From positions 1,199,363 through 1,263,362 of the forward strand of contig NZ_KI421517.1 in the NCBI RefSeq assembly GCF_000473365.1: 64,000 bases of DNA, read 5' to 3'. Below, one piece after another: positions 1 through 64,000 of this stretch. Position numbers and translations under genes: made by a program. Numbering within the stretch: position 1 is the stretch's first letter; each line of letters begins with the position of its first letter. The notes beneath the pieces are model-generated. The model had not been told where the DNA came from. It did no database searches and saw only the letters and a program-made list of their open reading frames with translations. This DNA comes from Adhaeribacter aquaticus DSM 16391 (lineage in GTDB: Bacteria > Bacteroidota > Bacteroidia > Cytophagales > Hymenobacteraceae).

Positions 1-1665
1 GCCCTGAGCAGAAAAATCATTAAACACAATGGTTTTAGCATCTGGATTAACTACCGCATTAATACCGGCATAGCGCCTTGAAATTACCTGATATTGTTTT
101 TTGGTTTGAGTGTTAAGAGCGAAAGTACTTTCTATGCCATTATAAGGCGCATTAAATAAGAGAAATTTACCAGCAATTACCGGATGACCTATATTCTCAA
201 TTGTGTATGGCAATAAATCATTAAAAGCTCCTGTTTCAATGTTTATCTCCGAAATTGTTCTTTTATTTTCATGATTCCGGAGTACCACTATGCTTTTACC
301 ATCCGGTGCCCAATAAGGCATAGCCAAAAAATCGTTCTCCGGGCTGGGTATACGCTTTATTTCTTGTCCTGTACTGCCATCTAATATTACCAGCGCATTT
401 GTATTAGCAGTACTTACCTCTATAACGGCTATACGTTTGGCATCCGCAGAAAAAGCTGCGCTACTAAAACGGGTCTGGTGCGTCAGGACTTTATGCCTTT
501 TAGTTGCTATATCAAAGGTTTTGACTACGGTATAATTGCGTGTTCCCCAGCGAGGGTCGTATTCCGTTTCAGTCCAAACAATCTTATTCTGAGCTACCGA
601 TAACCTGGGGCCATTGTTCATAAAGCCTGGGGTAAACAGCTTTTTTTCCTGCTCGCCATTAGCACTTATCCACACAAAAACCGGAATATGTGAGAGGCCT
701 GTTTTTAAAGCTACCGTACTGCCATCTGCTAAAGGCTGTGGATAAAGGTAGTCGGTATAAGTATTATTCTTTCGTTTTGTTAACACTTTAGCCGGCGTTA
801 TAGTTAAGGCATCGGCTTGTTGGCGCCACAAAGAATCTACCTCCCTGACCATACTTCTATAAGTAGCAATTAAGCGCTTGCCTGTTTGTTGGCGCATTGC
901 CCGGGAGAATGTAAATGGTATGTAAAAATTATCTAAAGCTCCCTGCATTATATTGCCCCAAACATCGCCTTCGTGTTTCCGGCGCACATGCGTAACCATA
1001 TGATAGCCTGTGACATAATGATTTGGGACATTATCCCGGAAAGACCCCAAATGCTGCTTATTATAACTAAATGCTCCCCGCTCCAGCAAATTGGTTCGGA
1101 AAAGTAAATTAAAGTCTGGAATGCGGCCACGGCCACCCGAAGAATAAGCTGTTTCAGTAGCTACCGCATCGCCTTCCCAAAACCAATTAGGGACCGCCAT
1201 GTTACTAACGGCAGCTAAACCATTTTGTCCAAACGGATAATAAGCCCATTTAGCGCGGCTATGATACGCTTTTTCGTATTGTACAATGTGTCGGTATTCG
1301 TGAAGGGCTAATAAATTAAGCCAGTTGTTGGTACCTAACAAATTATAGTTCTGGGGAGAAGTAGTATAAAACTCACTTCGCCGCGGCGATAAGGCAACAA
1401 ACCCATTAGAAACAGTACCCTGATTTTGCAATAACACCGGAATTTTATGCGGAGCTGGTCCAAGGGAAGTGGCTAAGGGAGCATGAATATATTGTAAGGT
1501 ATTGGCCATACGCTGCCCTTCATGTTCCAGGCCTTTTGGAAAAACCATCTTAAAATGCGGGGTATTAATTTGGTTAAATTGAATGGAAGCCGGATTTGTT
1601 TCTAATTGAGCTGAGGCGGTCTGAGCAATTGCAAATAAAAACAGAAGCGAAATCTTTATTCGCAT
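1..1665 (-). CDS. Secreted HExxH metallopeptidase-like / beta-propeller protein, C-terminus missing
   Basis: The reading frame is open from an ATG at 1663-1665 to the window edge, so about 555 N-terminal residues are visible and the C-terminus is cut off. It begins with a signal peptide (hydrophobic stretch, then TASA-Q). Around residue 122 is an HEYRH motif, a match to the HExxH zinc site of gluzincin-type peptidases, inside the string LALHEYRHIVQYEKAYH. The second half (from about residue 260) has repeated blades of the TolB/WD40-like type (for example SADAKRIAVIEV, APDGKSIVVLR). Bacteroidota carry many such peptidase plus propeller proteins of unknown substrate. The role is inferred as an exported, possibly surface peptidase; activity is not shown. 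Confidence 0.75.
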   Translation of the reverse strand, partial: MRIKISLLFLFAIAQTASAQLETNPASIQFNQINTPHFKMVFPKGLEHEGQRMANTLQYIHAPLATSLGPAPHKIPVLLQNQGTVSNGFVALSPRRSEFYTTSPQNYNLLGTNNWLNLLALHEYRHIVQYEKAYHSRAKWAYYPFGQNGLAAVSNMAVPNWFWEGDAVATETAYSSGGRGRIPDFNLLFRTNLLERGAFSYNKQHLGSFRDNVPNHYVTGYHMVTHVRRKHEGDVWGNIMQGALDNFYIPFTFSRAMRQQTGKRLIATYRSMVREVDSLWRQQADALTITPAKVLTKRKNNTYTDYLYPQPLADGSTVALKTGLSHIPVFVWISANGEQEKKLFTPGFMNNGPRLSVAQNKIVWTETEYDPRWGTRNYTVVKTFDIATKRHKVLTHQTRFSSAAFSADAKRIAVIEVSTANTNALVILDGSTGQEIKRIPSPENDFLAMPYWAPDGKSIVVLRNHENKRTISEINIETGAFNDLLPYTIENIGHPVIAGKFLLFNAPYNGIESTFALNTQTKKQYQVISRRYAGINAVVNPDAKTIVFNDFSAQG

Positions 1666-1764
1666 AGAAGTTATTTAACAAAATTAATATTAAAACAGAG
1701 TGAGCCTTTCTGGCTAACCAAGTAATGCTTTACCTAACAATATTATTGTTTTAGGTTAACAATA

Positions 1765-1796
1765 AAAAAGCCGGCAATACAAATAGCCGGCTTTTT
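1765..1796 (-). terminator. Rho-independent terminator
   Basis: Perfect 11-bp stem (AAAAAGCCGGC and its complement, 1765-1775 and 1786-1796) with a 10-nt loop. It follows the stop of the minus-strand lipoprotein gene ending at 1813, and the stem's own T run supplies the U tract. Confidence 0.85.
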
Positions 1797-1812
1797 AATT
1801 CTTCAAATTTAC

Positions 1813-2505
1813 TTACTTTTTAACATGCTGGTACAAATCGCGGGCATCACTGCTACTCTCCAATGCCAGGTATTCGGCCTGCAAGGCTTTAATTTTTATT
1901 CGATGAGTTGCAGGAATACCTGATTCTACTTGCTGTTTCCGGTCGTTAAGCTGGCCATAAACATAATCTACATAGTCCCAGTCGTCTTGCGTCCATTTGT
2001 TATTTTTAGCCCGTACAATGCCCATAAATAATAAATATGTTTCCCGCATATCTGCTCCGGAGATAGAAGCTAAATCACGGTTTCCGCCCAGTAATTCTTG
2101 TTGCCATTGCTGAATTTTAGCTGGATCCAGCGGGGTACCTTGCCGTTGATCCTGCTGGCTCTCCCACCTTTTGTATTTTGCTTTTAGTTTGGCGTACTCG
2201 GCTTTAGTTTCAGCCGATAGACTATCTGCTTTAGCATCTAACCGGGCTGATTTTTCTTTGAATTCTTCTTTTACTTGTGGCCAGTTTTCTTTGGCATTGT
2301 TTTCTGTTTTATTGGCTTTGCTATTTACCCAGGCCCTAAAATCATCAAGCTCTCTGGAAACTTTGGTCTCTCTTCTGGTTACCCGGATTGTATCATTGTT
2401 ATCAGAATTACTAAGGCCTTGGGAAGAATTTGTACTCCTGGATTCACAGGCAAACAAGCCCGCTGTTACAATAAAAATTAATGCTAATTTATTTAATGCT
2501 TTCAT
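1813..2505 (-). CDS. Putative coiled-coil lipoprotein
   Basis: Protein of about 230 residues. The ATG at 2503-2505 is preferred over an upstream in-frame one because it gives a clean lipoprotein signal (MKALNKLALIFIVTAGLFAC, lipobox LFAC, then ESRS). The middle, residues 50-120, is rich in Lys, Glu and Ala (for example AKADSLSAETKAEYAKLKAKY) and should form a coiled coil. There is no recognisable catalytic motif. It resembles small conserved Bacteroidota lipoproteins of unknown function. It is monocistronic with its own terminator. Confidence 0.75.
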   Translation of the reverse strand: MKALNKLALIFIVTAGLFACESRSTNSSQGLSNSDNNDTIRVTRRETKVSRELDDFRAWVNSKANKTENNAKENWPQVKEEFKEKSARLDAKADSLSAETKAEYAKLKAKYKRWESQQDQRQGTPLDPAKIQQWQQELLGGNRDLASISGADMRETYLLFMGIVRAKNNKWTQDDWDYVDYVYGQLNDRKQQVESGIPATHRIKIKALQAEYLALESSSDARDLYQHVKK

Positions 2506-2712
2506 AGTTCTTTCATTTAGTTTTATAGGCAGATATATACATCTTATTCGATATACAGGTAGAATGGTTTCTTTACAGGATAAAAGCACTTAATAACTTA
2601 GTCCAGAAGAGCACTAACTATCTGGTTACTTCTATCTCCTGCAACTAGATAGCTCCAACAGTTTATATAAGTACCGTTTTATTGAGTTAATTTTAATTAA
2701 AAGAATAGCATT

Positions 2713-4068
2713 TTGGTTTTCTCTCCTACAGCAGATCGGTATGATAAGTGGCTAACGTGGCTACAACAACCTGTTGATAACAGTCCGTTAATTATATTCC
2801 GGATATTTTTTGGCTTACTGTTATTTCTAGAAACTAGCGGAGCTATCGTTACGGGTTGGGTTAAAGAAAACCTGATTTTACCTAAAATACTTTTTCCTTT
2901 TATAGGTTTTGAATGGCTGAAGCCCCTACCCGGTAGCGGTATGTATTGTTATTACGACTTAATGGCTGTATTGGGCTTCTTTGTTTTAATAGGCTTCTGG
3001 TACCGGGTGAGTTTAGGGTTATTTACATTGCTGTGGTGGGCCACTTACCTGATGCAAAAAACCAGTTACAACAACCATTATTATTTAATAATACTGCTGT
3101 GCTTTCTGATGCTGCTGGTTCCGGCTAATGCCTATGCATCATGGGATGCCCGCCAGCACCCCCAAATAAGAAGCTTAAGTTGCCCCCGCTGGTGCCTGGT
3201 TATATTTGCCGCACAATTAGGTATAGTTTATACTTTTGCAGCCATTGCAAAAATATATCCTGACTGGTTAGCCGCTAAACCAATCAGTATCTGGTTTGCA
3301 AGCAAGGCTCATTATCCTGTAATTGGTAATCTACTACAGCAAAAAGGAATACAACAACTTATTGCTTTTGGTGGTATTGCCTTTGACTTAACCATTACCC
3401 CGCTGTTGCTGTGGCGCCGTACTCGTAAAGCAGCCTTTTTTTTAGGATTAATTTTCCACTTATTTAATTCAGTAGTTTTTGCCGTTGGTGTATTCCCTTA
3501 TATGGCTCTGGCTTTTTCCGTTTTCTTTTTTTCACCGGAAACTAGCCATAAACTATTTTTCCGTAAAAAGCCACCGTTAACTGATTTAAATATTAATCAG
3601 AAAAAGAACAATAAAACACCCCTGATTTTTTATGTATTAGCTTTATATTTTGTTCTACAGGTATGGTTACCGCTGCGTCACTGGTTTATACCGGGAGATG
3701 TACATTGGACCGAGGAAGGCCATCGTATGGCCTGGCAAATGATGCTACGCGCAAAAAGCGGAACCCTATATTATTTAGTAAAAGATAGCAGTACCGGTAA
3801 AACAGCAACTGTAAATCCAGAAGAATTTCTGACGCCAAAGCAGGCACGTATTTTAGCTACCCGACCGGATATGATCTGGCAAATGGCCCAATATTTAAAA
3901 GTGCACTTTCAGAAACAAGAATACCGGCACGTACAGGTATATGCTTATAGCATGGCCAGCTTAAACGGCCGACCCTACCAGCCATTGATTGATAGTACGG
4001 TTAATCTTGCTGCCGTTCGCTGGCGTCCCTTTCACCATGCTGCCTGGATCTTACCTATATCAGAGTAA
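2713..4068 (+). CDS. HTTM-domain membrane protein, vitamin K-dependent gamma-carboxylase-like
   Basis: A 451-residue polytopic membrane protein with several hydrophobic segments in its first 330 residues. The string QLGIVYTFAAIAKIYPDWL (about residues 173-191) matches the conserved core of bacterial HTTM/VKG-carboxylase proteins, and a soluble C-terminal part with the motif GHRMAWQMMLR follows, as in the family. The eukaryotic homologue gamma-carboxylates glutamate using reduced vitamin K; the bacterial substrate is unknown. The only usable start between the in-frame stop at 2698 and the conserved region is TTG at 2713. It converges with the Nudix gene, leaving 2 bp between the stops. Confidence 0.8.
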   Translation: MVFSPTADRYDKWLTWLQQPVDNSPLIIFRIFFGLLLFLETSGAIVTGWVKENLILPKILFPFIGFEWLKPLPGSGMYCYYDLMAVLGFFVLIGFWYRVSLGLFTLLWWATYLMQKTSYNNHYYLIILLCFLMLLVPANAYASWDARQHPQIRSLSCPRWCLVIFAAQLGIVYTFAAIAKIYPDWLAAKPISIWFASKAHYPVIGNLLQQKGIQQLIAFGGIAFDLTITPLLLWRRTRKAAFFLGLIFHLFNSVVFAVGVFPYMALAFSVFFFSPETSHKLFFRKKPPLTDLNINQKKNNKTPLIFYVLALYFVLQVWLPLRHWFIPGDVHWTEEGHRMAWQMMLRAKSGTLYYLVKDSSTGKTATVNPEEFLTPKQARILATRPDMIWQMAQYLKVHFQKQEYRHVQVYAYSMASLNGRPYQPLIDSTVNLAAVRWRPFHHAAWILPISE

Positions 4069-4070
4069 GC

Positions 4071-4691
4071 TCAATCAAAAAGTATTTCCTTACCCGGATT
4101 ATCCATGTATTCAAACATTAGCTTAATATGGCCTTCGGTGCCCCGTTCTACTGACAATTCTGGCAAAGCATCTCGTTTAAAAAACTGTGCATCCAGCGTT
4201 TCTGAACCCTGTTGCAAAGTGCCACCTATAATTTCACAAAGAATAAACAGTTTATAAGTATGATAAGGCGTTGGCGGATAGGCATGAAATTTTTTATCAA
4301 ACACGCCTAGTAATTTTACCGCTTTCACCTCTAAACCAGCCTCTTCCTGCGTTTCTTTTACGGCTACCTCACCGGGAGAATACCCAACATCGGCCCAACC
4401 ACCCGGTAACGCCCAACAATTATCTACCTTTTCCCGAACCATAAGTATTTTGCCTTCTTTAAATACAACGGCCCGAACATCGGTTTTAGGGGTTTGATAT
4501 CCTACTTCATTTGTAAATAACTCCCGAACTTTAGTTATTTCTGTATCTGAAATTTCAGACATTAATTTTACACTAATCTCACTTAATTCCTGATAACGCT
4601 CCTGGTCGAAACTGTTTTCGGCATAGGTTAGTCCGGCTTTAGCTAACGCCTGCACGCGCTTTGCATATTCCAGCCATGGGTGTTGTTGCAT
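4071..4691 (-). CDS. Nudix hydrolase (Nudix_N_2 type, ADP-ribose pyrophosphatase-like)
   Basis: A 206-residue protein. Residues 1-60 resemble the helical Nudix_N_2 domain found in hydrolases of nucleoside diphosphates linked to a second moiety; residues 70-200 are the Nudix fold. The Nudix box spans residues 97-120 (GGWADVGYSPGEVAVKETQEEAGL). The catalytic EE pair is present, but the usual RE is KE, and two further box positions are D101 and Y104 where Glu is common. The substrate cannot be read from sequence; ADP-ribose or a related dinucleotide is likely by family. It stands alone on the minus strand. Confidence 0.88.
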   Translation of the reverse strand: MQQHPWLEYAKRVQALAKAGLTYAENSFDQERYQELSEISVKLMSEISDTEITKVRELFTNEVGYQTPKTDVRAVVFKEGKILMVREKVDNCWALPGGWADVGYSPGEVAVKETQEEAGLEVKAVKLLGVFDKKFHAYPPTPYHTYKLFILCEIIGGTLQQGSETLDAQFFKRDALPELSVERGTEGHIKLMFEYMDNPGKEILFD

Positions 4692-5248
4692 AATTGAATT
4701 TCTATTTTAGGGCAAGATAAGCAGATAATATATTTAGACGCCTTTACTCAACTTACTTTTTTGCGTTGCCTTATATTCTGAAGAGCTTTTTATTCCATAT
4801 TAATAGCCTTAAGTTATAAGCTTATATTTACCTATTAGCAAAAAGTAAAGGTTGTACTAGCAATCATTATCTAATGGACTTTTTAGAGGGAGACCTATAA
4901 TCCTGTAGAATCGTTCCCTTAAAAAGGCAAGAGCGACACCCACCGTAACCACTTCAGAAAACCGAGGCTCGTTTATTATAGCAATTTTGGCTAGGAGATA
5001 AAAAAAGGAAAGTGATGAATGGAATTTTCTTGTTATCCCGCAGGCAATCCAGTACCACAGTTCTTAATATATTTATTTTGGCTTTCCTCATCTGCCGGCA
5101 AAGATTTGTTTATCCTTTAGAAACTCAGGTATAAATTTTTATAAACTTTATAGGTAGTCAATCAGACTATTAGATAAAGCTTCCCTGATTACCGAGGGAA
5201 GCTTTATTCCTTAATAAGAAATTGTAAATATTTAACTTTTATCCCTGT
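4692..5248. other. Intergenic region, no gene seen
   Basis: About 557 bp between the Nudix start and the HAD gene stop. I see no credible ORF, tRNA or known riboswitch. The only clear element is the terminator at 5174-5207. The right-hand part should hold the promoter of the Nudix gene, but no convincing TAnnTTTG box was found. Confidence 0.6.
5174..5207 (-). terminator. Rho-independent terminator
   Basis: Perfect 13-bp stem (5174-5186 with 5195-5207, core AAAGCTTCCCT) and an 8-nt loop, about 40 bp past the stop of the HAD hydrolase gene on the minus strand. Confidence 0.75.
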
Positions 5249-5908
5249 TTATTGTAACAAATCAGCTAATTTATCCACTGATAACTCATCAAAATCATTT
5301 ATTACCAGGTGCGTATGAGATAACTCTTCTGCTGTATGTGTAGTAGTGATTCCTACTACTTTCATATTAGCTTTTAAGCCTGCTTCTACCCCGGTTGTAG
5401 AATCTTCCATTACAATACAGCGATCACTAGAAATATTCACCATTTCAGCCGCTTTTAAATATATTTCAGGATCTGGCTTACCTTTTTTAACTTGTTTAGC
5501 ATCTATAATAGCATCAAAATAATGGCGTACCCCGATTTTATGTAATATGAAATCGACATTGGACGTAGGAGCATTGGTAGCTACAGCGGTGGCAACATTA
5601 TTCTTTTTCAGCTCTTCCAGAAAGTTGATCAATCCTTTAACCGGCACCATTTCCGGCCCGTGCAAATCGCGGTATAAGGCTTCCTTTTCTTCTCCTAATT
5701 TATCACTTTCTTCTGCGGAGAGCTCTTTTCCTAATATATTCTTAAGAGCATCTTTATTGGTTTTGCCATAAATATTTTTACCCAGTTCTTCTTCTTTAAT
5801 ATCAATCTGGTGAATTTTACAAAACTCAACCCAGGCACTTTTATGGTAAGGATTGCTGTCAATAATCACACCATCCATATCAAATAAAACGGCAAATTTT
5901 TCTTTCAT
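5249..5908 (-). CDS. HAD-superfamily phosphatase, beta-phosphoglucomutase-like
   Basis: A 219-residue protein when started at the ATG 5906-5908 (MKEKFAVLFDMDGV); an in-frame ATG 18 bp upstream lies only 7 bp from a terminator hairpin and is less likely. HAD motif I is DMDGV (D10 nucleophile, D12 acid/base), motif II is the Thr in VATNAP, motif III Lys is in KKGKPDPEIY, and motif IV is MEDSTTGVEAG. The cap domain lies between motifs I and II. By family it hydrolyses or isomerises a small phosphorylated sugar; the exact substrate is unknown. Confidence 0.88.
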   Translation of the reverse strand: MKEKFAVLFDMDGVIIDSNPYHKSAWVEFCKIHQIDIKEEELGKNIYGKTNKDALKNILGKELSAEESDKLGEEKEALYRDLHGPEMVPVKGLINFLEELKKNNVATAVATNAPTSNVDFILHKIGVRHYFDAIIDAKQVKKGKPDPEIYLKAAEMVNISSDRCIVMEDSTTGVEAGLKANMKVVGITTTHTAEELSHTHLVINDFDELSVDKLADLLQ

Positions 5909-5932
5909 AGTTAGTTTAGTCAACATAAAAAC

Positions 5933-5971
5933 AAAACAGACATACGCAATATTTGGTTGTATGTCTGTTTT
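5933..5971 (-). terminator. Rho-independent terminator
   Basis: Perfect 13-bp stem (AAAACAGACATAC at 5933-5945 with 5959-5971). Read on the minus strand it is followed by TTTTGTTTTT. It ends the transcript of the gene whose stop is at 6020 and separates it from the HAD gene. Confidence 0.82.
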
Positions 5972-6019
5972 ATAAAGAAATTTAGTAAATTTTATCAGGC
6001 TACAAGTTTGCTCCTGGTA

Positions 6020-6460
6020 TTAGAGTTGCGGGCTTGTTAAATGTTTTTCCAGGCTAGAGGAAAGCTTTGTCAGGTAAGTTTTGGTTCTTTGTTTGGGTGT
6101 TCCTTTAGTTCGTTCTTTTTTAGGCAAACGGCCCAACTGAGAATACGCTACATTATCTGCCACCATATCTACTAAATTATCTTTAAAATAAAAGGTCAGA
6201 TCAAAATTAGTAGTCCCAGCATCATCGGTAAAAGAACCTCTGCCTGCTATTAAGTTTTCTGTCTCGTCTATATTATGTGAAGTAAAGCGCTGAGGGGGCA
6301 AAGTAGCCTTTACCCACGACAAAGTAGAATCTAATAAAACCTCTTTTTTAGTATTAGGCACTCTTATAGTTGCCGTAAAACCATACCGTTTGTCGGTCTG
6401 GGCCTGGGTCTGAAAAATAAAGGCTCCCAATACTATTAGTAATAATAACAACCTCTTCAT
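6020..6460 (-). CDS. Small exported protein of unknown function
   Basis: A 146-residue protein with a signal peptide (MKRLLLLLIVLGAFIFQTQAQ) and a compact beta-rich mature part. The layout (VLLDSTLSWVKATL, then AGRGSFTDDAG, then LTFYFKDNLVDM) recalls small DUF4468-type exported proteins of Bacteroidota, but this is a weak resemblance and I do not claim the family. The C-terminus is basic (KKERTKGTPKQRTKTYLTKLSS). Its ATG directly follows a 14-bp perfect inverted repeat that separates it from yebC upstream. Confidence 0.7.
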   Translation of the reverse strand: MKRLLLLLIVLGAFIFQTQAQTDKRYGFTATIRVPNTKKEVLLDSTLSWVKATLPPQRFTSHNIDETENLIAGRGSFTDDAGTTNFDLTFYFKDNLVDMVADNVAYSQLGRLPKKERTKGTPKQRTKTYLTKLSSSLEKHLTSPQL

Positions 6461-6502
6461 ATATATCGGTAATAAGATTAAATATTCCTATTACCGATAT
6501 AT
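6461..6502 (-). repeat. 14-bp perfect inverted repeat abutting a start codon
   Basis: Arms ATATATCGGTAATA (6461-6474) and its exact complement (6489-6502) with a 14-nt loop. On the minus strand the hairpin lies 15 bp after the yebC stop and ends directly at the ATG (6458-6460) of the next gene. No U tract follows, so it is not a standard terminator. Confidence 0.75.
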
Positions 6503-6517
6503 GTAAAAAGAGTTTAC

Positions 6518-7225
6518 TTAAGCCATATTATGATAGACGGCCTGCACATCATCGTCCTCTTCAATTTTTTCAACCAAATTTTCGATTTCTTCGGCTTGTT
6601 CATCAGTTACCTCTACCCGGGTGTTAGGAATGCGCTGTAGTTCGGCACTGGTTACTGGCAAGTTTTTTTCTTCCAGGGCTTTTTGCATGGCACCAAAATC
6701 AGCAAAGGCAGTTTCTACTATAATCTCGCCTTCGTGCTCATAAATATCTTCAGCACCGTAATCAATTAAATCCAGTTCCACTTCTTCTAAATTCAAACCC
6801 TCAGCTGGTAGGCGAAATATGCCTTTGCGGGTAAAAATAAAATCTAAAGAACCTGTTTTACCTACACTACCACCCGCACGGGAGAAGTATACCCGCATAT
6901 TTGCTATTGTCCGGTTAATGTTGTCGGTAGCAGTTTCTACTAAAATAGCAATGCCGTATGGGCCATAGCCTTCGTATACAACCTCCTCGTAATTTTTTTC
7001 TTCTTTAGAAGAAGCTCTTTTAATGGCCGCCTCTACCCTGTCTTTAGGCATGTTTACACCTTTGGCATTTTGGATGGCCGTGCGTAAACGCGCATTTGAT
7101 TCCGGACTAGGCCCGCCTTCTTTTACGGCAATTACAATCTCTTTTCCTAGCCGCGAAAAGGCTTTAGACATTTTATCCCATCGCTTGAACTTGCGAGCTT
7201 TTCTAAACTCAAATGCTCTTCCCAT
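6518..7225 (-). CDS. yebC: YebC/TACO1-family translation factor or DNA-binding regulator
   Basis: A 235-residue protein, close to the usual length of about 240. The N-terminus MGRAFEFRKARKFKRWDKMSKAF is the Bacteroidota version of the family's basic start, followed by KEIVIAVKEGG, RTAIQNAKGVNMPKDRVEAAIKRA and YEGYGPYGIAILVE, all family signatures. The C-terminus is acidic. Members were first described as PmpR-like transcription regulators; more recent work places YebC/TACO1 on the ribosome, helping synthesis through proline stretches. A Bacteroidota-type promoter lies just upstream (7269-7300). Confidence 0.93.
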   Translation of the reverse strand: MGRAFEFRKARKFKRWDKMSKAFSRLGKEIVIAVKEGGPSPESNARLRTAIQNAKGVNMPKDRVEAAIKRASSKEEKNYEEVVYEGYGPYGIAILVETATDNINRTIANMRVYFSRAGGSVGKTGSLDFIFTRKGIFRLPAEGLNLEEVELDLIDYGAEDIYEHEGEIIVETAFADFGAMQKALEEKNLPVTSAELQRIPNTRVEVTDEQAEEIENLVEKIEEDDDVQAVYHNMA

Positions 7226-7268
7226 ATTATGATGTTATATAGCTATTACTGATTTATTTTTTAGCTAA

Positions 7269-7300
7269 CAAAGATAAGAAAGTCAAAAAGAAATATCCAA
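7269..7300 (-). promoter_or_regulatory. Candidate Bacteroidota sigma-A promoter of yebC
   Basis: On the minus strand: TTG (7298-7300), 21-nt spacer, then TATCTTTG (7269-7276), a full match to the TAnnTTTG -7 consensus. The predicted leader to the yebC ATG at 7225 is about 40 nt. Confidence 0.45.
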
Positions 7301-7302
7301 TT

Positions 7303-8697
7303 TTAGTCCGGAATAGGTAATGCATTTTGATTTAGCTTACTAAACAGCCAACCCAAAAACAGACCAAGCAGGCTGGCCCCTAATCCATACATCAGCGGAT
7401 TTACTAAGCTAGTAAGATAAATAGCGATCAACCAGGTTCCCATACCCATAATCATAGAAAGTATAGCGGCGGCTGGTGTTGTACGCGGCAGGTAAATGCC
7501 AGCCACCATAGGTACAAATAAAGAAACTAAACTAAGGGCCGATGACTCACTCACTAATTCATAAATATTGCTGCGCATTAATGCAAATCCTAAAGACACT
7601 ACTGAAACCAACAATACACTAATCCGCGACAGCAACAGCAAGTGCTTATCCGTTATCTGCCTAAAAAAGGGTTTCAGAATGTTCTCACTTAGAATAGCGG
7701 CCGGTGCCAGGATGGCACCACTGGCGGTACTCATAATAGCAGATAGTAATGCCCCGAAAAATAATATTTTTAAACCTATAGAAGATTGCTTCATTATTAA
7801 TCCGGGTACCAGCATTTGAGTATCGCTGACCATTAGTTCCGGGTGCAGCACTTTGGCATATAAAGCTAATACTAATGGCATAATGGCTACTGTTAAATAC
7901 ATGAAACCGGCAGCGAAAGAAGAAGCTACTGCTACCTTTTCAGATTTAGAGGCCATTACCCGTTGGAAAACATCCTGCTGAGGAATAGAACCCAAACCAA
8001 TGGTTATCCACATAGCTAAGTAATTTAACCATTCCGCCTTTGTGGTTGAAGTTGGATAAAACTGAAAAAAATTAGCTGGTAAAGTATCTTTTACCTGAGC
8101 AAAGGGAATTGTTAAACATACTGATACAGTAACTATAAGGAGTCCGATAATGATTAGAATAGTTTGCAGGAAATCGGTAATTGATACCGACCACATACCA
8201 CCTAAAAAAGTATAGCCAACAACTATAAAAAAACCGATAGCTATACCGGTAGTTAGGGCTACCCCGGCTACCAGATTTAAAATAATTCCTAATGCCACTA
8301 ATTGGGCAGCTATCCAGCCAAAGTAAGAGATTATTAAAAAAAAAGAGGCAATAAGTTCAGTATGGCGGTTGTAACAAACCCGGTAAAAAGTACCAAAGGT
8401 TAGCAGGTTCATCCGGTACAACTTTTTAGCGAAGAAAAACCCAATCAAGATTAAGCAAAGCGATGCGCCTAACGGATCTTCAATAATGCCTAATAATCCT
8501 TTTTCTGCAAATTCGGATGAAGCGCCCAACAAGGTTTCGGAACCAAACCAGGTAGCAAAAACTACCGCAGTAGCAACTGGAAATGGTAACCTACGGCCAG
8601 CAAGTAAATAATCAGTATTGTTTTTAACCCGGCTGGATGCCCATACTCCTACTAAAGCATTCAGAACCAAATACACCAGAATAAAGAATAAAAGCAT
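7303..8697 (-). CDS. Sodium:solute symporter (SSS family)
   Basis: A 464-residue polytopic inner-membrane protein with about 12-13 hydrophobic helices. Family marks include NTDYLLAGRRLPFPVATAVVFATWFGSETLLGAS in helices 1-2, GGMWSVSITDFLQ and SAIMSTASGAILAPAA. The SSS family couples sodium entry to uptake of sugars, amino acids, vitamins or organic acids; substrate cannot be inferred, and the neighbours (YebC downstream, beta-propellers upstream) give no hint. A 26-bp tandem duplication lies about 110 bp upstream of its start. Confidence 0.9.
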   Translation of the reverse strand: MLLFFILVYLVLNALVGVWASSRVKNNTDYLLAGRRLPFPVATAVVFATWFGSETLLGASSEFAEKGLLGIIEDPLGASLCLILIGFFFAKKLYRMNLLTFGTFYRVCYNRHTELIASFFLIISYFGWIAAQLVALGIILNLVAGVALTTGIAIGFFIVVGYTFLGGMWSVSITDFLQTILIIIGLLIVTVSVCLTIPFAQVKDTLPANFFQFYPTSTTKAEWLNYLAMWITIGLGSIPQQDVFQRVMASKSEKVAVASSFAAGFMYLTVAIMPLVLALYAKVLHPELMVSDTQMLVPGLIMKQSSIGLKILFFGALLSAIMSTASGAILAPAAILSENILKPFFRQITDKHLLLLSRISVLLVSVVSLGFALMRSNIYELVSESSALSLVSLFVPMVAGIYLPRTTPAAAILSMIMGMGTWLIAIYLTSLVNPLMYGLGASLLGLFLGWLFSKLNQNALPIPD

Positions 8698-9135
8698 ATG
8701 TTGATAAAATCAGTTTTAAAAGGTAACAACCTTTATTCAAGAGTTTCTAAACAGCAAATATTACCTTAACCAAAAGCAGCATTACTAGTACTTATTAACA
8801 ATCCTTCTTACCCAGTATAATTTACCTACTATCTTACCCAGTATAATTTACCTACTAAATATATCTATGAAGCTGCATTGTACTTGTGCTGTGAAGAGAT
8901 GTAGGCGCTACTGAAATAGTATTATCTCCTACTCTAAATCTTCTGATTACTTGCTGGCGATATTAAATAAAAGCAGCGGTTTCATCCAGTTTATAAAAAC
9001 TAAACAGCTTTATTAAATATAAACTAATTTAAAATTGATTAAGCTTTCTTGGAAATTTAACTTCCACAGATTAGTAGTACCGTGGATAACCTATTAATAG
9101 TCGACCTAGAGTATTGGTATAAATTATTGTTTCGC
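8698..9135. other. Intergenic region with a tandem repeat
   Basis: About 438 bp between the symporter start and the stop of a propeller gene. It holds the 26-bp tandem repeat at 8806-8857 and must contain the symporter promoter. No ORF or RNA gene was recognised, and no clear terminator follows the propeller gene. Confidence 0.6.
8806..8857. repeat. Exact 26-bp tandem duplication (2 copies)
   Basis: Units 8806-8831 and 8832-8857 are identical and each begins TCTTACCCAGTATAATTT. The pair sits about 110-160 bp upstream of the symporter start on the minus strand. Confidence 0.9.
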
Positions 9136-10002
9136 TTATTTTTTTAGTTCATAAGCTACTACTTTGCTAGTATAAAAAGTAGGAACCAATACTAGCTTTT
9201 TCTTAGGGATGTAAGTTAAATCCGCGGCATTTACTTTATCGGCTTTCGTATCTATCAACTTAGTAACTTGTCCAGTTGCCGATACATGATTTATTTCTCC
9301 ACCGAAATTAGTAACCAGAAATTCATTCTTACTTAAAGGTGTAATACCGTCGCTGCCCCCTAAGTTTTGAGCAATTTTTCTCAAGGCTTTTGAAGTTTTA
9401 TCCACTTCATAAAAGATTCCACCGCCGGTTAATTCTAATAAGTAAAATTTGTTATTATGTGCCAAAATGCCATTTACCCGTTTTAGTTGTTCACTTTTTA
9501 ACCAAAGCTCCGGCTGGTCATTGGTTATTTTGAAAACTAAACCTAAGTTAGAATCGGAAGCATATACATTCCCCTTCTCATCAATGGTCAAATCATTTAA
9601 AAAGCTTGCTCCTTCTACCGGAATTTCCCGCACTTTTTTTCCTGATTTGGCATCAATAGCAACTACCTTGGTGATATCTACCACATAAAGTAATCCTTTG
9701 TACAAGCTCATACCTTTAGGTGCATCTAATCCAGTAACCCACTCAGCTTGCTCCACACGGCCATCTAAACTAACCCGGCTAATAAAACCATTCCCGTCCT
9801 TATCACCCGGCTGTCCGTTAACACTGGAGACATATAAAATATTTTGGCGTTTATCGTAAACCACCGACTCGGTAATATTTAATCCAGCGCTGGCCTCCCA
9901 CTTTTTTGTCAGACTCAGGCTTTGTGCTGTAACCTCTTCTTTAAGGTTAAAAAAGTTGATAACTAAGGCAGCAACTAAAATTTTATTTTTATTTATTTTC
10001 AT
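9136..10002 (-). CDS. Exported SMP-30/gluconolactonase-like beta-propeller protein (copy 2)
   Basis: A 288-residue protein. The ATG at 10000-10002 is chosen because it starts a signal peptide (MKINKNKILVAALVINFF, cleavage near VTAQ), while the longer frame would start inside a terminator hairpin. The rest is a six-bladed propeller with motifs such as SFLNDLTIDEKGNVYASDSNLGLVFKI and NGILAHNNKFYLLEL, as in SMP-30/strictosidine-synthase-like proteins. These bind a divalent metal and some act as lactonases; no lactonase activity can be assumed here. It is a clear paralogue of the next upstream gene and ends with the same KADKVNAAD..Y motif. Confidence 0.8.
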   Translation of the reverse strand: MKINKNKILVAALVINFFNLKEEVTAQSLSLTKKWEASAGLNITESVVYDKRQNILYVSSVNGQPGDKDGNGFISRVSLDGRVEQAEWVTGLDAPKGMSLYKGLLYVVDITKVVAIDAKSGKKVREIPVEGASFLNDLTIDEKGNVYASDSNLGLVFKITNDQPELWLKSEQLKRVNGILAHNNKFYLLELTGGGIFYEVDKTSKALRKIAQNLGGSDGITPLSKNEFLVTNFGGEINHVSATGQVTKLIDTKADKVNAADLTYIPKKKLVLVPTFYTSKVVAYELKK

Positions 10003-10032
10003 ATTAGTTTTCCAGGAGGAGATTAAAAACAA

Positions 10033-10072
10033 AAGTCCTGCGGATAATATTTGATCACTACCCGCAGGACTT
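10033..10072 (-). terminator. Rho-independent terminator between the propeller paralogues
   Basis: An 11-bp perfect stem (AAGTCCTGCGG at 10033-10043 with 10062-10072). On the minus strand it is followed by TTTGTTTTT. It ends the upstream copy (10092-11009), so the second copy needs its own promoter or read-through. Confidence 0.85.
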
Positions 10073-10091
10073 CTCAAGAAATTATTAACAT

Positions 10092-11009
10092 TTATTTTAC
10101 CGTGTAGGCAACTACTTTATTAGCAAAGAAAGTTGGCACTATCAACAGTTTCTGGTCTGCCAGATACTCAATATCTGCAGCATTTACTTTATCAGCTTTA
10201 GTATCTAATAACTTTTCTACTTTACCATCTGCCGTAACATAATTTATTTCTCCATTCCAATTAGAAATAATAAAGTCATTCTCATATGGCACTATACCAT
10301 CACCTCCTACCAAACCTTCCGCTATAGTTCGCAGTTCTTTTGTGTTTTTATCAACCTCATAAAAAATTCCGGCATTCATATCTACCATGTAAAACTTATT
10401 GCTATGCGCTAGTAACCCATTTGGTTTCTGAAAATGGTCTTTCTCTAACCAAACTTCCGCCTGGTTATTATTTAATTTATAAACACGCTTCTTATCCGAA
10501 TCAGATATATATACGCCCCCTTGTTCATCAACGGTAATATCGTTTAGCATACCTGCATCTTTTACTTCAATGGTACGTTCTACTTTTCCACCTTTAACAT
10601 CTATTACAACAATTTTTTTCAGGTCGGCTACATATAATTTACCATTGCTTAAGCCTAAACCTTTAGGAGAATCCATTCCACCTATTACCCACTCTACTTT
10701 TTCAATTTTACCATCTAAAGAAATACGACCTACAGAACCATTACCATCTACCCCAGCTTCCGGATCGTTAATATTAGAGGTATATAAGATATTGTTATCC
10801 TTATCAAATAATACCGATTCCGGAGCTTTTAAATCAGCAGGCGTTTCCCATTTTTTTTCTAAAGTAACAGTTGTTTTAGCTTGGGCCTCCTCCTGGCCAG
10901 CATTGGCTTCAGAAGTAGCTTCCTGGCTATTTTTAGACGAGCAACTTTGCGATAAGCTTAATACAAATGCTGCGTAAACACAGCTGACAAGTAATTGTTT
11001 TCCTTTCAT
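10092..11009 (-). CDS. SMP-30/gluconolactonase-like beta-propeller lipoprotein (copy 1)
   Basis: A 305-residue protein with a lipoprotein signal (hydrophobic stretch, lipobox SQSC at about residue 23) and a Glu/Ala-rich linker to residue 48, then a six-bladed propeller. Blades show GMLNDITVDEQGGVYISDSDKKRVYKL and PNGLLAHSNKFYMVDM, matching the SMP-30/NHL-like calcium-binding lactonase fold. The copy downstream is colinear along the whole propeller, but this one is lipid-anchored while the other is likely soluble periplasmic. The substrate is unknown. Confidence 0.82.
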   Translation of the reverse strand: MKGKQLLVSCVYAAFVLSLSQSCSSKNSQEATSEANAGQEEAQAKTTVTLEKKWETPADLKAPESVLFDKDNNILYTSNINDPEAGVDGNGSVGRISLDGKIEKVEWVIGGMDSPKGLGLSNGKLYVADLKKIVVIDVKGGKVERTIEVKDAGMLNDITVDEQGGVYISDSDKKRVYKLNNNQAEVWLEKDHFQKPNGLLAHSNKFYMVDMNAGIFYEVDKNTKELRTIAEGLVGGDGIVPYENDFIISNWNGEINYVTADGKVEKLLDTKADKVNAADIEYLADQKLLIVPTFFANKVVAYTVK

Positions 11010-11166
11010 AGGTTCTGTGAAATTTATGTGGTGTTATTTTCAGTTAGGTAAAGTTAAAAATATATTCTATTCAAGTGCAGCTTTCGAATTTTATTTAACT
11101 CAACTCAATTTATGCCCGTATAGCTTCATGTTTACTATGACAACTTAAAACATAAAAAATAAAACT

Positions 11167-11658
11167 ATGAGTAAGTTAAAAAACCTGGAAGATTTATTCC
11201 ATCATGAACTGAAGGATTTATATAGCGCCGAGAAACAACTAATTGAAGCATTGCCTAAGATGGCCGAGACAGCCTCAGATCCTAAACTAAGATCCGCTTT
11301 TGAATTACACCTGGAGCAAACGAAAGCCCAGAAAGAACGCTTGGAAAAAGTTTGTGAGATTGTGGGTATAAGCCCTGGACGCACCAAGTGCAAAGCCATG
11401 GAAGGTTTGGTTGAAGAAGGCCAATCTATGATTGATGAGAAAGCTGAGCCAGAAGTAAAAGATGCTGGACTTATTGCTTCTGCCCAACGAATTGAGCATT
11501 ATGAAATTTCCGGCTACGGTACTGCGGCCCATTATGCCGAAAGATTAGGTCATCAAGAAGCTTTCCAGCTTTTAAAGGAAACCCTGGAAGAAGAAAAAAA
11601 CACTGATAGCAAATTAAATAAACTTGCTAAAGGATGGATTAATCAGAAAGCTGAATAA
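11167..11658 (+). CDS. Ferritin-like DUF892 (YciE/YciF family) protein
   Basis: A 163-residue, almost wholly helical protein. The start MSKLKNLEDLFHHELKDLYSAEKQLIEALPKMA is the YciE/YciF signature, and FELHLEQTKAQKERLE, AQRIEHYEISGYGTAAHYAERLG and ETLEEEKNTDSKL supply the Glu and His residues expected for a di-iron ferritin-like four-helix bundle. E. coli YciE/YciF are stress-induced proteins of uncertain function. It is followed by a strong terminator. Confidence 0.92.
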   Translation: MSKLKNLEDLFHHELKDLYSAEKQLIEALPKMAETASDPKLRSAFELHLEQTKAQKERLEKVCEIVGISPGRTKCKAMEGLVEEGQSMIDEKAEPEVKDAGLIASAQRIEHYEISGYGTAAHYAERLGHQEAFQLLKETLEEEKNTDSKLNKLAKGWINQKAE

Positions 11659-11677
11659 CAAAATGAATCTTTTTGAT

Positions 11678-11706
11678 AAAAAGCCTGCCCTTGTAGCAGG
11701 CTTTTT
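11678..11706 (+). terminator. Rho-independent terminator
   Basis: Perfect 11-bp stem (AAAAAGCCTGC, 11678-11688 with 11696-11706), 7-nt loop, T tract in the second arm, 20 bp after the DUF892 stop. Confidence 0.9.
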
Positions 11707-11787
11707 ATTTTATAAAGTATCTAACCTTATTCCTGCCACAGAAGTAAAATACGATAATTAGTAAACGCAAAATTGGAGAACAGTACC

Positions 11788-12021
11788 ATGGAGGAAAATA
11801 AAAATAAACAAGACCAAACTAAAACCCGAAACGAACAGGCGGTAGAGCAACCTCAGGAGAAAACCGGATCGGATAGTAATTTCTATAAAAGAACCATGTT
11901 GGGCATAGGCACAGAAAAGATAGATGAGAATTTTGATGGCATGCACCGTAAAATGAATGAACTGGATCAGGATGACCGGGATAATAATGATGGCGACGCC
12001 AACACAGAGAACAATTATTAA
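11788..12021 (+). CDS. Small highly charged hypothetical protein
   Basis: A 77-residue protein from the ATG at 11788 (an in-frame TTG 15 bp upstream is possible). It is very hydrophilic, rich in Glu, Asp, Asn, Gln and Lys, with one central moderately ordered stretch (SNFYKRTMLGIGTEKIDENFDGMHRKMNEL) and an acidic tail DQDDRDNNDGDAN. It is probably largely disordered. Position next to the DUF892 gene suggests a stress-linked role, but this is a guess. Confidence 0.6.
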   Translation: MEENKNKQDQTKTRNEQAVEQPQEKTGSDSNFYKRTMLGIGTEKIDENFDGMHRKMNELDQDDRDNNDGDANTENNY

Positions 12022-12037
12022 TATGCCTTTTTTGTTG

Positions 12038-12074
12038 AAAAGTCTTTCTAAAACAACTTTAGGAGGACTTTTTT
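12038..12074 (+). terminator. Probable terminator (interrupted stem)
   Basis: AAAAGTC at 12038-12044 pairs with GACTTTT at 12066-12072, with an inner CTAAA/TTTAG pairing, followed by a T run. It lies 17 bp after the small acidic gene. Confidence 0.55.
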
Positions 12075-12289
12075 ATTAGTAGCCCTTATGGACAACTTAT
12101 AAATATAAACACAGCATATCCACACGAATTTACACTTTTTCCACGTGGAACATTTGTGGAAATCTAACTTATCAACAACTATAAAGCACTGACAATAAAA
12201 CACAAAGTATATTTAACACAACCATATATACACAATCTCCGTTTGATAATCCATACCTAAAAATAAGTGTCAAATCTAAACAGTATTAA
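12075..12289. promoter_or_regulatory. AT-rich gap with parS-like site and DnaA-box-like cluster
   Basis: This gap before the 3D-domain gene holds the parS-like palindrome at 12137-12152 and five 8-of-9 matches to TTWTNCACA: ATATCCACA (12116-12124), ATTTCCACA on the minus strand (12155-12163), TTATCAACA (12169-12177), TTTAACACA (12212-12220) and ATATACACA (12226-12234). The right part is A-rich. It must also contain the promoter of the gene at 12290. Whether it is a replication element is inference. Confidence 0.4.
12137..12152. promoter_or_regulatory. parS-like ParB-binding site
   Basis: TTTTCCACGTGGAACA matches 15 of 16 bases of the TGTTCCACGTGGAACA form of the bacterial parS consensus. The inner 12 bp (TTCCACGTGGAA) is a perfect palindrome; one outer position breaks symmetry. 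It lies between genes. Confidence 0.6.
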
Positions 12290-12784
12290 ATGGTAAGATA
12301 CAAGTTGTATGGTATTCTCTCGCTTTTCATTTTTTCATTTCCGAAATTATTTAGTAATACTTTAAACCCGCGAGAAAATCCAACCTCTACAAGCCAAGAA
12401 ACCATACTACATAAAGAAGTACCGGTTTCTTTAAAATCAGAAGAAAAAGAATCCTTCCATGTATCCGCTTCAGTTTATTTTCCGGAAGAAGAACAAACGG
12501 ATAGCACCCCTTACATTACAGCAGATGGTTCGAAAATTAACGAGGAAAGACCTGGCCAACATAGATGGGTAGCAGTTTCTAGAAACTTACTCCGAAAATG
12601 GGGAGGCTCGATTGATTATGGCGATACTTTACATGTGAAAGGCATATCAGACAAATTAGATGGGGTATATGTTGTACGAGATACTATGACACGCCGCATC
12701 AAAAACCGAATTGATATACTAGTTGGTGAGGATGATGAGATAATGGGCTTTTGGGATAACGTTCAAATTTATAATTTAAACTAA
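12290..12784 (+). CDS. 3D (Asp-Asp-Asp) domain protein, MltA/RlpA-like barrel
   Basis: A 164-residue protein with an N-terminal hydrophobic segment (YGILSLFIFSFPKLF, signal peptide or anchor), a low-complexity linker, and from about residue 60 a 3D domain: ASVYFPEEEQTDSTPYITADGSKI, WVAVSRNLLRKWGGSIDYGD and the Asp-rich string GVYVVRDTMTRRIKNRIDIL. The fold is a double-psi barrel found in lytic transglycosylases and resuscitation factors. It may bind or act on peptidoglycan in the periplasm; catalytic function is unproven. Its upstream region carries the parS-like site. Confidence 0.82.
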   Translation: MVRYKLYGILSLFIFSFPKLFSNTLNPRENPTSTSQETILHKEVPVSLKSEEKESFHVSASVYFPEEEQTDSTPYITADGSKINEERPGQHRWVAVSRNLLRKWGGSIDYGDTLHVKGISDKLDGVYVVRDTMTRRIKNRIDILVGEDDEIMGFWDNVQIYNLN

Positions 12785-12813
12785 ACAATAAGTCACTATC
12801 ATAATCTTCAAAA

Positions 12814-12862
12814 ACAAAAAAGGCTATAAATGGAAACTTAATCCATCTATAGCCTTTTTTGT
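12814..12862. terminator. Bidirectional terminator between convergent genes
   Basis: Perfect 15-bp outer stem (ACAAAAAAGGCTATA at 12814-12828 with 12848-12862) extended by further pairing inside. T runs on both strands serve the 3D-domain gene and the rhomboid gene. Confidence 0.9.
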
Positions 12863-12898
12863 TTTATGGTAATTTTTTGCTTTACCCTAAGCTTATAT

Positions 12899-13525
12899 TT
12901 AAAACATGCGCCAATTAGCTATTTGAGAAACAAAATTCTCAAAAGCACCAGGCACTAAAAAATTAGTTAAGACAAATCCATAAATGGCACCATAAAAGTG
13001 GGCATCGTGGTTAATATTGTCACCCATGCGTCGGCCTTGGAAATAAGAATAAATCAGGTACAGAAATCCGAAAATAAAACCCTTGATAGGAATGGGAACA
13101 GGAAAAATAATGATACTATTAAGGGGGTTTATTAGGATACTGGAAAAAATAATAGCGGATACTCCGCCCGAAGCACCTAAGGCATAATAGTCGAAGTTTT
13201 TTCTCTGTTTAAAGAAAGTATATATATCCGATACAATAATACCTCCTATATATATGAGCAGGAACAATAAAAGCCCTTGACCCTGCCCATGAAAATTCAA
13301 AAGCAAATTCTCTACTACCTGGGCAAACATGTAAAAAGAAAACATGTTAAACAGCAGGTGCGTCCAATCAGCATGTAGAAAACCGGAAGTAACAAAGCGG
13401 TAATACTGATGCTTTTTTGAAACACTAAAAGGGTGGAAAATTAAACTTCTCAGAAAGCTTTCGTTTTTCCAGGCATAGAGGGAAACTCCCACAGTTAATA
13501 TAATAATGATAAAGGTAATGCTCAT
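12899..13525 (-). CDS. Rhomboid-family intramembrane serine protease
   Basis: A 208-residue protein with about six membrane helices. The catalytic dyad is visible: Ser119 in the GASG motif (YALGASGGVSA) and His176 in NHDAHFYGAIYG. The HxxxN oxyanion motif is HLLFN (H56, N60). The enzyme cuts transmembrane segments of other proteins within the membrane; its substrate is unknown. It is last in the run ABC ATPase, rnr, polyprenyl synthase, rhomboid, with a 48-bp gap to the gene before it, and shares a terminator with the convergent gene. Confidence 0.93.
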   Translation of the reverse strand: MSITFIIIILTVGVSLYAWKNESFLRSLIFHPFSVSKKHQYYRFVTSGFLHADWTHLLFNMFSFYMFAQVVENLLLNFHGQGQGLLLFLLIYIGGIIVSDIYTFFKQRKNFDYYALGASGGVSAIIFSSILINPLNSIIIFPVPIPIKGFIFGFLYLIYSYFQGRRMGDNINHDAHFYGAIYGFVLTNFLVPGAFENFVSQIANWRMF

Positions 13526-13573
13526 GCTGACTGGTAATAGGTGAAAGGTTTATTTAGTATAAAATAAGCGAGA

Positions 13574-14545
13574 CTAGCTTTCCCGTTCCATTAAATCCAG
13601 CGCTAATTGCCGTAATATATTTTTACGTTCTACCAGCGCTTCAACGGCATCAAGACTTTGAATAGCTTCTTCAAAAAACAAATTGATTTTAGCTTCGGTT
13701 TGAGCTTTAATATTTAGCTGATTGTAAACAGCCGTAACTTCAGCAACCTTTTGCTCTGGCGAGTAAATAGTTTGATTTCTAAACCCTGTTAATATGTTAC
13801 GTTGTTCTACATTAGCCTGAGCCAAAGCTGTTAATTGTAAATAGGTTTTTTTATCTGCCAATATATCTCCACCTACCTGTTTACCAAATTTCTCCTGCTC
13901 TCCATATACATCCAGTAAATCGTCCCGCAGCTGATATGCAATACCTATATTGATACCAAAATTTTTCAGTAATAAAGCATTGTTGTCGGAAGCATTATTT
14001 AAGGTAGCCCCTAACTCTAATGCTAAGCCCAATAAAACAGCTGTTTTTAAGGTTATCATTCTGATATAATCGTCGATGCTTACCAGATCAGACTTTTCAA
14101 AATTCATGTCCAGTTGCTGACCTTCACAAACCTGAGCGGCACAGGTACTAAACAAGCGTAGCACCTTAGCTAATTTACTTGGCTCAACCTCCAGAAATAA
14201 TTCATAGGCCCGTACCAGCATAACATCGCCGCTTAGGATAGCAATATTCTGATCCCACTTTTCGTGTACAGTAGGTTGCCCCCGTCGCAGCGGTGCCTTA
14301 TCCATTACATCATCATGCAGAAGCGTGAAATTGTGAAAAACCTCTACCCCGGCAGCTGGTTTTAAACAAGCTTCTACATCATCATTAAATAAATACCCAG
14401 CTAATACCGTCAGTAAAGGACGAATACGTTTTCCGCCCATTTGCATCATATAACGCAGCGGGTCGTATAATTCGGCAGGATTATCCCCATAATTAATGGT
14501 GGATAAAGTTTGATTAACTTTTTGCGAGAAATAAGAAATATCCAC
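13574..14545 (-). CDS. Polyprenyl diphosphate synthase (trans-isoprenyl diphosphate synthase)
   Basis: A 323-residue enzyme. First Asp-rich motif LLHDDVMDKAPLRRGQPTVH and second QLRDDLLDVYGEQEKFGK coordinate magnesium and the diphosphates; GGKRIRPLL near residue 53 is the third family signature. It condenses isopentenyl diphosphate onto allylic diphosphates, probably giving the menaquinone side chain or a shorter product; chain length cannot be read safely. It lies 41 bp downstream of rnr, with a GC-rich hairpin in between. Confidence 0.92.
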   Translation of the reverse strand: MDISYFSQKVNQTLSTINYGDNPAELYDPLRYMMQMGGKRIRPLLTVLAGYLFNDDVEACLKPAAGVEVFHNFTLLHDDVMDKAPLRRGQPTVHEKWDQNIAILSGDVMLVRAYELFLEVEPSKLAKVLRLFSTCAAQVCEGQQLDMNFEKSDLVSIDDYIRMITLKTAVLLGLALELGATLNNASDNNALLLKNFGINIGIAYQLRDDLLDVYGEQEKFGKQVGGDILADKKTYLQLTALAQANVEQRNILTGFRNQTIYSPEQKVAEVTAVYNQLNIKAQTEAKINLFFEEAIQSLDAVEALVERKNILRQLALDLMERES

Positions 14546-14560
14546 AGGAAAAATTTAGTA

Positions 14561-14579
14561 GCGCCGGAAATTCCGGCGC
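14561..14579 (-). terminator. Short GC-rich hairpin after rnr
   Basis: GCGCCGG at 14561-14567 pairs with CCGGCGC at 14573-14579 over a 5-nt AT loop, in the 41-bp rnr to polyprenyl synthase gap. A T run comes only 8 nt after the stem on the minus strand, so termination may be partial. Confidence 0.5.
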
Positions 14580-14586
14580 CTTAAAA

Positions 14587-17019
14587 TTACTCATCAAATC
14601 CGTAATAATCTTTTAAATTACGGCCAGAAGTTTCAACTTTTTTACGAATTCGTTTTTCTTCTACTACAGGAGCTGGAACAGGTGCTTTTTCAATAGGCCT
14701 TGGCAAACCTTCTTCGTTACCAGCCAATTTGGTATTTTCAGAGGTGAATTCAAAAACCTTTTCTTTTTGCTTTTTACCTGAATTTCGTTGCTTATTAGTC
14801 GATTTACCAGCTTCTGGTTTATCTTCTTCATCCGATGCGTCTACTAATGTTAAATCAATAGTGCGATCATTCAAATTAGCAGCTTTCACTACCACATAAA
14901 CTTCATCACCAAACGATATAATCCGTTTATTACGTTTACCAATAACCCGGTAGTTCTGGGCATCTAGCTCATAGTAATCATCATCCAGGTCAGCTAAACG
15001 TACCATGCCTTCGCATTTATTTTCCTGAATTTCCACGTATAAACCCCACTCCGATAAGCCCGAAACCAAACCTTTGAACTTTTGGCCAACGGTATTCTGC
15101 ATAAACTCTACTTGTTTGTACTTAATAGAAGCACGCTCGGCATCTGCAGCCCGTTTTTCCTGTTCTGAAGAATGCTTACACATTTCTTCAAATTGTTCTT
15201 TATCCGCAGAAGGTTCACCATTCAGGTACTGAAATATTAAGCGATGCGCCATCATATCGGGGTACCGACGAATAGGTGAAGTAAAATGCGAATAATGGTC
15301 AAAAGCTAAACCAAAATGGCCTAATGGTTCGGTAGTATATTTGGCTTTCGCCATTGTCCGGATGGCCAGATTCTGCAGAACACCTTGCTCTGGCTTTCCT
15401 TCTATCTGCTCGGTTAATTTATTTAATTCCGTAGAAACTTCTTTGCTTTCTAAATCTACGTTATAGCCAAACTTCTTTGCAAAAATAGAGAAGTTGCTCA
15501 ATTTATCCGGATCTGGGGCATCGTGTGTACGATATACCATTGTATAGCGCTTACCTCGTTTTTTAATGTTAAACACCCATTCGGCCACTTTACGGTTTGC
15601 CAACAGCATAAACTCTTCAATTAATTTATGCGCATCTTTTCGTTCTTTTACATAAACCGAAAGTGGCTTTCCGTTTTCATCCAGCTTAAATCGAACTTCT
15701 GTAGTTTCAAAACTGATAGCGCCGTTTTTAAACCGCTTTCCTTTTAATTCCTTAGCTATTTTATTCAGCATATGGATTTCCTGCACAAAATCGCCTTCTC
15801 CGGTTTCAATAACCTCTTGTGCTTCTTCGTAACTAAACCGACGATCGGAATAGATAATGGTTTTACCTATCCAGGTATCGTACAAGCGACCGGTTTCATC
15901 CATTTCAAATACTGCCGAAAAAGTTAACTTTTCTTCATGCGGACGTAAAGAACATAAACCATTAGATAGCTTTTCTGGTAACATCGGAATGGTCCGGTCA
16001 ACTAAATAAACGGAAGTTGCCCGATGTAGGGCTTCTTTCTCCAGTTTCGACTTCTCGTTTATATAATGCGTTACGTCTGCAATGTGCACGCCTATTTCCC
16101 AATGCCCGTTTTCTAACTGCCGAATAGATAAAGCATCATCAAAGTCTTTCGCATCAACAGGGTCGATGGTGAAGGTGGTAATGTCTCTGAAGTCCCGACG
16201 ATCGGCTATTTCTTCTTGGGTAATTTCTACCGGTATAGCTTCTGCTTCTTTTTCTACTTCTTCCGGAAACTCAAAAGGCAAACCAAATTCGGCCATAATA
16301 GAGTTTATCTCAGCTTCATTTTCACCAGCTGGCCCAAATACTCTTATTACTTTTCCTATTGGGCTTTTTGTAGCAGATTTTGGCCAATCGGTAATTTTTA
16401 CCAAAACTTTATCGCCATTCTGCGCACCGTTTATTTCTTCTTCCGGAATAAAAACATCAAAATAAAGCTTCTTGAAATTAGGCACCAGGAAGGCAAAATT
16501 TTTGGACAGCTCAATACGTCCAGCAACTTCCTCACTTACCCGTTCCAAAATTTCAATAACTTCGCCTTCCTGCCGATCACCCCGGCTAGGTAGCAAACGC
16601 ACCCGCACTTTGTCGCCACCCATGGCAAACTTCAGATTCTCGGTTGCAATTTTTATATCTTCATCTACCTCATCAGAAATAACAAAGGCAAAACGAGAGT
16701 TAGCCAAATCAACTACTCCCGTAATTTCTTTTTCTTCTCCAATGTTCAACGTATAATTGCTATCCTGTAAAGCCTGCAGGCGGCCTTCTTTCTTTAATTG
16801 TTTTAAATGTTCAAATATCAACTCCCGGCCGGCTTTATCTGTTACATCAAACCGACGCGACAGTTGCTTATAACCAAAAGTTTTACCCGGGTTAGTGGTA
16901 AATACCTGTAGTATTTTATTTTTGGTAATTTCTACTCCACCACGTTTGCTCTTACTGCTTCTGGTTGTGTCAGCTTTCTGACCACGGGTAGATTCACTAT
17001 TTTTTCTTTTTCTTTCCAT
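14587..17019 (-). CDS. rnr: Ribonuclease R
   Basis: An 810-residue 3'-5' exoribonuclease. It has a basic N-terminal tail with a winged-helix-like region (residues 30-95), cold-shock/OB domains (100-245), and an RNB domain with the catalytic Asp cluster DPVDAKDFDDALS near residue 285. HYSHFTSPIRRYPDMMAHR is the RNB end signature. An S1 domain follows at about 643-725 and then a long Lys/Glu-rich tail. It degrades structured RNA, rRNA fragments and tmRNA-tagged messages. It is 32 bp downstream of the ABC ATPase gene. Confidence 0.97.
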   Translation of the reverse strand: MERKRKNSESTRGQKADTTRSSKSKRGGVEITKNKILQVFTTNPGKTFGYKQLSRRFDVTDKAGRELIFEHLKQLKKEGRLQALQDSNYTLNIGEEKEITGVVDLANSRFAFVISDEVDEDIKIATENLKFAMGGDKVRVRLLPSRGDRQEGEVIEILERVSEEVAGRIELSKNFAFLVPNFKKLYFDVFIPEEEINGAQNGDKVLVKITDWPKSATKSPIGKVIRVFGPAGENEAEINSIMAEFGLPFEFPEEVEKEAEAIPVEITQEEIADRRDFRDITTFTIDPVDAKDFDDALSIRQLENGHWEIGVHIADVTHYINEKSKLEKEALHRATSVYLVDRTIPMLPEKLSNGLCSLRPHEEKLTFSAVFEMDETGRLYDTWIGKTIIYSDRRFSYEEAQEVIETGEGDFVQEIHMLNKIAKELKGKRFKNGAISFETTEVRFKLDENGKPLSVYVKERKDAHKLIEEFMLLANRKVAEWVFNIKKRGKRYTMVYRTHDAPDPDKLSNFSIFAKKFGYNVDLESKEVSTELNKLTEQIEGKPEQGVLQNLAIRTMAKAKYTTEPLGHFGLAFDHYSHFTSPIRRYPDMMAHRLIFQYLNGEPSADKEQFEEMCKHSSEQEKRAADAERASIKYKQVEFMQNTVGQKFKGLVSGLSEWGLYVEIQENKCEGMVRLADLDDDYYELDAQNYRVIGKRNKRIISFGDEVYVVVKAANLNDRTIDLTLVDASDEEDKPEAGKSTNKQRNSGKKQKEKVFEFTSENTKLAGNEEGLPRPIEKAPVPAPVVEEKRIRKKVETSGRNLKDYYGFDE

Positions 17020-17051
17020 TGTATTCAGAGGAAACTCTGTTAATTTTTTTA

Positions 17052-18848
17052 TTAAACCTGCTGTCTCAGCATAGTTTCGCGCTTCTCCAGCGCATTTTTT
17101 ATATCTTCGATTTCGCCTTTTGGTATAGCAGCGAGTAATGTACGCGTATAAGGATGCTGAGGATTAGTATAAATTGCTTCTGCTGTACCCGATTCTACAA
17201 TTTTACCTGCCTGCATGACTAAAATTTTATCAGCCATGAAACGGGCCACCGCTAAATCATGGGTAATAAATATATACGTAATCCCATATTCACGTTTCAG
17301 TTTATTTAATAAATTTAAAACTTGCGCCTGCACTGATACGTCCAGTGCCGAAACGGATTCATCACAAATAATGCATTTAGGTTCTAAAGCCAGCGCCCTG
17401 GCTATACTTATTCGTTGCCTTTGTCCACCAGAAAATTCGTGTGGATACCGGTGAAAATGTTCTGGCCCTAAATTTACTTTCTCTAATAATTCATACACTT
17501 TTTCCCTTCGCTCCTTTTCTGTTAGCAATACCTTATGCACACGCATCGGTTCTATTAAAGCATCGCCAATAGTTTGCATTGGGTTAAGCGAAGCATACGG
17601 ATCCTGAAAAATCATCTGAAAATTTTTACGGGTTTTCCGCATTGCCTCATCAGAAAGTCCGGCAATATTTAGATTATTAAAATAGATATTGCCTCCCGTT
17701 GGTTTTACCAAACGTAGTAAGGCCCGCCCAAGAGTAGTTTTCCCACAACCCGACTCGCCCACTAAAGCAATGGTTTCCTGCGGGAAAACACTAAAGCTTA
17801 CACCATCAACGGCTTTTATAAATTCTGAGGAGCGTGTGAATAATCCTTTCCGTATTGGAAAATAAACCTGTAGGTTATCAACGGTTAATATGGGCTTCTC
17901 CTGCTGCGGTTTTGGAGAAGAATCTGTCTCCTTAATAACAAATTCGGGTGTGGATATAGTTTCTTTTTTATAAATATTTCCACTAGCATCTACACCCATA
18001 AAATCACTTACAATGGGTAGATACTTTTTGCCTAATGATAATTTTGGTCGGCAGGCAAGTAAGGCCTGGGTATAAGGATGTTGTGGATTAGTAAATATTT
18101 CCATTACACCTCCTTGCTCTACCACCTTACCCTTATACATGACAATTACCCGGTCGGCTATTTCGGCTACAACACCTAGGTCATGGGTAATAAAAATAAT
18201 AGAAGTATTATTCTGAATCCGTAATTCATTCAGTAATTCCAGAATATGCGCCTGAACAGTTACATCTAAAGCCGTAGTTGGTTCATCTGCAATAACAACA
18301 GCTGGTTTACAGGCCATGGCCATGGCAATCATAACCCGTTGCTTTTGCCCTCCTGATATTTCGTGTGGATAAGCTTTGAATATTTTTTCTGGCCGAGGTA
18401 ATCTTACTCGTTCAAATAAGCTTAATGTACGTTCTTTGGCTTCTTGGTCTGTTAGTTTCTGGTGCCATATCAACACCTCAGCAACCTGACTTCCACAAGT
18501 AAAAACAGGATTCAAGGACGTCATGGGTTCCTGAAAAATCATGGAAATCTCATTTCCCCTAACCTTCTGTAGTTGCTTATCATTAAGTTGAAGCAAATCG
18601 ACCTGCCCAAAAGTATTAGATTGAAAGAAAATTTCGCCGCCAGCAATTTTACCAGGAGGTTGCTGAATTAATTGCATTATGGATAGCGAGGTAACTGATT
18701 TACCGGATCCCGATTCGCCTACTATGGCAATTGTTTCCTGGTGGTTTAAAGTAAAAGAAATATTATCTACCGCGGTCACGGCACCTCTGCCTGATAAGAA
18801 TCGGACCTCTAAATTCTTAACTTCCAGTAAGGGCTTTGATTTATTCAA
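17052..18848 (-). CDS. Peptide/nickel-type ABC transporter, fused double ATPase (DppD-DppF-like)
   Basis: A 598-residue protein carrying two complete ABC ATPase domains. Domain 1: Walker A GESGSGKS (44-51), signature ISGGQKQRV, Walker [13 protein letters not shown]. Domain 2: Walker A GESGCGKT (about 362-369), signature FSGGQRQRI, Walker [13 protein letters not shown]. Each ends with the oligopeptide-type HPYTQ/HPYTR motif. It energises import of short peptides or similar, with permeases and a binding protein that are not encoded nearby. It heads the rnr run. Confidence 0.92.
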
Positions 18849-19175
18849 CTTAAATATGCAGTTTTTACTATTTTATCAAATGTAGGTATTATCGCTAATA
18901 ATTAATAGTACAGTACGTGCCGACAGATTTATCATTCAACTTTTATATAAGTTTATGCGCAATTTTATTATGCCTTTGCCTTGAATTTTTGACTTAGCTG
19001 CTTTTGGTTCCTTATAATAGCAGCCTGATAGTTAAGACAGGAACTCCTCCTTTTATTATGAATTAACCTTTTTACATCTATTTTGCCTTTTTACTTATTA
19101 ACCTGATTTTATCAAAGGGCATAAAAAAAGCGGGAGCTATTTCTAACTCCCGCTTTCTAATAATTAATATTGTTA
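18849..19175. other. Intergenic region, promoter side of the ABC gene
   Basis: About 327 bp. It holds the lspA terminator at its right end and, at 18877-18884, a TACATTTG box on the minus strand that could be a -7 element for the ABC gene, though no TTG is seen at the right distance. No ORF or RNA gene recognised. Confidence 0.5.
19127..19156 (-). terminator. Rho-independent terminator of lspA
   Basis: Perfect 10-bp stem (AAAGCGGGAG at 19127-19136 with 19147-19156); on the minus strand a T run follows directly. Confidence 0.9.
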
Positions 19176-19832
19176 TTAAGCTTCTACTTCAGCATTAGTA
19201 GTTTCTGCGTTAGTAGCTGGTCTTTCCACCACGGAATGCTTGTTTTCTTCTGGATGAAGACTACCAAAAAACTTTTGCTGGTTAAATAAAATTATGACTA
19301 CACCTATAAATATAGCTGAATCCGCTACATTAAAAATTGGCCACAACGACATAGCTTGTCCTCCTAACAATGGAATCCAATGGGGTACGATTCCCTCCCA
19401 GATGTCAAGGTAAAACATGTCGATAACCTGGCCATGAAACCAGGCTGAAGGGGCTCCGTAGGGAGCATTATCGAAGATAACCCCGTAAAAAATACTATCT
19501 ATTAAATTACCAATGGCACCGCCTAAAATTAAAGCTACGCACCAAATTAAGCCGGAATGTGCTTTATTTTTCCACAGGTAATACAGGTAATAACCTATAC
19601 CTACCATGGCCACTAAACGAAAAGAAGTAAGAATTAATTTTCCGTAACTAGAACCTAATTCTACTCCAAAAGCCATGCCTGGATTGGTGGTATAATGAAG
19701 CTTTGCCCAATCACCAATCAAGTGTACCTCACCAGGTAAACCCATTTCCATTTTAAAATGTACCAGCACTTTAACAGCCTGATCAATGGCAATAACTAGT
19801 AAGCTTAATAAATAATACTTTAAATATTTCAT
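19176..19832 (-). CDS. lspA: Lipoprotein signal peptidase (signal peptidase II)
   Basis: A 218-residue inner-membrane aspartyl protease, about 50 residues longer than the E. coli enzyme. The catalytic aspartates are D112 in GNLIDSIFYG and D171 in FNVADSAIF; the conserved N-terminal part has YTTNPGMAFG. Four membrane helices are evident. The extra length is a loop between D112 and D171 (with HGQVIDMFYLDIWEGIVPHW) and a polar C-terminal tail. It removes signal peptides from diacylglyceryl-prolipoproteins, of which this window encodes many. It lies 66 bp downstream of ileS, a common arrangement. Confidence 0.96.
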   Translation of the reverse strand: MKYLKYYLLSLLVIAIDQAVKVLVHFKMEMGLPGEVHLIGDWAKLHYTTNPGMAFGVELGSSYGKLILTSFRLVAMVGIGYYLYYLWKNKAHSGLIWCVALILGGAIGNLIDSIFYGVIFDNAPYGAPSAWFHGQVIDMFYLDIWEGIVPHWIPLLGGQAMSLWPIFNVADSAIFIGVVIILFNQQKFFGSLHPEENKHSVVERPATNAETTNAEVEA

Positions 19833-19898
19833 CCAATATGTTGAAAAGCTCAGCTCTTCCTTAAATTTAATTTTAAACCAAACTGTTATAAGCCAATA

Positions 19899-22800
19899 TT
19901 ATACCACTTCCAGTCTGGCGTCTAACGTAAACTCATCTATTTCTAAAGTAGTTCCGTTAGCAATTACTTCAGCAAACTGAATACGGATAGCCTGAGTTTC
20001 TTCCCGGATATATTGTTCAAATGAATTTACGGCGGCTGTCACTTCCGGATGGTTATTCTGCAGGAATATGGTAATCTTATCCTGCACATCCAGGCCAGTA
20101 TCCTTCCGTAAATTTTGGATACGGTTTACTATATCGCGGGCAATACCTTCTTGTTTTAACGCTTCGGTTAAGGTTATATCTAAGGCAACCGTTAATTTAC
20201 CTTCGGAGGCCACTAACCAGCCTGGTATATCTTCCGACATAATCTCTACATCTTCCGGCGTAATGGTAACGGTTTCTGTAGCTAATGCTAAAGCATAACT
20301 GTTCTCCCGTTCTAATTGCGCTATCTGATCCTGGTTCATGGTTTGAATGGCTGCCGCTACTTCTTTTAACCTTGGCCCGAAAACTTGACCTAAACGTTTA
20401 AAATTAGGTTTTATTTTCTTAACCAATACCCCGGAAGTATCATCTATGTACTCAATCGTCTTAACGTTTACTTCTGATTTTATCAAATCTGCTACGGCTT
20501 CTATTTGCGATCTGGATTTTTCATTCAGAATAGGAATTAAAATACGTGACAATGGCTGACGTACTTTAATAGTTTGCTTTTTCCGTAAAGAGTGCACCAA
20601 AGAAGATATAGTTTGCGCTAATTGCATCCGCTCTTCTAAATCGCCATCAATTGCACTTTCATCTACTTTCGGAAAATTAGCTAAATGCACAGATACTTCT
20701 GAGTGCTTACCTGAAACGGCGTTCAGATCCTGGAACAACTGATCCATGTAAAACGGTGCAACCGGCGCAGCTAATATTGCTATGGTTTCCAAACAAGTAT
20801 ACAGCGTTTGGTAAGCAGCAATTTTATCCTGGTTGTATTCTCCTTTCCAGAAACGCTTCCGGTTCAGGCGTACATACCAGTTACTTAAATCATCAGTCAC
20901 AAAATCCTGAATAGCCCGGGTAGCTTTAGTTGGATCATAATCGTTATAAGAAGCATCCACGCTAGCAACCAAACTATTTAGTTTAGAAATAACCCAACGA
21001 TCACTTTCCGTGCGGTTTGCTAACGGCACATCCAATTCACTAAAAGTGAAATTATCTAAATTAGCATACAGCGCAAAGAAAGAATACGTGTTATGCAAGG
21101 TACCAAAGAAACGACGTTGCACCTCTACTACACCATCGGTGTTAAACTTCAGGTTATCCCAAGGAGGCGCATTCGAAATCATGTACCAACGGGTAGCATC
21201 CGGTCCAAACTTTTGAATGGTGTCGAACGGATCCACGGCATTACCTAAGCGCTTGCTCATCTTGTTGCCGTTTTTATCCAGCACCAAACCGTTCGCCATT
21301 ACATTTTTAAAAGCCACACTGTCTTCCAGCATAACAGCAATTGCATGTAAGGTAAAGAACCAACCACGCGTCTGATCTACTCCTTCAGCAATAAAATCGG
21401 CCGGGAAGTTTTCACGGAATGTTTTTTGGTTCTCGAATGGATAATGCCACTGTGCATAAGGCATGGCTCCCGAATCAAACCAAACATCAATAAGGTCTGA
21501 CTCTCTGTGCATTGGCTTACCATTCGGACTTACTAAAACTATATTATCCACATACGGACGGTGCAGGTCCATAGAAGATACTTTAATAGGCGCTATTAAA
21601 CCAGCCGCTACCGATTTATATACCTCTTCCTGTAATTCCTCTACAGAACCGATACAGATTTCTTCGTCTCCATCTTCAGTCCGCCAAATTGGTAGAGGCG
21701 TACCCCAGTACCGTGAACGGGACAAATTCCAGTCTACTAAGTTCTCTAACCAGTTACCAAAACGGCCAGAACCGGTAGATTCAGGTTTCCAGTTAATGGT
21801 TTTATTCAGTTCTATCAACCGGTCTTTAACGGCAGTAGTTTTAATAAACCAGCTATCCAATGGGTAATAAAGAACTGGTTTATCAGTACGCCAGCAGTGT
21901 GGATAAGTATGCTCATACTTTTCTACTTTAAAGGCTTTATTATCCTCCTTTAACTTAATGGAAATCAAGACATCAGTAGACTTATAAGCCTTATCATTTT
22001 CGTCTTGTCCATCGTAGTTTTTCACATAGCGGCCGGCAAAATCAGTAATTTCTTTTACAAATTTACCTGTACGATCTACGATTGGGCTTACCTTACCCCA
22101 TTCGTCCGTAACCAATAAAGCAGGAATATTATTCTGCGCTGCTACCCTAAAGTCATCGGCACCAAATGTGGGCGCAATGTGTACAATACCGGTACCATCT
22201 TCGGTTGTAACAAAATCACCGATGATTACTCTAAAAGCAGGTTCTTCGGGTTGTACATAAGGCAACAATTGCTCGTATTCTACTCCTTCTAAATCTTTAC
22301 CAGTGTATTCAGCTATTACTTTAAAAGGAATCAGTTTATCACCCGGCTTGTAATCTTCAATAGCTAATTCAGCAGCTTTATCAGTGAAGTACCGCTTCAC
22401 CAGATCTTTAGCTAATATTACTGTAACAGGCTCAAAGGTATATTGATTAAACGACCGGACTTTTACATAGCGAATATTTTTACCAACTGCTAAAGCCGTG
22501 TTGGCTGGCAAAGTCCAGGGAGTGGTTGTCCATGCTAAGAAATAAACAGGTGCATCATTCTCTTCATTGAATAAGAAGGTAGATTTGTCGTTTTGTTTAA
22601 CTTTAAACTGAGCTACTATGGTGGTATCTTTCACCATTTTATAAGTACCTGGCTGGTTCAGCTCATGGGAACTTAAACCTGTACCAGCAGCCGGAGAGAA
22701 CGGTTGAATAGTATAACCTTTATACAGATAGCCTTTGTTGTAAAGCTTTTTCAACAAAGCCCAAACCGATTCAATATAATCGTTCTCAAACGTGATATAA

Positions 22801-23240
22801 GGATTATTCAGATCAACCCAATATCCCATTTTTTCGGTTAAATCATCCCATTGACTTTTAAAGCGCATTACCGTTTCACGGCAACGAGCATTATAATCTT
22901 CAATAGAGATTTTTTTACCGATATCTTCTTTTGTAATTCCTAGTTCTTTTTCAACCTGTAGTTCAATTGGTAAACCATGCGTATCCCAACCACCTTTGCG
23001 GTTTACCTGGTAACCTTTTAAAGTTTTATAGCGGCAGAAAATATCTTTTACCGCCCGTGCCATTACGTGGTGAATACCTGGCGCTCCATTTGCTGAAGGA
23101 GGTCCCTCATAGAAAACAAATGGTTTATGTCCTTCCCGTGTGGTGATAGACTTTTCGAAAATATTATTCTTCTTCCAGTACGCTAATATATCGGCTCCCA
23201 CCTTAGCGTAATCCAGATTTTTATACTCGTTGTACTTCAC
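19899..23240 (-). CDS. ileS: Isoleucyl-tRNA synthetase, IleRS2-like, with GXHH signature
   Basis: A 1113-residue class I synthetase charging tRNA-Ile. The Rossmann fold begins near residue 45; the usual HXGH motif reads G55-I56-H57-H58 (in PSANGAPGIHHVMARAVKD), and the KMSKS loop is KMSKR near residue 658. CP1 editing and the anticodon-binding helical domain are present at normal length. The long C-terminus without an obvious Cys4 zinc finger and KMSKRLGNAVDP fit the eukaryote-like IleRS2 type. The GXHH swap is described for some IleRS2 enzymes and tied to very high mupirocin resistance. Confidence 0.97.
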   Translation of the reverse strand: MKYNEYKNLDYAKVGADILAYWKKNNIFEKSITTREGHKPFVFYEGPPSANGAPGIHHVMARAVKDIFCRYKTLKGYQVNRKGGWDTHGLPIELQVEKELGITKEDIGKKISIEDYNARCRETVMRFKSQWDDLTEKMGYWVDLNNPYITFENDYIESVWALLKKLYNKGYLYKGYTIQPFSPAAGTGLSSHELNQPGTYKMVKDTTIVAQFKVKQNDKSTFLFNEENDAPVYFLAWTTTPWTLPANTALAVGKNIRYVKVRSFNQYTFEPVTVILAKDLVKRYFTDKAAELAIEDYKPGDKLIPFKVIAEYTGKDLEGVEYEQLLPYVQPEEPAFRVIIGDFVTTEDGTGIVHIAPTFGADDFRVAAQNNIPALLVTDEWGKVSPIVDRTGKFVKEITDFAGRYVKNYDGQDENDKAYKSTDVLISIKLKEDNKAFKVEKYEHTYPHCWRTDKPVLYYPLDSWFIKTTAVKDRLIELNKTINWKPESTGSGRFGNWLENLVDWNLSRSRYWGTPLPIWRTEDGDEEICIGSVEELQEEVYKSVAAGLIAPIKVSSMDLHRPYVDNIVLVSPNGKPMHRESDLIDVWFDSGAMPYAQWHYPFENQKTFRENFPADFIAEGVDQTRGWFFTLHAIAVMLEDSVAFKNVMANGLVLDKNGNKMSKRLGNAVDPFDTIQKFGPDATRWYMISNAPPWDNLKFNTDGVVEVQRRFFGTLHNTYSFFALYANLDNFTFSELDVPLANRTESDRWVISKLNSLVASVDASYNDYDPTKATRAIQDFVTDDLSNWYVRLNRKRFWKGEYNQDKIAAYQTLYTCLETIAILAAPVAPFYMDQLFQDLNAVSGKHSEVSVHLANFPKVDESAIDGDLEERMQLAQTISSLVHSLRKKQTIKVRQPLSRILIPILNEKSRSQIEAVADLIKSEVNVKTIEYIDDTSGVLVKKIKPNFKRLGQVFGPRLKEVAAAIQTMNQDQIAQLERENSYALALATETVTITPEDVEIMSEDIPGWLVASEGKLTVALDITLTEALKQEGIARDIVNRIQNLRKDTGLDVQDKITIFLQNNHPEVTAAVNSFEQYIREETQAIRIQFAEVIANGTTLEIDEFTLDARLEVV

Positions 23241-23622
23241 GATTTTCGAATCTTAATTTTAACTTATATCTGCTCGAGTAATCCTTAATTTTAATACTCC
23301 TCGTCTTAGCTCTAAATGCTGAATAACATTTTACTTCTAATCTCAGGTGTTTTTATAATAAGATTTTAGCACCTTAATGTAAATTCCTGCAAAAGTAACA
23401 AAACAGAAGTAGAAAACCGAAGAAGTAAGAAGGTAATGCTGGCCACCTGAAAGTTATTTAAGGAATTAACAATTTTTTGATATTTTTTCAGATACACCAT
23501 ACATTATTTTAAAAAGAAGGGCGTTAGTTGTAAATCTTAATAGCTTTTAGAGCAGAAGGGTATTATAATTACAGGAAGCTATTACCTTTGCCTTACGAAT
23601 TACTTTATTTTTAACGTTAACT
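23241..23622. other. Divergent intergenic region
   Basis: About 382 bp between the divergent ileS and lipoprotein genes, so it holds both promoters. TACTTTTG on the minus strand (23390-23397) and TACCTTTG on the plus strand (23583-23590) match TAnnTTTG, but neither has a well-spaced TTG. No tRNA, T-box or ORF recognised. Confidence 0.45.
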
Positions 23623-24252
23623 ATGGAAAACTTACGCTTAAATAAGTTCGCTTTTTTACCTCTGCTCCTCCTGATTTTTGTTTCTTCTTGTTCCAGCCCG
23701 AAACAAGTATTTTATTTTCAAAATGCACCGGCTGTCGCTAAAACAGCAAGCAAACCTACACCGCCAGAACCGGTGTATACAGCCAGTACTTCCCTGACTT
23801 TACCAGATTTACCAGTTACCAATCTTTTAAACAGTAATGAAGAAGCCACGGCCGTTAAAACAATGAGCAAAAAAGAACTTCGTAAATTTGTAAAACAGAC
23901 TTTACGGGATTTAAAAGATTCTGTAAGAACCAGCCCAGCGGCTGATAAACGTGTTTCTGTTTCGGCCAACCGTGACCGGTTAGGGCAATTACAAGCCGAC
24001 GTAGCAAATGTTAAAAATTCGGTTCGGGTACAGAAGGATGCAAAAAAAGTAACACTTGACATGAAACAACCCACTACCAATCTTTCGCAAAATGAAATGA
24101 TTTTACTTGGTATAGCAGCTCTCCTGGTGTTAATTATTTTGCTTTCTTTACCTGTATTAGGCACCATTCTAGGTGTGGTTTTAGCCTTAGGTATTATAGC
24201 CCTTGCAGTAGCTTTATTGCTGGGAGTTATAGAAATAAATGGTTTTAACTAA
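23623..24252 (+). CDS. Putative lipoprotein with C-terminal membrane helices
   Basis: A 209-residue protein. It has a lipoprotein signal (LLLLIFVSSC at residues 15-24), a Pro/Thr-rich linker, a basic helical segment (KKELRKFVKQTLRDLKDSV), and at the C-terminus residues 155-205 two strongly hydrophobic helices (ILLGIAALLVLIILLSL; VVLALGIIALAVALLLGV). The mix of a lipid anchor with a C-terminal helical hairpin is unusual. The family is not recognised. It ends at a strong bidirectional terminator. Confidence 0.75.
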   Translation: MENLRLNKFAFLPLLLLIFVSSCSSPKQVFYFQNAPAVAKTASKPTPPEPVYTASTSLTLPDLPVTNLLNSNEEATAVKTMSKKELRKFVKQTLRDLKDSVRTSPAADKRVSVSANRDRLGQLQADVANVKNSVRVQKDAKKVTLDMKQPTTNLSQNEMILLGIAALLVLIILLSLPVLGTILGVVLALGIIALAVALLLGVIEINGFN

Positions 24253-24373
24253 ATGTTTATTTTTTATAAAAACAACTGATTATTAATCAGTTAAAAACTT
24301 AATAAAATAGAACAAGCAAGTATTACCCACAATATTTGCGGAGTATATAGTTTAGCTTATTAACATAATTTAG

Positions 24374-24423
24374 TAAAGCAAAAAGAGCCGCTGGAATAAT
24401 TTCCAGCGGCTCTTTTTGCTTTA
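24374..24423. terminator. Very strong bidirectional terminator
   Basis: A perfect 23-bp stem (24374-24396 with 24401-24423, core GAGCCGCTGGAA) with a 4-nt TAAT loop, T runs on both strands, placed between the convergent lipoprotein and glyS genes. Confidence 0.93.
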
Positions 24424-24436
24424 TATTTACTAGTAC

Positions 24437-25939
24437 TTAAAGTTTTTCGAATATTCTTTTAAAGCTAACGGCATCCCCAATAATTTGGCGAAGCTGGCTG
24501 ATTGGCACCCGTTGCTGTTCCCGCGTATCGCGGTCACGAATGGTTACAGTATTATTTTCCAAGGATTCATAATCCACAGCTATACAGTAAGGGGTACCTA
24601 TTAAATCCTGACGGGTATAACGCTTTCCTATCGCATCCCGCTCTTCATAAATTATATTAAAGTCGTATTTCAGGTCATCAAAAATTTGCTGCGCTTTTTC
24701 CGGCAAACCATCTTTGCGTACCAGCGGGAATATTGCTGCCTTTACCGGGGCTATAGCCGGATGTAATTTCAAGAAAGTACGGGTTTTAACAGCATCGCCT
24801 TCTGTAACCTCTTCCTCCGTATACGCATTACACAGCACCATTAAAAAAGCCCTATCGGCACCAATAGAAGTTTCTACTACATAAGGTACATAATTACCGT
24901 ATGGTTTGCCTTCTTCGTTCAGATCATTATCAAAGTATTGTTGTTTTTTCCGGCTTAATTCCTGATGTTGGGTTAAATCAAAAGCGGTACGCGAGTGAAT
25001 ACCTTCTACTTCTTTATTACCAAATGGGAATTCATATTCAATATCAACGGCTGCATTAGCATAATGCGCTAATTTTTCATGATCATGGAAACGCAGCTTT
25101 TCGGCTGGAATACCTAAGGCCTGGTGCCATTTAATACGGATTTCTTTCCATTTATTATACCATTCCATTTCGGTGCCAGGTCGCACAAAGAATTGCATTT
25201 CCATTTGTTCAAATTCGCGCATCCGGAAAATAAACTGGCGAGCAACAATTTCATTCCGGAAAGCTTTACCAATTTGGGCAATACCAAAAGGTATTTTCAT
25301 CCGGCCGGTTTTTTGCACATTAAGGAAATTTACAAAAATACCCTGAGCTGTTTCAGGACGTAAATATATAGTGCTGGCATCTTCTGCTACTGAACCAACT
25401 TGCGTAGAAAACATTAAGTTAAACTGGCGCACTTCTGTCCAGTTGGCTGTGCCCGAAACAGGGCACGTAATATTTTCAGCTATTATTAATTCCTGTACTC
25501 CTTGTAAATCTTCGGCTTCCAGCAAACGCGCCAGGGCTTTGACTAACTCCTGTCCTTTCTCAGCATTTCCCTCTTTTTCGTATTGAGCAGCTCTTTCTTC
25601 CACCAACACGTCAGCACGGTATCTCTTTTTCGAATCTTTGTTATCAATCATCGGGTCATTAAAAGAATCAATATGACCAGAGGCTTTCCAGGTAAGCGGA
25701 TGCATAAAAATGGAGGCATCTATCCCAACCACGTTTTGGTTCAGTTGGGTCATACATTTCCACCATAGATTTTTGATGTTATTTTTAAGCTCTACTCCAT
25801 TTTGCCCATAATCATAAACGGCTTGCAAGCCATCGTATATTTCACTGGAAGGGAATACAAAGCCGTATTCTTTGGCATGTGAAATAATATCTTTTAATTG
25901 CGTAGATTCTAATGAGTTTTTTTCTGATTGTGTTGCCAT
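24437..25939 (-). CDS. glyS: Glycyl-tRNA synthetase, dimeric alpha2 type
   Basis: A 500-residue class II synthetase of the single-chain type (as in eukaryotes, archaea and Gram-positives), not the alpha2beta2 enzyme of E. coli. Marks include YGFVFPSSEIYDGLQAVYDYG at the start, YLRPETAQGIFVNF, IGKAFRNEIVARQFIFRMREFEQMEMQFFV (motif 2 region) and ETSIGADRAFL (motif 3). An anticodon-binding domain fills the last 110 residues. Glycine acts as its substrate with ATP and tRNA-Gly. It is monocistronic. Confidence 0.97.
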   Translation of the reverse strand: MATQSEKNSLESTQLKDIISHAKEYGFVFPSSEIYDGLQAVYDYGQNGVELKNNIKNLWWKCMTQLNQNVVGIDASIFMHPLTWKASGHIDSFNDPMIDNKDSKKRYRADVLVEERAAQYEKEGNAEKGQELVKALARLLEAEDLQGVQELIIAENITCPVSGTANWTEVRQFNLMFSTQVGSVAEDASTIYLRPETAQGIFVNFLNVQKTGRMKIPFGIAQIGKAFRNEIVARQFIFRMREFEQMEMQFFVRPGTEMEWYNKWKEIRIKWHQALGIPAEKLRFHDHEKLAHYANAAVDIEYEFPFGNKEVEGIHSRTAFDLTQHQELSRKKQQYFDNDLNEEGKPYGNYVPYVVETSIGADRAFLMVLCNAYTEEEVTEGDAVKTRTFLKLHPAIAPVKAAIFPLVRKDGLPEKAQQIFDDLKYDFNIIYEERDAIGKRYTRQDLIGTPYCIAVDYESLENNTVTIRDRDTREQQRVPISQLRQIIGDAVSFKRIFEKL

Positions 25940-26190
25940 AACTGCAAATATATTATGCCCTTTCCGGTCTGGAAAGTAAAAGATGCGAATTTACATTTAT
26001 CTTTTTCATTTTTAACTTATTAAAATTATTTACGTCTAATGACTATTTATTTTAAATTAAAAAAGAATGGATTTCTACCGTATAATGGTACAATAAATTA
26101 CACTTTTTGTTAACGATTTAATAAATTCTTTACCTAAAGCAGAATCTTTTCCTTTACATTTGAACCTAAATTGGACTAATTATAACCTTT

Positions 26191-27597
26191 ATGTTTGGAT
26201 TACCCCCAGAGCTACTATTTCTATTAATCTTATGCTTAGTAGCAGCCTGTGCTTTTGAATTCGTAAATGGTTTTCATGACACAGCAAACGCAGTTGCTAC
26301 TGTAATTTATACCAATGCCCTTCGTCCCTGGGTAGCGGTAGTTTGGTCAGCGTTCTGGAATTTTATTGGTGTATTTGCCGGTGGTATTGGTGTTGCCATG
26401 GGTATTGTTTATTTATTACCAATAGAAGCCCTCATTGATCAAAACATTTATCATGGTATAGCCATGATTGGTGCTTTATTATTGAGTGCCATTATCTGGA
26501 ACCTGGGCACCTGGTACTATGGTTTACCTTCCTCCAGTTCTCACACCCTTATTGGTTCTATTCTGGGAGTTGGAATTGCTTTTTCGCTTCTGCCAGATAA
26601 CACTTCTGGTGCTGCCGTAAACTGGGACGAGGCAATAAAAACCGGAATGTCGTTAATTGTTTCACCGCTTCTGGGTTTTACCTTAACCGTAATTTTAATG
26701 TTCCTGCTTAAGCGGTTCGTTAAAAACAAAACTATTTTTAAGGAGCCGCACAAACGCAAGCCACCTCCCCTATGGATCCGGTTAATATTAGTTTTAACCT
26801 GTACATTGGTAAGTTTCTTCCACGGTTCTAACGACGGACAAAAAGGTGTAGGATTAGTAATGCTTATTCTTATTGGTATTGTTCCTTTCCATTATGCTTT
26901 AGACCGTAAAAAAGATCCGATAGCTATTGTGCAATCTATTAATCAGGTAGACCAGGTTATAGGCAAAATTGATACAACTAATTTATCTTCTACTGATTTA
27001 AGATATATTAACTCTGCTCAGGGCAATATTGCTCAGATGCAGCAACTATTCCAATCATCAGGCAATTTGCATGCCTTGCCAGACAAGAGTAAGTTTTTAG
27101 TACGTAAAAATATACTTCTCCTAAATAAGGATTCAGAAGCATTATTAAAGAGCCCCGATGTTTCATTAAGTATGGCCGATCGGGAGCTTATAACTTCTAA
27201 TGTTAAAGGTTTACGTTCTTATACCGATTATGCCCCTACCTGGGTAATTTTTATGATTGCCTTGTCTTTGGGTATTGGTACTATGATCGGCTGGAAACGG
27301 ATTGTAAAAACAATTGGCGAGAAAATTGGTAAAGAGCACTTAACTTATGCGCAGGGAGCATCCGCTGAATTAATGGCGGCAGGTGTTATTGGTTTCTCTA
27401 CGTTTGTATTTAAACTGCCTGTGAGTACTACGCATATCTTATCTTCTGGTATTGCCGGTAGTATGGTAGCAAACCGTGGAGTTAAAAACCTTAATCCAAG
27501 TACAGTAAGAAACATTGCTTTGGCCTGGGTTTTAACCTTACCAGTATCCATGTTTTTAGCAGGAACCTTTTTCCTTTTGTTCCGCTGGATGCTTTAA
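26191..27597 (+). CDS. PiT-family inorganic phosphate transporter
   Basis: A 468-residue inner-membrane protein with the two inverted PHO4 repeats: FEFVNGFHDTANAVATVIYTNAL near residue 22 and FFHGSNDGQKGVGLVML near 210, plus a last copy GVIGFSTFVFKLPVSTTHILSSGIAG near 400. Between repeats (about residues 240-345) is a soluble helical insert that could be regulatory. It imports phosphate with protons or sodium; no PhoU-type gene adjoins it, as would be common. A TACATTTG box lies at 26155-26162. Confidence 0.93.
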   Translation: MFGLPPELLFLLILCLVAACAFEFVNGFHDTANAVATVIYTNALRPWVAVVWSAFWNFIGVFAGGIGVAMGIVYLLPIEALIDQNIYHGIAMIGALLLSAIIWNLGTWYYGLPSSSSHTLIGSILGVGIAFSLLPDNTSGAAVNWDEAIKTGMSLIVSPLLGFTLTVILMFLLKRFVKNKTIFKEPHKRKPPPLWIRLILVLTCTLVSFFHGSNDGQKGVGLVMLILIGIVPFHYALDRKKDPIAIVQSINQVDQVIGKIDTTNLSSTDLRYINSAQGNIAQMQQLFQSSGNLHALPDKSKFLVRKNILLLNKDSEALLKSPDVSLSMADRELITSNVKGLRSYTDYAPTWVIFMIALSLGIGTMIGWKRIVKTIGEKIGKEHLTYAQGASAELMAAGVIGFSTFVFKLPVSTTHILSSGIAGSMVANRGVKNLNPSTVRNIALAWVLTLPVSMFLAGTFFLLFRWML

Positions 27598-27622
27598 TTA
27601 TAGCTTATAAAAAATAGTTAAA

Positions 27623-27655
27623 ATAAAAAAGCCGCTTGTAAAGCGGCTTTTTTAT
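27623..27655. terminator. Terminator after the phosphate transporter
   Basis: Perfect 15-bp stem (ATAAAAAAGCCGCTT at 27623-27637 with 27641-27655), 3-nt loop and T run. Its mirror T run may also serve the minus-strand gene ending at 27779. Confidence 0.9.
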
Positions 27656-27778
27656 TTTAAATCAGTTTCTCCTACTCCTTTATTTTAAAATAATTTTAAC
27701 AGTAGCAAAGGTTAAAGAACTAAATACACTCCGGCTTTACTCATTTATAAAATCCAGCGTGTATTCTTTATTTTAATT

Positions 27779-28240
27779 TTAAGAGTTATCGGGCCATTGT
27801 ACTTCCAGGTCATCATCAATAAATACCCCAAAGTTGATAGCTAAAAGCTGGTCATCTTCTACGTATATATCAATCATTTGCCGCTCAAAGCTATACCGGG
27901 TTTCTCCTGTTTCCAGTTTTTCAGTTTCAAAATCGGTTAAGCCTTGTTGCTTCAGCAGCGCCATTACTTCTTTTGCCGGCATATCAAATACTTTTTTGCC
28001 GAACAATATTACTTCCGGGTCTTCTGTCTGGATGCAGCTTAATCTGTAATCGTCTTCGCGGTCAAAAAAGAAGGAATAGCCTTGTTCCCAGTAGTTCCAG
28101 GCTTTATGTTCAAATTCATCTTCCTCGTCTGATTCTTCAATTTCCTCTGGCTCTCCCATAATATCTTTTACTTGCTGCATGCTGTAGCCAAACCGGATAT
28201 TACCAATACCAGTACCTAGTTCAATTTCGTGTTCTTTCAT
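27779..28240 (-). CDS. Conserved hypothetical acidic protein
   Basis: A 153-residue cytoplasmic protein without signal or helix. It opens IELGTGIGNIRFGYSMQQVKDIMGEPEEIEE, like many small two-part alpha/beta proteins, followed by an acidic loop (SDEEDEFEH) and alternating strands with WNYWEQGYSFFFDRED. The family is not recognised; a role as a small immunity or housekeeping protein cannot be separated by eye. It follows the DUF4385 gene by 7 bp, so they probably form an operon. Confidence 0.65.
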   Translation of the reverse strand: MKEHEIELGTGIGNIRFGYSMQQVKDIMGEPEEIEESDEEDEFEHKAWNYWEQGYSFFFDREDDYRLSCIQTEDPEVILFGKKVFDMPAKEVMALLKQQGLTDFETEKLETGETRYSFERQMIDIYVEDDQLLAINFGVFIDDDLEVQWPDNS

Positions 28241-28247
28241 AGTTTTA

Positions 28248-28742
28248 TTATTTACCGTATTTATGTTCGTGTTCTTTTTTTAATTCCTGGTAATATGAGT
28301 GCAATTTAGCATTCGTCCAAACCTCTTTAAAAATAGCGGCAGATTCTGCCTTTACAGGATCTTCTTCGTTTGGCAGCAGCAACTCCTTACGCGCTGCCTT
28401 TTCCGCTTCACTAGAGGCTTCTAACTGCGGATTCCGGGCATATTTCCTACCCGACTTATGGTTAGCATACCTCCGCGACCTGGTATATCCCATTTGTAAA
28501 AATTTGCGCGCCATGTCGGCTCCAATAAAATCATTCTGCTGCAGATAATCTATAAACAGCTTATAAATGGATTCGGCTGAATTTCGCGCAATTTCCGGCG
28601 TTTTAAATCGCCAGAAAGGTAATATCTCAGATTTATAAGGCTCGACCAATAAAACGCCCTGTTCTCCTTTTCCTACACGGTATAATTCGGGCGAAGCCCG
28701 AAAATTTATTTTTTTGAAGTCTAAGGTATAATCAAACGGCAT
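28248..28742 (-). CDS. DUF4385-family protein
   Basis: A 164-residue protein matching the DUF4385 pattern: FDYTLDFKKINFRASPELYRVGKGEQGVLLVEPYKSEILPFWRFKTPE, then AESIYKLFIDYLQQNDFIGADMARKFLQMGYTRSRRYANHKSGRKY. The family occurs in bacteria and in phages and has no known role. The C-terminus is helical and charged. It leads a two-gene operon, and its upstream region is the AT-rich gap 28743-29221. Confidence 0.8.
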   Translation of the reverse strand: MPFDYTLDFKKINFRASPELYRVGKGEQGVLLVEPYKSEILPFWRFKTPEIARNSAESIYKLFIDYLQQNDFIGADMARKFLQMGYTRSRRYANHKSGRKYARNPQLEASSEAEKAARKELLLPNEEDPVKAESAAIFKEVWTNAKLHSYYQELKKEHEHKYGK

Positions 28743-29221
28743 TTTTATTAGCTGAAAACTACCTATACGTATTTTTTTTTTCTTTTTGTTCAGCTAATTT
28801 TTTTTAAACCGTTTCTTTTCCACACGATATTAATATTAGTGTTTTAAAAAATTTTAATCTAAAAGAATATCGTTCGTTATTAGCTCCGTTAATAAGTGGA
28901 AAAAGGGCATTATGTGAATTGTTGTTTGTTTCTTGTTTATAAAATGGAGCTATTCTCTGATTTATCTACATCCCTAAGCCTTCTAAATTTTTATTTTTAG
29001 CGTAATCTTGGGGTTTATCCACTTTTGTGAATATCCATCGGGGAAAACCTCCTGGATTTGTTAACGCGTGAACAATTTTAAATTTCTGCTAGAGTTAGAG
29101 CCAACTTATAAACTTTTGCTTTTCCGAAGACCTGATTTTGATGCTTAAAAATTGAAAAGTAAAAAATGGTGCACATTATAAACAATTATCAACAGGTATA
29201 CACACCAGTTATCCAACCTTA
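28743..29221. other. AT-rich intergenic gap with DnaA-box-like sequences
   Basis: About 479 bp without an ORF or RNA gene. It contains TTTTCCACA (28816-28824, a full TTWTNCACA match), TTTTCCACT on the minus strand (28895-28903), TTATCCACT (29015-29023), TTATCAACA (29186-29194) and GTATACACA (29196-29204), and runs of T near 28771 and 28797. The left part must include the DUF4385 promoter. Replication relevance is inference. Confidence 0.45.
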
Positions 29222-30835
29222 CTAGAAGGTTAAAGCAATTTCAATTTCCCAGTTCGCTCTTATTTCGATTTGGTCCGGGAAATGGAAAATTCGCTCGGCG
29301 GGAGCTACTAATTCAGGATCGCCTGCCTCCCACTTACCGTTATTATTTTCATCTATTTTTATCCGGATTCGGTAAGTACTCGGCTCCAGTTTATTTAGAT
29401 TAAGTGCTTTTGGGGTATCAAACACTTGTACTACTTTAAAAGAATTATCCATTAGCTCTACCCAATACTTTTTGTGCGTAGTATTTATTTTGGCGATTAA
29501 GGTTCCTACTTGTACCTTATTAGTCATCTGAACTTTATTTGTTTGCCTGGTAAAGCGGTCTCCGGATATGGGTACTACCTTAGTTGTATCTAATATAACC
29601 TGTAGCGTTTTATTAGCAATCAGAGGTTGTTTAACAGTAGCTACCGTAGCAGTTGTATTTAAAGTAAAATCCTGCGGGTAATTTAATGTTTTACGGCTTA
29701 CAGAATCTTCTACAATGGTTAAGGCTGCTTGTGGTTGAGCTATTTTAACCGGAACAACAAATTCTATTTGCAGTGGATCTTCTTTGGTAAGCTGGCCGTT
29801 CCGGGTTTTAACTGAATAAGAAGGTTTAGGGCGGGTAGCTTTTTTGCCTTCTAAGGATACATTTACCGTATCTGTTTTAGTATTGCCGGCACTATCGGTT
29901 ACAGATACCAGAAAATTTGATTTGGTGATATTAAGATCGGTAGGATATAAAACAATATTATTGCTTCTACCTTTTGTATCGATAAATGGAAAAAAGGGCG
30001 CATTGGATGCAGGAGCGGATACCGGTGCTACTTTTACTGCTGTTATTCCTTCATTATAGACAATCCGAAATTCGTCAATAAATTTTTGCGTAGACTCAAT
30101 AATTGGTTTCCGGGAGTCTACCCGAAGCGTAAGTAAATTAACTGGATCAGTTTTGGCGGTTATATTTACAAAACCTGGTAAGTAAGCTATTTTTTCTGCT
30201 TCATTATCAAAGATCATGTTATTGTTTTTATCCTGATGTGCCAGGATCCGGTACTCTCCAAATTTAAGATTAGGCAAGGCAAAGTTTCCTTGTTCATCTG
30301 TTTGGGTAAAGTAATAAGGCCGGTGTTTCCGAATGGTGGTAGTATCTTTAGCTGCGTACAATACTACATTAATGCTTTTTTCGGGGGCATTGGTAAACAA
30401 ATCCTTTACGGTTCCTTTTACTGAACCAGAATCTATATATGCACCCGTACTAAAAGTTAAAGTTGGGTTTTTTACTTTATTTCCTTCTGTTACATCTTCT
30501 ACCCCTCCTCTTAAGTTTAGGTAATAGGTAGTATTGGGTAAAAACGGCTTTTCAAAATCAATTATAAGCCGGTCTTTTTTAACGGTAGTTTTATAAGTGT
30601 TGGTGGTATTAGGAGTAATAAGAATTTCGCGGGTAAAATCTTTTAATCTTATTTCTTCATTAAAATTTAATTCAAGTGTTTTGGTAGAAACATTTATGGC
30701 TCTGTTTAGCGGATTGCTTGAGATTAGTTCAGGGCCAACAGTATCTTTTGGGCCCCCTTCCGGGCTACCTACACTGGCGCAAGCATAAAAAAAAACAGAA
30801 AGAAGTAAAAGGTAAAGAGAGTTGGATTTGAACAT
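29222..30835 (-). CDS. Ig-like (Big_5/SbsA-type) domain lipoprotein
   Basis: A 537-residue lipoprotein (lipobox FYACAS at about residue 19). The first domain, residues 33-135, is a Big_5-type Ig fold (GPELISSNPLNRAINVSTKTLELNFNEEI), then a carboxypeptidase-regulatory-like strand set (GSVKGTVKDLFTNAPEKSINVVLYAAKD, YRILAHQDKNNNMIFDNEAE), and a C-terminal repeat of the same kind (YRIRIKIDENNNGKWEAGD). It is probably a surface or periplasmic protein of unknown role. It lies 65 bp downstream of the methyltransferase gene. Confidence 0.85.
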   Translation of the reverse strand: MFKSNSLYLLLLSVFFYACASVGSPEGGPKDTVGPELISSNPLNRAINVSTKTLELNFNEEIRLKDFTREILITPNTTNTYKTTVKKDRLIIDFEKPFLPNTTYYLNLRGGVEDVTEGNKVKNPTLTFSTGAYIDSGSVKGTVKDLFTNAPEKSINVVLYAAKDTTTIRKHRPYYFTQTDEQGNFALPNLKFGEYRILAHQDKNNNMIFDNEAEKIAYLPGFVNITAKTDPVNLLTLRVDSRKPIIESTQKFIDEFRIVYNEGITAVKVAPVSAPASNAPFFPFIDTKGRSNNIVLYPTDLNITKSNFLVSVTDSAGNTKTDTVNVSLEGKKATRPKPSYSVKTRNGQLTKEDPLQIEFVVPVKIAQPQAALTIVEDSVSRKTLNYPQDFTLNTTATVATVKQPLIANKTLQVILDTTKVVPISGDRFTRQTNKVQMTNKVQVGTLIAKINTTHKKYWVELMDNSFKVVQVFDTPKALNLNKLEPSTYRIRIKIDENNNGKWEAGDPELVAPAERIFHFPDQIEIRANWEIEIALTF

Positions 30836-30900
30836 TATTGATATAAAACTTAAGGCGTTAAATGAACGGCTTTTTAAGTTTAATCATATGCCCGAAATCT

Positions 30901-31791
30901 TTATTTTTTTCGGGCGATATAGATTAAGCTAGAATAATCCTGGGTGCTGCTTTTCGCTTTGGAATTGGATTTGTACCCGTTAATTAAGGAGGTTATGTAT
31001 TTATTGTTGCCATGAATGTATTTTTCGCTAAGTAAGCTTACATAATAGGCATCAAACTTCATGGGTAAAATTTTTGCGATTTCCATTTTATGTTTTTTCA
31101 GAAATCGTTGCATGGTGGTTTGGGTAAAATGGTACAGGTGTCTTGGCACATCATAGGCAGCCCAGTTTTCCCTGTATTTCATGGCATCCGGAGAATCGGC
31201 ATTTGGAACCGCCACCAATAAAAATCCATCCGGTTTCAATAAAGCTAATAGTTGTTGGATAGTCTCGTTTAGCTGGTGAATATGCTCCATAACATGCCAA
31301 AGCGAAATGATATCAAAAGAACCGGCTTCAAAATTTTCTAAATTTTCAGAAGCAATCTCTTTTTGTAATAATTCAGAGGCATGCTGCCGGGCAGCCGCGT
31401 TGGGTTCGAAGCCTGCTACCTGCCAGCCATTTTTCTGACAAGCCGATAAAAAATAACCAGTTCCGCAGCCGTAATCCAGTATTTTACCTTTAGCCGGTAC
31501 GAAGCTATTGATGAGCTCTACTTTTTGCTTAACCGTAATAGATCGTACCACCTGGTAAGCCTTATTAATTAAGCCTTTATTAGTGTTACTATGCGAAATA
31601 TATTCTTCCGAAGCATAGTACTTGCCAATAAACTCTTCGGCCGGCCGGGGGTTAGTAAATTTAAAACTGCAGTTTTCGCACTGCACAATAACAAAGCTTT
31701 CTTTAGAAACGGAATTGTCCGGTACAACCAGAAAGTTTTTAAATTCTTCCTTGTTGCATACCGGACAATTATCCAATCGTTCGTATTGCAT
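30901..31791 (-). CDS. Class I SAM-dependent methyltransferase with N-terminal zinc-ribbon
   Basis: A 296-residue protein. Residues 9-42 hold CPVC and CENC (a Cys4 zinc ribbon); the SAM-binding motif I is ILDYGCGTGYFLSA near residue 104, and WHVMEHIHQL and LKPDGFLLVAVPNADSP are the usual later motifs. This architecture is common in Methyltransf_23/13-type enzymes acting on sugars or quinones. The target is unknown. Its ATG comes directly after the mnmG stop codon, so the two are co-transcribed. Confidence 0.85.
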   Translation of the reverse strand: MQYERLDNCPVCNKEEFKNFLVVPDNSVSKESFVIVQCENCSFKFTNPRPAEEFIGKYYASEEYISHSNTNKGLINKAYQVVRSITVKQKVELINSFVPAKGKILDYGCGTGYFLSACQKNGWQVAGFEPNAAARQHASELLQKEIASENLENFEAGSFDIISLWHVMEHIHQLNETIQQLLALLKPDGFLLVAVPNADSPDAMKYRENWAAYDVPRHLYHFTQTTMQRFLKKHKMEIAKILPMKFDAYYVSLLSEKYIHGNNKYITSLINGYKSNSKAKSSTQDYSSLIYIARKK

Positions 31792-33654
31792 TTATTTTCC
31801 TAAGTAAACCATCAGAATAGATATATCGGCTGGCGATACACCACTTATCCTGGAGGCCTGTCCAATTGTTTCGGGGTTGATTTTTATTAATTTTTCACGG
31901 GCTTCTTTAGAAAGAGCTGGCATGTTATTATAATCAAGTCTTTCCTTAATTACATAATTTTCTAGCTCCTCCATTTTAGCGGCCAGTTGATTTTCTTTCA
32001 AAATATAACTTTCATACTTCAAAGCTATTGAAGCTTGTTCAACACTTTCTGGTAAATATTTGCTCAGGTAATGTTCTATAGTTGGCACCGCCTGTGTAAT
32101 ATTTTCTATATCAATATTTGGCCGTTTAAGTAAATTAGCGGCTTTTGCTTTCTCGCTAATTGGAGCCGAACCTTGTGCCAGTAGGCTATCGTTAATTTCG
32201 ATAGGTTCAACGGCTTTCCGATTTAAGTACTCCAGTACCTCTTTGGTTTCGCTTATTTTTCTTTCTACTGCTCTTAAACGGTTTTCATCAGCTAAGCCTA
32301 GATCGTAGCCTAGTTTAGTTAATCGTATATCCGCATTATCCTGGCGCAACAAGATGCGGTGCTCTGCCCGGGAAGTAAACATCCGGTATGGTTCTTCGGT
32401 ACCTTTATTTACCAAATCATCAATCAGTACACCAATGTATGCCTCGGAGCGTTTTAGTATAAACGGCTCTTTTTCGTTTATTTTATTGTGTGCATTTATA
32501 CCAGCCATTAGTCCCTGGCAGGCAGCTTCTTCATAACCAGTTGTTCCGTTTATTTGACCTGCGAAATATAAATTCTCAACCAACTTAGTTTCTAAAGTTA
32601 AGTTTAGCTGGGTTGGTGGGAAGAAATCATATTCTATGGCATAGCCCGGACGGAACATTTTTGCTTTCTCAAAACCAGCTATTTTGGTTAATGCCTTATA
32701 TTGTACATCTTCCGGAAGTGAACTGGAGAAACCATTTACATAGATTTCAATTGTATTCCAACCTTCTGGCTCCACAAAAATCTGGTGCCGGTCTTTATCG
32801 GCAAACCGGTTTATTTTATCTTCTATAGATGGGCAGTAACGCGGACCTAAGCCCTTAATACGTCCCTGAAACATAGGTGATTTTTCGAAACCTGTTTTCA
32901 GTATTTCATGAACGTCAGAGTTAGTATAGGTAATATAGCAACTCCGTTGTTTTTGTAATGGTGCCGTAGCGGTATAGGAAAATTTAGAAGGATTCTCATC
33001 TCCTTTTTGTTCCTCCATCCGGCTGTAATCCAACGAACGGCCATCTATTCTTGGCGGTGTTCCTGTTTTCATTCGGCCACTCTCAAAGCCTAACGATACC
33101 AATTGCTCGGTTATACCTGTAGCCGCTTTTTCGGCCGCACGTCCTCCTCCTAATTGTTTTTCTCCGATATGGATGATACCATTTAAGAATGTACCATTTG
33201 TAAGTACTACAGCTTTCGACTTTATTTCAATACCTAATCCGGTTTTTACGCCGGCTACTTTTCCATCTTCTATCAGAATACTGTTCACCATATCCTGCCA
33301 GAAATCTAAGTTTTCTGTCTGCTCTAAGCTTAAACGCCATTCTTCCGCAAAACGCATTCGGTCGCTTTGGGCACGCGGGCTCCACATGGCAGGGCCTTTA
33401 GAAAGGTTAAGCATACGGAATTGAATCATGGTCTTATCGGTAATAATGCCACTCATTCCGCCTAAAGCATCCACCTCTCTTACTATTTGTCCTTTTGCTA
33501 CACCTCCCATAGCTGGGTTGCATGACATTTGGGCAATAGTATTCATATTCATGGTTACCAAAAGTGTTTTGGAACCCATTTTTGCTGCTGCAGCTGCTGC
33601 CTCGCATCCAGCGTGGCCTGCCCCTACTACTATTATATCGTACTTATCAAACAT
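31792..33654 (-). CDS. mnmG: tRNA uridine 5-carboxymethylaminomethyl modification enzyme MnmG (GidA)
   Basis: A 620-residue FAD enzyme. The dinucleotide-binding motif [10 protein letters not shown] is at residues 11-20; [24 protein letters not shown] and GYAIEYDFF are family signatures, and the C-terminal helical domain (from about 550) binds MnmE. With MnmE it makes cmnm5U at U34 of several tRNAs. The gap upstream contains a perfect parS and DnaA box. Downstream it is tightly coupled to the methyltransferase. Confidence 0.97.
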
Positions 33655-33663
33655 TTATCAACA
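33655..33663 (+). promoter_or_regulatory. DnaA-box-like site at the mnmG start
   Basis: TTATCAACA, 8 of 9 match to TTATCCACA, adjacent to the mnmG ATG. Confidence 0.35.
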
Positions 33664-33666
33664 GTA

Positions 33667-33682
33667 TGTTTCACGTGAAACA
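33667..33682. promoter_or_regulatory. parS site (ParB binding)
   Basis: TGTTTCACGTGAAACA is a perfect 16-bp palindrome and a full match to the bacterial parS consensus TGTTNCACGTGAAACA. It lies in the 82-bp mnmG-ybeY gap, 13 bp upstream of mnmG. Confidence 0.85.
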
Positions 33683-33686
33683 CCCT

Positions 33687-33695
33687 TTATCCACA
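33687..33695 (+). promoter_or_regulatory. Perfect DnaA box
   Basis: TTATCCACA, an exact consensus DnaA box, 5 bp from the parS palindrome. Confidence 0.65.
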
Positions 33696-33736
33696 TTAAA
33701 ATTCCTGAATTAACATTTTAATTCAGATAAAAGTTT

Positions 33737-34171
33737 TTATAGAAATTTTCGCAAAGATAAGCAGTAATCTTCTTTTTCGCTCATGAGTTTCTTTTTATCA
33801 GGTGTTTTATCATCATAACCTAATAAATGAAGCAGGCCATGCGCCATTACCCGGTGTAATTCATCTTCAAAACTTATACCTAAAGAAGCTGCATTATCTT
33901 TAATCCGATCTATACTAATAAAAATATCACTTTCAATAACACCGGTTTCGTCGGCATTATTAAAAGTGATAATATCAGTGTAGGTATCGTGGTCTAAATA
34001 TTCTATATTAATCTGGTGCAGGTAATCGTCTGAACAAAATATATAAGTTAAAGCTTCTAACGTATAATCATGTTCTTCTATAAGCTGCGTTAACCAGTCA
34101 GTAATATTTTCTTGATTTGTTAATTGGAATTCAATGTCTTCAGAAACAAATTCTATTGGAGCATCAAGCAT
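33737..34171 (-). CDS. ybeY: Endoribonuclease YbeY, 16S rRNA maturation
   Basis: A 144-residue metalloprotein, near the usual 150. The motif MAHGLLHLLGYDDKTPD carries H111 and H115, but the third ligand of HGxLHLxGYDH is Asp (D121) here; I recall similar variants in Bacteroidota. Also visible is DTYTDIITFNN. It is involved in rRNA 3'-end maturation and ribosome quality control. The start overlaps the end of the ATPase-fold gene by 8 bp, so they are translationally coupled. Confidence 0.93.
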   Translation of the reverse strand: MLDAPIEFVSEDIEFQLTNQENITDWLTQLIEEHDYTLEALTYIFCSDDYLHQINIEYLDHDTYTDIITFNNADETGVIESDIFISIDRIKDNAASLGISFEDELHRVMAHGLLHLLGYDDKTPDKKKLMSEKEDYCLSLRKFL

Positions 34172-34571
34172 TATTTATAAAAAATGTTAGTTGTACCTTA
34201 CGGCCATCGTTGGAAAACTCCACCTCATCGCTCAGATTACGCATCAGAAAAATACCACGCCCACCAGGGTTTTCGATATTCTCCGGGGCAGTTGGGTCAG
34301 AAAGAGAATTAAAATCAAATCCTGTTCCCTCATCTTCTACTTCAAAACGTAACCGATCCTCGTCAACAAATAAAGATAAAATAACATTTTTATCTTTATC
34401 AAATTTGTTTCCATGACGAATAGCATTGTTTACAGATTCAGTTACGGCTACCATTATATTACCGTAAATATCATCTTCAATATTAAATTTTTCTTTCGAG
34501 TTGTCTATAAAGCTTTCTACTACCCGAATGTTTTCGATTAATGAAGGAATCTGAATTTTTAATTGATTCAT
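34164..34571 (-). CDS. RsbW-like GHKL ATPase (anti-sigma factor type)
   Basis: A 135-residue GHKL ATPase domain alone: N box AVTESVNNAIRHGNKFD, G1 box VEDEGTGFDF and G2 box GGRGIFLMRNLSDEVEF. Such single domains act as anti-sigma serine kinases (RsbW/SpoIIAB). No sigma factor or STAS anti-anti-sigma partner is adjacent, so its target is unknown. It lies in the DUF4175, ATPase, ybeY run and overlaps ybeY by 8 bp. Confidence 0.88.
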   Translation of the reverse strand: MNQLKIQIPSLIENIRVVESFIDNSKEKFNIEDDIYGNIMVAVTESVNNAIRHGNKFDKDKNVILSLFVDEDRLRFEVEDEGTGFDFNSLSDPTAPENIENPGGRGIFLMRNLSDEVEFSNDGRKVQLTFFINNA

Positions 34572-34608
34572 AGTTTTTTAAAGATTTCGCTATACGTCAC
34601 ACTAAAAT

Positions 34609-37600
34609 TTATCTCGTAATTCTTTGGAAATACTCGTTCACTTCCTGTTTGTAATACGGAGAAAAAGCAGGTGTAACCGTTTTTAGTAATTCCGTTTGTT
34701 TCTCTTTTGTTTTTAGATACTTCTCTAACGACGGTGGCATTATACGTGTTTTTTCGGATGCTGTTCGGGATTCCCGTTTGTTATCTAACTCACGTTCCCG
34801 CGCTGATTTCTCAGCTTCCAGCAAACGAGTAAGTATTTCACGCTGCCGCATAATGGTTTGCTCAGTAAGTCGTTTATTAACGAGATCGGTTTCTGTTTGT
34901 TCCATCATTTTACCCAAATCGTTTAACTTATTTCCCAAACCTTGCCCTTGGTTTTCTTTACCACCTTGTTTTTCTAATTCTTTCAGGGCATTCCGCAACA
35001 TTTGTTGTTCGGCCGCCAATTTAGCTAATTCTTCTGATAGTCCCTTGCCTTGTTGGTTACCTTTTCGCAATTGCTCCATTTTTTCATTTAAACTTTGCTG
35101 CATCTGGCCCATTTCGCCGGGTTGTGGCTTGTTCCCTTTCTTTTTCTTACCCGATCCAGGCTTAGATTTAGCCATTTGTTGCATTTGCTGCTGCATTTGT
35201 TTTAAAGCATCATTCAGCATCAGCGCTAAATTATTAATAGAAGTCATGGTTAGCTGCTGGTATCCGGTAGCTTTGCCTACGTTACGCTCTTTAATTTGCT
35301 GTAAACTATTAGCTATATTATCATTCATGGAGCTCACCTCCCGCGTTACGAACGACTGTATCTGAAACACTTTTTTAGCTAAAGCATTTAAACTATCCTC
35401 TATAATTTTAGCATCATCTTTTAATTTTAGCTGCTGCTGCCCTAATTGTATAAACCGGGGATCGCTTTGGCTTACTCCCCGGAAGGATTTCATTAATTCT
35501 TCCTGGTCAAACGAAAGCGTAATTAAGTTTTCTAAAATATCGCGTAAATTATCCAGATTCTGTTGGGCTTCTTCCTGCTCGCTGCTCTCCATTTTCTGTT
35601 TCATTTTTTGCGCCATTTGTTTCATTTGCTCTGACGCATTTTTCTGTGATTTGCTGGCTTTTTTATTCTGCCCTTTATCTAACGACTCCTGGCTGTCCTG
35701 CATCTCTTTATCGATCTGTTTTTCCTGTTCTTTGGTGTCATCCATCTGGTACTGATCGTTGAGTTGCTTATCCAGTTCTTTCATTTCCTGCATATCTTTT
35801 TTCAGATCTTCAAATTTCTCTTTCAGATCTTTTTGCTCTTGCTGCAGTTGCTGATCGTTGGCTTGTTTATTCTCCGTTTTCTCAGCCAGCTTTTCCTGTT
35901 CCTTGGCCAGTTCATCCAGTTTATTAGTAGTATTCTCCAGTTTATTTTCCAGCTGTAATTGCTTGAATAATTCCAGAGCTCTTTCTAGTTCTTTTTCCAG
36001 GTTTTTCTCTTTGTTATCAAGCTTATCCATTAGCTTCTGTAACTCCCGTTCATTAGGCTGGTTTTGCTGCAATAATTTTTCCAGCTCCTGGTAAAGTTTT
36101 TTGGTTTCCTCATCCAATAACTGATTCATCAGTTCCTGTAACTGCTTCGCTTTCTCGGCTAATTCAGGGCTTTTTTCATTGAATCGCTCCTGTTGTTTAT
36201 TTAGCTGCTCAAACATTTGTTTCATGGATTGAATGTCGCTTTCTAACTGCTTTTTCTTCTCCATTAAATCTTCAATCTGCTTTTTATCCTGCCACGATAG
36301 TTCTTTTTTTGTTTTGAGCTTTTCTTCTGCTTTTTCAATTTCCTGCCGGATTTGTTGAGACTTTTGAGCTGTTTTACTCAGCTGCCCCTGCATCGATTTA
36401 GCGTTGGCCGTTATTTCATTTTCAATATCCCGGCGGGTTGGTATCTGAAAGTCAAATAAATGGGTACGGGCACTTTTAGATCCGTGTACACCATCATTAT
36501 CCCACACCTGTACAAAATATTCCAAGCGGTCCCCGGGAGCTAATTTTAAATTATCCAAATCCCATTGGTAATAATAAGTCTGGCTTAGCTGTTGCGGATC
36601 AAAACGAAGCGGAATGGTTTTGTAATCTCCGCTGCGGCCAGCTTTATCGTTGGCTATGCGGTAATGTAAGTTTAATCGGGTTAAACCATAATCGTCGTTT
36701 ATATTGCCACCTAAAACCAAATAAGAAAAGGTAGCAGTATCCTGAAAATTTTCCATGCTTATGTCTGGTGAACGATCCGGAATACTGCTAATCATAAAGT
36801 TCATTTCATCTTTATTAAAGCTGTACTTGTTACGGAGTTTCACGGCATATTCCTGGCTTTTATCTATCCGCTTACTAACTTTAAATAGGTTATTATCTGA
36901 AGAAGCTGAAAGCGTTTGGTCAGGACTTTTAAAATCCAGTGAGAGTTGTTCTGTGGCGTCTGTTTCGAAATTCCATTTAACGGTACTTCCTTCCGGTACA
37001 CTTAAATTTCCGGTATTGCGGATGGTTTCAGTGGCTTTGTGTAAGTAAGTTGGGTAAGTAATATCTACAAAAAAATCGATCAGGTTTGGACGGGCAATTA
37101 TATTCAGGTTATACTCCTCTGAGTAAAAACCGCCTCCGGCTAACTGAAACTGAACAGGTTTTTGTAGTTTCTGAAAGGTGAAAGAATAGCTGCCATTTTT
37201 GTCCTGTACCAGCTTTTGTTCTCTGCCATTATATAGTATGGTTACTTCTTTAGGAATGGTTTTACCTTCCAGTTCTACTTTCAAAGTAAAATCCTCGTGC
37301 TGGAAAGCCTGTAAATTTTTATTTTGTACATGAAATGTAAATGGTGCTTCCGGGGCGTAATATTTTTTATAATGAATTATACGTTCGGTGCCTTGTACAA
37401 ATAAACTCGGGTAAATAAGCGCAATACCTAGCATTACTGCCATGGGCACCAAAACATATTTTAGTAAAGGTTTATTTTCTCCTAAACGAATACTATCCGC
37501 AAAATGAAAGCCGGAAAATTGCGCTGATTTTTGTTCAATGCTGGCAGTAATCAGTTCATTATTAAGGCCAATGCCTTGAAGCTGAATGGTATTTAATAAC

Positions 37601-37929
37601 TTGTCTTTTATTTCGGGATAATAATTTCCTACCCGCTGTGCTGCTTGTTCATCGGTTAGCAGTTTCTTTAAATTGGCAAATGCTGTAAGAGGTGTAAAAA
37701 TCCAGCGCAAAAAAGCATACAAACAAATGCCAATAAAAGAAAAGAATAAAAAGGCCCTGACGTAATACGGAAAATAAAAGAAATACTCCAGTAACGTATA
37801 TATAAGGAAGAAGGATAATAATAATCCTAATGAAAAGATGAGCCCCTTAACTAACAAGTTCAGGTAGAATCTTTTTTTAAATTCCTGCAATTGGTGCAAG
37901 ACTGCTTCCATCGCTGAGTTTTGCCGCAT
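34609..37929 (-). CDS. DUF4175 large membrane-anchored coiled-coil protein
   Basis: An 1106-residue protein with two membrane helices in the first 75 residues and a third near residue 160, then a beta-rich extracytoplasmic part (about 200-490), and then an extreme Gln/Glu/Lys coiled-coil region (about 495-760), as in the DUF4175 family of Bacteroidota. Gly/Lys-rich linkers follow near 900. It is probably a periplasmic scaffold; the role is unknown. An ATG six codons in is an alternative start. It heads the cluster ATPase, ybeY, mnmG. Confidence 0.85.
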   Translation of the reverse strand: MRQNSAMEAVLHQLQEFKKRFYLNLLVKGLIFSLGLLLSFFLIYTLLEYFFYFPYYVRAFLFFSFIGICLYAFLRWIFTPLTAFANLKKLLTDEQAAQRVGNYYPEIKDKLLNTIQLQGIGLNNELITASIEQKSAQFSGFHFADSIRLGENKPLLKYVLVPMAVMLGIALIYPSLFVQGTERIIHYKKYYAPEAPFTFHVQNKNLQAFQHEDFTLKVELEGKTIPKEVTILYNGREQKLVQDKNGSYSFTFQKLQKPVQFQLAGGGFYSEEYNLNIIARPNLIDFFVDITYPTYLHKATETIRNTGNLSVPEGSTVKWNFETDATEQLSLDFKSPDQTLSASSDNNLFKVSKRIDKSQEYAVKLRNKYSFNKDEMNFMISSIPDRSPDISMENFQDTATFSYLVLGGNINDDYGLTRLNLHYRIANDKAGRSGDYKTIPLRFDPQQLSQTYYYQWDLDNLKLAPGDRLEYFVQVWDNDGVHGSKSARTHLFDFQIPTRRDIENEITANAKSMQGQLSKTAQKSQQIRQEIEKAEEKLKTKKELSWQDKKQIEDLMEKKKQLESDIQSMKQMFEQLNKQQERFNEKSPELAEKAKQLQELMNQLLDEETKKLYQELEKLLQQNQPNERELQKLMDKLDNKEKNLEKELERALELFKQLQLENKLENTTNKLDELAKEQEKLAEKTENKQANDQQLQQEQKDLKEKFEDLKKDMQEMKELDKQLNDQYQMDDTKEQEKQIDKEMQDSQESLDKGQNKKASKSQKNASEQMKQMAQKMKQKMESSEQEEAQQNLDNLRDILENLITLSFDQEELMKSFRGVSQSDPRFIQLGQQQLKLKDDAKIIEDSLNALAKKVFQIQSFVTREVSSMNDNIANSLQQIKERNVGKATGYQQLTMTSINNLALMLNDALKQMQQQMQQMAKSKPGSGKKKKGNKPQPGEMGQMQQSLNEKMEQLRKGNQQGKGLSEELAKLAAEQQMLRNALKELEKQGGKENQGQGLGNKLNDLGKMMEQTETDLVNKRLTEQTIMRQREILTRLLEAEKSARERELDNKRESRTASEKTRIMPPSLEKYLKTKEKQTELLKTVTPAFSPYYKQEVNEYFQRITR

Positions 37930-38073
37930 CTTATAATAAGTAAAAGATTATCAAAAGGTTATAAGGTTTATTTAAAGCAGCCTAGATAAAAAAGCACTCT
38001 AAATACAGGAATGACCAGTAATATAATCATTTTACCTAAAACGATAAATATCAGGATTTTGATATAATTTTTT

Positions 38074-38835
38074 CTAACCTAATTCCACCAGTACCGGGCA
38101 GTGGTCAGAGTGTTTAGCTTCGGGTAAAATGGCTGCTCTTTTTAACTTATCTTTTAGGCTTTCGGTTACAATAGCATAATCAATTCGCCAGCCTAAATTT
38201 TTGTTGCGGGCACCAGCCCGGTAGCTCCACCAAGTGTAGTTGTGCGGCTCTGCATTAAAGTGCCGGAAAGAATCTACATAGCCATGCGATAAAAAATGGC
38301 TGAACCACTCCCGCTCTTCAGGCAAAAAACCTGAACTCTTGGCATTTGATTTAGGGTTATGAATATCTACAGGTTGATGGCAGATATTATAGTCGCCGCA
38401 AATTACCAGACCGGGCAAAGTTTGTTTTTCTTTTTCTACGTGCTGCAGAAAAAAGTCAAGCCATTTCATTTTAAAATCCTGCCGTACATCGCCACTGGAA
38501 CCAGATGGCATGTAGACATTCATGACAGAATACTCCGGAAAGTCGACACGCAATACCCGCCCTTCTGTATCATACAATTCCTCGCCGCAGCCAATACAGG
38601 CACTTACAGGCTTTTGTTTGGTAAAAGTAGCTACTCCGCTATAGCCTTTTTTTACGGCCGGATGAATAAAGCTATGGTAACCTAAGTTTTCGAATACCTG
38701 CTTATCAAAAGCTGCTTCGTCGCATTTTATTTCCTGTAAGCATAGTACATCCGGGTCAGCTGCTTTTACCCAATCTATAAATCCTTTACTAATGGCTGAG
38801 CGAACACCGTTTACGTTATAACTAATAATTTTCAT
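38074..38835 (-). CDS. xth: Exodeoxyribonuclease III
   Basis: A 253-residue AP endonuclease/3'-5' exonuclease of base-excision repair. Family motifs: MKIISYNVNGVRSA (metal Asn), DVLCLQEIKCDE (metal Glu), GYSGVATFTK, CGDYNICHQPVDIHNP (Asp/Asn), WRIDYAI and the final SDHCPVLVEL (catalytic Asp-His). All residues needed are present. Its ATG lies directly after the stop of a 124-residue gene, so they share a transcript. It is the last gene before DUF4175. Confidence 0.95.
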   Translation of the reverse strand: MKIISYNVNGVRSAISKGFIDWVKAADPDVLCLQEIKCDEAAFDKQVFENLGYHSFIHPAVKKGYSGVATFTKQKPVSACIGCGEELYDTEGRVLRVDFPEYSVMNVYMPSGSSGDVRQDFKMKWLDFFLQHVEKEKQTLPGLVICGDYNICHQPVDIHNPKSNAKSSGFLPEEREWFSHFLSHGYVDSFRHFNAEPHNYTWWSYRAGARNKNLGWRIDYAIVTESLKDKLKRAAILPEAKHSDHCPVLVELG

Positions 38836-39210
38836 TTATGCGTTTTGATCAAAATATTCCAGAATATGCCACTTCAGCATGCGGTCCTGCTCCTTCAGGT
38901 TAGCTGGTGGTATAGGTTTAACTAATTTATAATGCGGCCAGCCTTCATCATCTAAACCTGTAAATTCATAAAATCCGGATAGACTAAATAACTTACAGGT
39001 AGCTATGTGCATTAAATCCTGTTTTTGCTCTTTGGTAAATTCACTTAATCCTTTGCCTAATTCCTGCACGCCAATTAAAAAAAGAATACCGTTTAAATGC
39101 AACTCTTTTCCAAACTGTGCGCGTAGCTTCCGCAGCAACTCGAGCCAGCGGTTCTCAAAATTTTCGTTATTTTCTAATTCCACTTTTAAGCCGTTTTCAG
39201 TTCTTCCCAA
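38836..39210 (-). CDS. Conserved hypothetical protein
   Basis: A 124-residue cytoplasmic protein with a helical first half (NRWLELLRKLRAQFGKELHLNGILFLIGVQELG) and DLMHIATCKLFSLSGFYEFTGLDDEGWPHY. It resembles widely conserved Bacteroidota proteins of unknown function. The start overlaps the AhpD-like gene by 25 bp; a GTG at 39181-39183 would remove the overlap. It is in an operon with xth. Confidence 0.75.
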   Translation of the reverse strand: MGRTENGLKVELENNENFENRWLELLRKLRAQFGKELHLNGILFLIGVQELGKGLSEFTKEQKQDLMHIATCKLFSLSGFYEFTGLDDEGWPHYKLVKPIPPANLKEQDRMLKWHILEYFDQNA

Positions 39211-39527
39211 TATTCCACGGCTCTTCTAAAATGCGGAATAACAATAGAACCGCCTATTAAATTAGCAATGGCAAATACTTCGTAAATCTCCTCATCGGTT
39301 AACCCGCATTCGTGACACTTTCCTAAATGGTATTTTATACAATCATCGCAGCGTAACACCATAGAACACGCCAAACCTAACATTTCTTTGGTTTTAACAT
39401 CCAAAGCACCTTCCTGATAAGCATTGGTATCCAGGTTAAAAAAGCGTTTAATTACTTTATTATCAGCCGCCATTATTTTTTCATTCATTCGGCTGCGGTA
39501 ATCGTTAAACTCTTGAACTTTATTCAT
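39186..39527 (-). CDS. Carboxymuconolactone decarboxylase (AhpD-like) protein
   Basis: A 113-residue CMD/AhpD-fold protein. The CxxCxxxH peroxidatic motif is CDDCIKYH (C60, C63, H67) with the upstream Glu48. By family it is a small peroxidase or thiol reductant; a genuine ring-opening lactone role is unlikely without other catabolic genes. First gene of a three-gene cluster ending in xth, so a link to oxidative DNA damage is possible but inferred. Confidence 0.88.
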   Translation of the reverse strand: MNKVQEFNDYRSRMNEKIMAADNKVIKRFFNLDTNAYQEGALDVKTKEMLGLACSMVLRCDDCIKYHLGKCHECGLTDEEIYEVFAIANLIGGSIVIPHFRRAVEYWEELKTA

Positions 39528-39590
39528 GTTATTTTGAATCTTGTAAATTTAAATTAAATATAAAAGTAAGGAGAAGTTTTCGCAGGTAAT

Positions 39591-40298
39591 ATGCTAAGTA
39601 CTTTAAATAATATATTTCAGGATTTTACTACATTGCTCTTTCCGGAATATTGTTATGCCTGTCAAGGTTCCTTAGTGAAAGGCGAAGATTTAATATGTAC
39701 CAAATGCCGCCTACATCTCCCCTATACTAACTTACACCGGGTAAAAGAAAGTTCTCAAAATATACTACATCACCGTTTCCTGGGTAAAGTGCCGGTAAAA
39801 TTTGTGCTTTCTTATTTATATTTCAAGCAATCTGGTCGGGTTCAAAATCTGTTACATGCCCTTAAATATAAAAATGTACCGGCTATTGGCGAACTACTGG
39901 GTGATTGGTATGGGCAAGAATTAAAGGAGGCTGCCTATACTACGGCCTTCGATATGATACTGCCGGTGCCCTTACATCCTAAAAAGCAACAAAAGAGAGG
40001 TTATAACCAGTCGGCAAGTTTTGCAAAAGGCTTAGCCAATGCTTTAGGAGTTCCGTGTTCAGAAGCTATATTAATTAGAACCCTAAATACCTCCTCTCAA
40101 ACAAACAAGACCCGGCCAGAACGATGGGAAAATGTAAGTAAAGCCTTTAAAGTAATGGACGCGGAGCAAGTTAAAGGAAAAAAGGTTTTATTGGTTGATG
40201 ATGTACTGACCACTGGAGCCACCTTAGAAGCCTGCGCGGTAACGTTATTGGAAGCCGGAAGTGCAGAGGTAAGTGTGGGGGCTATTGCAGCAGCTTAA
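39591..40298 (+). CDS. comF: ComF-family phosphoribosyltransferase-like protein
   Basis: A 235-residue protein. An N-terminal zinc ribbon (CYACQGSLVKGEDLICTKC, residues 22-40) precedes a type I PRTase fold with the PRPP loop VLLVDDVLTTGATLE near residue 200. The family takes part in DNA uptake and recombination in naturally competent bacteria; the exact reaction is unknown. It is a single plus-strand gene ending in a terminator. Confidence 0.9.
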   Translation: MLSTLNNIFQDFTTLLFPEYCYACQGSLVKGEDLICTKCRLHLPYTNLHRVKESSQNILHHRFLGKVPVKFVLSYLYFKQSGRVQNLLHALKYKNVPAIGELLGDWYGQELKEAAYTTAFDMILPVPLHPKKQQKRGYNQSASFAKGLANALGVPCSEAILIRTLNTSSQTNKTRPERWENVSKAFKVMDAEQVKGKKVLLVDDVLTTGATLEACAVTLLEAGSAEVSVGAIAAA

Positions 40299-40307
40299 TT
40301 AAAAAGC

Positions 40308-40337
40308 AAAAGCCTGAATGTAACCATTCAGGCTTTT
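40308..40337. terminator. Terminator between comF and gldJ
   Basis: Perfect 13-bp stem (AAAAGCCTGAATG at 40308-40320 with 40325-40337), TAAC loop and T run, 9 bp after the comF stop; it can also serve the convergent gldJ gene. Confidence 0.9.
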
Positions 40338-40374
40338 TATAAATAAAGTTGTTATTTTAAATAGTAATAATTGA

Positions 40375-41622
40375 CTACCGGTTAGAGCCAGTGTTGATCA
40401 TGGCACAACGGAAACCAATAGTTGCTGTAGCAGAGTCCTGGGTCATGAACCGGCGGGTACCAGGTACTAACCAGTAAGCTACATCTTTCCATGAACCACC
40501 TTTATATACACGAACTTCGTCAGTAATCAAAGATTGAAATCCACCTTCGGGGCCAGAAGCATAATCAGTGGCTGGATCGCTGAAACCACCTTTATGGCGC
40601 ACTGGGTTTAAATCTTCCACGTCCTGGAAAGAAAGCGGACGGTATACGTCTACTACCCATTCGTTTACGTTACCAGCCATGTTATACAAACCAAAATCAT
40701 TTGGCGGGTATGCGTAAATATATTCTGTAATCATGGCACCATCATTCAAGCTACCGGCAATACCAGCATAATCGCCACGGCCCCGCTTAAAGTTAGCTAA
40801 GAACTGACCTTGTTTTTTGCCGTATGGATTACGCAGTTGGTGACCATCCCACGGATAAATACGTCTGTTAGCCTGGTTTTCATCTTCGTCTAATTGAGTA
40901 CCAATCATGGCCTGAGCAGCATATTCCCATTCAGCTTCAGTTGGTAGCCGGTAGTTTGGTAACCGTAAACCAGATTCAATAGAAGCTCCGCCACCTTCTG
41001 CAGGTGTTTCGGCTGCGCCTCTTTTTCTTCTGCCAAATAAACCTCTTAAACCGCCACCATTTGAGCCACCATTTTGAGCTAAGTTTTCATTAACTTTAGC
41101 TGTACGCCATAAACAATAGTCATTAGCTTGTTCCCAGCTAACTCCTACTACCGGATAATAGCGGAAACCTGGGTAGCGTAAATAATATTGTTTGTAAGGG
41201 TCGTTAAAAGAAAGCTCTTTTTCCCAAACGGTAGTGTCTGGTAAAGCAGAACGGTAAAATTCTTCAGAAGAGTCACGTTTGATGTACATCAGGTACTCCA
41301 GCCAGTGAATATTAGCTACTTCAGTTTCATCCATGAAAAAAGAGGCTACCGTAACCGTGCGTTCAATATTATCACGCGTCATGGCTACGTCTTCTTCACT
41401 AGATCCTAATGTAGTACGACCTCCTTCTATAAAAATAAGGCCCGGGCCTTCTTGAAGTGCTTCGTAATCAGCTACCTGGAATCCTTCTTCCTCATTATAA
41501 GCTAAACCAGTTTTTGTACTTGTGTCTCCTGGACGGGCACTGGTTGGATTGCTGTTCTTATTACAGGAACTTAAAAATAAGATCCCTGCGGCAGCGTACG
41601 TTACATACTTTAAAAAATTCAT
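40375..41622 (-). CDS. gldJ: GldJ-like gliding/T9SS lipoprotein (FGE-sulfatase fold)
   Basis: A 415-residue lipoprotein (lipobox FLSSC at about residue 20). Residues 60-410 form an FGE-sulfatase fold: GLIFIEGGRTTLGSSEEDV, FFMDETEVANIHWLEYLMYI, YRLPTEAEWEYAAQAM and NMAGNVNEWVVDVYRPL, as in GldJ, which stabilises the gliding motor and type IX secretion in Bacteroidota. It lies 71 bp downstream of porP/sprF. GldK shares the fold; the opening AYNEEEGFQVADYEALQEGPG favours GldJ. Shorter than the F. johnsoniae protein. Confidence 0.78.
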   Translation of the reverse strand: MNFLKYVTYAAAGILFLSSCNKNSNPTSARPGDTSTKTGLAYNEEEGFQVADYEALQEGPGLIFIEGGRTTLGSSEEDVAMTRDNIERTVTVASFFMDETEVANIHWLEYLMYIKRDSSEEFYRSALPDTTVWEKELSFNDPYKQYYLRYPGFRYYPVVGVSWEQANDYCLWRTAKVNENLAQNGGSNGGGLRGLFGRRKRGAAETPAEGGGASIESGLRLPNYRLPTEAEWEYAAQAMIGTQLDEDENQANRRIYPWDGHQLRNPYGKKQGQFLANFKRGRGDYAGIAGSLNDGAMITEYIYAYPPNDFGLYNMAGNVNEWVVDVYRPLSFQDVEDLNPVRHKGGFSDPATDYASGPEGGFQSLITDEVRVYKGGSWKDVAYWLVPGTRRFMTQDSATATIGFRCAMINTGSNR

Positions 41623-41693
41623 AAAAGTTTATTCATTACCTGTTTTGTAGAAAAATAAAAACAATACGGCATTAACTGCAATATTACTAAAAG

Positions 41694-42737
41694 TCAGAAT
41701 GATGGACAAGCTATCCGTTTATAATTTTTTCCAGAAACTCGTTTTTTAAATATTTTATTGTAATCTATCCTTTCAAAAGATAATGATATTTCATGTGCTC
41801 CCCTAGTTCTGGCTCCAAAACCAGATAAAGGTACGTCATAGCTATAGCCAATCTTTATGGGGTCAAAAACTATCCCGGCTATAACAACAAGTGATTGATC
41901 ATACGAGTAATTACTTAAAAAGGGTAATCCTCTATATAAAACTCCAAACGTAACAGGCGTGTATGTAGTATATACGCCTATATCAGTTTTTTTAAACGGC
42001 CCCTGGTGCGTGTAGGTTAGGCTGGGTGAAATGCTCCATTCATAAGGTTTGTTCAGGTAATAATATTTATCCAGAACAAACTTATACCCCCCATTCAGAA
42101 TAACTTTAGCTGGTAATTTGCTGGTGTAATCAAACCCAATGTTTGGTTGATTTAAATGATAGCCAGCAAAACTTACCCAAAAATTATTACTATAAATCAG
42201 GCCACCAGCTTCTACGCTTACATAACGGGCCGGATCATATACGTTACGCTCTAAAGATGTTTCATTTACAGTACCATCTTCGTTTAATTGATCACCAAAA
42301 GTAAGGGCTCCATAATCTACGCGTTGCGAACCATACGATAACTGCATACCGGCACTAAAAGCCAGCTTTTCATTAATATTGGATTGATAGGCATATATGC
42401 CGCCTAGTTGGTGTTTTGTAAAACCCGTAGACCCAGCTTTATCAGTAGATATAACCAAGCCGGCGGTTGTTCTCTCATTTTTTAACCGGTAATAGCCCGC
42501 AAATTGGTTAGTAATAAAAGCTCCGTTCAAACTAGGCCATTGATTCCGATGCGTAAGAACAGCGCTGTAATCGGCATGAATGCCGGCATAGGCCGGGTTC
42601 AGATGTAACCTGTTAGCGTACTGTTGGGAAAAATGCAAGTCTTGCGCCACCCCTTTTAGCCATAGCCCGAATACTAACAGGAAAAGGATACCAATTCTTT
42701 TAACCACTAAAATAATATTGCGGGAAATAGCAGACAA
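41694..42737 (-). CDS. PorP/SprF-family type IX secretion outer-membrane protein
   Basis: A 347-residue beta-barrel with an N-terminal signal peptide (LFLLVFGLWLKGVAQ). The mature start DLHFSQQYANRLHLNPAYAG is the PorP/SprF signature, and alternating strands ending in aromatic residues fill the rest. Such proteins anchor adhesins at the surface with the type IX machinery. It precedes gldJ and is probably co-transcribed, with a promoter in 42738-42885 which also serves the divergent AsmA-like gene. Confidence 0.9.
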   Translation of the reverse strand: MSAISRNIILVVKRIGILFLLVFGLWLKGVAQDLHFSQQYANRLHLNPAYAGIHADYSAVLTHRNQWPSLNGAFITNQFAGYYRLKNERTTAGLVISTDKAGSTGFTKHQLGGIYAYQSNINEKLAFSAGMQLSYGSQRVDYGALTFGDQLNEDGTVNETSLERNVYDPARYVSVEAGGLIYSNNFWVSFAGYHLNQPNIGFDYTSKLPAKVILNGGYKFVLDKYYYLNKPYEWSISPSLTYTHQGPFKKTDIGVYTTYTPVTFGVLYRGLPFLSNYSYDQSLVVIAGIVFDPIKIGYSYDVPLSGFGARTRGAHEISLSFERIDYNKIFKKRVSGKNYKRIACPSF

Positions 42738-42885
42738 ACAGCTAATTAATTTATGTATCCTTTTCCGTATAAAACGTGCCAGCCGGACTTTCCGGTATAG
42801 TTATTCCGGCAAATATTTAAGACTTAACAAATCAGACAATAAATCTTGAATATTTTCGCTTTCAAATATAGTTTATATAGTAATT

Positions 42886-45800
42886 ATGAAAAAAGTATTA
42901 ACTGGAATCATAGCTTTTATTGTTGTTTTACTGGTTGTTTTGGCTGTTTTACCTTTCCTTTTTAAAGATAAAGTAAAACAGGTGCTGGATAAACAAATAG
43001 AAAAGAATATTGCAGCCAAAGTAATTTACAAATCGGAGGATGTAAACCTGAGTGTATTCCGAAACTTTCCTAATCTGTCGCTTACAGTAAATAATTTAAC
43101 GGTTATTGGCTTAGATTCTTTTCACCGCGATACGTTAGCAGCTTTACCTAAATTTTCTATGGGGCTGGATCTTATGAGTGTCGTAAAGGGAAATGAACTG
43201 AAGATTAAATCGGTTCAGCTCCAAAATCCTAAAATAAAGCTTAAAGTTTTAAAAGGCGGAAAAGCTAACTGGGATATTTTTATACCCGATACAACAGCCC
43301 AACCTACTGCTGATACCGATACCAGCCACTTTAATATGGCTATAAAAGGCTGGAAAATAGAAAACGGTACATTAGCTTATGAAGATTTAAGCATTTCATT
43401 TAGCGTGAAAGCCCAGCACGTAAACCACAGTGGTAGCGGCGATTTTACCAAGAATGTATTTGATATGCAGTCGCAGACAACAGCGGATGGCTTTACCATG
43501 AATTATGCCGGAATAAATTACCTGGAAAAAGACCGGCTGGATGCTAATGTAACCCTGGCCATGGATTTGAATAAAACACAGTACACCTTTAAAGAAAACC
43601 AGATTAGAATAAATGATTTTCCTTTTGGTTTTGCCGGCTCTATTACCATGCCCGCAGAAGCAATTGATTTGGATTTAACTTTTAAAGCCGCCGAAACCAA
43701 TTTTAAAAATATACTCTCTTTAGTGCCGGGTATGTTTACCGAAAAGTTTAAGGATATTGATACCGATGGGAACATGGCTTTTAACGGCTACGTGAAAGGG
43801 CGCTTCGATGAAGTTTTGCTGCCCGGTTTTGGAATTAATTTACAGGTTACTAATGGCCGTTTCAAATATCCGGATTTGCCCCAGGCAGCTACTAACATAA
43901 ATGTAGCTATTAAAATAGCTAATGCGGATGGCAATGTAAATAACACGCAAATCCAAATTAATAAATTTCACCTTGACTTAGGTAAAAACCCGGTAGATGC
44001 CAAAGCCATAATAAACGGGTTAGAGCCTATGCAGGTGGATGGTAATGTGAAAGCTAATATTGATCTGGCTGAAATAACCAAAGTTTTCCCGGTAGAGGGC
44101 ATGACGCTACGCGGACTTTTATATGTAGATGGCAATGCCAAAGGAACCTACAGTAAAACCCAGATGCCGGTGGTAAGTGCACGCCTTAACCTGGCAAATG
44201 CTTTTATTAAATCGAAAGATTTTCCGGCTCCTATCCAAAATTTAACTATGGCCTCTACTATTAGCAATACAACCGGCAATACCGATGATACCCGAATTGT
44301 AATCGACCGGTTTAACATGTTGTTGGATGGCGAGCCACTGGAAGGGCGGGTAACTATACAGGATATAGATAAACCCGCTTTTGATGCTAAAATTAAAGGG
44401 GTGCTGGATTTAACTAAAATCACGAAAATATTTCCGCTGGAAGGCATGACCCTTTCCGGGCGTATAGTAGCCGATGTAGCTACCAAGGGTAAAATGACGG
44501 ATATTGATGCCGGTAAATATACCAATATTACCTCTAGTGGTACCATGCAGGTAACTAACCTGAATTTTGTTAGCAAAGATTTGCCACAAGGCATGAAAAT
44601 AGCGAGTGCTCAAACTACTTTTAATAATGATAAAATTTTGGTGCAGCACCTGAACGGAAACATTGGCAAAAGTGATGTGCAGGTAGATGGTACCATTTCT
44701 AATTACATGGGTTATTTATTCTCTCAAAATCAAGCCTTGCAGGGTAACATGAATTTAAATTCTAACCGGTTTGATGTAAATGAGTGGATGGTAGATGAAT
44801 ATTCGGGTGAGCCAACCCAATCAGCCTCCGAGGGAGTTGTAGCAGTCCCGGAGAATATAGATTTTACTTTAAATACTTCGGTAAAACAAGTCCTGTATAG
44901 CAACCTGAAATTAGAAAATTTAAAAGGGAAAGTCCTTTTAAAAGATAAAATAGCCCGCCTCGAAAGTGTGGCCTTTAATACGTTAGGCGGAAAATTTGTA
45001 ACCACCGGTTCTTACAATACGCAGAATCTGGCGCACCCGCTCTTTTCCTTTGGTTTAGATATCGACAACCTGGATTTTAAAGCCGCTTATAATGCTTTTA
45101 ATACCGTTAAAGCTTTAGCGCCTATTGCTCATTTACTGGATGGACAGTTTTCTACTAATTTTAATTTTACCGGAGAGCTGGGCCAAAACATGATGCCAAT
45201 TTACAGTACCTTAACCGGGAAAGGTGTAGTTGAAGTAGTAAAAGCCATTGTTACCAATATGCAAGTGCTGAATAGAATCAGCCAACTAACTAATTTTTCT
45301 GAGGTAAAAAACTTTGTAGTTGAAAATAGAGATTTTGGAGCTGAGATAGTGGGTGGTAATTTAGTAATAAAGCCATTTGATATTAATGTGAAAGACATAA
45401 AGATGACCATTGGCGGCACCAATAACATTGATGGCAAAATTGCTTATGTAACTGCCCTGGATGTACCAACAGGTAAAGTTGGAGATGCCCTTACTGCCAA
45501 ACTTACCTCTTTTACCGGCCTGAAAGATATAAAGGGAACCGATCGCATAACTTTAAATTTAAATGTGGGTGGCACCTTAACCGATCCTAAAGTTTCCTTA
45601 GCTGGTGGCAGTGCTAAAGCTCAGGCCACTGATATGGTAAAAAATATGGTGGCCAGTAAACTGGAAGATGCCAAAACAAAACTGGAAATTAAAAAGCAAT
45701 CTATTCAAGATAGTTTAAGAGTTGAATTAGATAAAAAGCGTTTGGAGACAGAAGCGAGGTTAAAAGCTGAACTGGATGCCAAGCAAAAGCAAGCGGAAGA

Positions 45801-45930
45801 AAATCTTAAAAATCAGGCCCGTAATAAATTAAATACCATATTAAATAATAAAACTAAAAAGCCTGCCGCAACCGAACCTGCTCCTGCTCCGGAGCCTTCA
45901 ACAAAACCTGATACCGCTGCGAGTAAATAA
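42886..45930 (+). CDS. AsmA-family protein (TamB-like lipid/envelope transport)
   Basis: A 1014-residue protein: N-terminal membrane anchor (LTGIIAFIVVLLVVLAVLPFLF), then an AsmA-type beta-rich repeat tract over about 870 residues with an AsmA_2-like C-terminal part (IGGTNNIDGKIAYVTALDVP, ITLNLNVGGTLTDPKVSL). The end (from 925) is a Lys/Glu-rich helix followed by a Pro/Ala-rich tail. AsmA proteins are thought to bridge membranes for lipid transport. It is monocistronic on the plus strand. Confidence 0.9.
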   Translation: MKKVLTGIIAFIVVLLVVLAVLPFLFKDKVKQVLDKQIEKNIAAKVIYKSEDVNLSVFRNFPNLSLTVNNLTVIGLDSFHRDTLAALPKFSMGLDLMSVVKGNELKIKSVQLQNPKIKLKVLKGGKANWDIFIPDTTAQPTADTDTSHFNMAIKGWKIENGTLAYEDLSISFSVKAQHVNHSGSGDFTKNVFDMQSQTTADGFTMNYAGINYLEKDRLDANVTLAMDLNKTQYTFKENQIRINDFPFGFAGSITMPAEAIDLDLTFKAAETNFKNILSLVPGMFTEKFKDIDTDGNMAFNGYVKGRFDEVLLPGFGINLQVTNGRFKYPDLPQAATNINVAIKIANADGNVNNTQIQINKFHLDLGKNPVDAKAIINGLEPMQVDGNVKANIDLAEITKVFPVEGMTLRGLLYVDGNAKGTYSKTQMPVVSARLNLANAFIKSKDFPAPIQNLTMASTISNTTGNTDDTRIVIDRFNMLLDGEPLEGRVTIQDIDKPAFDAKIKGVLDLTKITKIFPLEGMTLSGRIVADVATKGKMTDIDAGKYTNITSSGTMQVTNLNFVSKDLPQGMKIASAQTTFNNDKILVQHLNGNIGKSDVQVDGTISNYMGYLFSQNQALQGNMNLNSNRFDVNEWMVDEYSGEPTQSASEGVVAVPENIDFTLNTSVKQVLYSNLKLENLKGKVLLKDKIARLESVAFNTLGGKFVTTGSYNTQNLAHPLFSFGLDIDNLDFKAAYNAFNTVKALAPIAHLLDGQFSTNFNFTGELGQNMMPIYSTLTGKGVVEVVKAIVTNMQVLNRISQLTNFSEVKNFVVENRDFGAEIVGGNLVIKPFDINVKDIKMTIGGTNNIDGKIAYVTALDVPTGKVGDALTAKLTSFTGLKDIKGTDRITLNLNVGGTLTDPKVSLAGGSAKAQATDMVKNMVASKLEDAKTKLEIKKQSIQDSLRVELDKKRLETEARLKAELDAKQKQAEENLKNQARNKLNTILNNKTKKPAATEPAPAPEPSTKPDTAASK

Positions 45931-45975
45931 AATAACCCAATACTTATTCTTTGGGAGCAAACAAAATATGCCAGG

Positions 45976-46007
45976 AACCACACCTACTAAAAAGGTGTGG
46001 TTTTTTT
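45976..46007 (+). terminator. Terminator of the AsmA gene
   Basis: Perfect 10-bp stem (AACCACACCT at 45976-45985 with 45993-46002) followed by seven T. Confidence 0.9.
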
Positions 46008-46123
46008 ATGGTTTGTACGCTACTAGTAAAACAGTCGGTAATTATAATGAGTAGATATCTATAATCGAAGATATAAAAATTTTTAGCTATACCGGGCTTC
46101 ATCTGTTCTTCATGTTGTCGTGT

Positions 46124-46131
46124 TAGCTTTG
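46124..46131 (+). promoter_or_regulatory. Candidate -7 box of the DUF4382 gene
   Basis: TAGCTTTG matches TAnnTTTG, 34 bp before the ATG. No clear TTG is seen 19-21 bp upstream. Confidence 0.3.
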
Positions 46132-46165
46132 GTTTAAATAAATTACTCATCCTATATTAAATCAT

Positions 46166-46960
46166 ATGAAATTAAAATTTTTGGTGCCCTTTGCGTTTGC
46201 GGCCTTACTGGGGTTTACTTCTTGTGATAACTCGAAAGACAATAATGGTTCCGCTAAGCTAAATATACATTTAACCGATGCTCCCGGCGATTATGCTGCT
46301 GTGAATGTAGATGTAGTTGGGGTGGAGATACATAATGAAAATCAGGATAATGGAACAGGTTGGCAAACCTTAAATATGGTAAACAGAGGCATTATAAATC
46401 TATTGAATTTATCTAATGGTAGAAATATGCTTTTAGCTAGTGCCGAACTACCAGCTGGTAAAATAGGTCAGATAAGGCTGAAATTAGGTAATAATAACAC
46501 GCTTGTTTTAAGAAATGGCCAAACCGTAAATTTAAATACACCTAGCGGACAATCTTCGGGTTTGAAATTGCAGGTAAATCAGGAGCTAAAGCCAGATGTA
46601 ACATATGAAATATTGTTAGATTTTGATGCGGCTAAATCTATTGTAAAACGCGGCAACAGTGGTCAGTATAACCTAAAACCAGTTATTCGCACCATAACTA
46701 CGGCTGTTAAAGGTGGCATTAGGGGTAAAATAAATCCTGCGGCAGCCCGACCAGGCATTTTAGTTTTAACGGCTGCCAACGACACCATAGCTGGAGGATT
46801 TTCAGATGCAACTACCGGTGATTTTCTGTTAAAAGGAATAAGTGCGGGTACTTACACAGTAGAATTTAGCTCGGTTGCGCCCTACAAATTAAAAGATACC
46901 AGAACGGTGGTAGTTACCAATGAAGATATAACGGATGTAGGTATCGTAAACCTTAACTAA
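46166..46960 (+). CDS. DUF4382-domain lipoprotein
   Basis: A 264-residue lipoprotein (lipobox GFTSC at about residue 20). Residues 30-175 form a DUF4382 domain (AKLNIHLTDAPGDYAAVNVDVVGVEIHNENQ); residues 190-264 form a carboxypeptidase-regulatory-like strand set (GGIRGKINPAAARPGILVLTAANDTIAGGF, GDFLLKGISAGTYTVEFSS). Probably exposed at the outer membrane; role unknown. It has its own terminator. Confidence 0.88.
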   Translation: MKLKFLVPFAFAALLGFTSCDNSKDNNGSAKLNIHLTDAPGDYAAVNVDVVGVEIHNENQDNGTGWQTLNMVNRGIINLLNLSNGRNMLLASAELPAGKIGQIRLKLGNNNTLVLRNGQTVNLNTPSGQSSGLKLQVNQELKPDVTYEILLDFDAAKSIVKRGNSGQYNLKPVIRTITTAVKGGIRGKINPAAARPGILVLTAANDTIAGGFSDATTGDFLLKGISAGTYTVEFSSVAPYKLKDTRTVVVTNEDITDVGIVNLN

Positions 46961-47311
46961 ATAAAAAGTAAAGAGATAAAAAGAAAGGAGCTTGCTTAAG
47001 GCTCCTTTCTTTTTAGAGAACTATGCTGCTGTATTAAGTTTAATTTTTTAATTAAGACTGAGAGGTTAGGGCAAGCTCTAAATAATTTTATTGCAGATTT
47101 TGGGTTATTTATGTCGGGCACTAGATGATATAGTTAACTGGTTAAATTTGAATATTATAGGCAGTATTCTGGTATACATCTCCCCAATTATTTATGTGAT
47201 ATATTATTTTGTTTATTCAGGTTTTAGGATTGAAATGGAAAGGCAGGACATACATTTTAAAACATATGTATTACCTATTTTCGTAAGAGCCTAATAAGCA
47301 AAATTTATTAC
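46961..47311. other. Intergenic region, no supported gene
   Basis: About 351 bp. It holds the terminator at 46978-47014. A TTG-started 67-codon frame at 47091-47294 is present but its composition and lack of a proper start make it doubtful (see rejected items). Confidence 0.5.
46978..47014 (+). terminator. Rho-independent terminator
   Basis: Perfect 14-bp stem (AAAAAGAAAGGAGC at 46978-46991 with 47001-47014), 9-nt loop, T run in the second arm. Confidence 0.9.
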
Positions 47312-47701
47312 ATGGTCCCTTTTAAACCCTCATCTGAGAAAACGCTCGCACATCAATTGCTAACCTTTGTTAAACTAACATCGGTACTTAAAGGAGAACA
47401 AGAAAAACTTCAGGTATTAAAAAGTAATCAGCCTAAAACCACGGCTTCAACCATTACGTGGGATGAGCTAAACCAAGCCTTAAGCCACGAAGCTGAAATA
47501 ACCAAAACAGAACAACGAATTACTAAATTACATCACAAAACTGAGGAGTATGAAAAAGAACTGATTCAGTTTGTTCCTGTTTATTTATACAACAAGATCA
47601 TTGAAGTTAATTTAGTGGATGAAAACAATCATAAACGCTATTGCTTTCAGCTGCAGGTTGTTTCGAGCCGTGAAGTTGTAGTTAAAGTAGTTACAGAATA
47701 G
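47312..47701 (+). CDS. Hypothetical protein, helical
   Basis: A 129-residue cytoplasmic protein. A helical and probably coiled first part (residues 10-90, LKGEQEKLQVLKSNQ and EITKTEQRITKLHHKTEEYEKELIQF) precedes a short strand-rich end (KRYCFQLQVVSSREVVVKVVTE). No family is recognised. It converges with the GreA-like gene, leaving 10 bp between the stops. Confidence 0.6.
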   Translation: MVPFKPSSEKTLAHQLLTFVKLTSVLKGEQEKLQVLKSNQPKTTASTITWDELNQALSHEAEITKTEQRITKLHHKTEEYEKELIQFVPVYLYNKIIEVNLVDENNHKRYCFQLQVVSSREVVVKVVTE

Positions 47702-47711
47702 AGAATTCAAC

Positions 47712-48260
47712 TTATTGATCTTTATCTGAATTGGTTAGGCTGCTTTTATAGATTATATCAATAACTTTTACCACTTCCTGGTTTCGCCCTAACTGTAACG
47801 TAACTAGATCATGTAAGCGTGCTCCTTGTATGGCACGTGCAATGGGTGCTATAAAGGCAATACGACCTGCTGCAACGGAGGCTTCATCTACACCAACAAT
47901 CGTAAATTGTTTTTCGGAACCCGGCTTACCTCCGCTGATTGTTTTAAGCCTGACGATTGCTCCAAACCGTACTTCATCGGCAGGTTGCTTTTGTAAATCT
48001 ACTACCTTGGCACTGGCAATACGGCTGGTAAGTGCACTTAGCTGGTTATTTATAATAGAAAGCTGCCGGGTTCGGTTTGCCTCATCTTCCCGATTTACCT
48101 CTATTCGGGTGCGTTCGGCTTCCAAAGCTGTAAGCTCCGCCCTTAAAAGTTCTAATCCTCGCGGTGTTACGTAATTAGGTGTTGCTGGAGGTAAGGCAGG
48201 CCGGGGTGGTATAATGGGTGGTTCCCCGGCATCATCTTCTTTTACAAAAGCTCGGCTCAT
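47712..48260 (-). CDS. GreA/GreB-like transcription elongation factor
   Basis: A 182-residue protein from the ATG at 48258-48260 (a longer frame adds an implausible hydrophobic leader). A Pro-rich start (PPIIPPRPALPPATPN) precedes the GreA-type coiled coil (TPRGLELLRAELTALEAERTRIEV through IINNQLSALTSRIASAKVVD), and the C-terminal FKBP-like part has RFGAIVRLKTISGGKPGSEKQFTIVGVDEA. Gre factors rescue backtracked RNA polymerase through an acidic tip; the tip here (NREDEANRTRQL) differs from the usual GDLSENAEY, so cleavage stimulation is uncertain. Confidence 0.82.
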   Translation of the reverse strand: MSRAFVKEDDAGEPPIIPPRPALPPATPNYVTPRGLELLRAELTALEAERTRIEVNREDEANRTRQLSIINNQLSALTSRIASAKVVDLQKQPADEVRFGAIVRLKTISGGKPGSEKQFTIVGVDEASVAAGRIAFIAPIARAIQGARLHDLVTLQLGRNQEVVKVIDIIYKSSLTNSDKDQ

Positions 48261-48516
48261 AGTTATTTTTAACGCAAAAGGTAGATGCCTTGTTATTCGG
48301 TTCAGCAACAAATACATTAGCGTGACTTTGACTTTTTAAGAGAACTGATTTTAAAGGGATTGAACTTAATCAGCCATCAATTCCTTCATTTCTTCTGGGT
48401 TTACCTTTAAATATTATTCCCAAGCCATTTTCATATTCTACTTTTTACCTCGTACTTGCGTTAATATTAGGCAACCAATCTAAACTTAAACGGATTGGTG
48501 GTAAGCCTTTAAAGTT

Positions 48517-49512
48517 ATGGAACCAAAAAGATTAAATAAATATATAAGCGATTCAGGTTTTTGTTCCCGTCGCGAAGCTGATAAACTAATTGAGCAAGGT
48601 CGGGTAACCGTGAATGGAAAATTGCCGGAACCCGGCACCCAAATAACAGATAAAGATAAAGTTAGGATAGACGACCAGACATTAACCGTCCGGCATGAGC
48701 CAACGGTTTTCCTGCTGTTTAATAAACCAATTGGCATTGCCACCACCACCAACCTTACGGTACGAAACAACATTATCCAGGCGCTAAACTATCCGGCTGC
48801 TTTGCTGCCTATTGGCTTTTTAGATCGGGAAGCGGAAGGACTAATGTTTCTGAGCAACGATACCGAGCTGGTGAACAGAATGACCAAAGGTGACAATAAA
48901 TTTGAAAAAGAATACCTGGTAACGGTAGATAAATTTATTACTCCGGATTTCCTGACAAAAATAAGCGAAGGAAGCTTTCCAACAGCCGGAGCTAGCAGAG
49001 CGAAAAATTTCGTTAAAAAAGAAGGCACAAATCGTTTCCGGATTGTGCTGGAGCCTGGCACCAATCATCATTTAAAAAAATTAGTAGAAGATTCAGGTTA
49101 TCGGGTTGTACACTTAAACCGGGTGCGGGTTGCAGATTTTACTCCGGGTAACCTGGCAATAGGTATGTGGCGGGTTATGACCGAAGCGGAAGTACAATCG
49201 CTAAAAAGCATTTTGTCGGGTAAAATCAAGACAGCAAGTACCGGAAAAGATGATTTTATTAATTATCAGGATGACGATCTTCTATCTTCTAAAGAGGCAT
49301 CTTCGCGGCCTAAAGCTGCACCCGGCCGGGCAGCTCGTATTACTAGTAGCCGTGGAATAAATGCAAAGGCAGTACCTAATTTTAACCCTAAAAGTAAAGA
49401 GTTAAGAGGTGGCAGGAAGAAATCCAGCACCGGTGGTAGCCCTGGTTCTCGCGGCAATGCACCTAGTAAAGGCAGAGACCGGGGCAAAGGTCCTTCTAAA
49501 GGTAAGCGGTAG
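48517..49512 (+). CDS. RsuA/RluF-family pseudouridine synthase, divergent active site
   Basis: A 331-residue protein: N-terminal S4 RNA-binding domain (LNKYISDSGFCSRREADKLIEQGRVTVNG), then an RsuA/RluF-like catalytic domain (FNKPIGIATTT; PIGFLDREAEGLMFLSNDTEL), then a 90-residue Gly/Ser/Lys-rich tail. The catalytic Asp (in FLDREAEGL) is kept, but the flanking Arg of GRLD is Phe, and the usual NRQIRRM motif reads NHHLKKL. It may act on 23S rRNA like RluF, or have shifted substrate or lost activity. Confidence 0.82.
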   Translation: MEPKRLNKYISDSGFCSRREADKLIEQGRVTVNGKLPEPGTQITDKDKVRIDDQTLTVRHEPTVFLLFNKPIGIATTTNLTVRNNIIQALNYPAALLPIGFLDREAEGLMFLSNDTELVNRMTKGDNKFEKEYLVTVDKFITPDFLTKISEGSFPTAGASRAKNFVKKEGTNRFRIVLEPGTNHHLKKLVEDSGYRVVHLNRVRVADFTPGNLAIGMWRVMTEAEVQSLKSILSGKIKTASTGKDDFINYQDDDLLSSKEASSRPKAAPGRAARITSSRGINAKAVPNFNPKSKELRGGRKKSSTGGSPGSRGNAPSKGRDRGKGPSKGKR

Positions 49513-49653
49513 TTTTTATTTGTAATATTAGTAAAATACAATACTTAACTTTTGTTAAATAAAGGTTAATATATAGATAGCTTATTATATACTAACTGGT
49601 TATTTAAACAAGTAGATGTAAGAATTGAAATAGAAAACTCATTTTTGTTCTAG

Positions 49654-49684
49654 TTGATTTATTGCTTTAATTCTGGTTTCTTTG
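49654..49684 (+). promoter_or_regulatory. Candidate promoter of the MBL gene
   Basis: TTG (49654-49656), 20-bp spacer, TTTCTTTG (49677-49684), one mismatch to TAnnTTTG. The start would be only a few bases before the ATG at 49692. Confidence 0.3.
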
Positions 49685-49691
49685 TACTGGA

Positions 49692-50561
49692 ATGGAATTA
49701 TATATTACCTCGTTAAATTCTGGTAGTAATGGCAACTGCTATTATGTAGGCAATAAGCAGGAAGCAGTATTAGTAGATGTTGGATTATCGTGCCGGGAAA
49801 CTGAAAAGCGAATGGGTCGGCTAGGTTTAACCATGGAGAAGGTTAAAGCTATTTTTGTTTCCCACGAGCATTCCGATCATATAAGTGGCATACCTGTATT
49901 AGCTAAAAAATATAATTTACCGGTTTATATTACGCCAGATACCCGCCACAATATTAGGTTAACTTGGGAAGGTATTTCTATTTTTCCTTTTCAGGCGTAT
50001 GAGCCAGTAAAAATCGGTGAGCTTTCTATAAATGGGTTTCCAAAATTTCATGATGCCGCCGACCCACATAGTTTTGTAATTAGTTATGAAGGAATAAACG
50101 TTGGCGTTTTTACCGATATAGGCTCTTCCTGCAAGCACCTGATCCGGCATTTTAGCCAATGCCACGCCGCCTTTTTAGAAACAAACTATGATGATGATTT
50201 ATTGGAACAGGGTTACTATCCGCTTCACTTAAAGCGCCGGATTCGGGGCAATAAAGGCCATTTATCTAACAAACAGGCGCTGGATTTATTTCTGACGTAT
50301 AAGCCGGATTTTATGAGCCACCTATTGTTAGCGCATTTATCCAAAGAAAACAATTGCCCTAAACTGGTAAAGGAATTATTTACTTTGCATGCTGCTAATA
50401 CCGAAGTTGTAGTAGCTTCCCGGTATGCAGAAACGCCGGTTTATACCATTACTACTTCTGGGTATGCTGTAACTAGGCCTATTGTAGAGCCAGTAATAGT
50501 TAAAGCAAGTAAAAAGCCAAAAAGACCAAAGGTAGATCCGATGCAGTATTCTTTATTCTAA
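49692..50561 (+). CDS. MBL-fold metallohydrolase, YycJ/WalJ-like
   Basis: A 289-residue protein. The metal motif HxHxDH is SHEHSDHISG (H58, H60, D62, H63), preceded by the YycJ-type start ITSLNSGSNGNCYYVG and followed by GVFTDIGSSCKHLI and LLLAHLSKENNCPKL. B. subtilis YycJ/WalJ is a nuclease-like enzyme linked to mutation control and cell-wall signalling. The C-terminus ends in a basic tail, PKRPKVDPMQYSLF. It is monocistronic. Confidence 0.9.
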   Translation: MELYITSLNSGSNGNCYYVGNKQEAVLVDVGLSCRETEKRMGRLGLTMEKVKAIFVSHEHSDHISGIPVLAKKYNLPVYITPDTRHNIRLTWEGISIFPFQAYEPVKIGELSINGFPKFHDAADPHSFVISYEGINVGVFTDIGSSCKHLIRHFSQCHAAFLETNYDDDLLEQGYYPLHLKRRIRGNKGHLSNKQALDLFLTYKPDFMSHLLLAHLSKENNCPKLVKELFTLHAANTEVVVASRYAETPVYTITTSGYAVTRPIVEPVIVKASKKPKRPKVDPMQYSLF

Positions 50562-50592
50562 TTGAAATAACTGTAAAAATTGGTGATCTTAC

Positions 50593-50615
50593 TTCCTGTT
50601 ATTTTTTAGCAGGAA
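50593..50615. terminator. Weak hairpin between convergent genes
   Basis: Nine-bp stem with one wobble (TTCCTGTTA at 50593-50601 with TAGCAGGAA at 50607-50615), loop of five T. It lacks a clear U tract. Confidence 0.3.
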
Positions 50616-50619
50616 TGGT

Positions 50620-51003
50620 TTACTTCTTTGATTTACTGGTTTTAGTAAGTGTCCAGGCCCAATAAATCAATAAAAATTGAATAGGTAATCGCAGTAAACT
50701 TAGGATGAAACCTGGGTGCTGGGTACGGCCATAATCAATTGCCATTTGAATGTTTGCCGGAAATACAGCTAATAAAATGGCTATGGTTAACCAGGCACCC
50801 ATGCGGCGGGTAGGTTCAAATAGCACACCTATACCCGCCAAAATTTCAGCAGCACCACTTAGATAAATAAGGAATAATGGTGCCGGCAAATAGGCCGGCA
50901 TTATAGGTTTGTAAAAATCCGGATTAATAAAATGATTGACTCCTGCTCCTACGTACAAAATCCCCATCAGGTAAGGAGATATATTTTGTTTAGATAAAGG
51001 CAA
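50620..51003 (-). CDS. DoxX-like small membrane protein
   Basis: A 127-residue protein with four membrane helices. GILYVGAGVNHFINPDFYKPIMPAYLP and YLSGAAEILAGIGVLFEPTRRMGAW match the DoxX-type family. The start is TTG, placed directly after and in frame with the stop codon of the upstream aldo/keto reductase; an ATG at codon 13 is an alternative but would cut the conserved N-terminus. The two genes are surely one transcript. Function in the family is poorly known. Confidence 0.8.
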   Translation of the reverse strand: MPLSKQNISPYLMGILYVGAGVNHFINPDFYKPIMPAYLPAPLFLIYLSGAAEILAGIGVLFEPTRRMGAWLTIAILLAVFPANIQMAIDYGRTQHPGFILSLLRLPIQFLLIYWAWTLTKTSKSKK

Positions 51004-51897
51004 TTATCTATTTAAACAGCAAAGGTTATAAAGCTCGTACCAGTCCTGATTATCCAGATCAAGGTTAAAGGCATTAGCCGCATTTCGGAGCCGTTGCTCA
51101 TTTTTGGTACCAATCAAAGGCAAAGCTCCTAATTTAATAAGCCAGGCCACCGCTAACGATTCAATATCACTATTATACTTCTGGCTGATTTCCTGTAATT
51201 TATTCCGCACCTTCGCTGCTAACTCATCCATGCCATCAGCAATTCTTCCGTCTGCTAATGGGCTGGACGCTAATGGCCGCATGTACCGTTGCTTAATGTA
51301 ATCTACCTGGCCATTATCTAAAGCAGAGGTATTTAATAAGTTCAGCTCAATATGATTGGTTACAATGGGGATGTTTAAGTAAGAAGCTAGTAATTGGTGC
51401 TGGAAAACAGAAAAATTAGCTACGCCTATGTTTTTAACCTTGCCCGAGTCTTTTAGTTGCCGCAGCGTAATAGCTGTTTCTTCTAAGTTAGAGATGGGGT
51501 CCAGGTAGTTCAATAAAAAGATATCGATGTAGTCGGTTTTTAATTTACGTAATGAATTTTCGACACTCCGCAAAATGTGCTCTTTGGTAGTGTCGTAATG
51601 TTTTACCCGTACGTTTGGCTGACTTGGATGCGGAATACGCAGGCCACATTTTGTAAAAAGAACTAAATCTTCTCGCTTAAAAGCTTTTTGACTAATGATT
51701 TTGCCAAACAATTCTTCTGTCTGGTAATCTCCATATATATCTGCATGGTCAAAGGTATTTATTCCTAATTCTAAGCAAAGGCTTACAATTTTTTCCATGG
51801 TGGCTTCTGTATTATTTAATTCGTTATCCCACCTATGGAAACTGTAAATAGCAGGCGACACCTTTGGTCCGGAATCACTTAAATAGATTTTTTGCAT
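51004..51897 (-). CDS. Aldo/keto reductase with substituted catalytic His
   Basis: A 297-residue TIM-barrel protein of the AKR superfamily (YdhF-like). D50 and Y55 (FDHADIYG) and K83 (FTKCG) of the catalytic tetrad are present, but the His of the usual LLHRPDP motif is Asn130 (IDIFLLNYLDP). The NADPH-binding end SLAVAWLIKLGALPLIGT is intact. It probably reduces a carbonyl; the Asn may alter rate or substrate. The stop TAA is directly followed by the DoxX start. Confidence 0.88.
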   Translation of the reverse strand: MQKIYLSDSGPKVSPAIYSFHRWDNELNNTEATMEKIVSLCLELGINTFDHADIYGDYQTEELFGKIISQKAFKREDLVLFTKCGLRIPHPSQPNVRVKHYDTTKEHILRSVENSLRKLKTDYIDIFLLNYLDPISNLEETAITLRQLKDSGKVKNIGVANFSVFQHQLLASYLNIPIVTNHIELNLLNTSALDNGQVDYIKQRYMRPLASSPLADGRIADGMDELAAKVRNKLQEISQKYNSDIESLAVAWLIKLGALPLIGTKNEQRLRNAANAFNLDLDNQDWYELYNLCCLNR

Positions 51898-52289
51898 AAT
51901 AAATTTAGTCTTTACTTTTCAATGCTATAATGGCGAAAATGTGCGAATCAGGTAATCCATACGCAAAAAAAATTTTTGAGTAGGAGTACTTAATCTTTCC
52001 GTTAAAACGGAAGCCACCACTGGTAAAATTTTAGCTCTGTCTACATCACTTACTAAATAGCTGAACTAATCGCTTATAAATATTTTATAGAAAAACATAA
52101 TTAGCCATTCTTTCATTAAAATTATAAAGTTGCGCTAAATACCAATTATAAGAATAGCTTCTCTTTATAGTTATTAAATAAAGATAAAAGCATCTTCCAA
52201 TTGAGGTTAATTTCAATCAGAAAATGCTTTTACCTGTTTAGTTAAATTCAGCAGGTTATACCAACCTTTATAAGGGCCTTTTTAAATTA
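51898..52289. other. Intergenic region
   Basis: About 392 bp. Holds the htrA terminator at its right end (52186-52231) and the reductase promoter on the left; no ORF or RNA gene recognised. Confidence 0.5.
52186..52231 (-). terminator. Terminator of htrA
   Basis: AAAAGCAT at 52186-52193 pairs with ATGCTTTT at 52224-52231, with additional inner pairing; a T-rich tract follows on the minus strand, about 60 bp after the htrA stop. Confidence 0.7.
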
Positions 52290-53795
52290 TTAAGCACCAA
52301 GCGGGAAGTTAAGCATAAATGTAGTACCATCTGGTGTAATGCCATCTAAGCGAATCATACCACTCTGAGAAGCTGCAAGGGCTGTATCTAGCTCCGCCAG
52401 GCTATTTACTGGCCGACCATTTACGCGGGTTATTATAGTTCCTGTAGGAATGCCAGCCGATTGGAAAAAGCTTCCTCGCTGTAATTCGGTTATTACAACA
52501 CCTGAATTTATCCGGTAACGTTGCTTGATATTATTGGGTACTGGTGCAAACGAAGCACCCAGCTTGGCATTTAAGCCCTTACCAGATTTATTAGTATCAG
52601 CCAAGGCACTATTTGCAGATTCCTCTCCTTTCAGGGTAACTGTAGTAGAAGCTGTTTTATTACCTCTCAAATAGGTTAATTCTACTTTATCGCCGGGGCG
52701 GTGGCGGGCTATTCTTTCTGAAAACTCTGCCGATGAGGTAACCTTTGCACCATTGATACTTTTTATAATATCGCCTGTTTTTAAACCGGCTGCTGCCGCT
52801 CCGCTACTAGCCAGTACGCCGGTTATGTAAACCCCATTAATGGAAGCCGGATCTATGCCTTGCTCACGTAGTAACTGATCTTCTACAGAAGGAGCCGGGA
52901 AAGTAACTCCTAAATAGCCTCGTTTTACTTCGCCATATTTTCTAAAATCGCTAACTATTTTTTTTACCAAATCTACCGGAATAGCAAAACCATAACCTGC
53001 ATAACTTCCGGTTTGCGAGGCAATAGCGGCATTAATTCCGATTAACTGGCCAGCGGCATTCACCAAAGCTCCTCCACTATTACCGGGGTTAATGGCGGCA
53101 TCTGTCTGAATAAAAGATTCGATAGCTGATCCGGCTGGTTGTTCGTCGCCGTAGCCTCTATCCCGTTGCTGATTTAAAATACCAATGCTGCGTCCTTTTG
53201 CACTTACAATGCCGGCCGTAACAGTAGAGTTAAGCGATAAGGGATAACCAACTGCTAAAACCCACTCCCCTACTTGTACATTATCAGAAGTTCCTAATTC
53301 TACTATAGGTAAATTCTGCCCTTCCACTTTAATTAATGCCAAATCGGTATTAGGGTCACGGCCTACCAGTTTAGCTTTAAAATTTCTTTTATCTGGTAGA
53401 ATAACCTCCATTTCAGAGGCATTTTCAATTACGTGGTTATTAGTAACAATGTAGCCGTTTGGGGTAATCAGTACGCCTGAGCCTGAACCCATGGCCGTTC
53501 CGCGGGACCGGGGCGAACCAAACAAATCCTCGAAGGGATCACCGGAGCTAGCAGAAACATTCTGATAAGTAGTTTTAATGTGTACCACTGCCGGGCTTAC
53601 CCGGCTCGCCGCCTGCACAAAGTCTATGTTTCCTGCCGAAGAATTAGCAGGTGGCGGATCATTTACAAACGATACTTGTCGATCTTGGGCGGTATAATAA
53701 TAAGGACTGTTCCTGTTTTCAAAGTACTTGTAACCGGCAATTGCTAATATTGCTGATACCAAAGCAATGAATACTGCAAAACCTACTTTTTTCAT
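52290..53795 (-). CDS. Do/DegP-family periplasmic serine protease (HtrA)
   Basis: A 501-residue periplasmic protease-chaperone with an N-terminal anchor or signal (VGFAVFIALVSAILAIAGY). Catalytic triad: His121 (VTNNHVIENA), Asp about 151 (DLALIKV), Ser about 239 (GNSGGALVN). Two PDZ domains follow at about 285-375 and 410-490. It degrades or refolds misfolded envelope proteins. It is monocistronic. No adjacent rpoE-type regulator is seen. Confidence 0.96.
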   Translation of the reverse strand: MKKVGFAVFIALVSAILAIAGYKYFENRNSPYYYTAQDRQVSFVNDPPPANSSAGNIDFVQAASRVSPAVVHIKTTYQNVSASSGDPFEDLFGSPRSRGTAMGSGSGVLITPNGYIVTNNHVIENASEMEVILPDKRNFKAKLVGRDPNTDLALIKVEGQNLPIVELGTSDNVQVGEWVLAVGYPLSLNSTVTAGIVSAKGRSIGILNQQRDRGYGDEQPAGSAIESFIQTDAAINPGNSGGALVNAAGQLIGINAAIASQTGSYAGYGFAIPVDLVKKIVSDFRKYGEVKRGYLGVTFPAPSVEDQLLREQGIDPASINGVYITGVLASSGAAAAGLKTGDIIKSINGAKVTSSAEFSERIARHRPGDKVELTYLRGNKTASTTVTLKGEESANSALADTNKSGKGLNAKLGASFAPVPNNIKQRYRINSGVVITELQRGSFFQSAGIPTGTIITRVNGRPVNSLAELDTALAASQSGMIRLDGITPDGTTFMLNFPLGA

Positions 53796-54183
53796 AGAAC
53801 TTATAGTTAAGTAATTTTCACCTTCAGAATAAATGCTTAAAAGCCTTATTTCTTGTACTCAGGCAAAATAAAATCAGACGTTTTATTTACAGTTTTATTT
53901 CTTTTATTAACCTTATTTTTTGCCTGCTAAAGTAATATAAATTGGTTTTATCAACAACAGGTGCCAACTTTTACAAGTTAATTGCTTTAGATTTTTAGGC
54001 AAATACATTGAAATATGCTTTGGTATTTAGGAGGTACGTATGGATTAAAGCCTTGTTGATGAATTTTACCAAATGCACAAACGGTAAAGAGGTTAATTTG
54101 TAAATTAGTTACAGGATTTAATATAATTTTAAAACAGTAACAAACTTAGCACGTACCTTGGGAAAAAATAACCTTTAGGAGCA
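53796..54183. other. Divergent intergenic region
   Basis: About 388 bp between htrA and a small plus-strand gene, so it holds both promoters. A short dyad (TAATTT, GT, AAATTA at 54094-54107) could be an operator. A TTATCAACA (DnaA-box-like) lies near 53949. No RNA gene recognised. Confidence 0.5.
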
Positions 54184-54378
54184 ATGGAAAATAATATTAA
54201 AAATGAGTTTTTAGCTTTTGTAACTGAACCTGATAATGTTCATAGAGCTTTTGAGGATCCTGCCAACTTTGGTTTACAAGCCTATAATAAATTAACAACC
54301 TCCCAGAAGCAATATTTATTATGTGCCGCTGGCATTGGGCTCTTTATTTATGGACTTGTTCTTGGAAAGAAAAAGTAA
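54184..54378 (+). CDS. Small single-pass membrane protein, hypothetical
   Basis: A 64-residue protein: soluble N-terminal helix part (NEFLAFVTEPDNVHRAFEDPANFGLQAYNKLTTSQKQY) and a C-terminal membrane helix (LLCAAGIGLFIYGLVLG) ending in KKK. It has a good upstream TAGGAGC ribosome-binding sequence, unusual here. No family is recognised; C-terminally anchored small proteins of this kind are common in stress regulation. It ends in a hairpin. Confidence 0.65.
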   Translation: MENNIKNEFLAFVTEPDNVHRAFEDPANFGLQAYNKLTTSQKQYLLCAAGIGLFIYGLVLGKKK

Positions 54379-54390
54379 GATAGTAAAGAA

Positions 54391-54425
54391 TAAACAGTCA
54401 TAGATATAACGACTATGGCTGTTTA
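54391..54425 (+). terminator. Hairpin after the small membrane protein gene
   Basis: 13-bp stem with one wobble (TAAACAGTCATAG at 54391-54403 with 54413-54425), 9-nt loop. Only a weak T run follows. Confidence 0.5.
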
Positions 54426-54557
54426 TATAGGTAGCTTAGCTAAGGCCCAAGAATAATATTGCAGGTGTTTTCGTGAGTATGGTTTACCTTAACAATCATT
54501 TTCCGCTAATTCTATCTAATTATTTGTCTTTACTATAAGTTATTACTGATTTTACTT

Positions 54558-57107
54558 TTAACCTGGCCGCTTCTTGGTGCCCCTGGTTGGTACAGCTGCT
54601 AGGGGATCTTCGGGCCAGAAGTGTTTTGGGTAGCGACCACGAAGGTCTTTACGAACCTCAAAATAACCGGAAGTCCAGAAGCTTCGCAAATCGCGGGTAA
54701 CTTGTACAGGTCTGGATGCCGGCGAAAGCAGATGTATTAGTAAAGGTACTTTTCCGCCTCCTATACGAGGGGTATCCAGCAGGCCAAATACTTCCTGTAA
54801 ACGCACCGCCAAAACAGGAGCCTTACTATCCGAATAATCTAATGCAATGCGCGATCCGCTGGGTACCTCCAGGTAGGTTGGCGCTAACCGGTCCATTTCC
54901 TGCCGTTGTTCCCATGATAAATCTGCTAGTAATATTTCGTTCAGATCTAGTTTGGCAACCTGGTCCAGAGAACGTAAGCCTGCTAAATGTGGAACCAGCC
55001 ATTCTGATAAAGAAGAAGTTAAGGTTTCATGTGAAACATCTGGCCAGCGTTCTGGCTCCAGGTTATGCAAAAAAGCCAAGCGTTGGCGGGTTCGATTTGC
55101 TTCCTCTGACCACGGTAAGCGGTCAACGCCTTTTTCCTGCAGTGCCTGCAACAAAGCTTGCGCTACCAGTTCCGGATCAGGTTTAGCAATATTGCCTTCT
55201 TCTAAAAGTAAAGCCCCCAAGCGGGTAATTTGTCGAGTTATAACGCGTTCGGTAGCAGTATCCCACCTTACTTCCTGAACTTTTTCTGTCTGACCGACAA
55301 AATGATTCAGTATCTCGTTTTTTGTTATGGGGGCTGCTAATAATACCCGTGGCTGATTGCCTAACTCCAGATGAGCTACCCCATAAAATTCAGCTTCGGA
55401 AAATAATTCTGTAGGCAAAGTAGCCCGTTGGCCTGAGATCAAACGAATCCGGCCATTTGTCTCCCGCTGAGCAATTCTTTCGGGAAAGGCCAGAGCAGTA
55501 AGTAAACCTGTGGCATCAACATTAATTGGTTTATCAGATTCTCTTAAGCGTTGCCTTAAAGCACGCGCTTGCTCCCGTACCCGGCGCAACGTAGCTTCAT
55601 CTGTACTATAACCGGGGGTAAGTGGCCGTTTACCGGCTACCATTTCCAGCCGTAGGTGCAGGTCTGGTAAGGTTTTGGAGCGGTTAATTTCTATTGATTT
55701 TAAAATGTCACGTTCGGCAAGTAAGGCGGCCAGTGCGCAGGCAGTTGAACCTAAATTTAAGTCGTGGCCCCGTATTACCAAGTGTCCTAAACGGGGATGG
55801 AGCCCTAACGCAGCCAAAGCTTTGCCATGGGCTGTGGCATTACCAGATGCATCTATTGCTTCGAGCCGCTGGAGTAAATCTTTGGCCAAAGCTAAAGCTG
55901 CAGCGGGTGGATTATCGAGCCATTTAAGCGAATTAGCCTCTTTTACTCCCCAAATAGCCAACTCCAAAGCAAGACTGGTTAAGTCAGCTTCACAAATTTC
56001 CGGATCTTGCCGGGCCGGTAATTGTAACTGATCTGCCTGAGACCAGAGACGGTAGCATATTCCGGGACCCAAACGGCCAGCCCTACCCCGTCTTTGGTCG
56101 GCGGCGGCCTGGGAAACCGGAACGGTGGCTAAGGTAGTAAGGCCGGTGCGGGGAATATATTTAGGAACGCGCGCTAAACCACCATCAATTACTATTTTAA
56201 CGCCTTCAATAGTTAAACTGGTTTCCGCAATACTGGTAGCTAATACTACTTTTCGTATTCCTTTTGGTGCCGGCTGAATAGCGGCATGCTGTTGGGTAAG
56301 TGTTAATTCGCCGTGAAGTAAATGTAAATTAGTATGCGGAAAAAGTTTGCCTTCCAGGCTTTGCGCAACTTTACGCATTTCACCTAGTCCGGGCAAAAAA
56401 ACCAGCACATCCCCTTCTGATTCCTGCTCCAAAGCTTTTCGAATAGTTTTGGGTACCAGGTTGATTAATCGTTCTGCCGGAAATTTACCGGCTGCGGCCA
56501 TGTCTGCAGGTGATAAGTAGATTGTTTCTATCGGGTACATCCGGCCTTCACTCCGGATTACCGGTGCTTCTAACCAGTTGCCAATAGCAGTAGCATCCAG
56601 AGTAGCACTCATCACCAGCAACCGTAAATCAGGCCTTAGTACCGCCTGGGCATCCAGCGCTAAAGCCAAGCCTAAATCAGCGTTCAGGCTTCGTTCGTGA
56701 AATTCATCAAAAATAATAGCCGCAATGCCTTCCAGGGCTGGGTCGTCTTGTAGCAGGCGGGTCAGAATACCTTCGGTTACTACTTCTACCTTGGTATTAT
56801 TAGAAACTACATTCTCCAGCCGTACCCGGTAACCAATTGTCTGTCCAACGGCTTCCTCCATTAAGTCAGCCATTCGTTGGGCGGAGGCACGTGCGGCCAA
56901 CCGCCTTGGTTCCAGTACTAATATTTTCCCATTATTACGCCAGGATGCATCAAGTAAGGCCAGGGGTATTAAGGTTGTTTTTCCGGCTCCGGGAGGAGCT
57001 TCCAATACAACACGCGTACTTGCTTCCAAGGCTTGTAATAACCGCGGCAGCGCCTCCTTTACGGGTAATGGGGGTAATTTTTGCAAAATATTAGTAGTGG
57101 CTGACAT
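54558..57107 (-). CDS. hrpB: ATP-dependent RNA helicase HrpB
   Basis: An 849-residue DExH-box helicase (an ATG three codons upstream is also possible). Motif I GAGKTT (about residues 41-46), motif II DEFH, motif III SATLD, motif VI QRRGRAGR. The long C-terminal HrpB-specific domain ends in FWTSGYFEVRKDLRGRYPKHFWPEDP, the family's closing signature. The RNA substrate is unknown. It stands alone on the minus strand; a degenerate parS-like 16-mer lies inside the coding region at 55023. Confidence 0.95.
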   Translation of the reverse strand: MSATTNILQKLPPLPVKEALPRLLQALEASTRVVLEAPPGAGKTTLIPLALLDASWRNNGKILVLEPRRLAARASAQRMADLMEEAVGQTIGYRVRLENVVSNNTKVEVVTEGILTRLLQDDPALEGIAAIIFDEFHERSLNADLGLALALDAQAVLRPDLRLLVMSATLDATAIGNWLEAPVIRSEGRMYPIETIYLSPADMAAAGKFPAERLINLVPKTIRKALEQESEGDVLVFLPGLGEMRKVAQSLEGKLFPHTNLHLLHGELTLTQQHAAIQPAPKGIRKVVLATSIAETSLTIEGVKIVIDGGLARVPKYIPRTGLTTLATVPVSQAAADQRRGRAGRLGPGICYRLWSQADQLQLPARQDPEICEADLTSLALELAIWGVKEANSLKWLDNPPAAALALAKDLLQRLEAIDASGNATAHGKALAALGLHPRLGHLVIRGHDLNLGSTACALAALLAERDILKSIEINRSKTLPDLHLRLEMVAGKRPLTPGYSTDEATLRRVREQARALRQRLRESDKPINVDATGLLTALAFPERIAQRETNGRIRLISGQRATLPTELFSEAEFYGVAHLELGNQPRVLLAAPITKNEILNHFVGQTEKVQEVRWDTATERVITRQITRLGALLLEEGNIAKPDPELVAQALLQALQEKGVDRLPWSEEANRTRQRLAFLHNLEPERWPDVSHETLTSSLSEWLVPHLAGLRSLDQVAKLDLNEILLADLSWEQRQEMDRLAPTYLEVPSGSRIALDYSDSKAPVLAVRLQEVFGLLDTPRIGGGKVPLLIHLLSPASRPVQVTRDLRSFWTSGYFEVRKDLRGRYPKHFWPEDPLAAVPTRGTKKRPG

Positions 57108-57116
57108 GTACCACAA

Positions 57117-57461
57117 AGTTCGGAATTGTTTCTGAAATTAGGTAGGGGTAAAATTTACAAGTATTTAGGTAAAGCTTACTTACATAAAATAGTAAACTTT
57201 AGCTATCTCCGAAAGTGCAGAAGTGTAGAATATAATACTTGTTGTAAGGGAAATACTTATTTATTTAGTTATAAAGGCACAAACGCCTACCCTGACAACT
57301 TCATAGAAGGGAAATAAGGGCGTTCGGGTAGAGGATCGGGATAAGGAATCAATTTAAATTCAATTAGTTAATTAACAGAAAGAGCTGAAAACGAAAGAAT
57401 CACTTAAATTTAATAAGTGATCCTTTCGTTATATGATTTATGTTAAGAGCTGGGACTTTTA
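57117..57461. other. Intergenic region
   Basis: About 345 bp. It holds the pgl terminator at its right end (57390-57430) and the hrpB promoter at the left. Nothing else recognised. Confidence 0.5.
57390..57430 (-). terminator. Terminator of the pentose-phosphate operon
   Basis: A 17-bp stem with one wobble (57390-57406 with 57414-57430; core AACGAAAG and ATCACTTA), 7-nt loop, T run on the minus strand, 32 bp after the pgl stop. Confidence 0.85.
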
Positions 57462-58190
57462 TTAGCTTTTCTGCTGCAATTTGCTCGCGGCGGCTTCATC
57501 TACCAACCACAGTACTTCCCCATTTTTGGGTGCAATTAATTGCGATGGATATTGCTCCACATTTTTATTCCCTTCTAATACCTCATACAAGGCATTGGCT
57601 TTATTTTGGCCAAAAGTGAGAAACATGATTTTTTTCGCCTGATTGATAAGCGGAGCTGTAAGGGTGATGCGGTACATAGATTGCGGCTTTAAGTAATAAG
57701 CCTGTACCCATCTGGAATCTTCGTGTAATACTTGCGTGCCCGGAAATAATGAAGCTGTATGCCCATCATCACCCATGCCTAACAAAATCAAATCAAACTG
57801 AGGCGCTTGCTGATTAAAATGCTTTTGTAATAGTCTCTCGTATCGCAAAGCGAATTCCTCTGGCTCATCTTCTTGCCACATCGGGTAAATCTGATCTTTG
57901 GGTACTGGTACCTCGTTTAGGAACGTATCCATAGCCATTTTAGCATTGCTACGATCATCTGTTAGTGGTACCCACCGCTCGTCGCCCCAAAAAACAAATG
58001 TAAACTCCCAGGGCATGAGCTCCAGGTATGGCGACTGCATTAGTAATTTATACAGTTGTACTGGTGAGGAGCCACCCGTTAAAGCCACTGTAAAACGGCC
58101 ATTTTTCTCTACGGCATCCCGGGCCGTTTGCAGAAATATATCTGCCGCGGCTGTACTTAGTTCCGATGTATCTTTGAAAACTTGTATCAT
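57462..58190 (-). CDS. pgl: 6-phosphogluconolactonase
   Basis: A 242-residue enzyme of the DevB/SOL type. Signatures: NGRFTVALTGGSSPVQLYKLL (phosphate loop), FVFWGDERWVPLTDDRSNA, and LLGMGDDGHTASLFPG. It hydrolyses 6-phosphogluconolactone, the second step of the oxidative pentose-phosphate path. It starts 3 bp after zwf, so they are tightly coupled, and is the last gene of the cluster gnd, zwf, pgl. Confidence 0.96.
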   Translation of the reverse strand: MIQVFKDTSELSTAAADIFLQTARDAVEKNGRFTVALTGGSSPVQLYKLLMQSPYLELMPWEFTFVFWGDERWVPLTDDRSNAKMAMDTFLNEVPVPKDQIYPMWQEDEPEEFALRYERLLQKHFNQQAPQFDLILLGMGDDGHTASLFPGTQVLHEDSRWVQAYYLKPQSMYRITLTAPLINQAKKIMFLTFGQNKANALYEVLEGNKNVEQYPSQLIAPKNGEVLWLVDEAAASKLQQKS

Positions 58191-58193
58191 AAT

Positions 58194-59726
58194 TTAATGC
58201 CGGTTGTGCTCTTTATTTTTTTGTGGTAACGTAACAGCCCAGGTATGGCCTTCGCGAGCAATAAGGGCTTCGGCGTTTTCCGGTCCCCACATGCCGGCTG
58301 CATAGTTAGGAAATTCCAACGAAGGACGCGATTCCCAGGTTTCCAGAATAGGTGTAATTACTTCCCAGGCTACTTCCACCTGGTCAGAACGCATGAATAA
58401 AGTAGCATCCCCTTGCAAGGCATCCAGCAGTAAAGTTTCATAAGCTTCCGGCGATTGCGCATGCGTGGCATCAGCATTAAAATCAAACACCATTTCGGCT
58501 GGTGTTAAAGCCATTTCCAGCCCTGTTTTTTTGGCCGTAAAACGTAACCGGATATCCATTTCTGGCTGAATATTGATGGTTAGGCGGTTAGGCAAAATGT
58601 TCTCGGATAAAGCTGTTGGAAAGGTTAAATGTGGTACCGGCCGGAACTGGACGGTGATGGAAGAGTTTTTCTCCTGCATCCGTTTGCCAGTGCGCAAATA
58701 AAAAGGTACCCCTTGCCAGCGCCAGTTGTCCAGGTAAAATTTAACGGCAGCATAAGTTTCGGTGCTGGATTTTGGATCTACGCCGGTTTCTTCGCGGTAA
58801 CCTGGCACTTCTTGGCCTTTCATCCAACCTGCTCCGTATTGGCCCCGCACCGCGTATTGGTTTACTTCCTCTCTCTTTAACCGACGGATAGCATGAAGCA
58901 CATCTACCTTGCGGTTCCGGATTTCTTCGGCTTCGAAGGTAACCGGTGGTTCCATGGCCACCATGCATAATAGTTGCAGCAAGTGGTTCTGAATCATATC
59001 GCGCAAAGCACCAGAACCTTCGTAATAACCGCCCCTGTCTTCTACCCCAACCTGTTCGGCTACGGTTATTTGCACATAGTCAATATAATTACGGTTCCAG
59101 AGTGGCTCAAATAAGGCATTAGCAAACCGAAAAGCTAAAATATTTTGTACCGTTTCTTTTCCAAGGTAATGGTCGATGCGGTAAATCTGTGTTTCCTGAA
59201 AAGTATTGGTAAGTAATTTATTCAGGTCTTTGGCTGTTTCCAGGTCATGGCCAAATGGCTTCTCTACCACAATACGGTCGCAATCTGGATTGTCGGCAAT
59301 GCCGGCTTTTTTCAGGTTGACCGTAACCGACTCAATAAACTGGGGGGCTATAGATAAATAAAACAAATGGTTTGCCCGTCTTCCCCAGCTCTCTTCTAGG
59401 GCTTTAATCTGCTCAGCTAACTGGGTGTAAGAGGCTGGGTTATTTATTTCGGAAGTTAGGTAATATAAGGAGTTTTGAAATACATCCCATTTATTTTCGG
59501 TAGGCTTGCCACTTCTGGAAAACTCCGTTAAGCCCTGGTATAAACGTTCCCGGTATTCCTGGTCATTAAGTTTAGTACGGCCTAAGCCAATAATGGCAAA
59601 TTGCTCTGGTAACCAGTTGTCCAGGAAAAGGTTATAGAAGGCAGGAACCAGTTTCCTTTTGGTTAAATCTCCGGTTCCTCCGAAAATAACCACAATGGTA
59701 GGTGCTGCTTTTTTAGATGCTTTCAT
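58194..59726 (-). CDS. zwf: Glucose-6-phosphate 1-dehydrogenase
   Basis: A 510-residue enzyme. N-terminal dinucleotide loop [16 protein letters not shown]; the catalytic site [13 protein letters not shown] near residue 180 with His; and the later substrate-binding [12 protein letters not shown]. It oxidises glucose-6-phosphate to the lactone, forming NADPH. Second gene of the operon. A 20-bp hairpin lies in its leader, 55 bp upstream of the start. Confidence 0.97.
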
Positions 59727-59780
59727 AATAATTGGAAATGGGAAAGGGCAATTTAACTGTTAACCAGTTTAAGTAAGTTT

Positions 59781-59830
59781 TGGCAGGAGAATAATCTATT
59801 TACTTTAAGAAATAGGTTATTCTCCTGCCA
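59781..59830 (-). repeat. 20-bp hairpin between gnd and zwf
   Basis: Arms 59781-59800 and 59811-59830 (outer part TGGCAGGAGAATAA) pair with one wobble over a 10-nt loop. The minus-strand sequence after it, AAAACTTACTT, is not a good U tract. Confidence 0.7.
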
Positions 59831-59875
59831 GACATTATTTACGTATTTAATTGCCGTATAAAAAATAAATCTAAT

Positions 59876-61288
59876 CTACCACTGCGTATGGAATATTCCT
59901 TCCTGATCGATGCGCTCATAGGTATGGGCACCGAAATAGTCGCGTTGGGCCTGAATTAAGTTGGTTGGCAGGGTTTCGCTCCGGTAGCCATCAAAATAAC
60001 TTAAAGAAGCCATGAAGCCCGGCATTGGAATACCTTTATCAATAGCTGTTTTTAATACAGTTCGCATATCTCCTAAACGGTTTAATAAATCACCGCCAAT
60101 CTTAGGGTCTAAGAGCAGGTTAGGTAAGTCTGCGTTCTTTTCGTAGGCTTGCCGGAAATCTTCTAAACAAACTGCCCGGATAATACAGCCACCGCGCCAG
60201 ATTTTAGCTACTTCCTGTAGTTCCAGGCCATAGTTATAAGCTTGTGAGGCCATCCGTAATTGGGCCATACCTTGGGCATAAGCCGTAATCATGGCAAAAT
60301 AGAAGGCATTGCGTAACTGCTCAGCTAATTGTTGTTTATCAACGCTGGCAGCCTGTAAAGAATTATTAGGTAATAATTTAGCTGCTTCTACACGTTCTTC
60401 TTTGTATTTAGACATATCGCGCATCAGCACCGCCATGTCTATGGTTGGGATCGGAACCTGTAAATCCATGGCATTCTGGGAGGTCCATTTGCCAGTGCCT
60501 TTAGAGCGGGCCCGGTCCGAAATTACACTTACCAGGCGCTGACCTGTTACATCGTCTTTTTTAGCTAATATTTCGCCGGTAATTTCTACTAAGAAAGATT
60601 GTAATTCGGTTTGGTTCCAGCCTTGGAAGGTAGCTTCTAATTCATCATCGGAAAACCCAGCTCCTCTTTTTAGTAAGTCATAAGCTTCGGCTAAAAGTTG
60701 CATAATGCCATACTCAATGCCATTATGTACCATTTTTACATAATTACCAGCCGAACCGTTTCCTAAGTAACTCACGCATGGTTCGCCGTTTACTTTTGCG
60801 GCACACGCTTCAAAAATAGGGCGTAAACGTTCGTATGCTTCGCGGTTACCGCCCGGCATCATACTAGGGCCAAAACGTGCGCCTTTCTCACCACCCGAGA
60901 TACCCATGCCAAAGAAATGAATACCGGCATCAGCTAAGGTTTTTACACGACGATCGGTGTCCGGGAAATAAGAGTTACCCCCATCAACTACAATATCACC
61001 GGGCTCCAGTAAAGGCAATAAACTGGCAATTACAGCATCTACGGGGTTACCCGCTGGCACCAGCAGCATTAACGCCCGCGGCTTACGCAACGAGGCTACA
61101 AATTCTTCGGCGGAGGTGGTGCCCTTTACCGGTTTACCAGCAGCAGCTTCTGTTTCCAAAGCAGCCGCTTTTTGTGGGTCCAGGTCAAGGCCAATAACAG
61201 CAAAGTCGTTGTCGGCCATGTTCAGGAGCAGATTTCTGCCCATTACGCCCAAACCAACCATTCCAAAATCAAATTGAGTCTCGTTCAT
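59876..61288 (-). CDS. gnd: 6-phosphogluconate dehydrogenase, decarboxylating
   Basis: A 470-residue enzyme. N-terminal NADP fold (GMVGLGVMGRNLLLNMAD), substrate motifs MGISGGEKGARFGPSMMPGG, catalytic Lys/Glu region GNGSAGNYVKMVHNGIEYGIMQ, and the family's closing domain (LIQAQRDYFGAHTYERID). It makes ribulose-5-phosphate, CO2 and NADPH. First gene of the gnd, zwf, pgl set, which covers the whole oxidative branch. Confidence 0.97.
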   Translation of the reverse strand: MNETQFDFGMVGLGVMGRNLLLNMADNDFAVIGLDLDPQKAAALETEAAAGKPVKGTTSAEEFVASLRKPRALMLLVPAGNPVDAVIASLLPLLEPGDIVVDGGNSYFPDTDRRVKTLADAGIHFFGMGISGGEKGARFGPSMMPGGNREAYERLRPIFEACAAKVNGEPCVSYLGNGSAGNYVKMVHNGIEYGIMQLLAEAYDLLKRGAGFSDDELEATFQGWNQTELQSFLVEITGEILAKKDDVTGQRLVSVISDRARSKGTGKWTSQNAMDLQVPIPTIDMAVLMRDMSKYKEERVEAAKLLPNNSLQAASVDKQQLAEQLRNAFYFAMITAYAQGMAQLRMASQAYNYGLELQEVAKIWRGGCIIRAVCLEDFRQAYEKNADLPNLLLDPKIGGDLLNRLGDMRTVLKTAIDKGIPMPGFMASLSYFDGYRSETLPTNLIQAQRDYFGAHTYERIDQEGIFHTQW

Positions 61289-61609
61289 AAACTAACCAAT
61301 GGTATTTATTAATTTCTTCTCTAAATTCTTATACGTCTTAGACTTTTAAGCGCGGCAAACCTAGAAGATATATATTATATAAGCAAGATAAATTGGGCTG
61401 GAGTTTGGAAGGAATAATGGATGAGGCGTATTTTATAAATCAAAATTTTTCCAAACCACATAAAAATTTACGGCATGGGGTAATTTTGAGATCCGGTATC
61501 TCTTAATATAGAAGAAAATGGGGAGTATATATAATTTGTAAGTAAATAATATATAACCGGAATACTAAGTGCAGTTTCTCCGGTTTTAACTTCGCCTAAC
61601 TATAGCTGT
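61289..61609. other. Intergenic region
   Basis: About 321 bp. It holds a weak 7-bp hairpin (AACCGGA at 61555-61561 with TCCGGTT at 61579-61585) that may end the next gene, and the gnd promoter. No ORF or RNA gene recognised. Confidence 0.45.
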
Positions 61610-62311
61610 TTAATTAAAATTTACTTCTCCGGTAAAGCCGGCTACATTGGTTAACAGTTCCTCTATTAAGTTTTGCTCAGGTATTTCGTAAATAAGCTCT
61701 CCTTTTAGGAGAAACTTATTTGTATCCTGCAAAATATCATAAATAGGTGTATGAATATGTTTTGGAATTTTGAAGATCCGTTCGTCTTTTTTATCAAAGG
61801 GTGTAGGAACTTTTGAGTTAAATAAAAAAGGTATTAAAATTTTAGAACAGCTTAAAGCAATCCGGTCAATTTTATGGGTAGCGAAATAAGTTTGTAAGCG
61901 CTGGTTGATGTTTTCAAAAAATTCAGCGGTTTCGGCTAACCGCACCCGCGAACCAGCCCGCGATTTACCTTTTGTTTTTAAATATTTTACCTGGCTCTTT
62001 CCTTGCTTCATCCGGACCATATACGCCCGGAATACTTTATGATCCAGGTTGAGACCATTTTCAAAATAACCTATGGCACAACTTCCCGATTGAATGAGCA
62101 GGATGATATAATTTACCGATTGTGCGTCAAGATCGGGATGTTTAATAGGGTCGGGTAAGGTGATGGGTAACCGAAAATGTACCAGCTCCTTTTGATTACC
62201 ATCCATAATGCTTAAGCGATGTTTCTCGTAGTCGTACGTCCAGGGAAAGGCAGAATATTTAATTTTTTGTACAAGGTGTAAGGAAGCTTCCCGGGATAAA
62301 AAGCGATTCAT
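61610..62311 (-). CDS. Bacteroidota VLRF1-domain protein (Vms1/ANKZF1-like release factor)
   Basis: A 233-residue protein. Residues 86-140 contain HKVFRAYMVRMKQGKSQ (H91, G104, Q107) then KGKSRAGSRVRLAETAEFF. This parallels the eukaryotic Vms1/ANKZF1 VLRF1 domain, where HK..HRY.VR.K.G..Q supplies the tRNA-release glutamine and an SAGA-LRR stretch follows. The eukaryotic proteins free nascent chains from stalled 60S ribosomes. Identification is by motif pattern only; I cannot confirm by alignment. No RqcH-type gene lies nearby. It stands alone on the minus strand. Confidence 0.7.
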   Translation of the reverse strand: MNRFLSREASLHLVQKIKYSAFPWTYDYEKHRLSIMDGNQKELVHFRLPITLPDPIKHPDLDAQSVNYIILLIQSGSCAIGYFENGLNLDHKVFRAYMVRMKQGKSQVKYLKTKGKSRAGSRVRLAETAEFFENINQRLQTYFATHKIDRIALSCSKILIPFLFNSKVPTPFDKKDERIFKIPKHIHTPIYDILQDTNKFLLKGELIYEIPEQNLIEELLTNVAGFTGEVNFN

Positions 62312-62577
62312 GATTTAAGCTAAGCTGGTTTATTCTAACCCCTGTACGAAACTAGACTGTATTAGGCAACGAATGAAATTACAATTAATCTGAAGGTTGT
62401 GTAATTAGGAGTATTTTACCTTTTAATAAATAAAATTTAATCCGAAAAAAGCGAAAAGAATCGAATAATAATAGAGGTATTTCCTGACCTACCTTTCCGG
62501 TTGTAATCAGTACTTCTTTTTTCCAGGGACCACATTAGTAAGTTTTCGAAAAAATAATTATCAAAGGTTATTTTTAG

Positions 62578-63825
62578 TTAATGTAGATCGTGTACAACAG
62601 CCAAGGCTTTTTCTATCTCTTCAGGAGTATTAATTATACCGGGTGTAAACCGGGCATAGCTGGTTTTGTACGGCGACGCAGTAGCTATTATTTTTTTATC
62701 CAGTAATGCCTGCACTACTTCTGGTGTTGTTTTTCCTTTTATTTCAAACGAAATAATACCTGCCGATAAATGATCTTGCAGCGGCGTATGTAATTTTACA
62801 TGAGGCATAGCGGCTAAGCCTTCTTTGCAGTAGCGGTTAAGTTCGTGTACCCGGGCATATACCCGCTTCTTGCCAATAGTCTCCATAAATTCAAAAGCTT
62901 CTTTTAAAGCCCAACGGCACTCCAAGGAATGAAAACCACCGGGTGTCATTTCTTTGCCGCTATTTTTTTCCGGACGTTTTTGTTCTTCAATTACCATGTC
63001 CATTGTTTCGGTAAAGCTGGGTATTACCGGCGTTACTGCTTGCCAGGCTTCGCTGGTAGCAACCACAATACCGGTGCCTCGTGGTCCGTATAACCATTTA
63101 TGACAACCCGAAATAAAGAAATCGCAGTTTAATTCCGGGAAAGTATCTGTTTCAATGCCAAAGCCATGTACGCCATCTACCAGGAAAATAATTTTGTTTC
63201 TTTCGTCGCGGTTCTGATTTATCTGAGCTATGGCTTTACCAATTTTGGCAATTGGGATTTTAAGACCAGTGCTGGAGTGCACCCAGGTTAAACCTACTAC
63301 CCGTGTTTGCTCTTTTATTTCTCTTACTACCGATTCTACTATTTCCTCTTCGCTTACGTAAGTTAGGTCCTTATATAAATTTATTTTTCGGTAGCTGGCA
63401 CCCGTACGTTTGGCTGCCCAATAAATAGATTCATGGTGCGAATAATGATCGTTAAAAGAAGTTAATATTTCCTGCCCGGGTTGTACGTTTAAGGCCGTAT
63501 ATAATAAACCTAGGCCCATTGTAGTACTATCAGTTATGGCAATATTATCCGGATTATCTGCTTGCAGATACCGTGCTGCCGCTCTCCGGACTTCCTGCAT
63601 GTTTTCATTTTCATGGTCGAGGGTATAAATCACCGGATTTTCATCCAAAGCGCGTCGATGCTTCTCAATAGCCTGTCGCACTGGTTTGGGAATGGATGCT
63701 ATAAACTGAGAAGCGCCCAAATGAAGATGGGTTGGGCTTAAATTAAACTGGTGTCTTACGCTTTCCCAATAATATTCTTTAGTAGGGGCATTATTATTGT
63801 TTACTCTCTCCTCTCTTACTGCCAT
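62578..63825 (-). CDS. Class V aminotransferase-fold PLP enzyme
   Basis: A 415-residue PLP enzyme with the fold of isopenicillin N epimerase/cysteine desulfurase. The PLP Lys is K243 in SGCHKWLYGPRGTG; the PLP Asp is in FLVDGVHGFG and the phosphate-binding Thr in TDSTTMGLGLLY. Charged start MAVREERVNNNNAPTKEYYW is unusual but the length is normal. It could be a racemase, desulfurase or lyase; no substrate can be assigned. It stands alone next to the window end. Confidence 0.88.
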   Translation of the reverse strand: MAVREERVNNNNAPTKEYYWESVRHQFNLSPTHLHLGASQFIASIPKPVRQAIEKHRRALDENPVIYTLDHENENMQEVRRAAARYLQADNPDNIAITDSTTMGLGLLYTALNVQPGQEILTSFNDHYSHHESIYWAAKRTGASYRKINLYKDLTYVSEEEIVESVVREIKEQTRVVGLTWVHSSTGLKIPIAKIGKAIAQINQNRDERNKIIFLVDGVHGFGIETDTFPELNCDFFISGCHKWLYGPRGTGIVVATSEAWQAVTPVIPSFTETMDMVIEEQKRPEKNSGKEMTPGGFHSLECRWALKEAFEFMETIGKKRVYARVHELNRYCKEGLAAMPHVKLHTPLQDHLSAGIISFEIKGKTTPEVVQALLDKKIIATASPYKTSYARFTPGIINTPEEIEKALAVVHDLH

Positions 63826-64000
63826 ACAAGTTATACTATTTTTAAAAGTTTTAGACTGCTTTAAATTTTATACTCTAATAATTCACTTCTTGATACTATG
63901 ATTATTAATCAGGGAGATTAAAAACTTTTGAAATTTACGATAGAGCTGAAAGGCGGTTTATCTGATAAATACTGAAACTGAAAATTAAATACGGACAGCA

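Follow-up and report, generated by a model that had tools for sequence, protein, structure and literature searches.

A predicted parS centromere in the mnmG leader of Adhaeribacter aquaticus and its recurrence beside mnmG in the Bacteroidota

In many bacteria gidA, gidB, parA and parB form a cluster at the replication origin. The consensus of the parS site has been given as TGTTTCACGTGAAACA in Hi-C work on twelve gut bacteria, which also reports that parS sites cluster near GC skew inversions, that the origin does not systematically lie at dnaA and that no known condensin was found in two Bacteroidetes (PMC10197239). In Pseudomonas aeruginosa, promoters adjoining parS3 and parS4 are repressed by ParB (PMC5521831).

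The window (the whole stretch of DNA analysed, 64,000 nucleotides of the Adhaeribacter aquaticus DSM 16391 genome) carries ybeY and mnmG on the minus strand, and a preliminary description had placed a perfect palindromic parS and two DnaA boxes in the 82-bp gap between them (33655-33736). All three were recovered, among the following features.

12137-12152, no strand: possible degenerate second ParB site TTTTCCACGTGGAACA, intergenic, one mismatch from the C-type form
31792-33654, minus strand: mnmG (gidA), 620 aa (Pfam GIDA, E 7.6e-165)
33655-33663, plus strand: DnaA-like box TTATCAACA with one mismatch, directly against the mnmG start codon
33667-33682, no strand: parS, perfect 16-bp palindrome TGTTTCACGTGAAACA, zero mismatches
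33687-33695, plus strand: exact DnaA box TTATCCACA, which closes a series of nine such boxes across 41 kb
33705-33726, no strand: inverted repeat CTGAATTAA-CATT-TTAATTCAG, read from the sequence
33737-34171, minus strand: ybeY, the gene upstream of mnmG (Pfam YbeY, E 1.7e-26)
33752-33759, minus strand: TATCTTTG, candidate Bacteroidota -7 promoter element for mnmG, within the 3' end of ybeY

Judged by its letters, the palindrome is a textbook parS, matching the 16-bp consensus at every base. It was the only perfect copy in the genome (5.17 Mb in four contigs), against a chance expectation of ~0.002 (16 fixed bases at ~40% GC; our own arithmetic). At up to two mismatches one more match appeared genome-wide, and the reversed control also gave one; a candidate second parS at 55023-55038, with two mismatches and within a coding frame, was rejected (two genome matches versus one in the reversed control). 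The site at 12137-12152, 21.5 kb away from parS, appears at one mismatch once the inner base of the consensus is freed, a search in which 18 genome matches at up to two mismatches against 14 in the reversed control lend it little weight. The mnmG leader also holds a nine-base inverted repeat with a 4-bp loop (33705-33726), for which we have no explanation.

A single ParB-family gene above the curated cut-off was found in the genome, at C1:4462087, with N-terminal, HTH and dimerisation domains according to Pfam, and it comes 12 bp after a gene for a ParA-like ATPase, so that both partners are encoded. The stretch GERRYQA in this ParB resembles the CTP-binding motif. With dnaA at C1:2437293, parAB and dnaA are each more than 1 Mb distant from parS. 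ParB was above the curated cut-off in all 20 family genomes searched; the distance from parB to parS was 2.0 Mb in the relative G006. In G012, a second genome compared, the two lie 2.9 Mb apart on the contig, a separation that falls to 1.9 Mb should the contig be circular.

Position relative to the origin was assessed by GC skew. Sampled skew in the window's genome was negative to ~1.24 Mb and positive thereafter, and within 103 kb the cumulative minimum fell at C1:1242001, 9 kb from parS. From ~1.5 Mb the skew turned negative once more, a positive stretch followed between ~2.8 and 3.9 Mb, and the resulting second negative-to-positive switch near 2.75 Mb counts against a simple origin picture; one inversion of ~1.2 Mb on contig C1, or a misjoin in its assembly, would explain the extra switches. 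In G006 all ten stretches below the parS stretch, and the parS stretch itself, were negative and the next eight of eight positive, with a local minimum 10 kb from parS; the last sampled stretch, at 4.84 Mb, was again negative. In G012 a single stretch of the arm before parS, at 3.3 Mb, was not negative (0.003); here the sign changed ~0.16 Mb or more past parS, which counts against origin proximity. Skew at third codon positions gave no sharper picture in G006 and G012.

The exact DnaA box is separated from parS by four bases, and not five as previously stated. This 9-mer occurs 33 times genome-wide, compared with 62 for its reversed control, and nine of the 33 lie within 41 kb (C1:1192090-1233057, i.e. 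window positions 1-33695 plus ~7 kb ahead of the window), where an even spread predicts 0.26 (our own arithmetic). Several of the nine TTATCCACA boxes are within genes, and the next box past parS is 96 kb off. A comparison of the 60-kb parS region with 340 kb sampled elsewhere gave four exact boxes versus one in G006 and four versus none in G012, in both cases on either side of parS. No decisive cluster of DnaA boxes marked a precise oriC in the 103 kb searched in the window's genome or in the 60 kb searched in each of G006 and G012. Two intergenic stretches, 28743-29221 and 12080-12289, hold several DnaA-like boxes and are oriC candidates only; the latter also contains the degenerate parS-like site. 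Taken together, skew in the window's genome and in G006 and the concentration of DnaA boxes nearby make it probable that parS marks the origin region, as had been proposed. These data are best read, short of proof, as placing the origin no more than some tens of kilobases from mnmG. Origin proximity is supported but not settled, the caveats being the second skew switch near 2.75 Mb and an oriC for which there are only candidate stretches.

Conservation of the site in mnmG leaders of the Hymenobacteraceae, as suggested beforehand, was borne out over a range far wider than proposed. The perfect 16-mer was present in 71 of 150 family genomes, in one copy each. Loci could be read for 30 of these 71 genomes (the other 41 gave none), and in 29 of the 30, our own locus included, the perfect site lay directly before mnmG with ybeY upstream; the remaining locus (L048) belongs to genus g5.

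Family genomes without the perfect 16-mer were mostly from genera g4 and g5. All 24 g4/g5 genomes searched nevertheless contained the 14-bp core GTTYCACGTGRAAC, once in 22 and twice in two. The copy common to all 24 is situated 24.0 to 33.8 kb downstream of mnmG (our own subtraction), and the second copy, in G005 and G064, ~150 bp before mnmG. By these positions, parS moved in the g4/g5 lineage and mnmG stayed put, from which it follows that mnmG can do without an adjacent site. The moved site follows a small helix-turn-helix gene in the four loci translated (identified by Pfam in one), and the same small-gene end is visible by eye at other moved sites. Nearly all moved sites viewed (L256-L260, L262-L270 and L276-L281) read TGTTTCACGTGGAACA or its reverse, often within a longer palindrome (aaaaat...tttttgt). 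Correspondence of the moved site to the window's site at 12137 gained no support: eight proteins encoded around 12137 in the window had no match in a set of 26 loci (L256-L281), which comprised 20 moved sites and, at mnmG, two g5 cores and four g3/g6 sites, but not the moved sites of G004, G005, G025 and G064.

There were a few exceptions to conservation. Two genomes of the window's own genus, G019 and G024, had no parS at mnmG and no 14-bp core genome-wide, and yet encode ParB; in both (L223 and L222, respectively) the mnmG leader has been replaced. Retention of ParB without a recognisable core leaves these as exceptions for which we have no explanation, and the named Adhaeribacter rhizoryzae locus L071, being identical to that of G019, is not an independent case, though its name agrees with the window's genus. 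In G056 (L226) the leader parS is one base short, no intact core was found in the genome and ParB is present; the missing base may be a real loss or a sequencing error. The 14-bp core was also not found in G034, a genome that is 78% complete.

Beyond the family, we examined the 80 named mnmG loci most similar to the window's MnmG, a sample hence biased to relatives. At least one parS-like site (up to two mismatches) lay within 200 bp upstream of mnmG in 74 of the 80, whereas mononucleotide shuffles expect 0.03 loci; six loci (L071, L075, L083, L085, L111 and L114) had no leader site. The perfect Y/R form was seen in 55/80 leaders and two or more copies in 54/80, the last two copies being 43-47 bp apart in 20 of these 54. 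Across the same loci, 142 sites fell in 15.9 kb of leaders and 22 in 520 kb elsewhere. A ybeY match was found at 47 of the 80 loci; 29 of the 33 without one retained the site, which shows that it follows mnmG and not the neighbouring gene.

Less biased samples were obtained by seeking MnmG in 41 genomes of the phylum and 30 of the class, and a site was scored if it lay no more than 200 bp ahead of mnmG or 250 bp past it. From the phylum sample came 29 loci besides our own, no locus being obtained for a further 11 genomes in which MnmG was matched; in the class sample, removal of our own genome, of one already in the phylum sample and of one fragment left 27. A site was present in 8/9 class members of the phylum sample (eight before, four behind mnmG), in 16/20 loci from other classes (seven before, 14 behind) and in 22/27 loci of the class sample (14 before, 15 behind). 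The perfect T-type 16-mer occurred in eight of the 118 genomes of the order sample, which included our own and eight g5 genomes (loci L151-L161 from that search were kept outside the mnmG comparison); outside the family this type was uncommon and other forms prevailed, and C-type and mixed forms were common in the leaders read. Genes behind mnmG were inspected in nine other-class loci: Pfam identified gidB in four (L293, L294, L301 and L302), in which the site lies between mnmG and gidB or within the gidB start, and in the other five the gene looks unlike gidB. Near the gidB start in the former four, parS reads as the residues FHVKH, FHVEH, VPRET and VSRET, respectively, and the centromere may constrain the GidB protein there. 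An ancestral order parS-mnmG-parS-gidB fits these observations but is not shown by them. Across the phylum, the pattern suggests that parS beside mnmG is an old, inherited arrangement.

We therefore regard the element as a chromosomal parS centromere, a ParB loading site near the replication origin, with a probability of about 0.88. The sequence of the site, its uniqueness, its conservation and the presence of ParA and ParB genes were established directly, and from these we infer that the predicted site binds ParB and acts in segregation. ParB dimers would bind the palindrome, close as CTP clamps and slide outwards, and ParA would pull the ParB-loaded region, so that segregation starts with the freshly replicated origin. 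In the window's species one perfect site in the mnmG leader would serve as the centromere. Its position would be inherited, persisting although parAB and dnaA are more than 1 Mb off, and the tandem copies in many relatives would fit multiple ParB loading sites.

The preliminary description went further, proposing cross-talk between segregation, initiation and mnmG expression, and its two components fared differently. ParB sitting on parS in the promoter or 5' leader, or spreading out from it, could in addition lower mnmG transcription and be conserved as its repressor. This would couple tRNA modification to origin status, and the linkage would be kept by that function. Such a role is compatible with leader architecture, since 55 of the 80 named leaders have a site whose end is 6-20 bp short of the start codon, and with the recurrent 43-47 bp spacing of the last two sites; the P. 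aeruginosa promoters beside parS3 and parS4 offer a precedent. Promoter-like boxes of the form TAnnTTTG, the Bacteroidota -7 motif, occur upstream of mnmG in 27/80 leaders, whereas dinucleotide shuffles gave a mean of 9.2 and a maximum of 18. Ten boxes begin 15-30 bp before a parS, and in L130, L136, L140 and L147 a box overlaps one. Part of these promoter-like boxes, however, lie in ybeY coding sequence. The window's own candidate, TATCTTTG, 69 bp before parS, is a case in point: the same bases encode YbeY residues, and its assignment as an mnmG promoter element is an inference only, as it could be merely coding. The linkage could also be inherited without any function, the site is found more often behind than before mnmG in other classes, it falls within the gidB start in four loci, and the g4/g5 core is 24-34 kb from mnmG in 24/24 genomes, being the sole core in 22. 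This relocation, with mnmG doing without the site, makes regulation of mnmG by ParB a minority view in our estimation, possible but doubtful. Slightly less likely still is the fuller proposal that much of the phylum has retained a centromere in the mnmG leader because ParB there doubles as a repressor or timer of mnmG transcription. Tandem parS sites, spaced by about four helical turns, would form the operator, and mnmG expression would sense origin number.

The DnaA component did not hold up. A dual switch, in which competition or cooperation of DnaA and ParB couples initiation, segregation and mnmG expression, would draw on the two boxes that flank parS with starts 32 bp apart both in the window and in genus g6. 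Among 109 mnmG leaders surveyed, 103 of them with parS, a nearby DnaA box was exact in two parS-bearing leaders and DnaA-like (at most one mismatch) in 19, compared with 0.11 and 2.2 in shuffles. Sixteen of the 19 come from genus g6 / Rufibacter (18/102 and 15 after correction for L053 and L072, which have the same sequence), and for this reason most of the excess reflects a single event. Conservation of DnaA boxes next to parS, which a DnaA-regulated promoter would be expected to show, was rejected as a general feature of mnmG leaders. No DnaA-like box stood beside parS in four genus-mates with parS (L042-L045), paired boxes among the leaders read were confined to the window and one other genus, and relative to mnmG they are turned one way in the window and the other way in g6, leaving the shared 32-bp spacing a curiosity without explanation. 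We consider such a switch very improbable. Even less credible is an RNA hairpin in the mnmG leader, an attenuator or translational control in place of a ParB site. The palindrome does fold into a hairpin of 7 bp a short way ahead of the start codon, but pair-breaking C..A sites were not rarer than wobble-keeping T..G sites (24 versus 13 in the 80 named leaders, 7 versus 4 in 56 others), no Rfam match was obtained in 28500-35000, and g4/g5 and other classes have the site outside the leader. The hairpin was rejected on the substitution pattern and the Rfam result.

If the centromere reading is true, the origin could be located simply, in many genomes of the Bacteroidota, by looking beside mnmG. 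It would also become possible to test why gidA is found at bacterial origins, an old question, because the phylum has natural variants with two sites, with one, with the site moved 24-34 kb and with the site apparently lost and ParB kept. A statement of parS-mnmG linkage in Bacteroidota was not found in the literature searched; the parS survey of Livny 2007, outside that scope, may have it. With the parS sites of chromosomal ParABS systems, such as parS1-4 of P. aeruginosa, the window's site shares the 16-bp consensus, a genome encoding ParA and ParB and a position probably near the origin, but it differs in having one perfect copy per genome (71 family genomes), in the mnmG leader where read, and in the distance of more than 1 Mb to parAB and dnaA in the window's genome. 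As in the gidA-gidB-parA-parB cluster, parS here adjoins gidA (mnmG), although the gene behind the window's mnmG encodes a methyltransferase assigned to different Pfam families, with no GidB match, and parAB is elsewhere. The Hi-C study of gut bacteria chose between skew inversions by parS itself and so is not independent proof of the origin, and its consulted sections, unlike the present analysis, do not mention mnmG; they agree with our data in placing parS near a skew inversion and in finding dnaA to be no systematic mark of the origin (PMC10197239).
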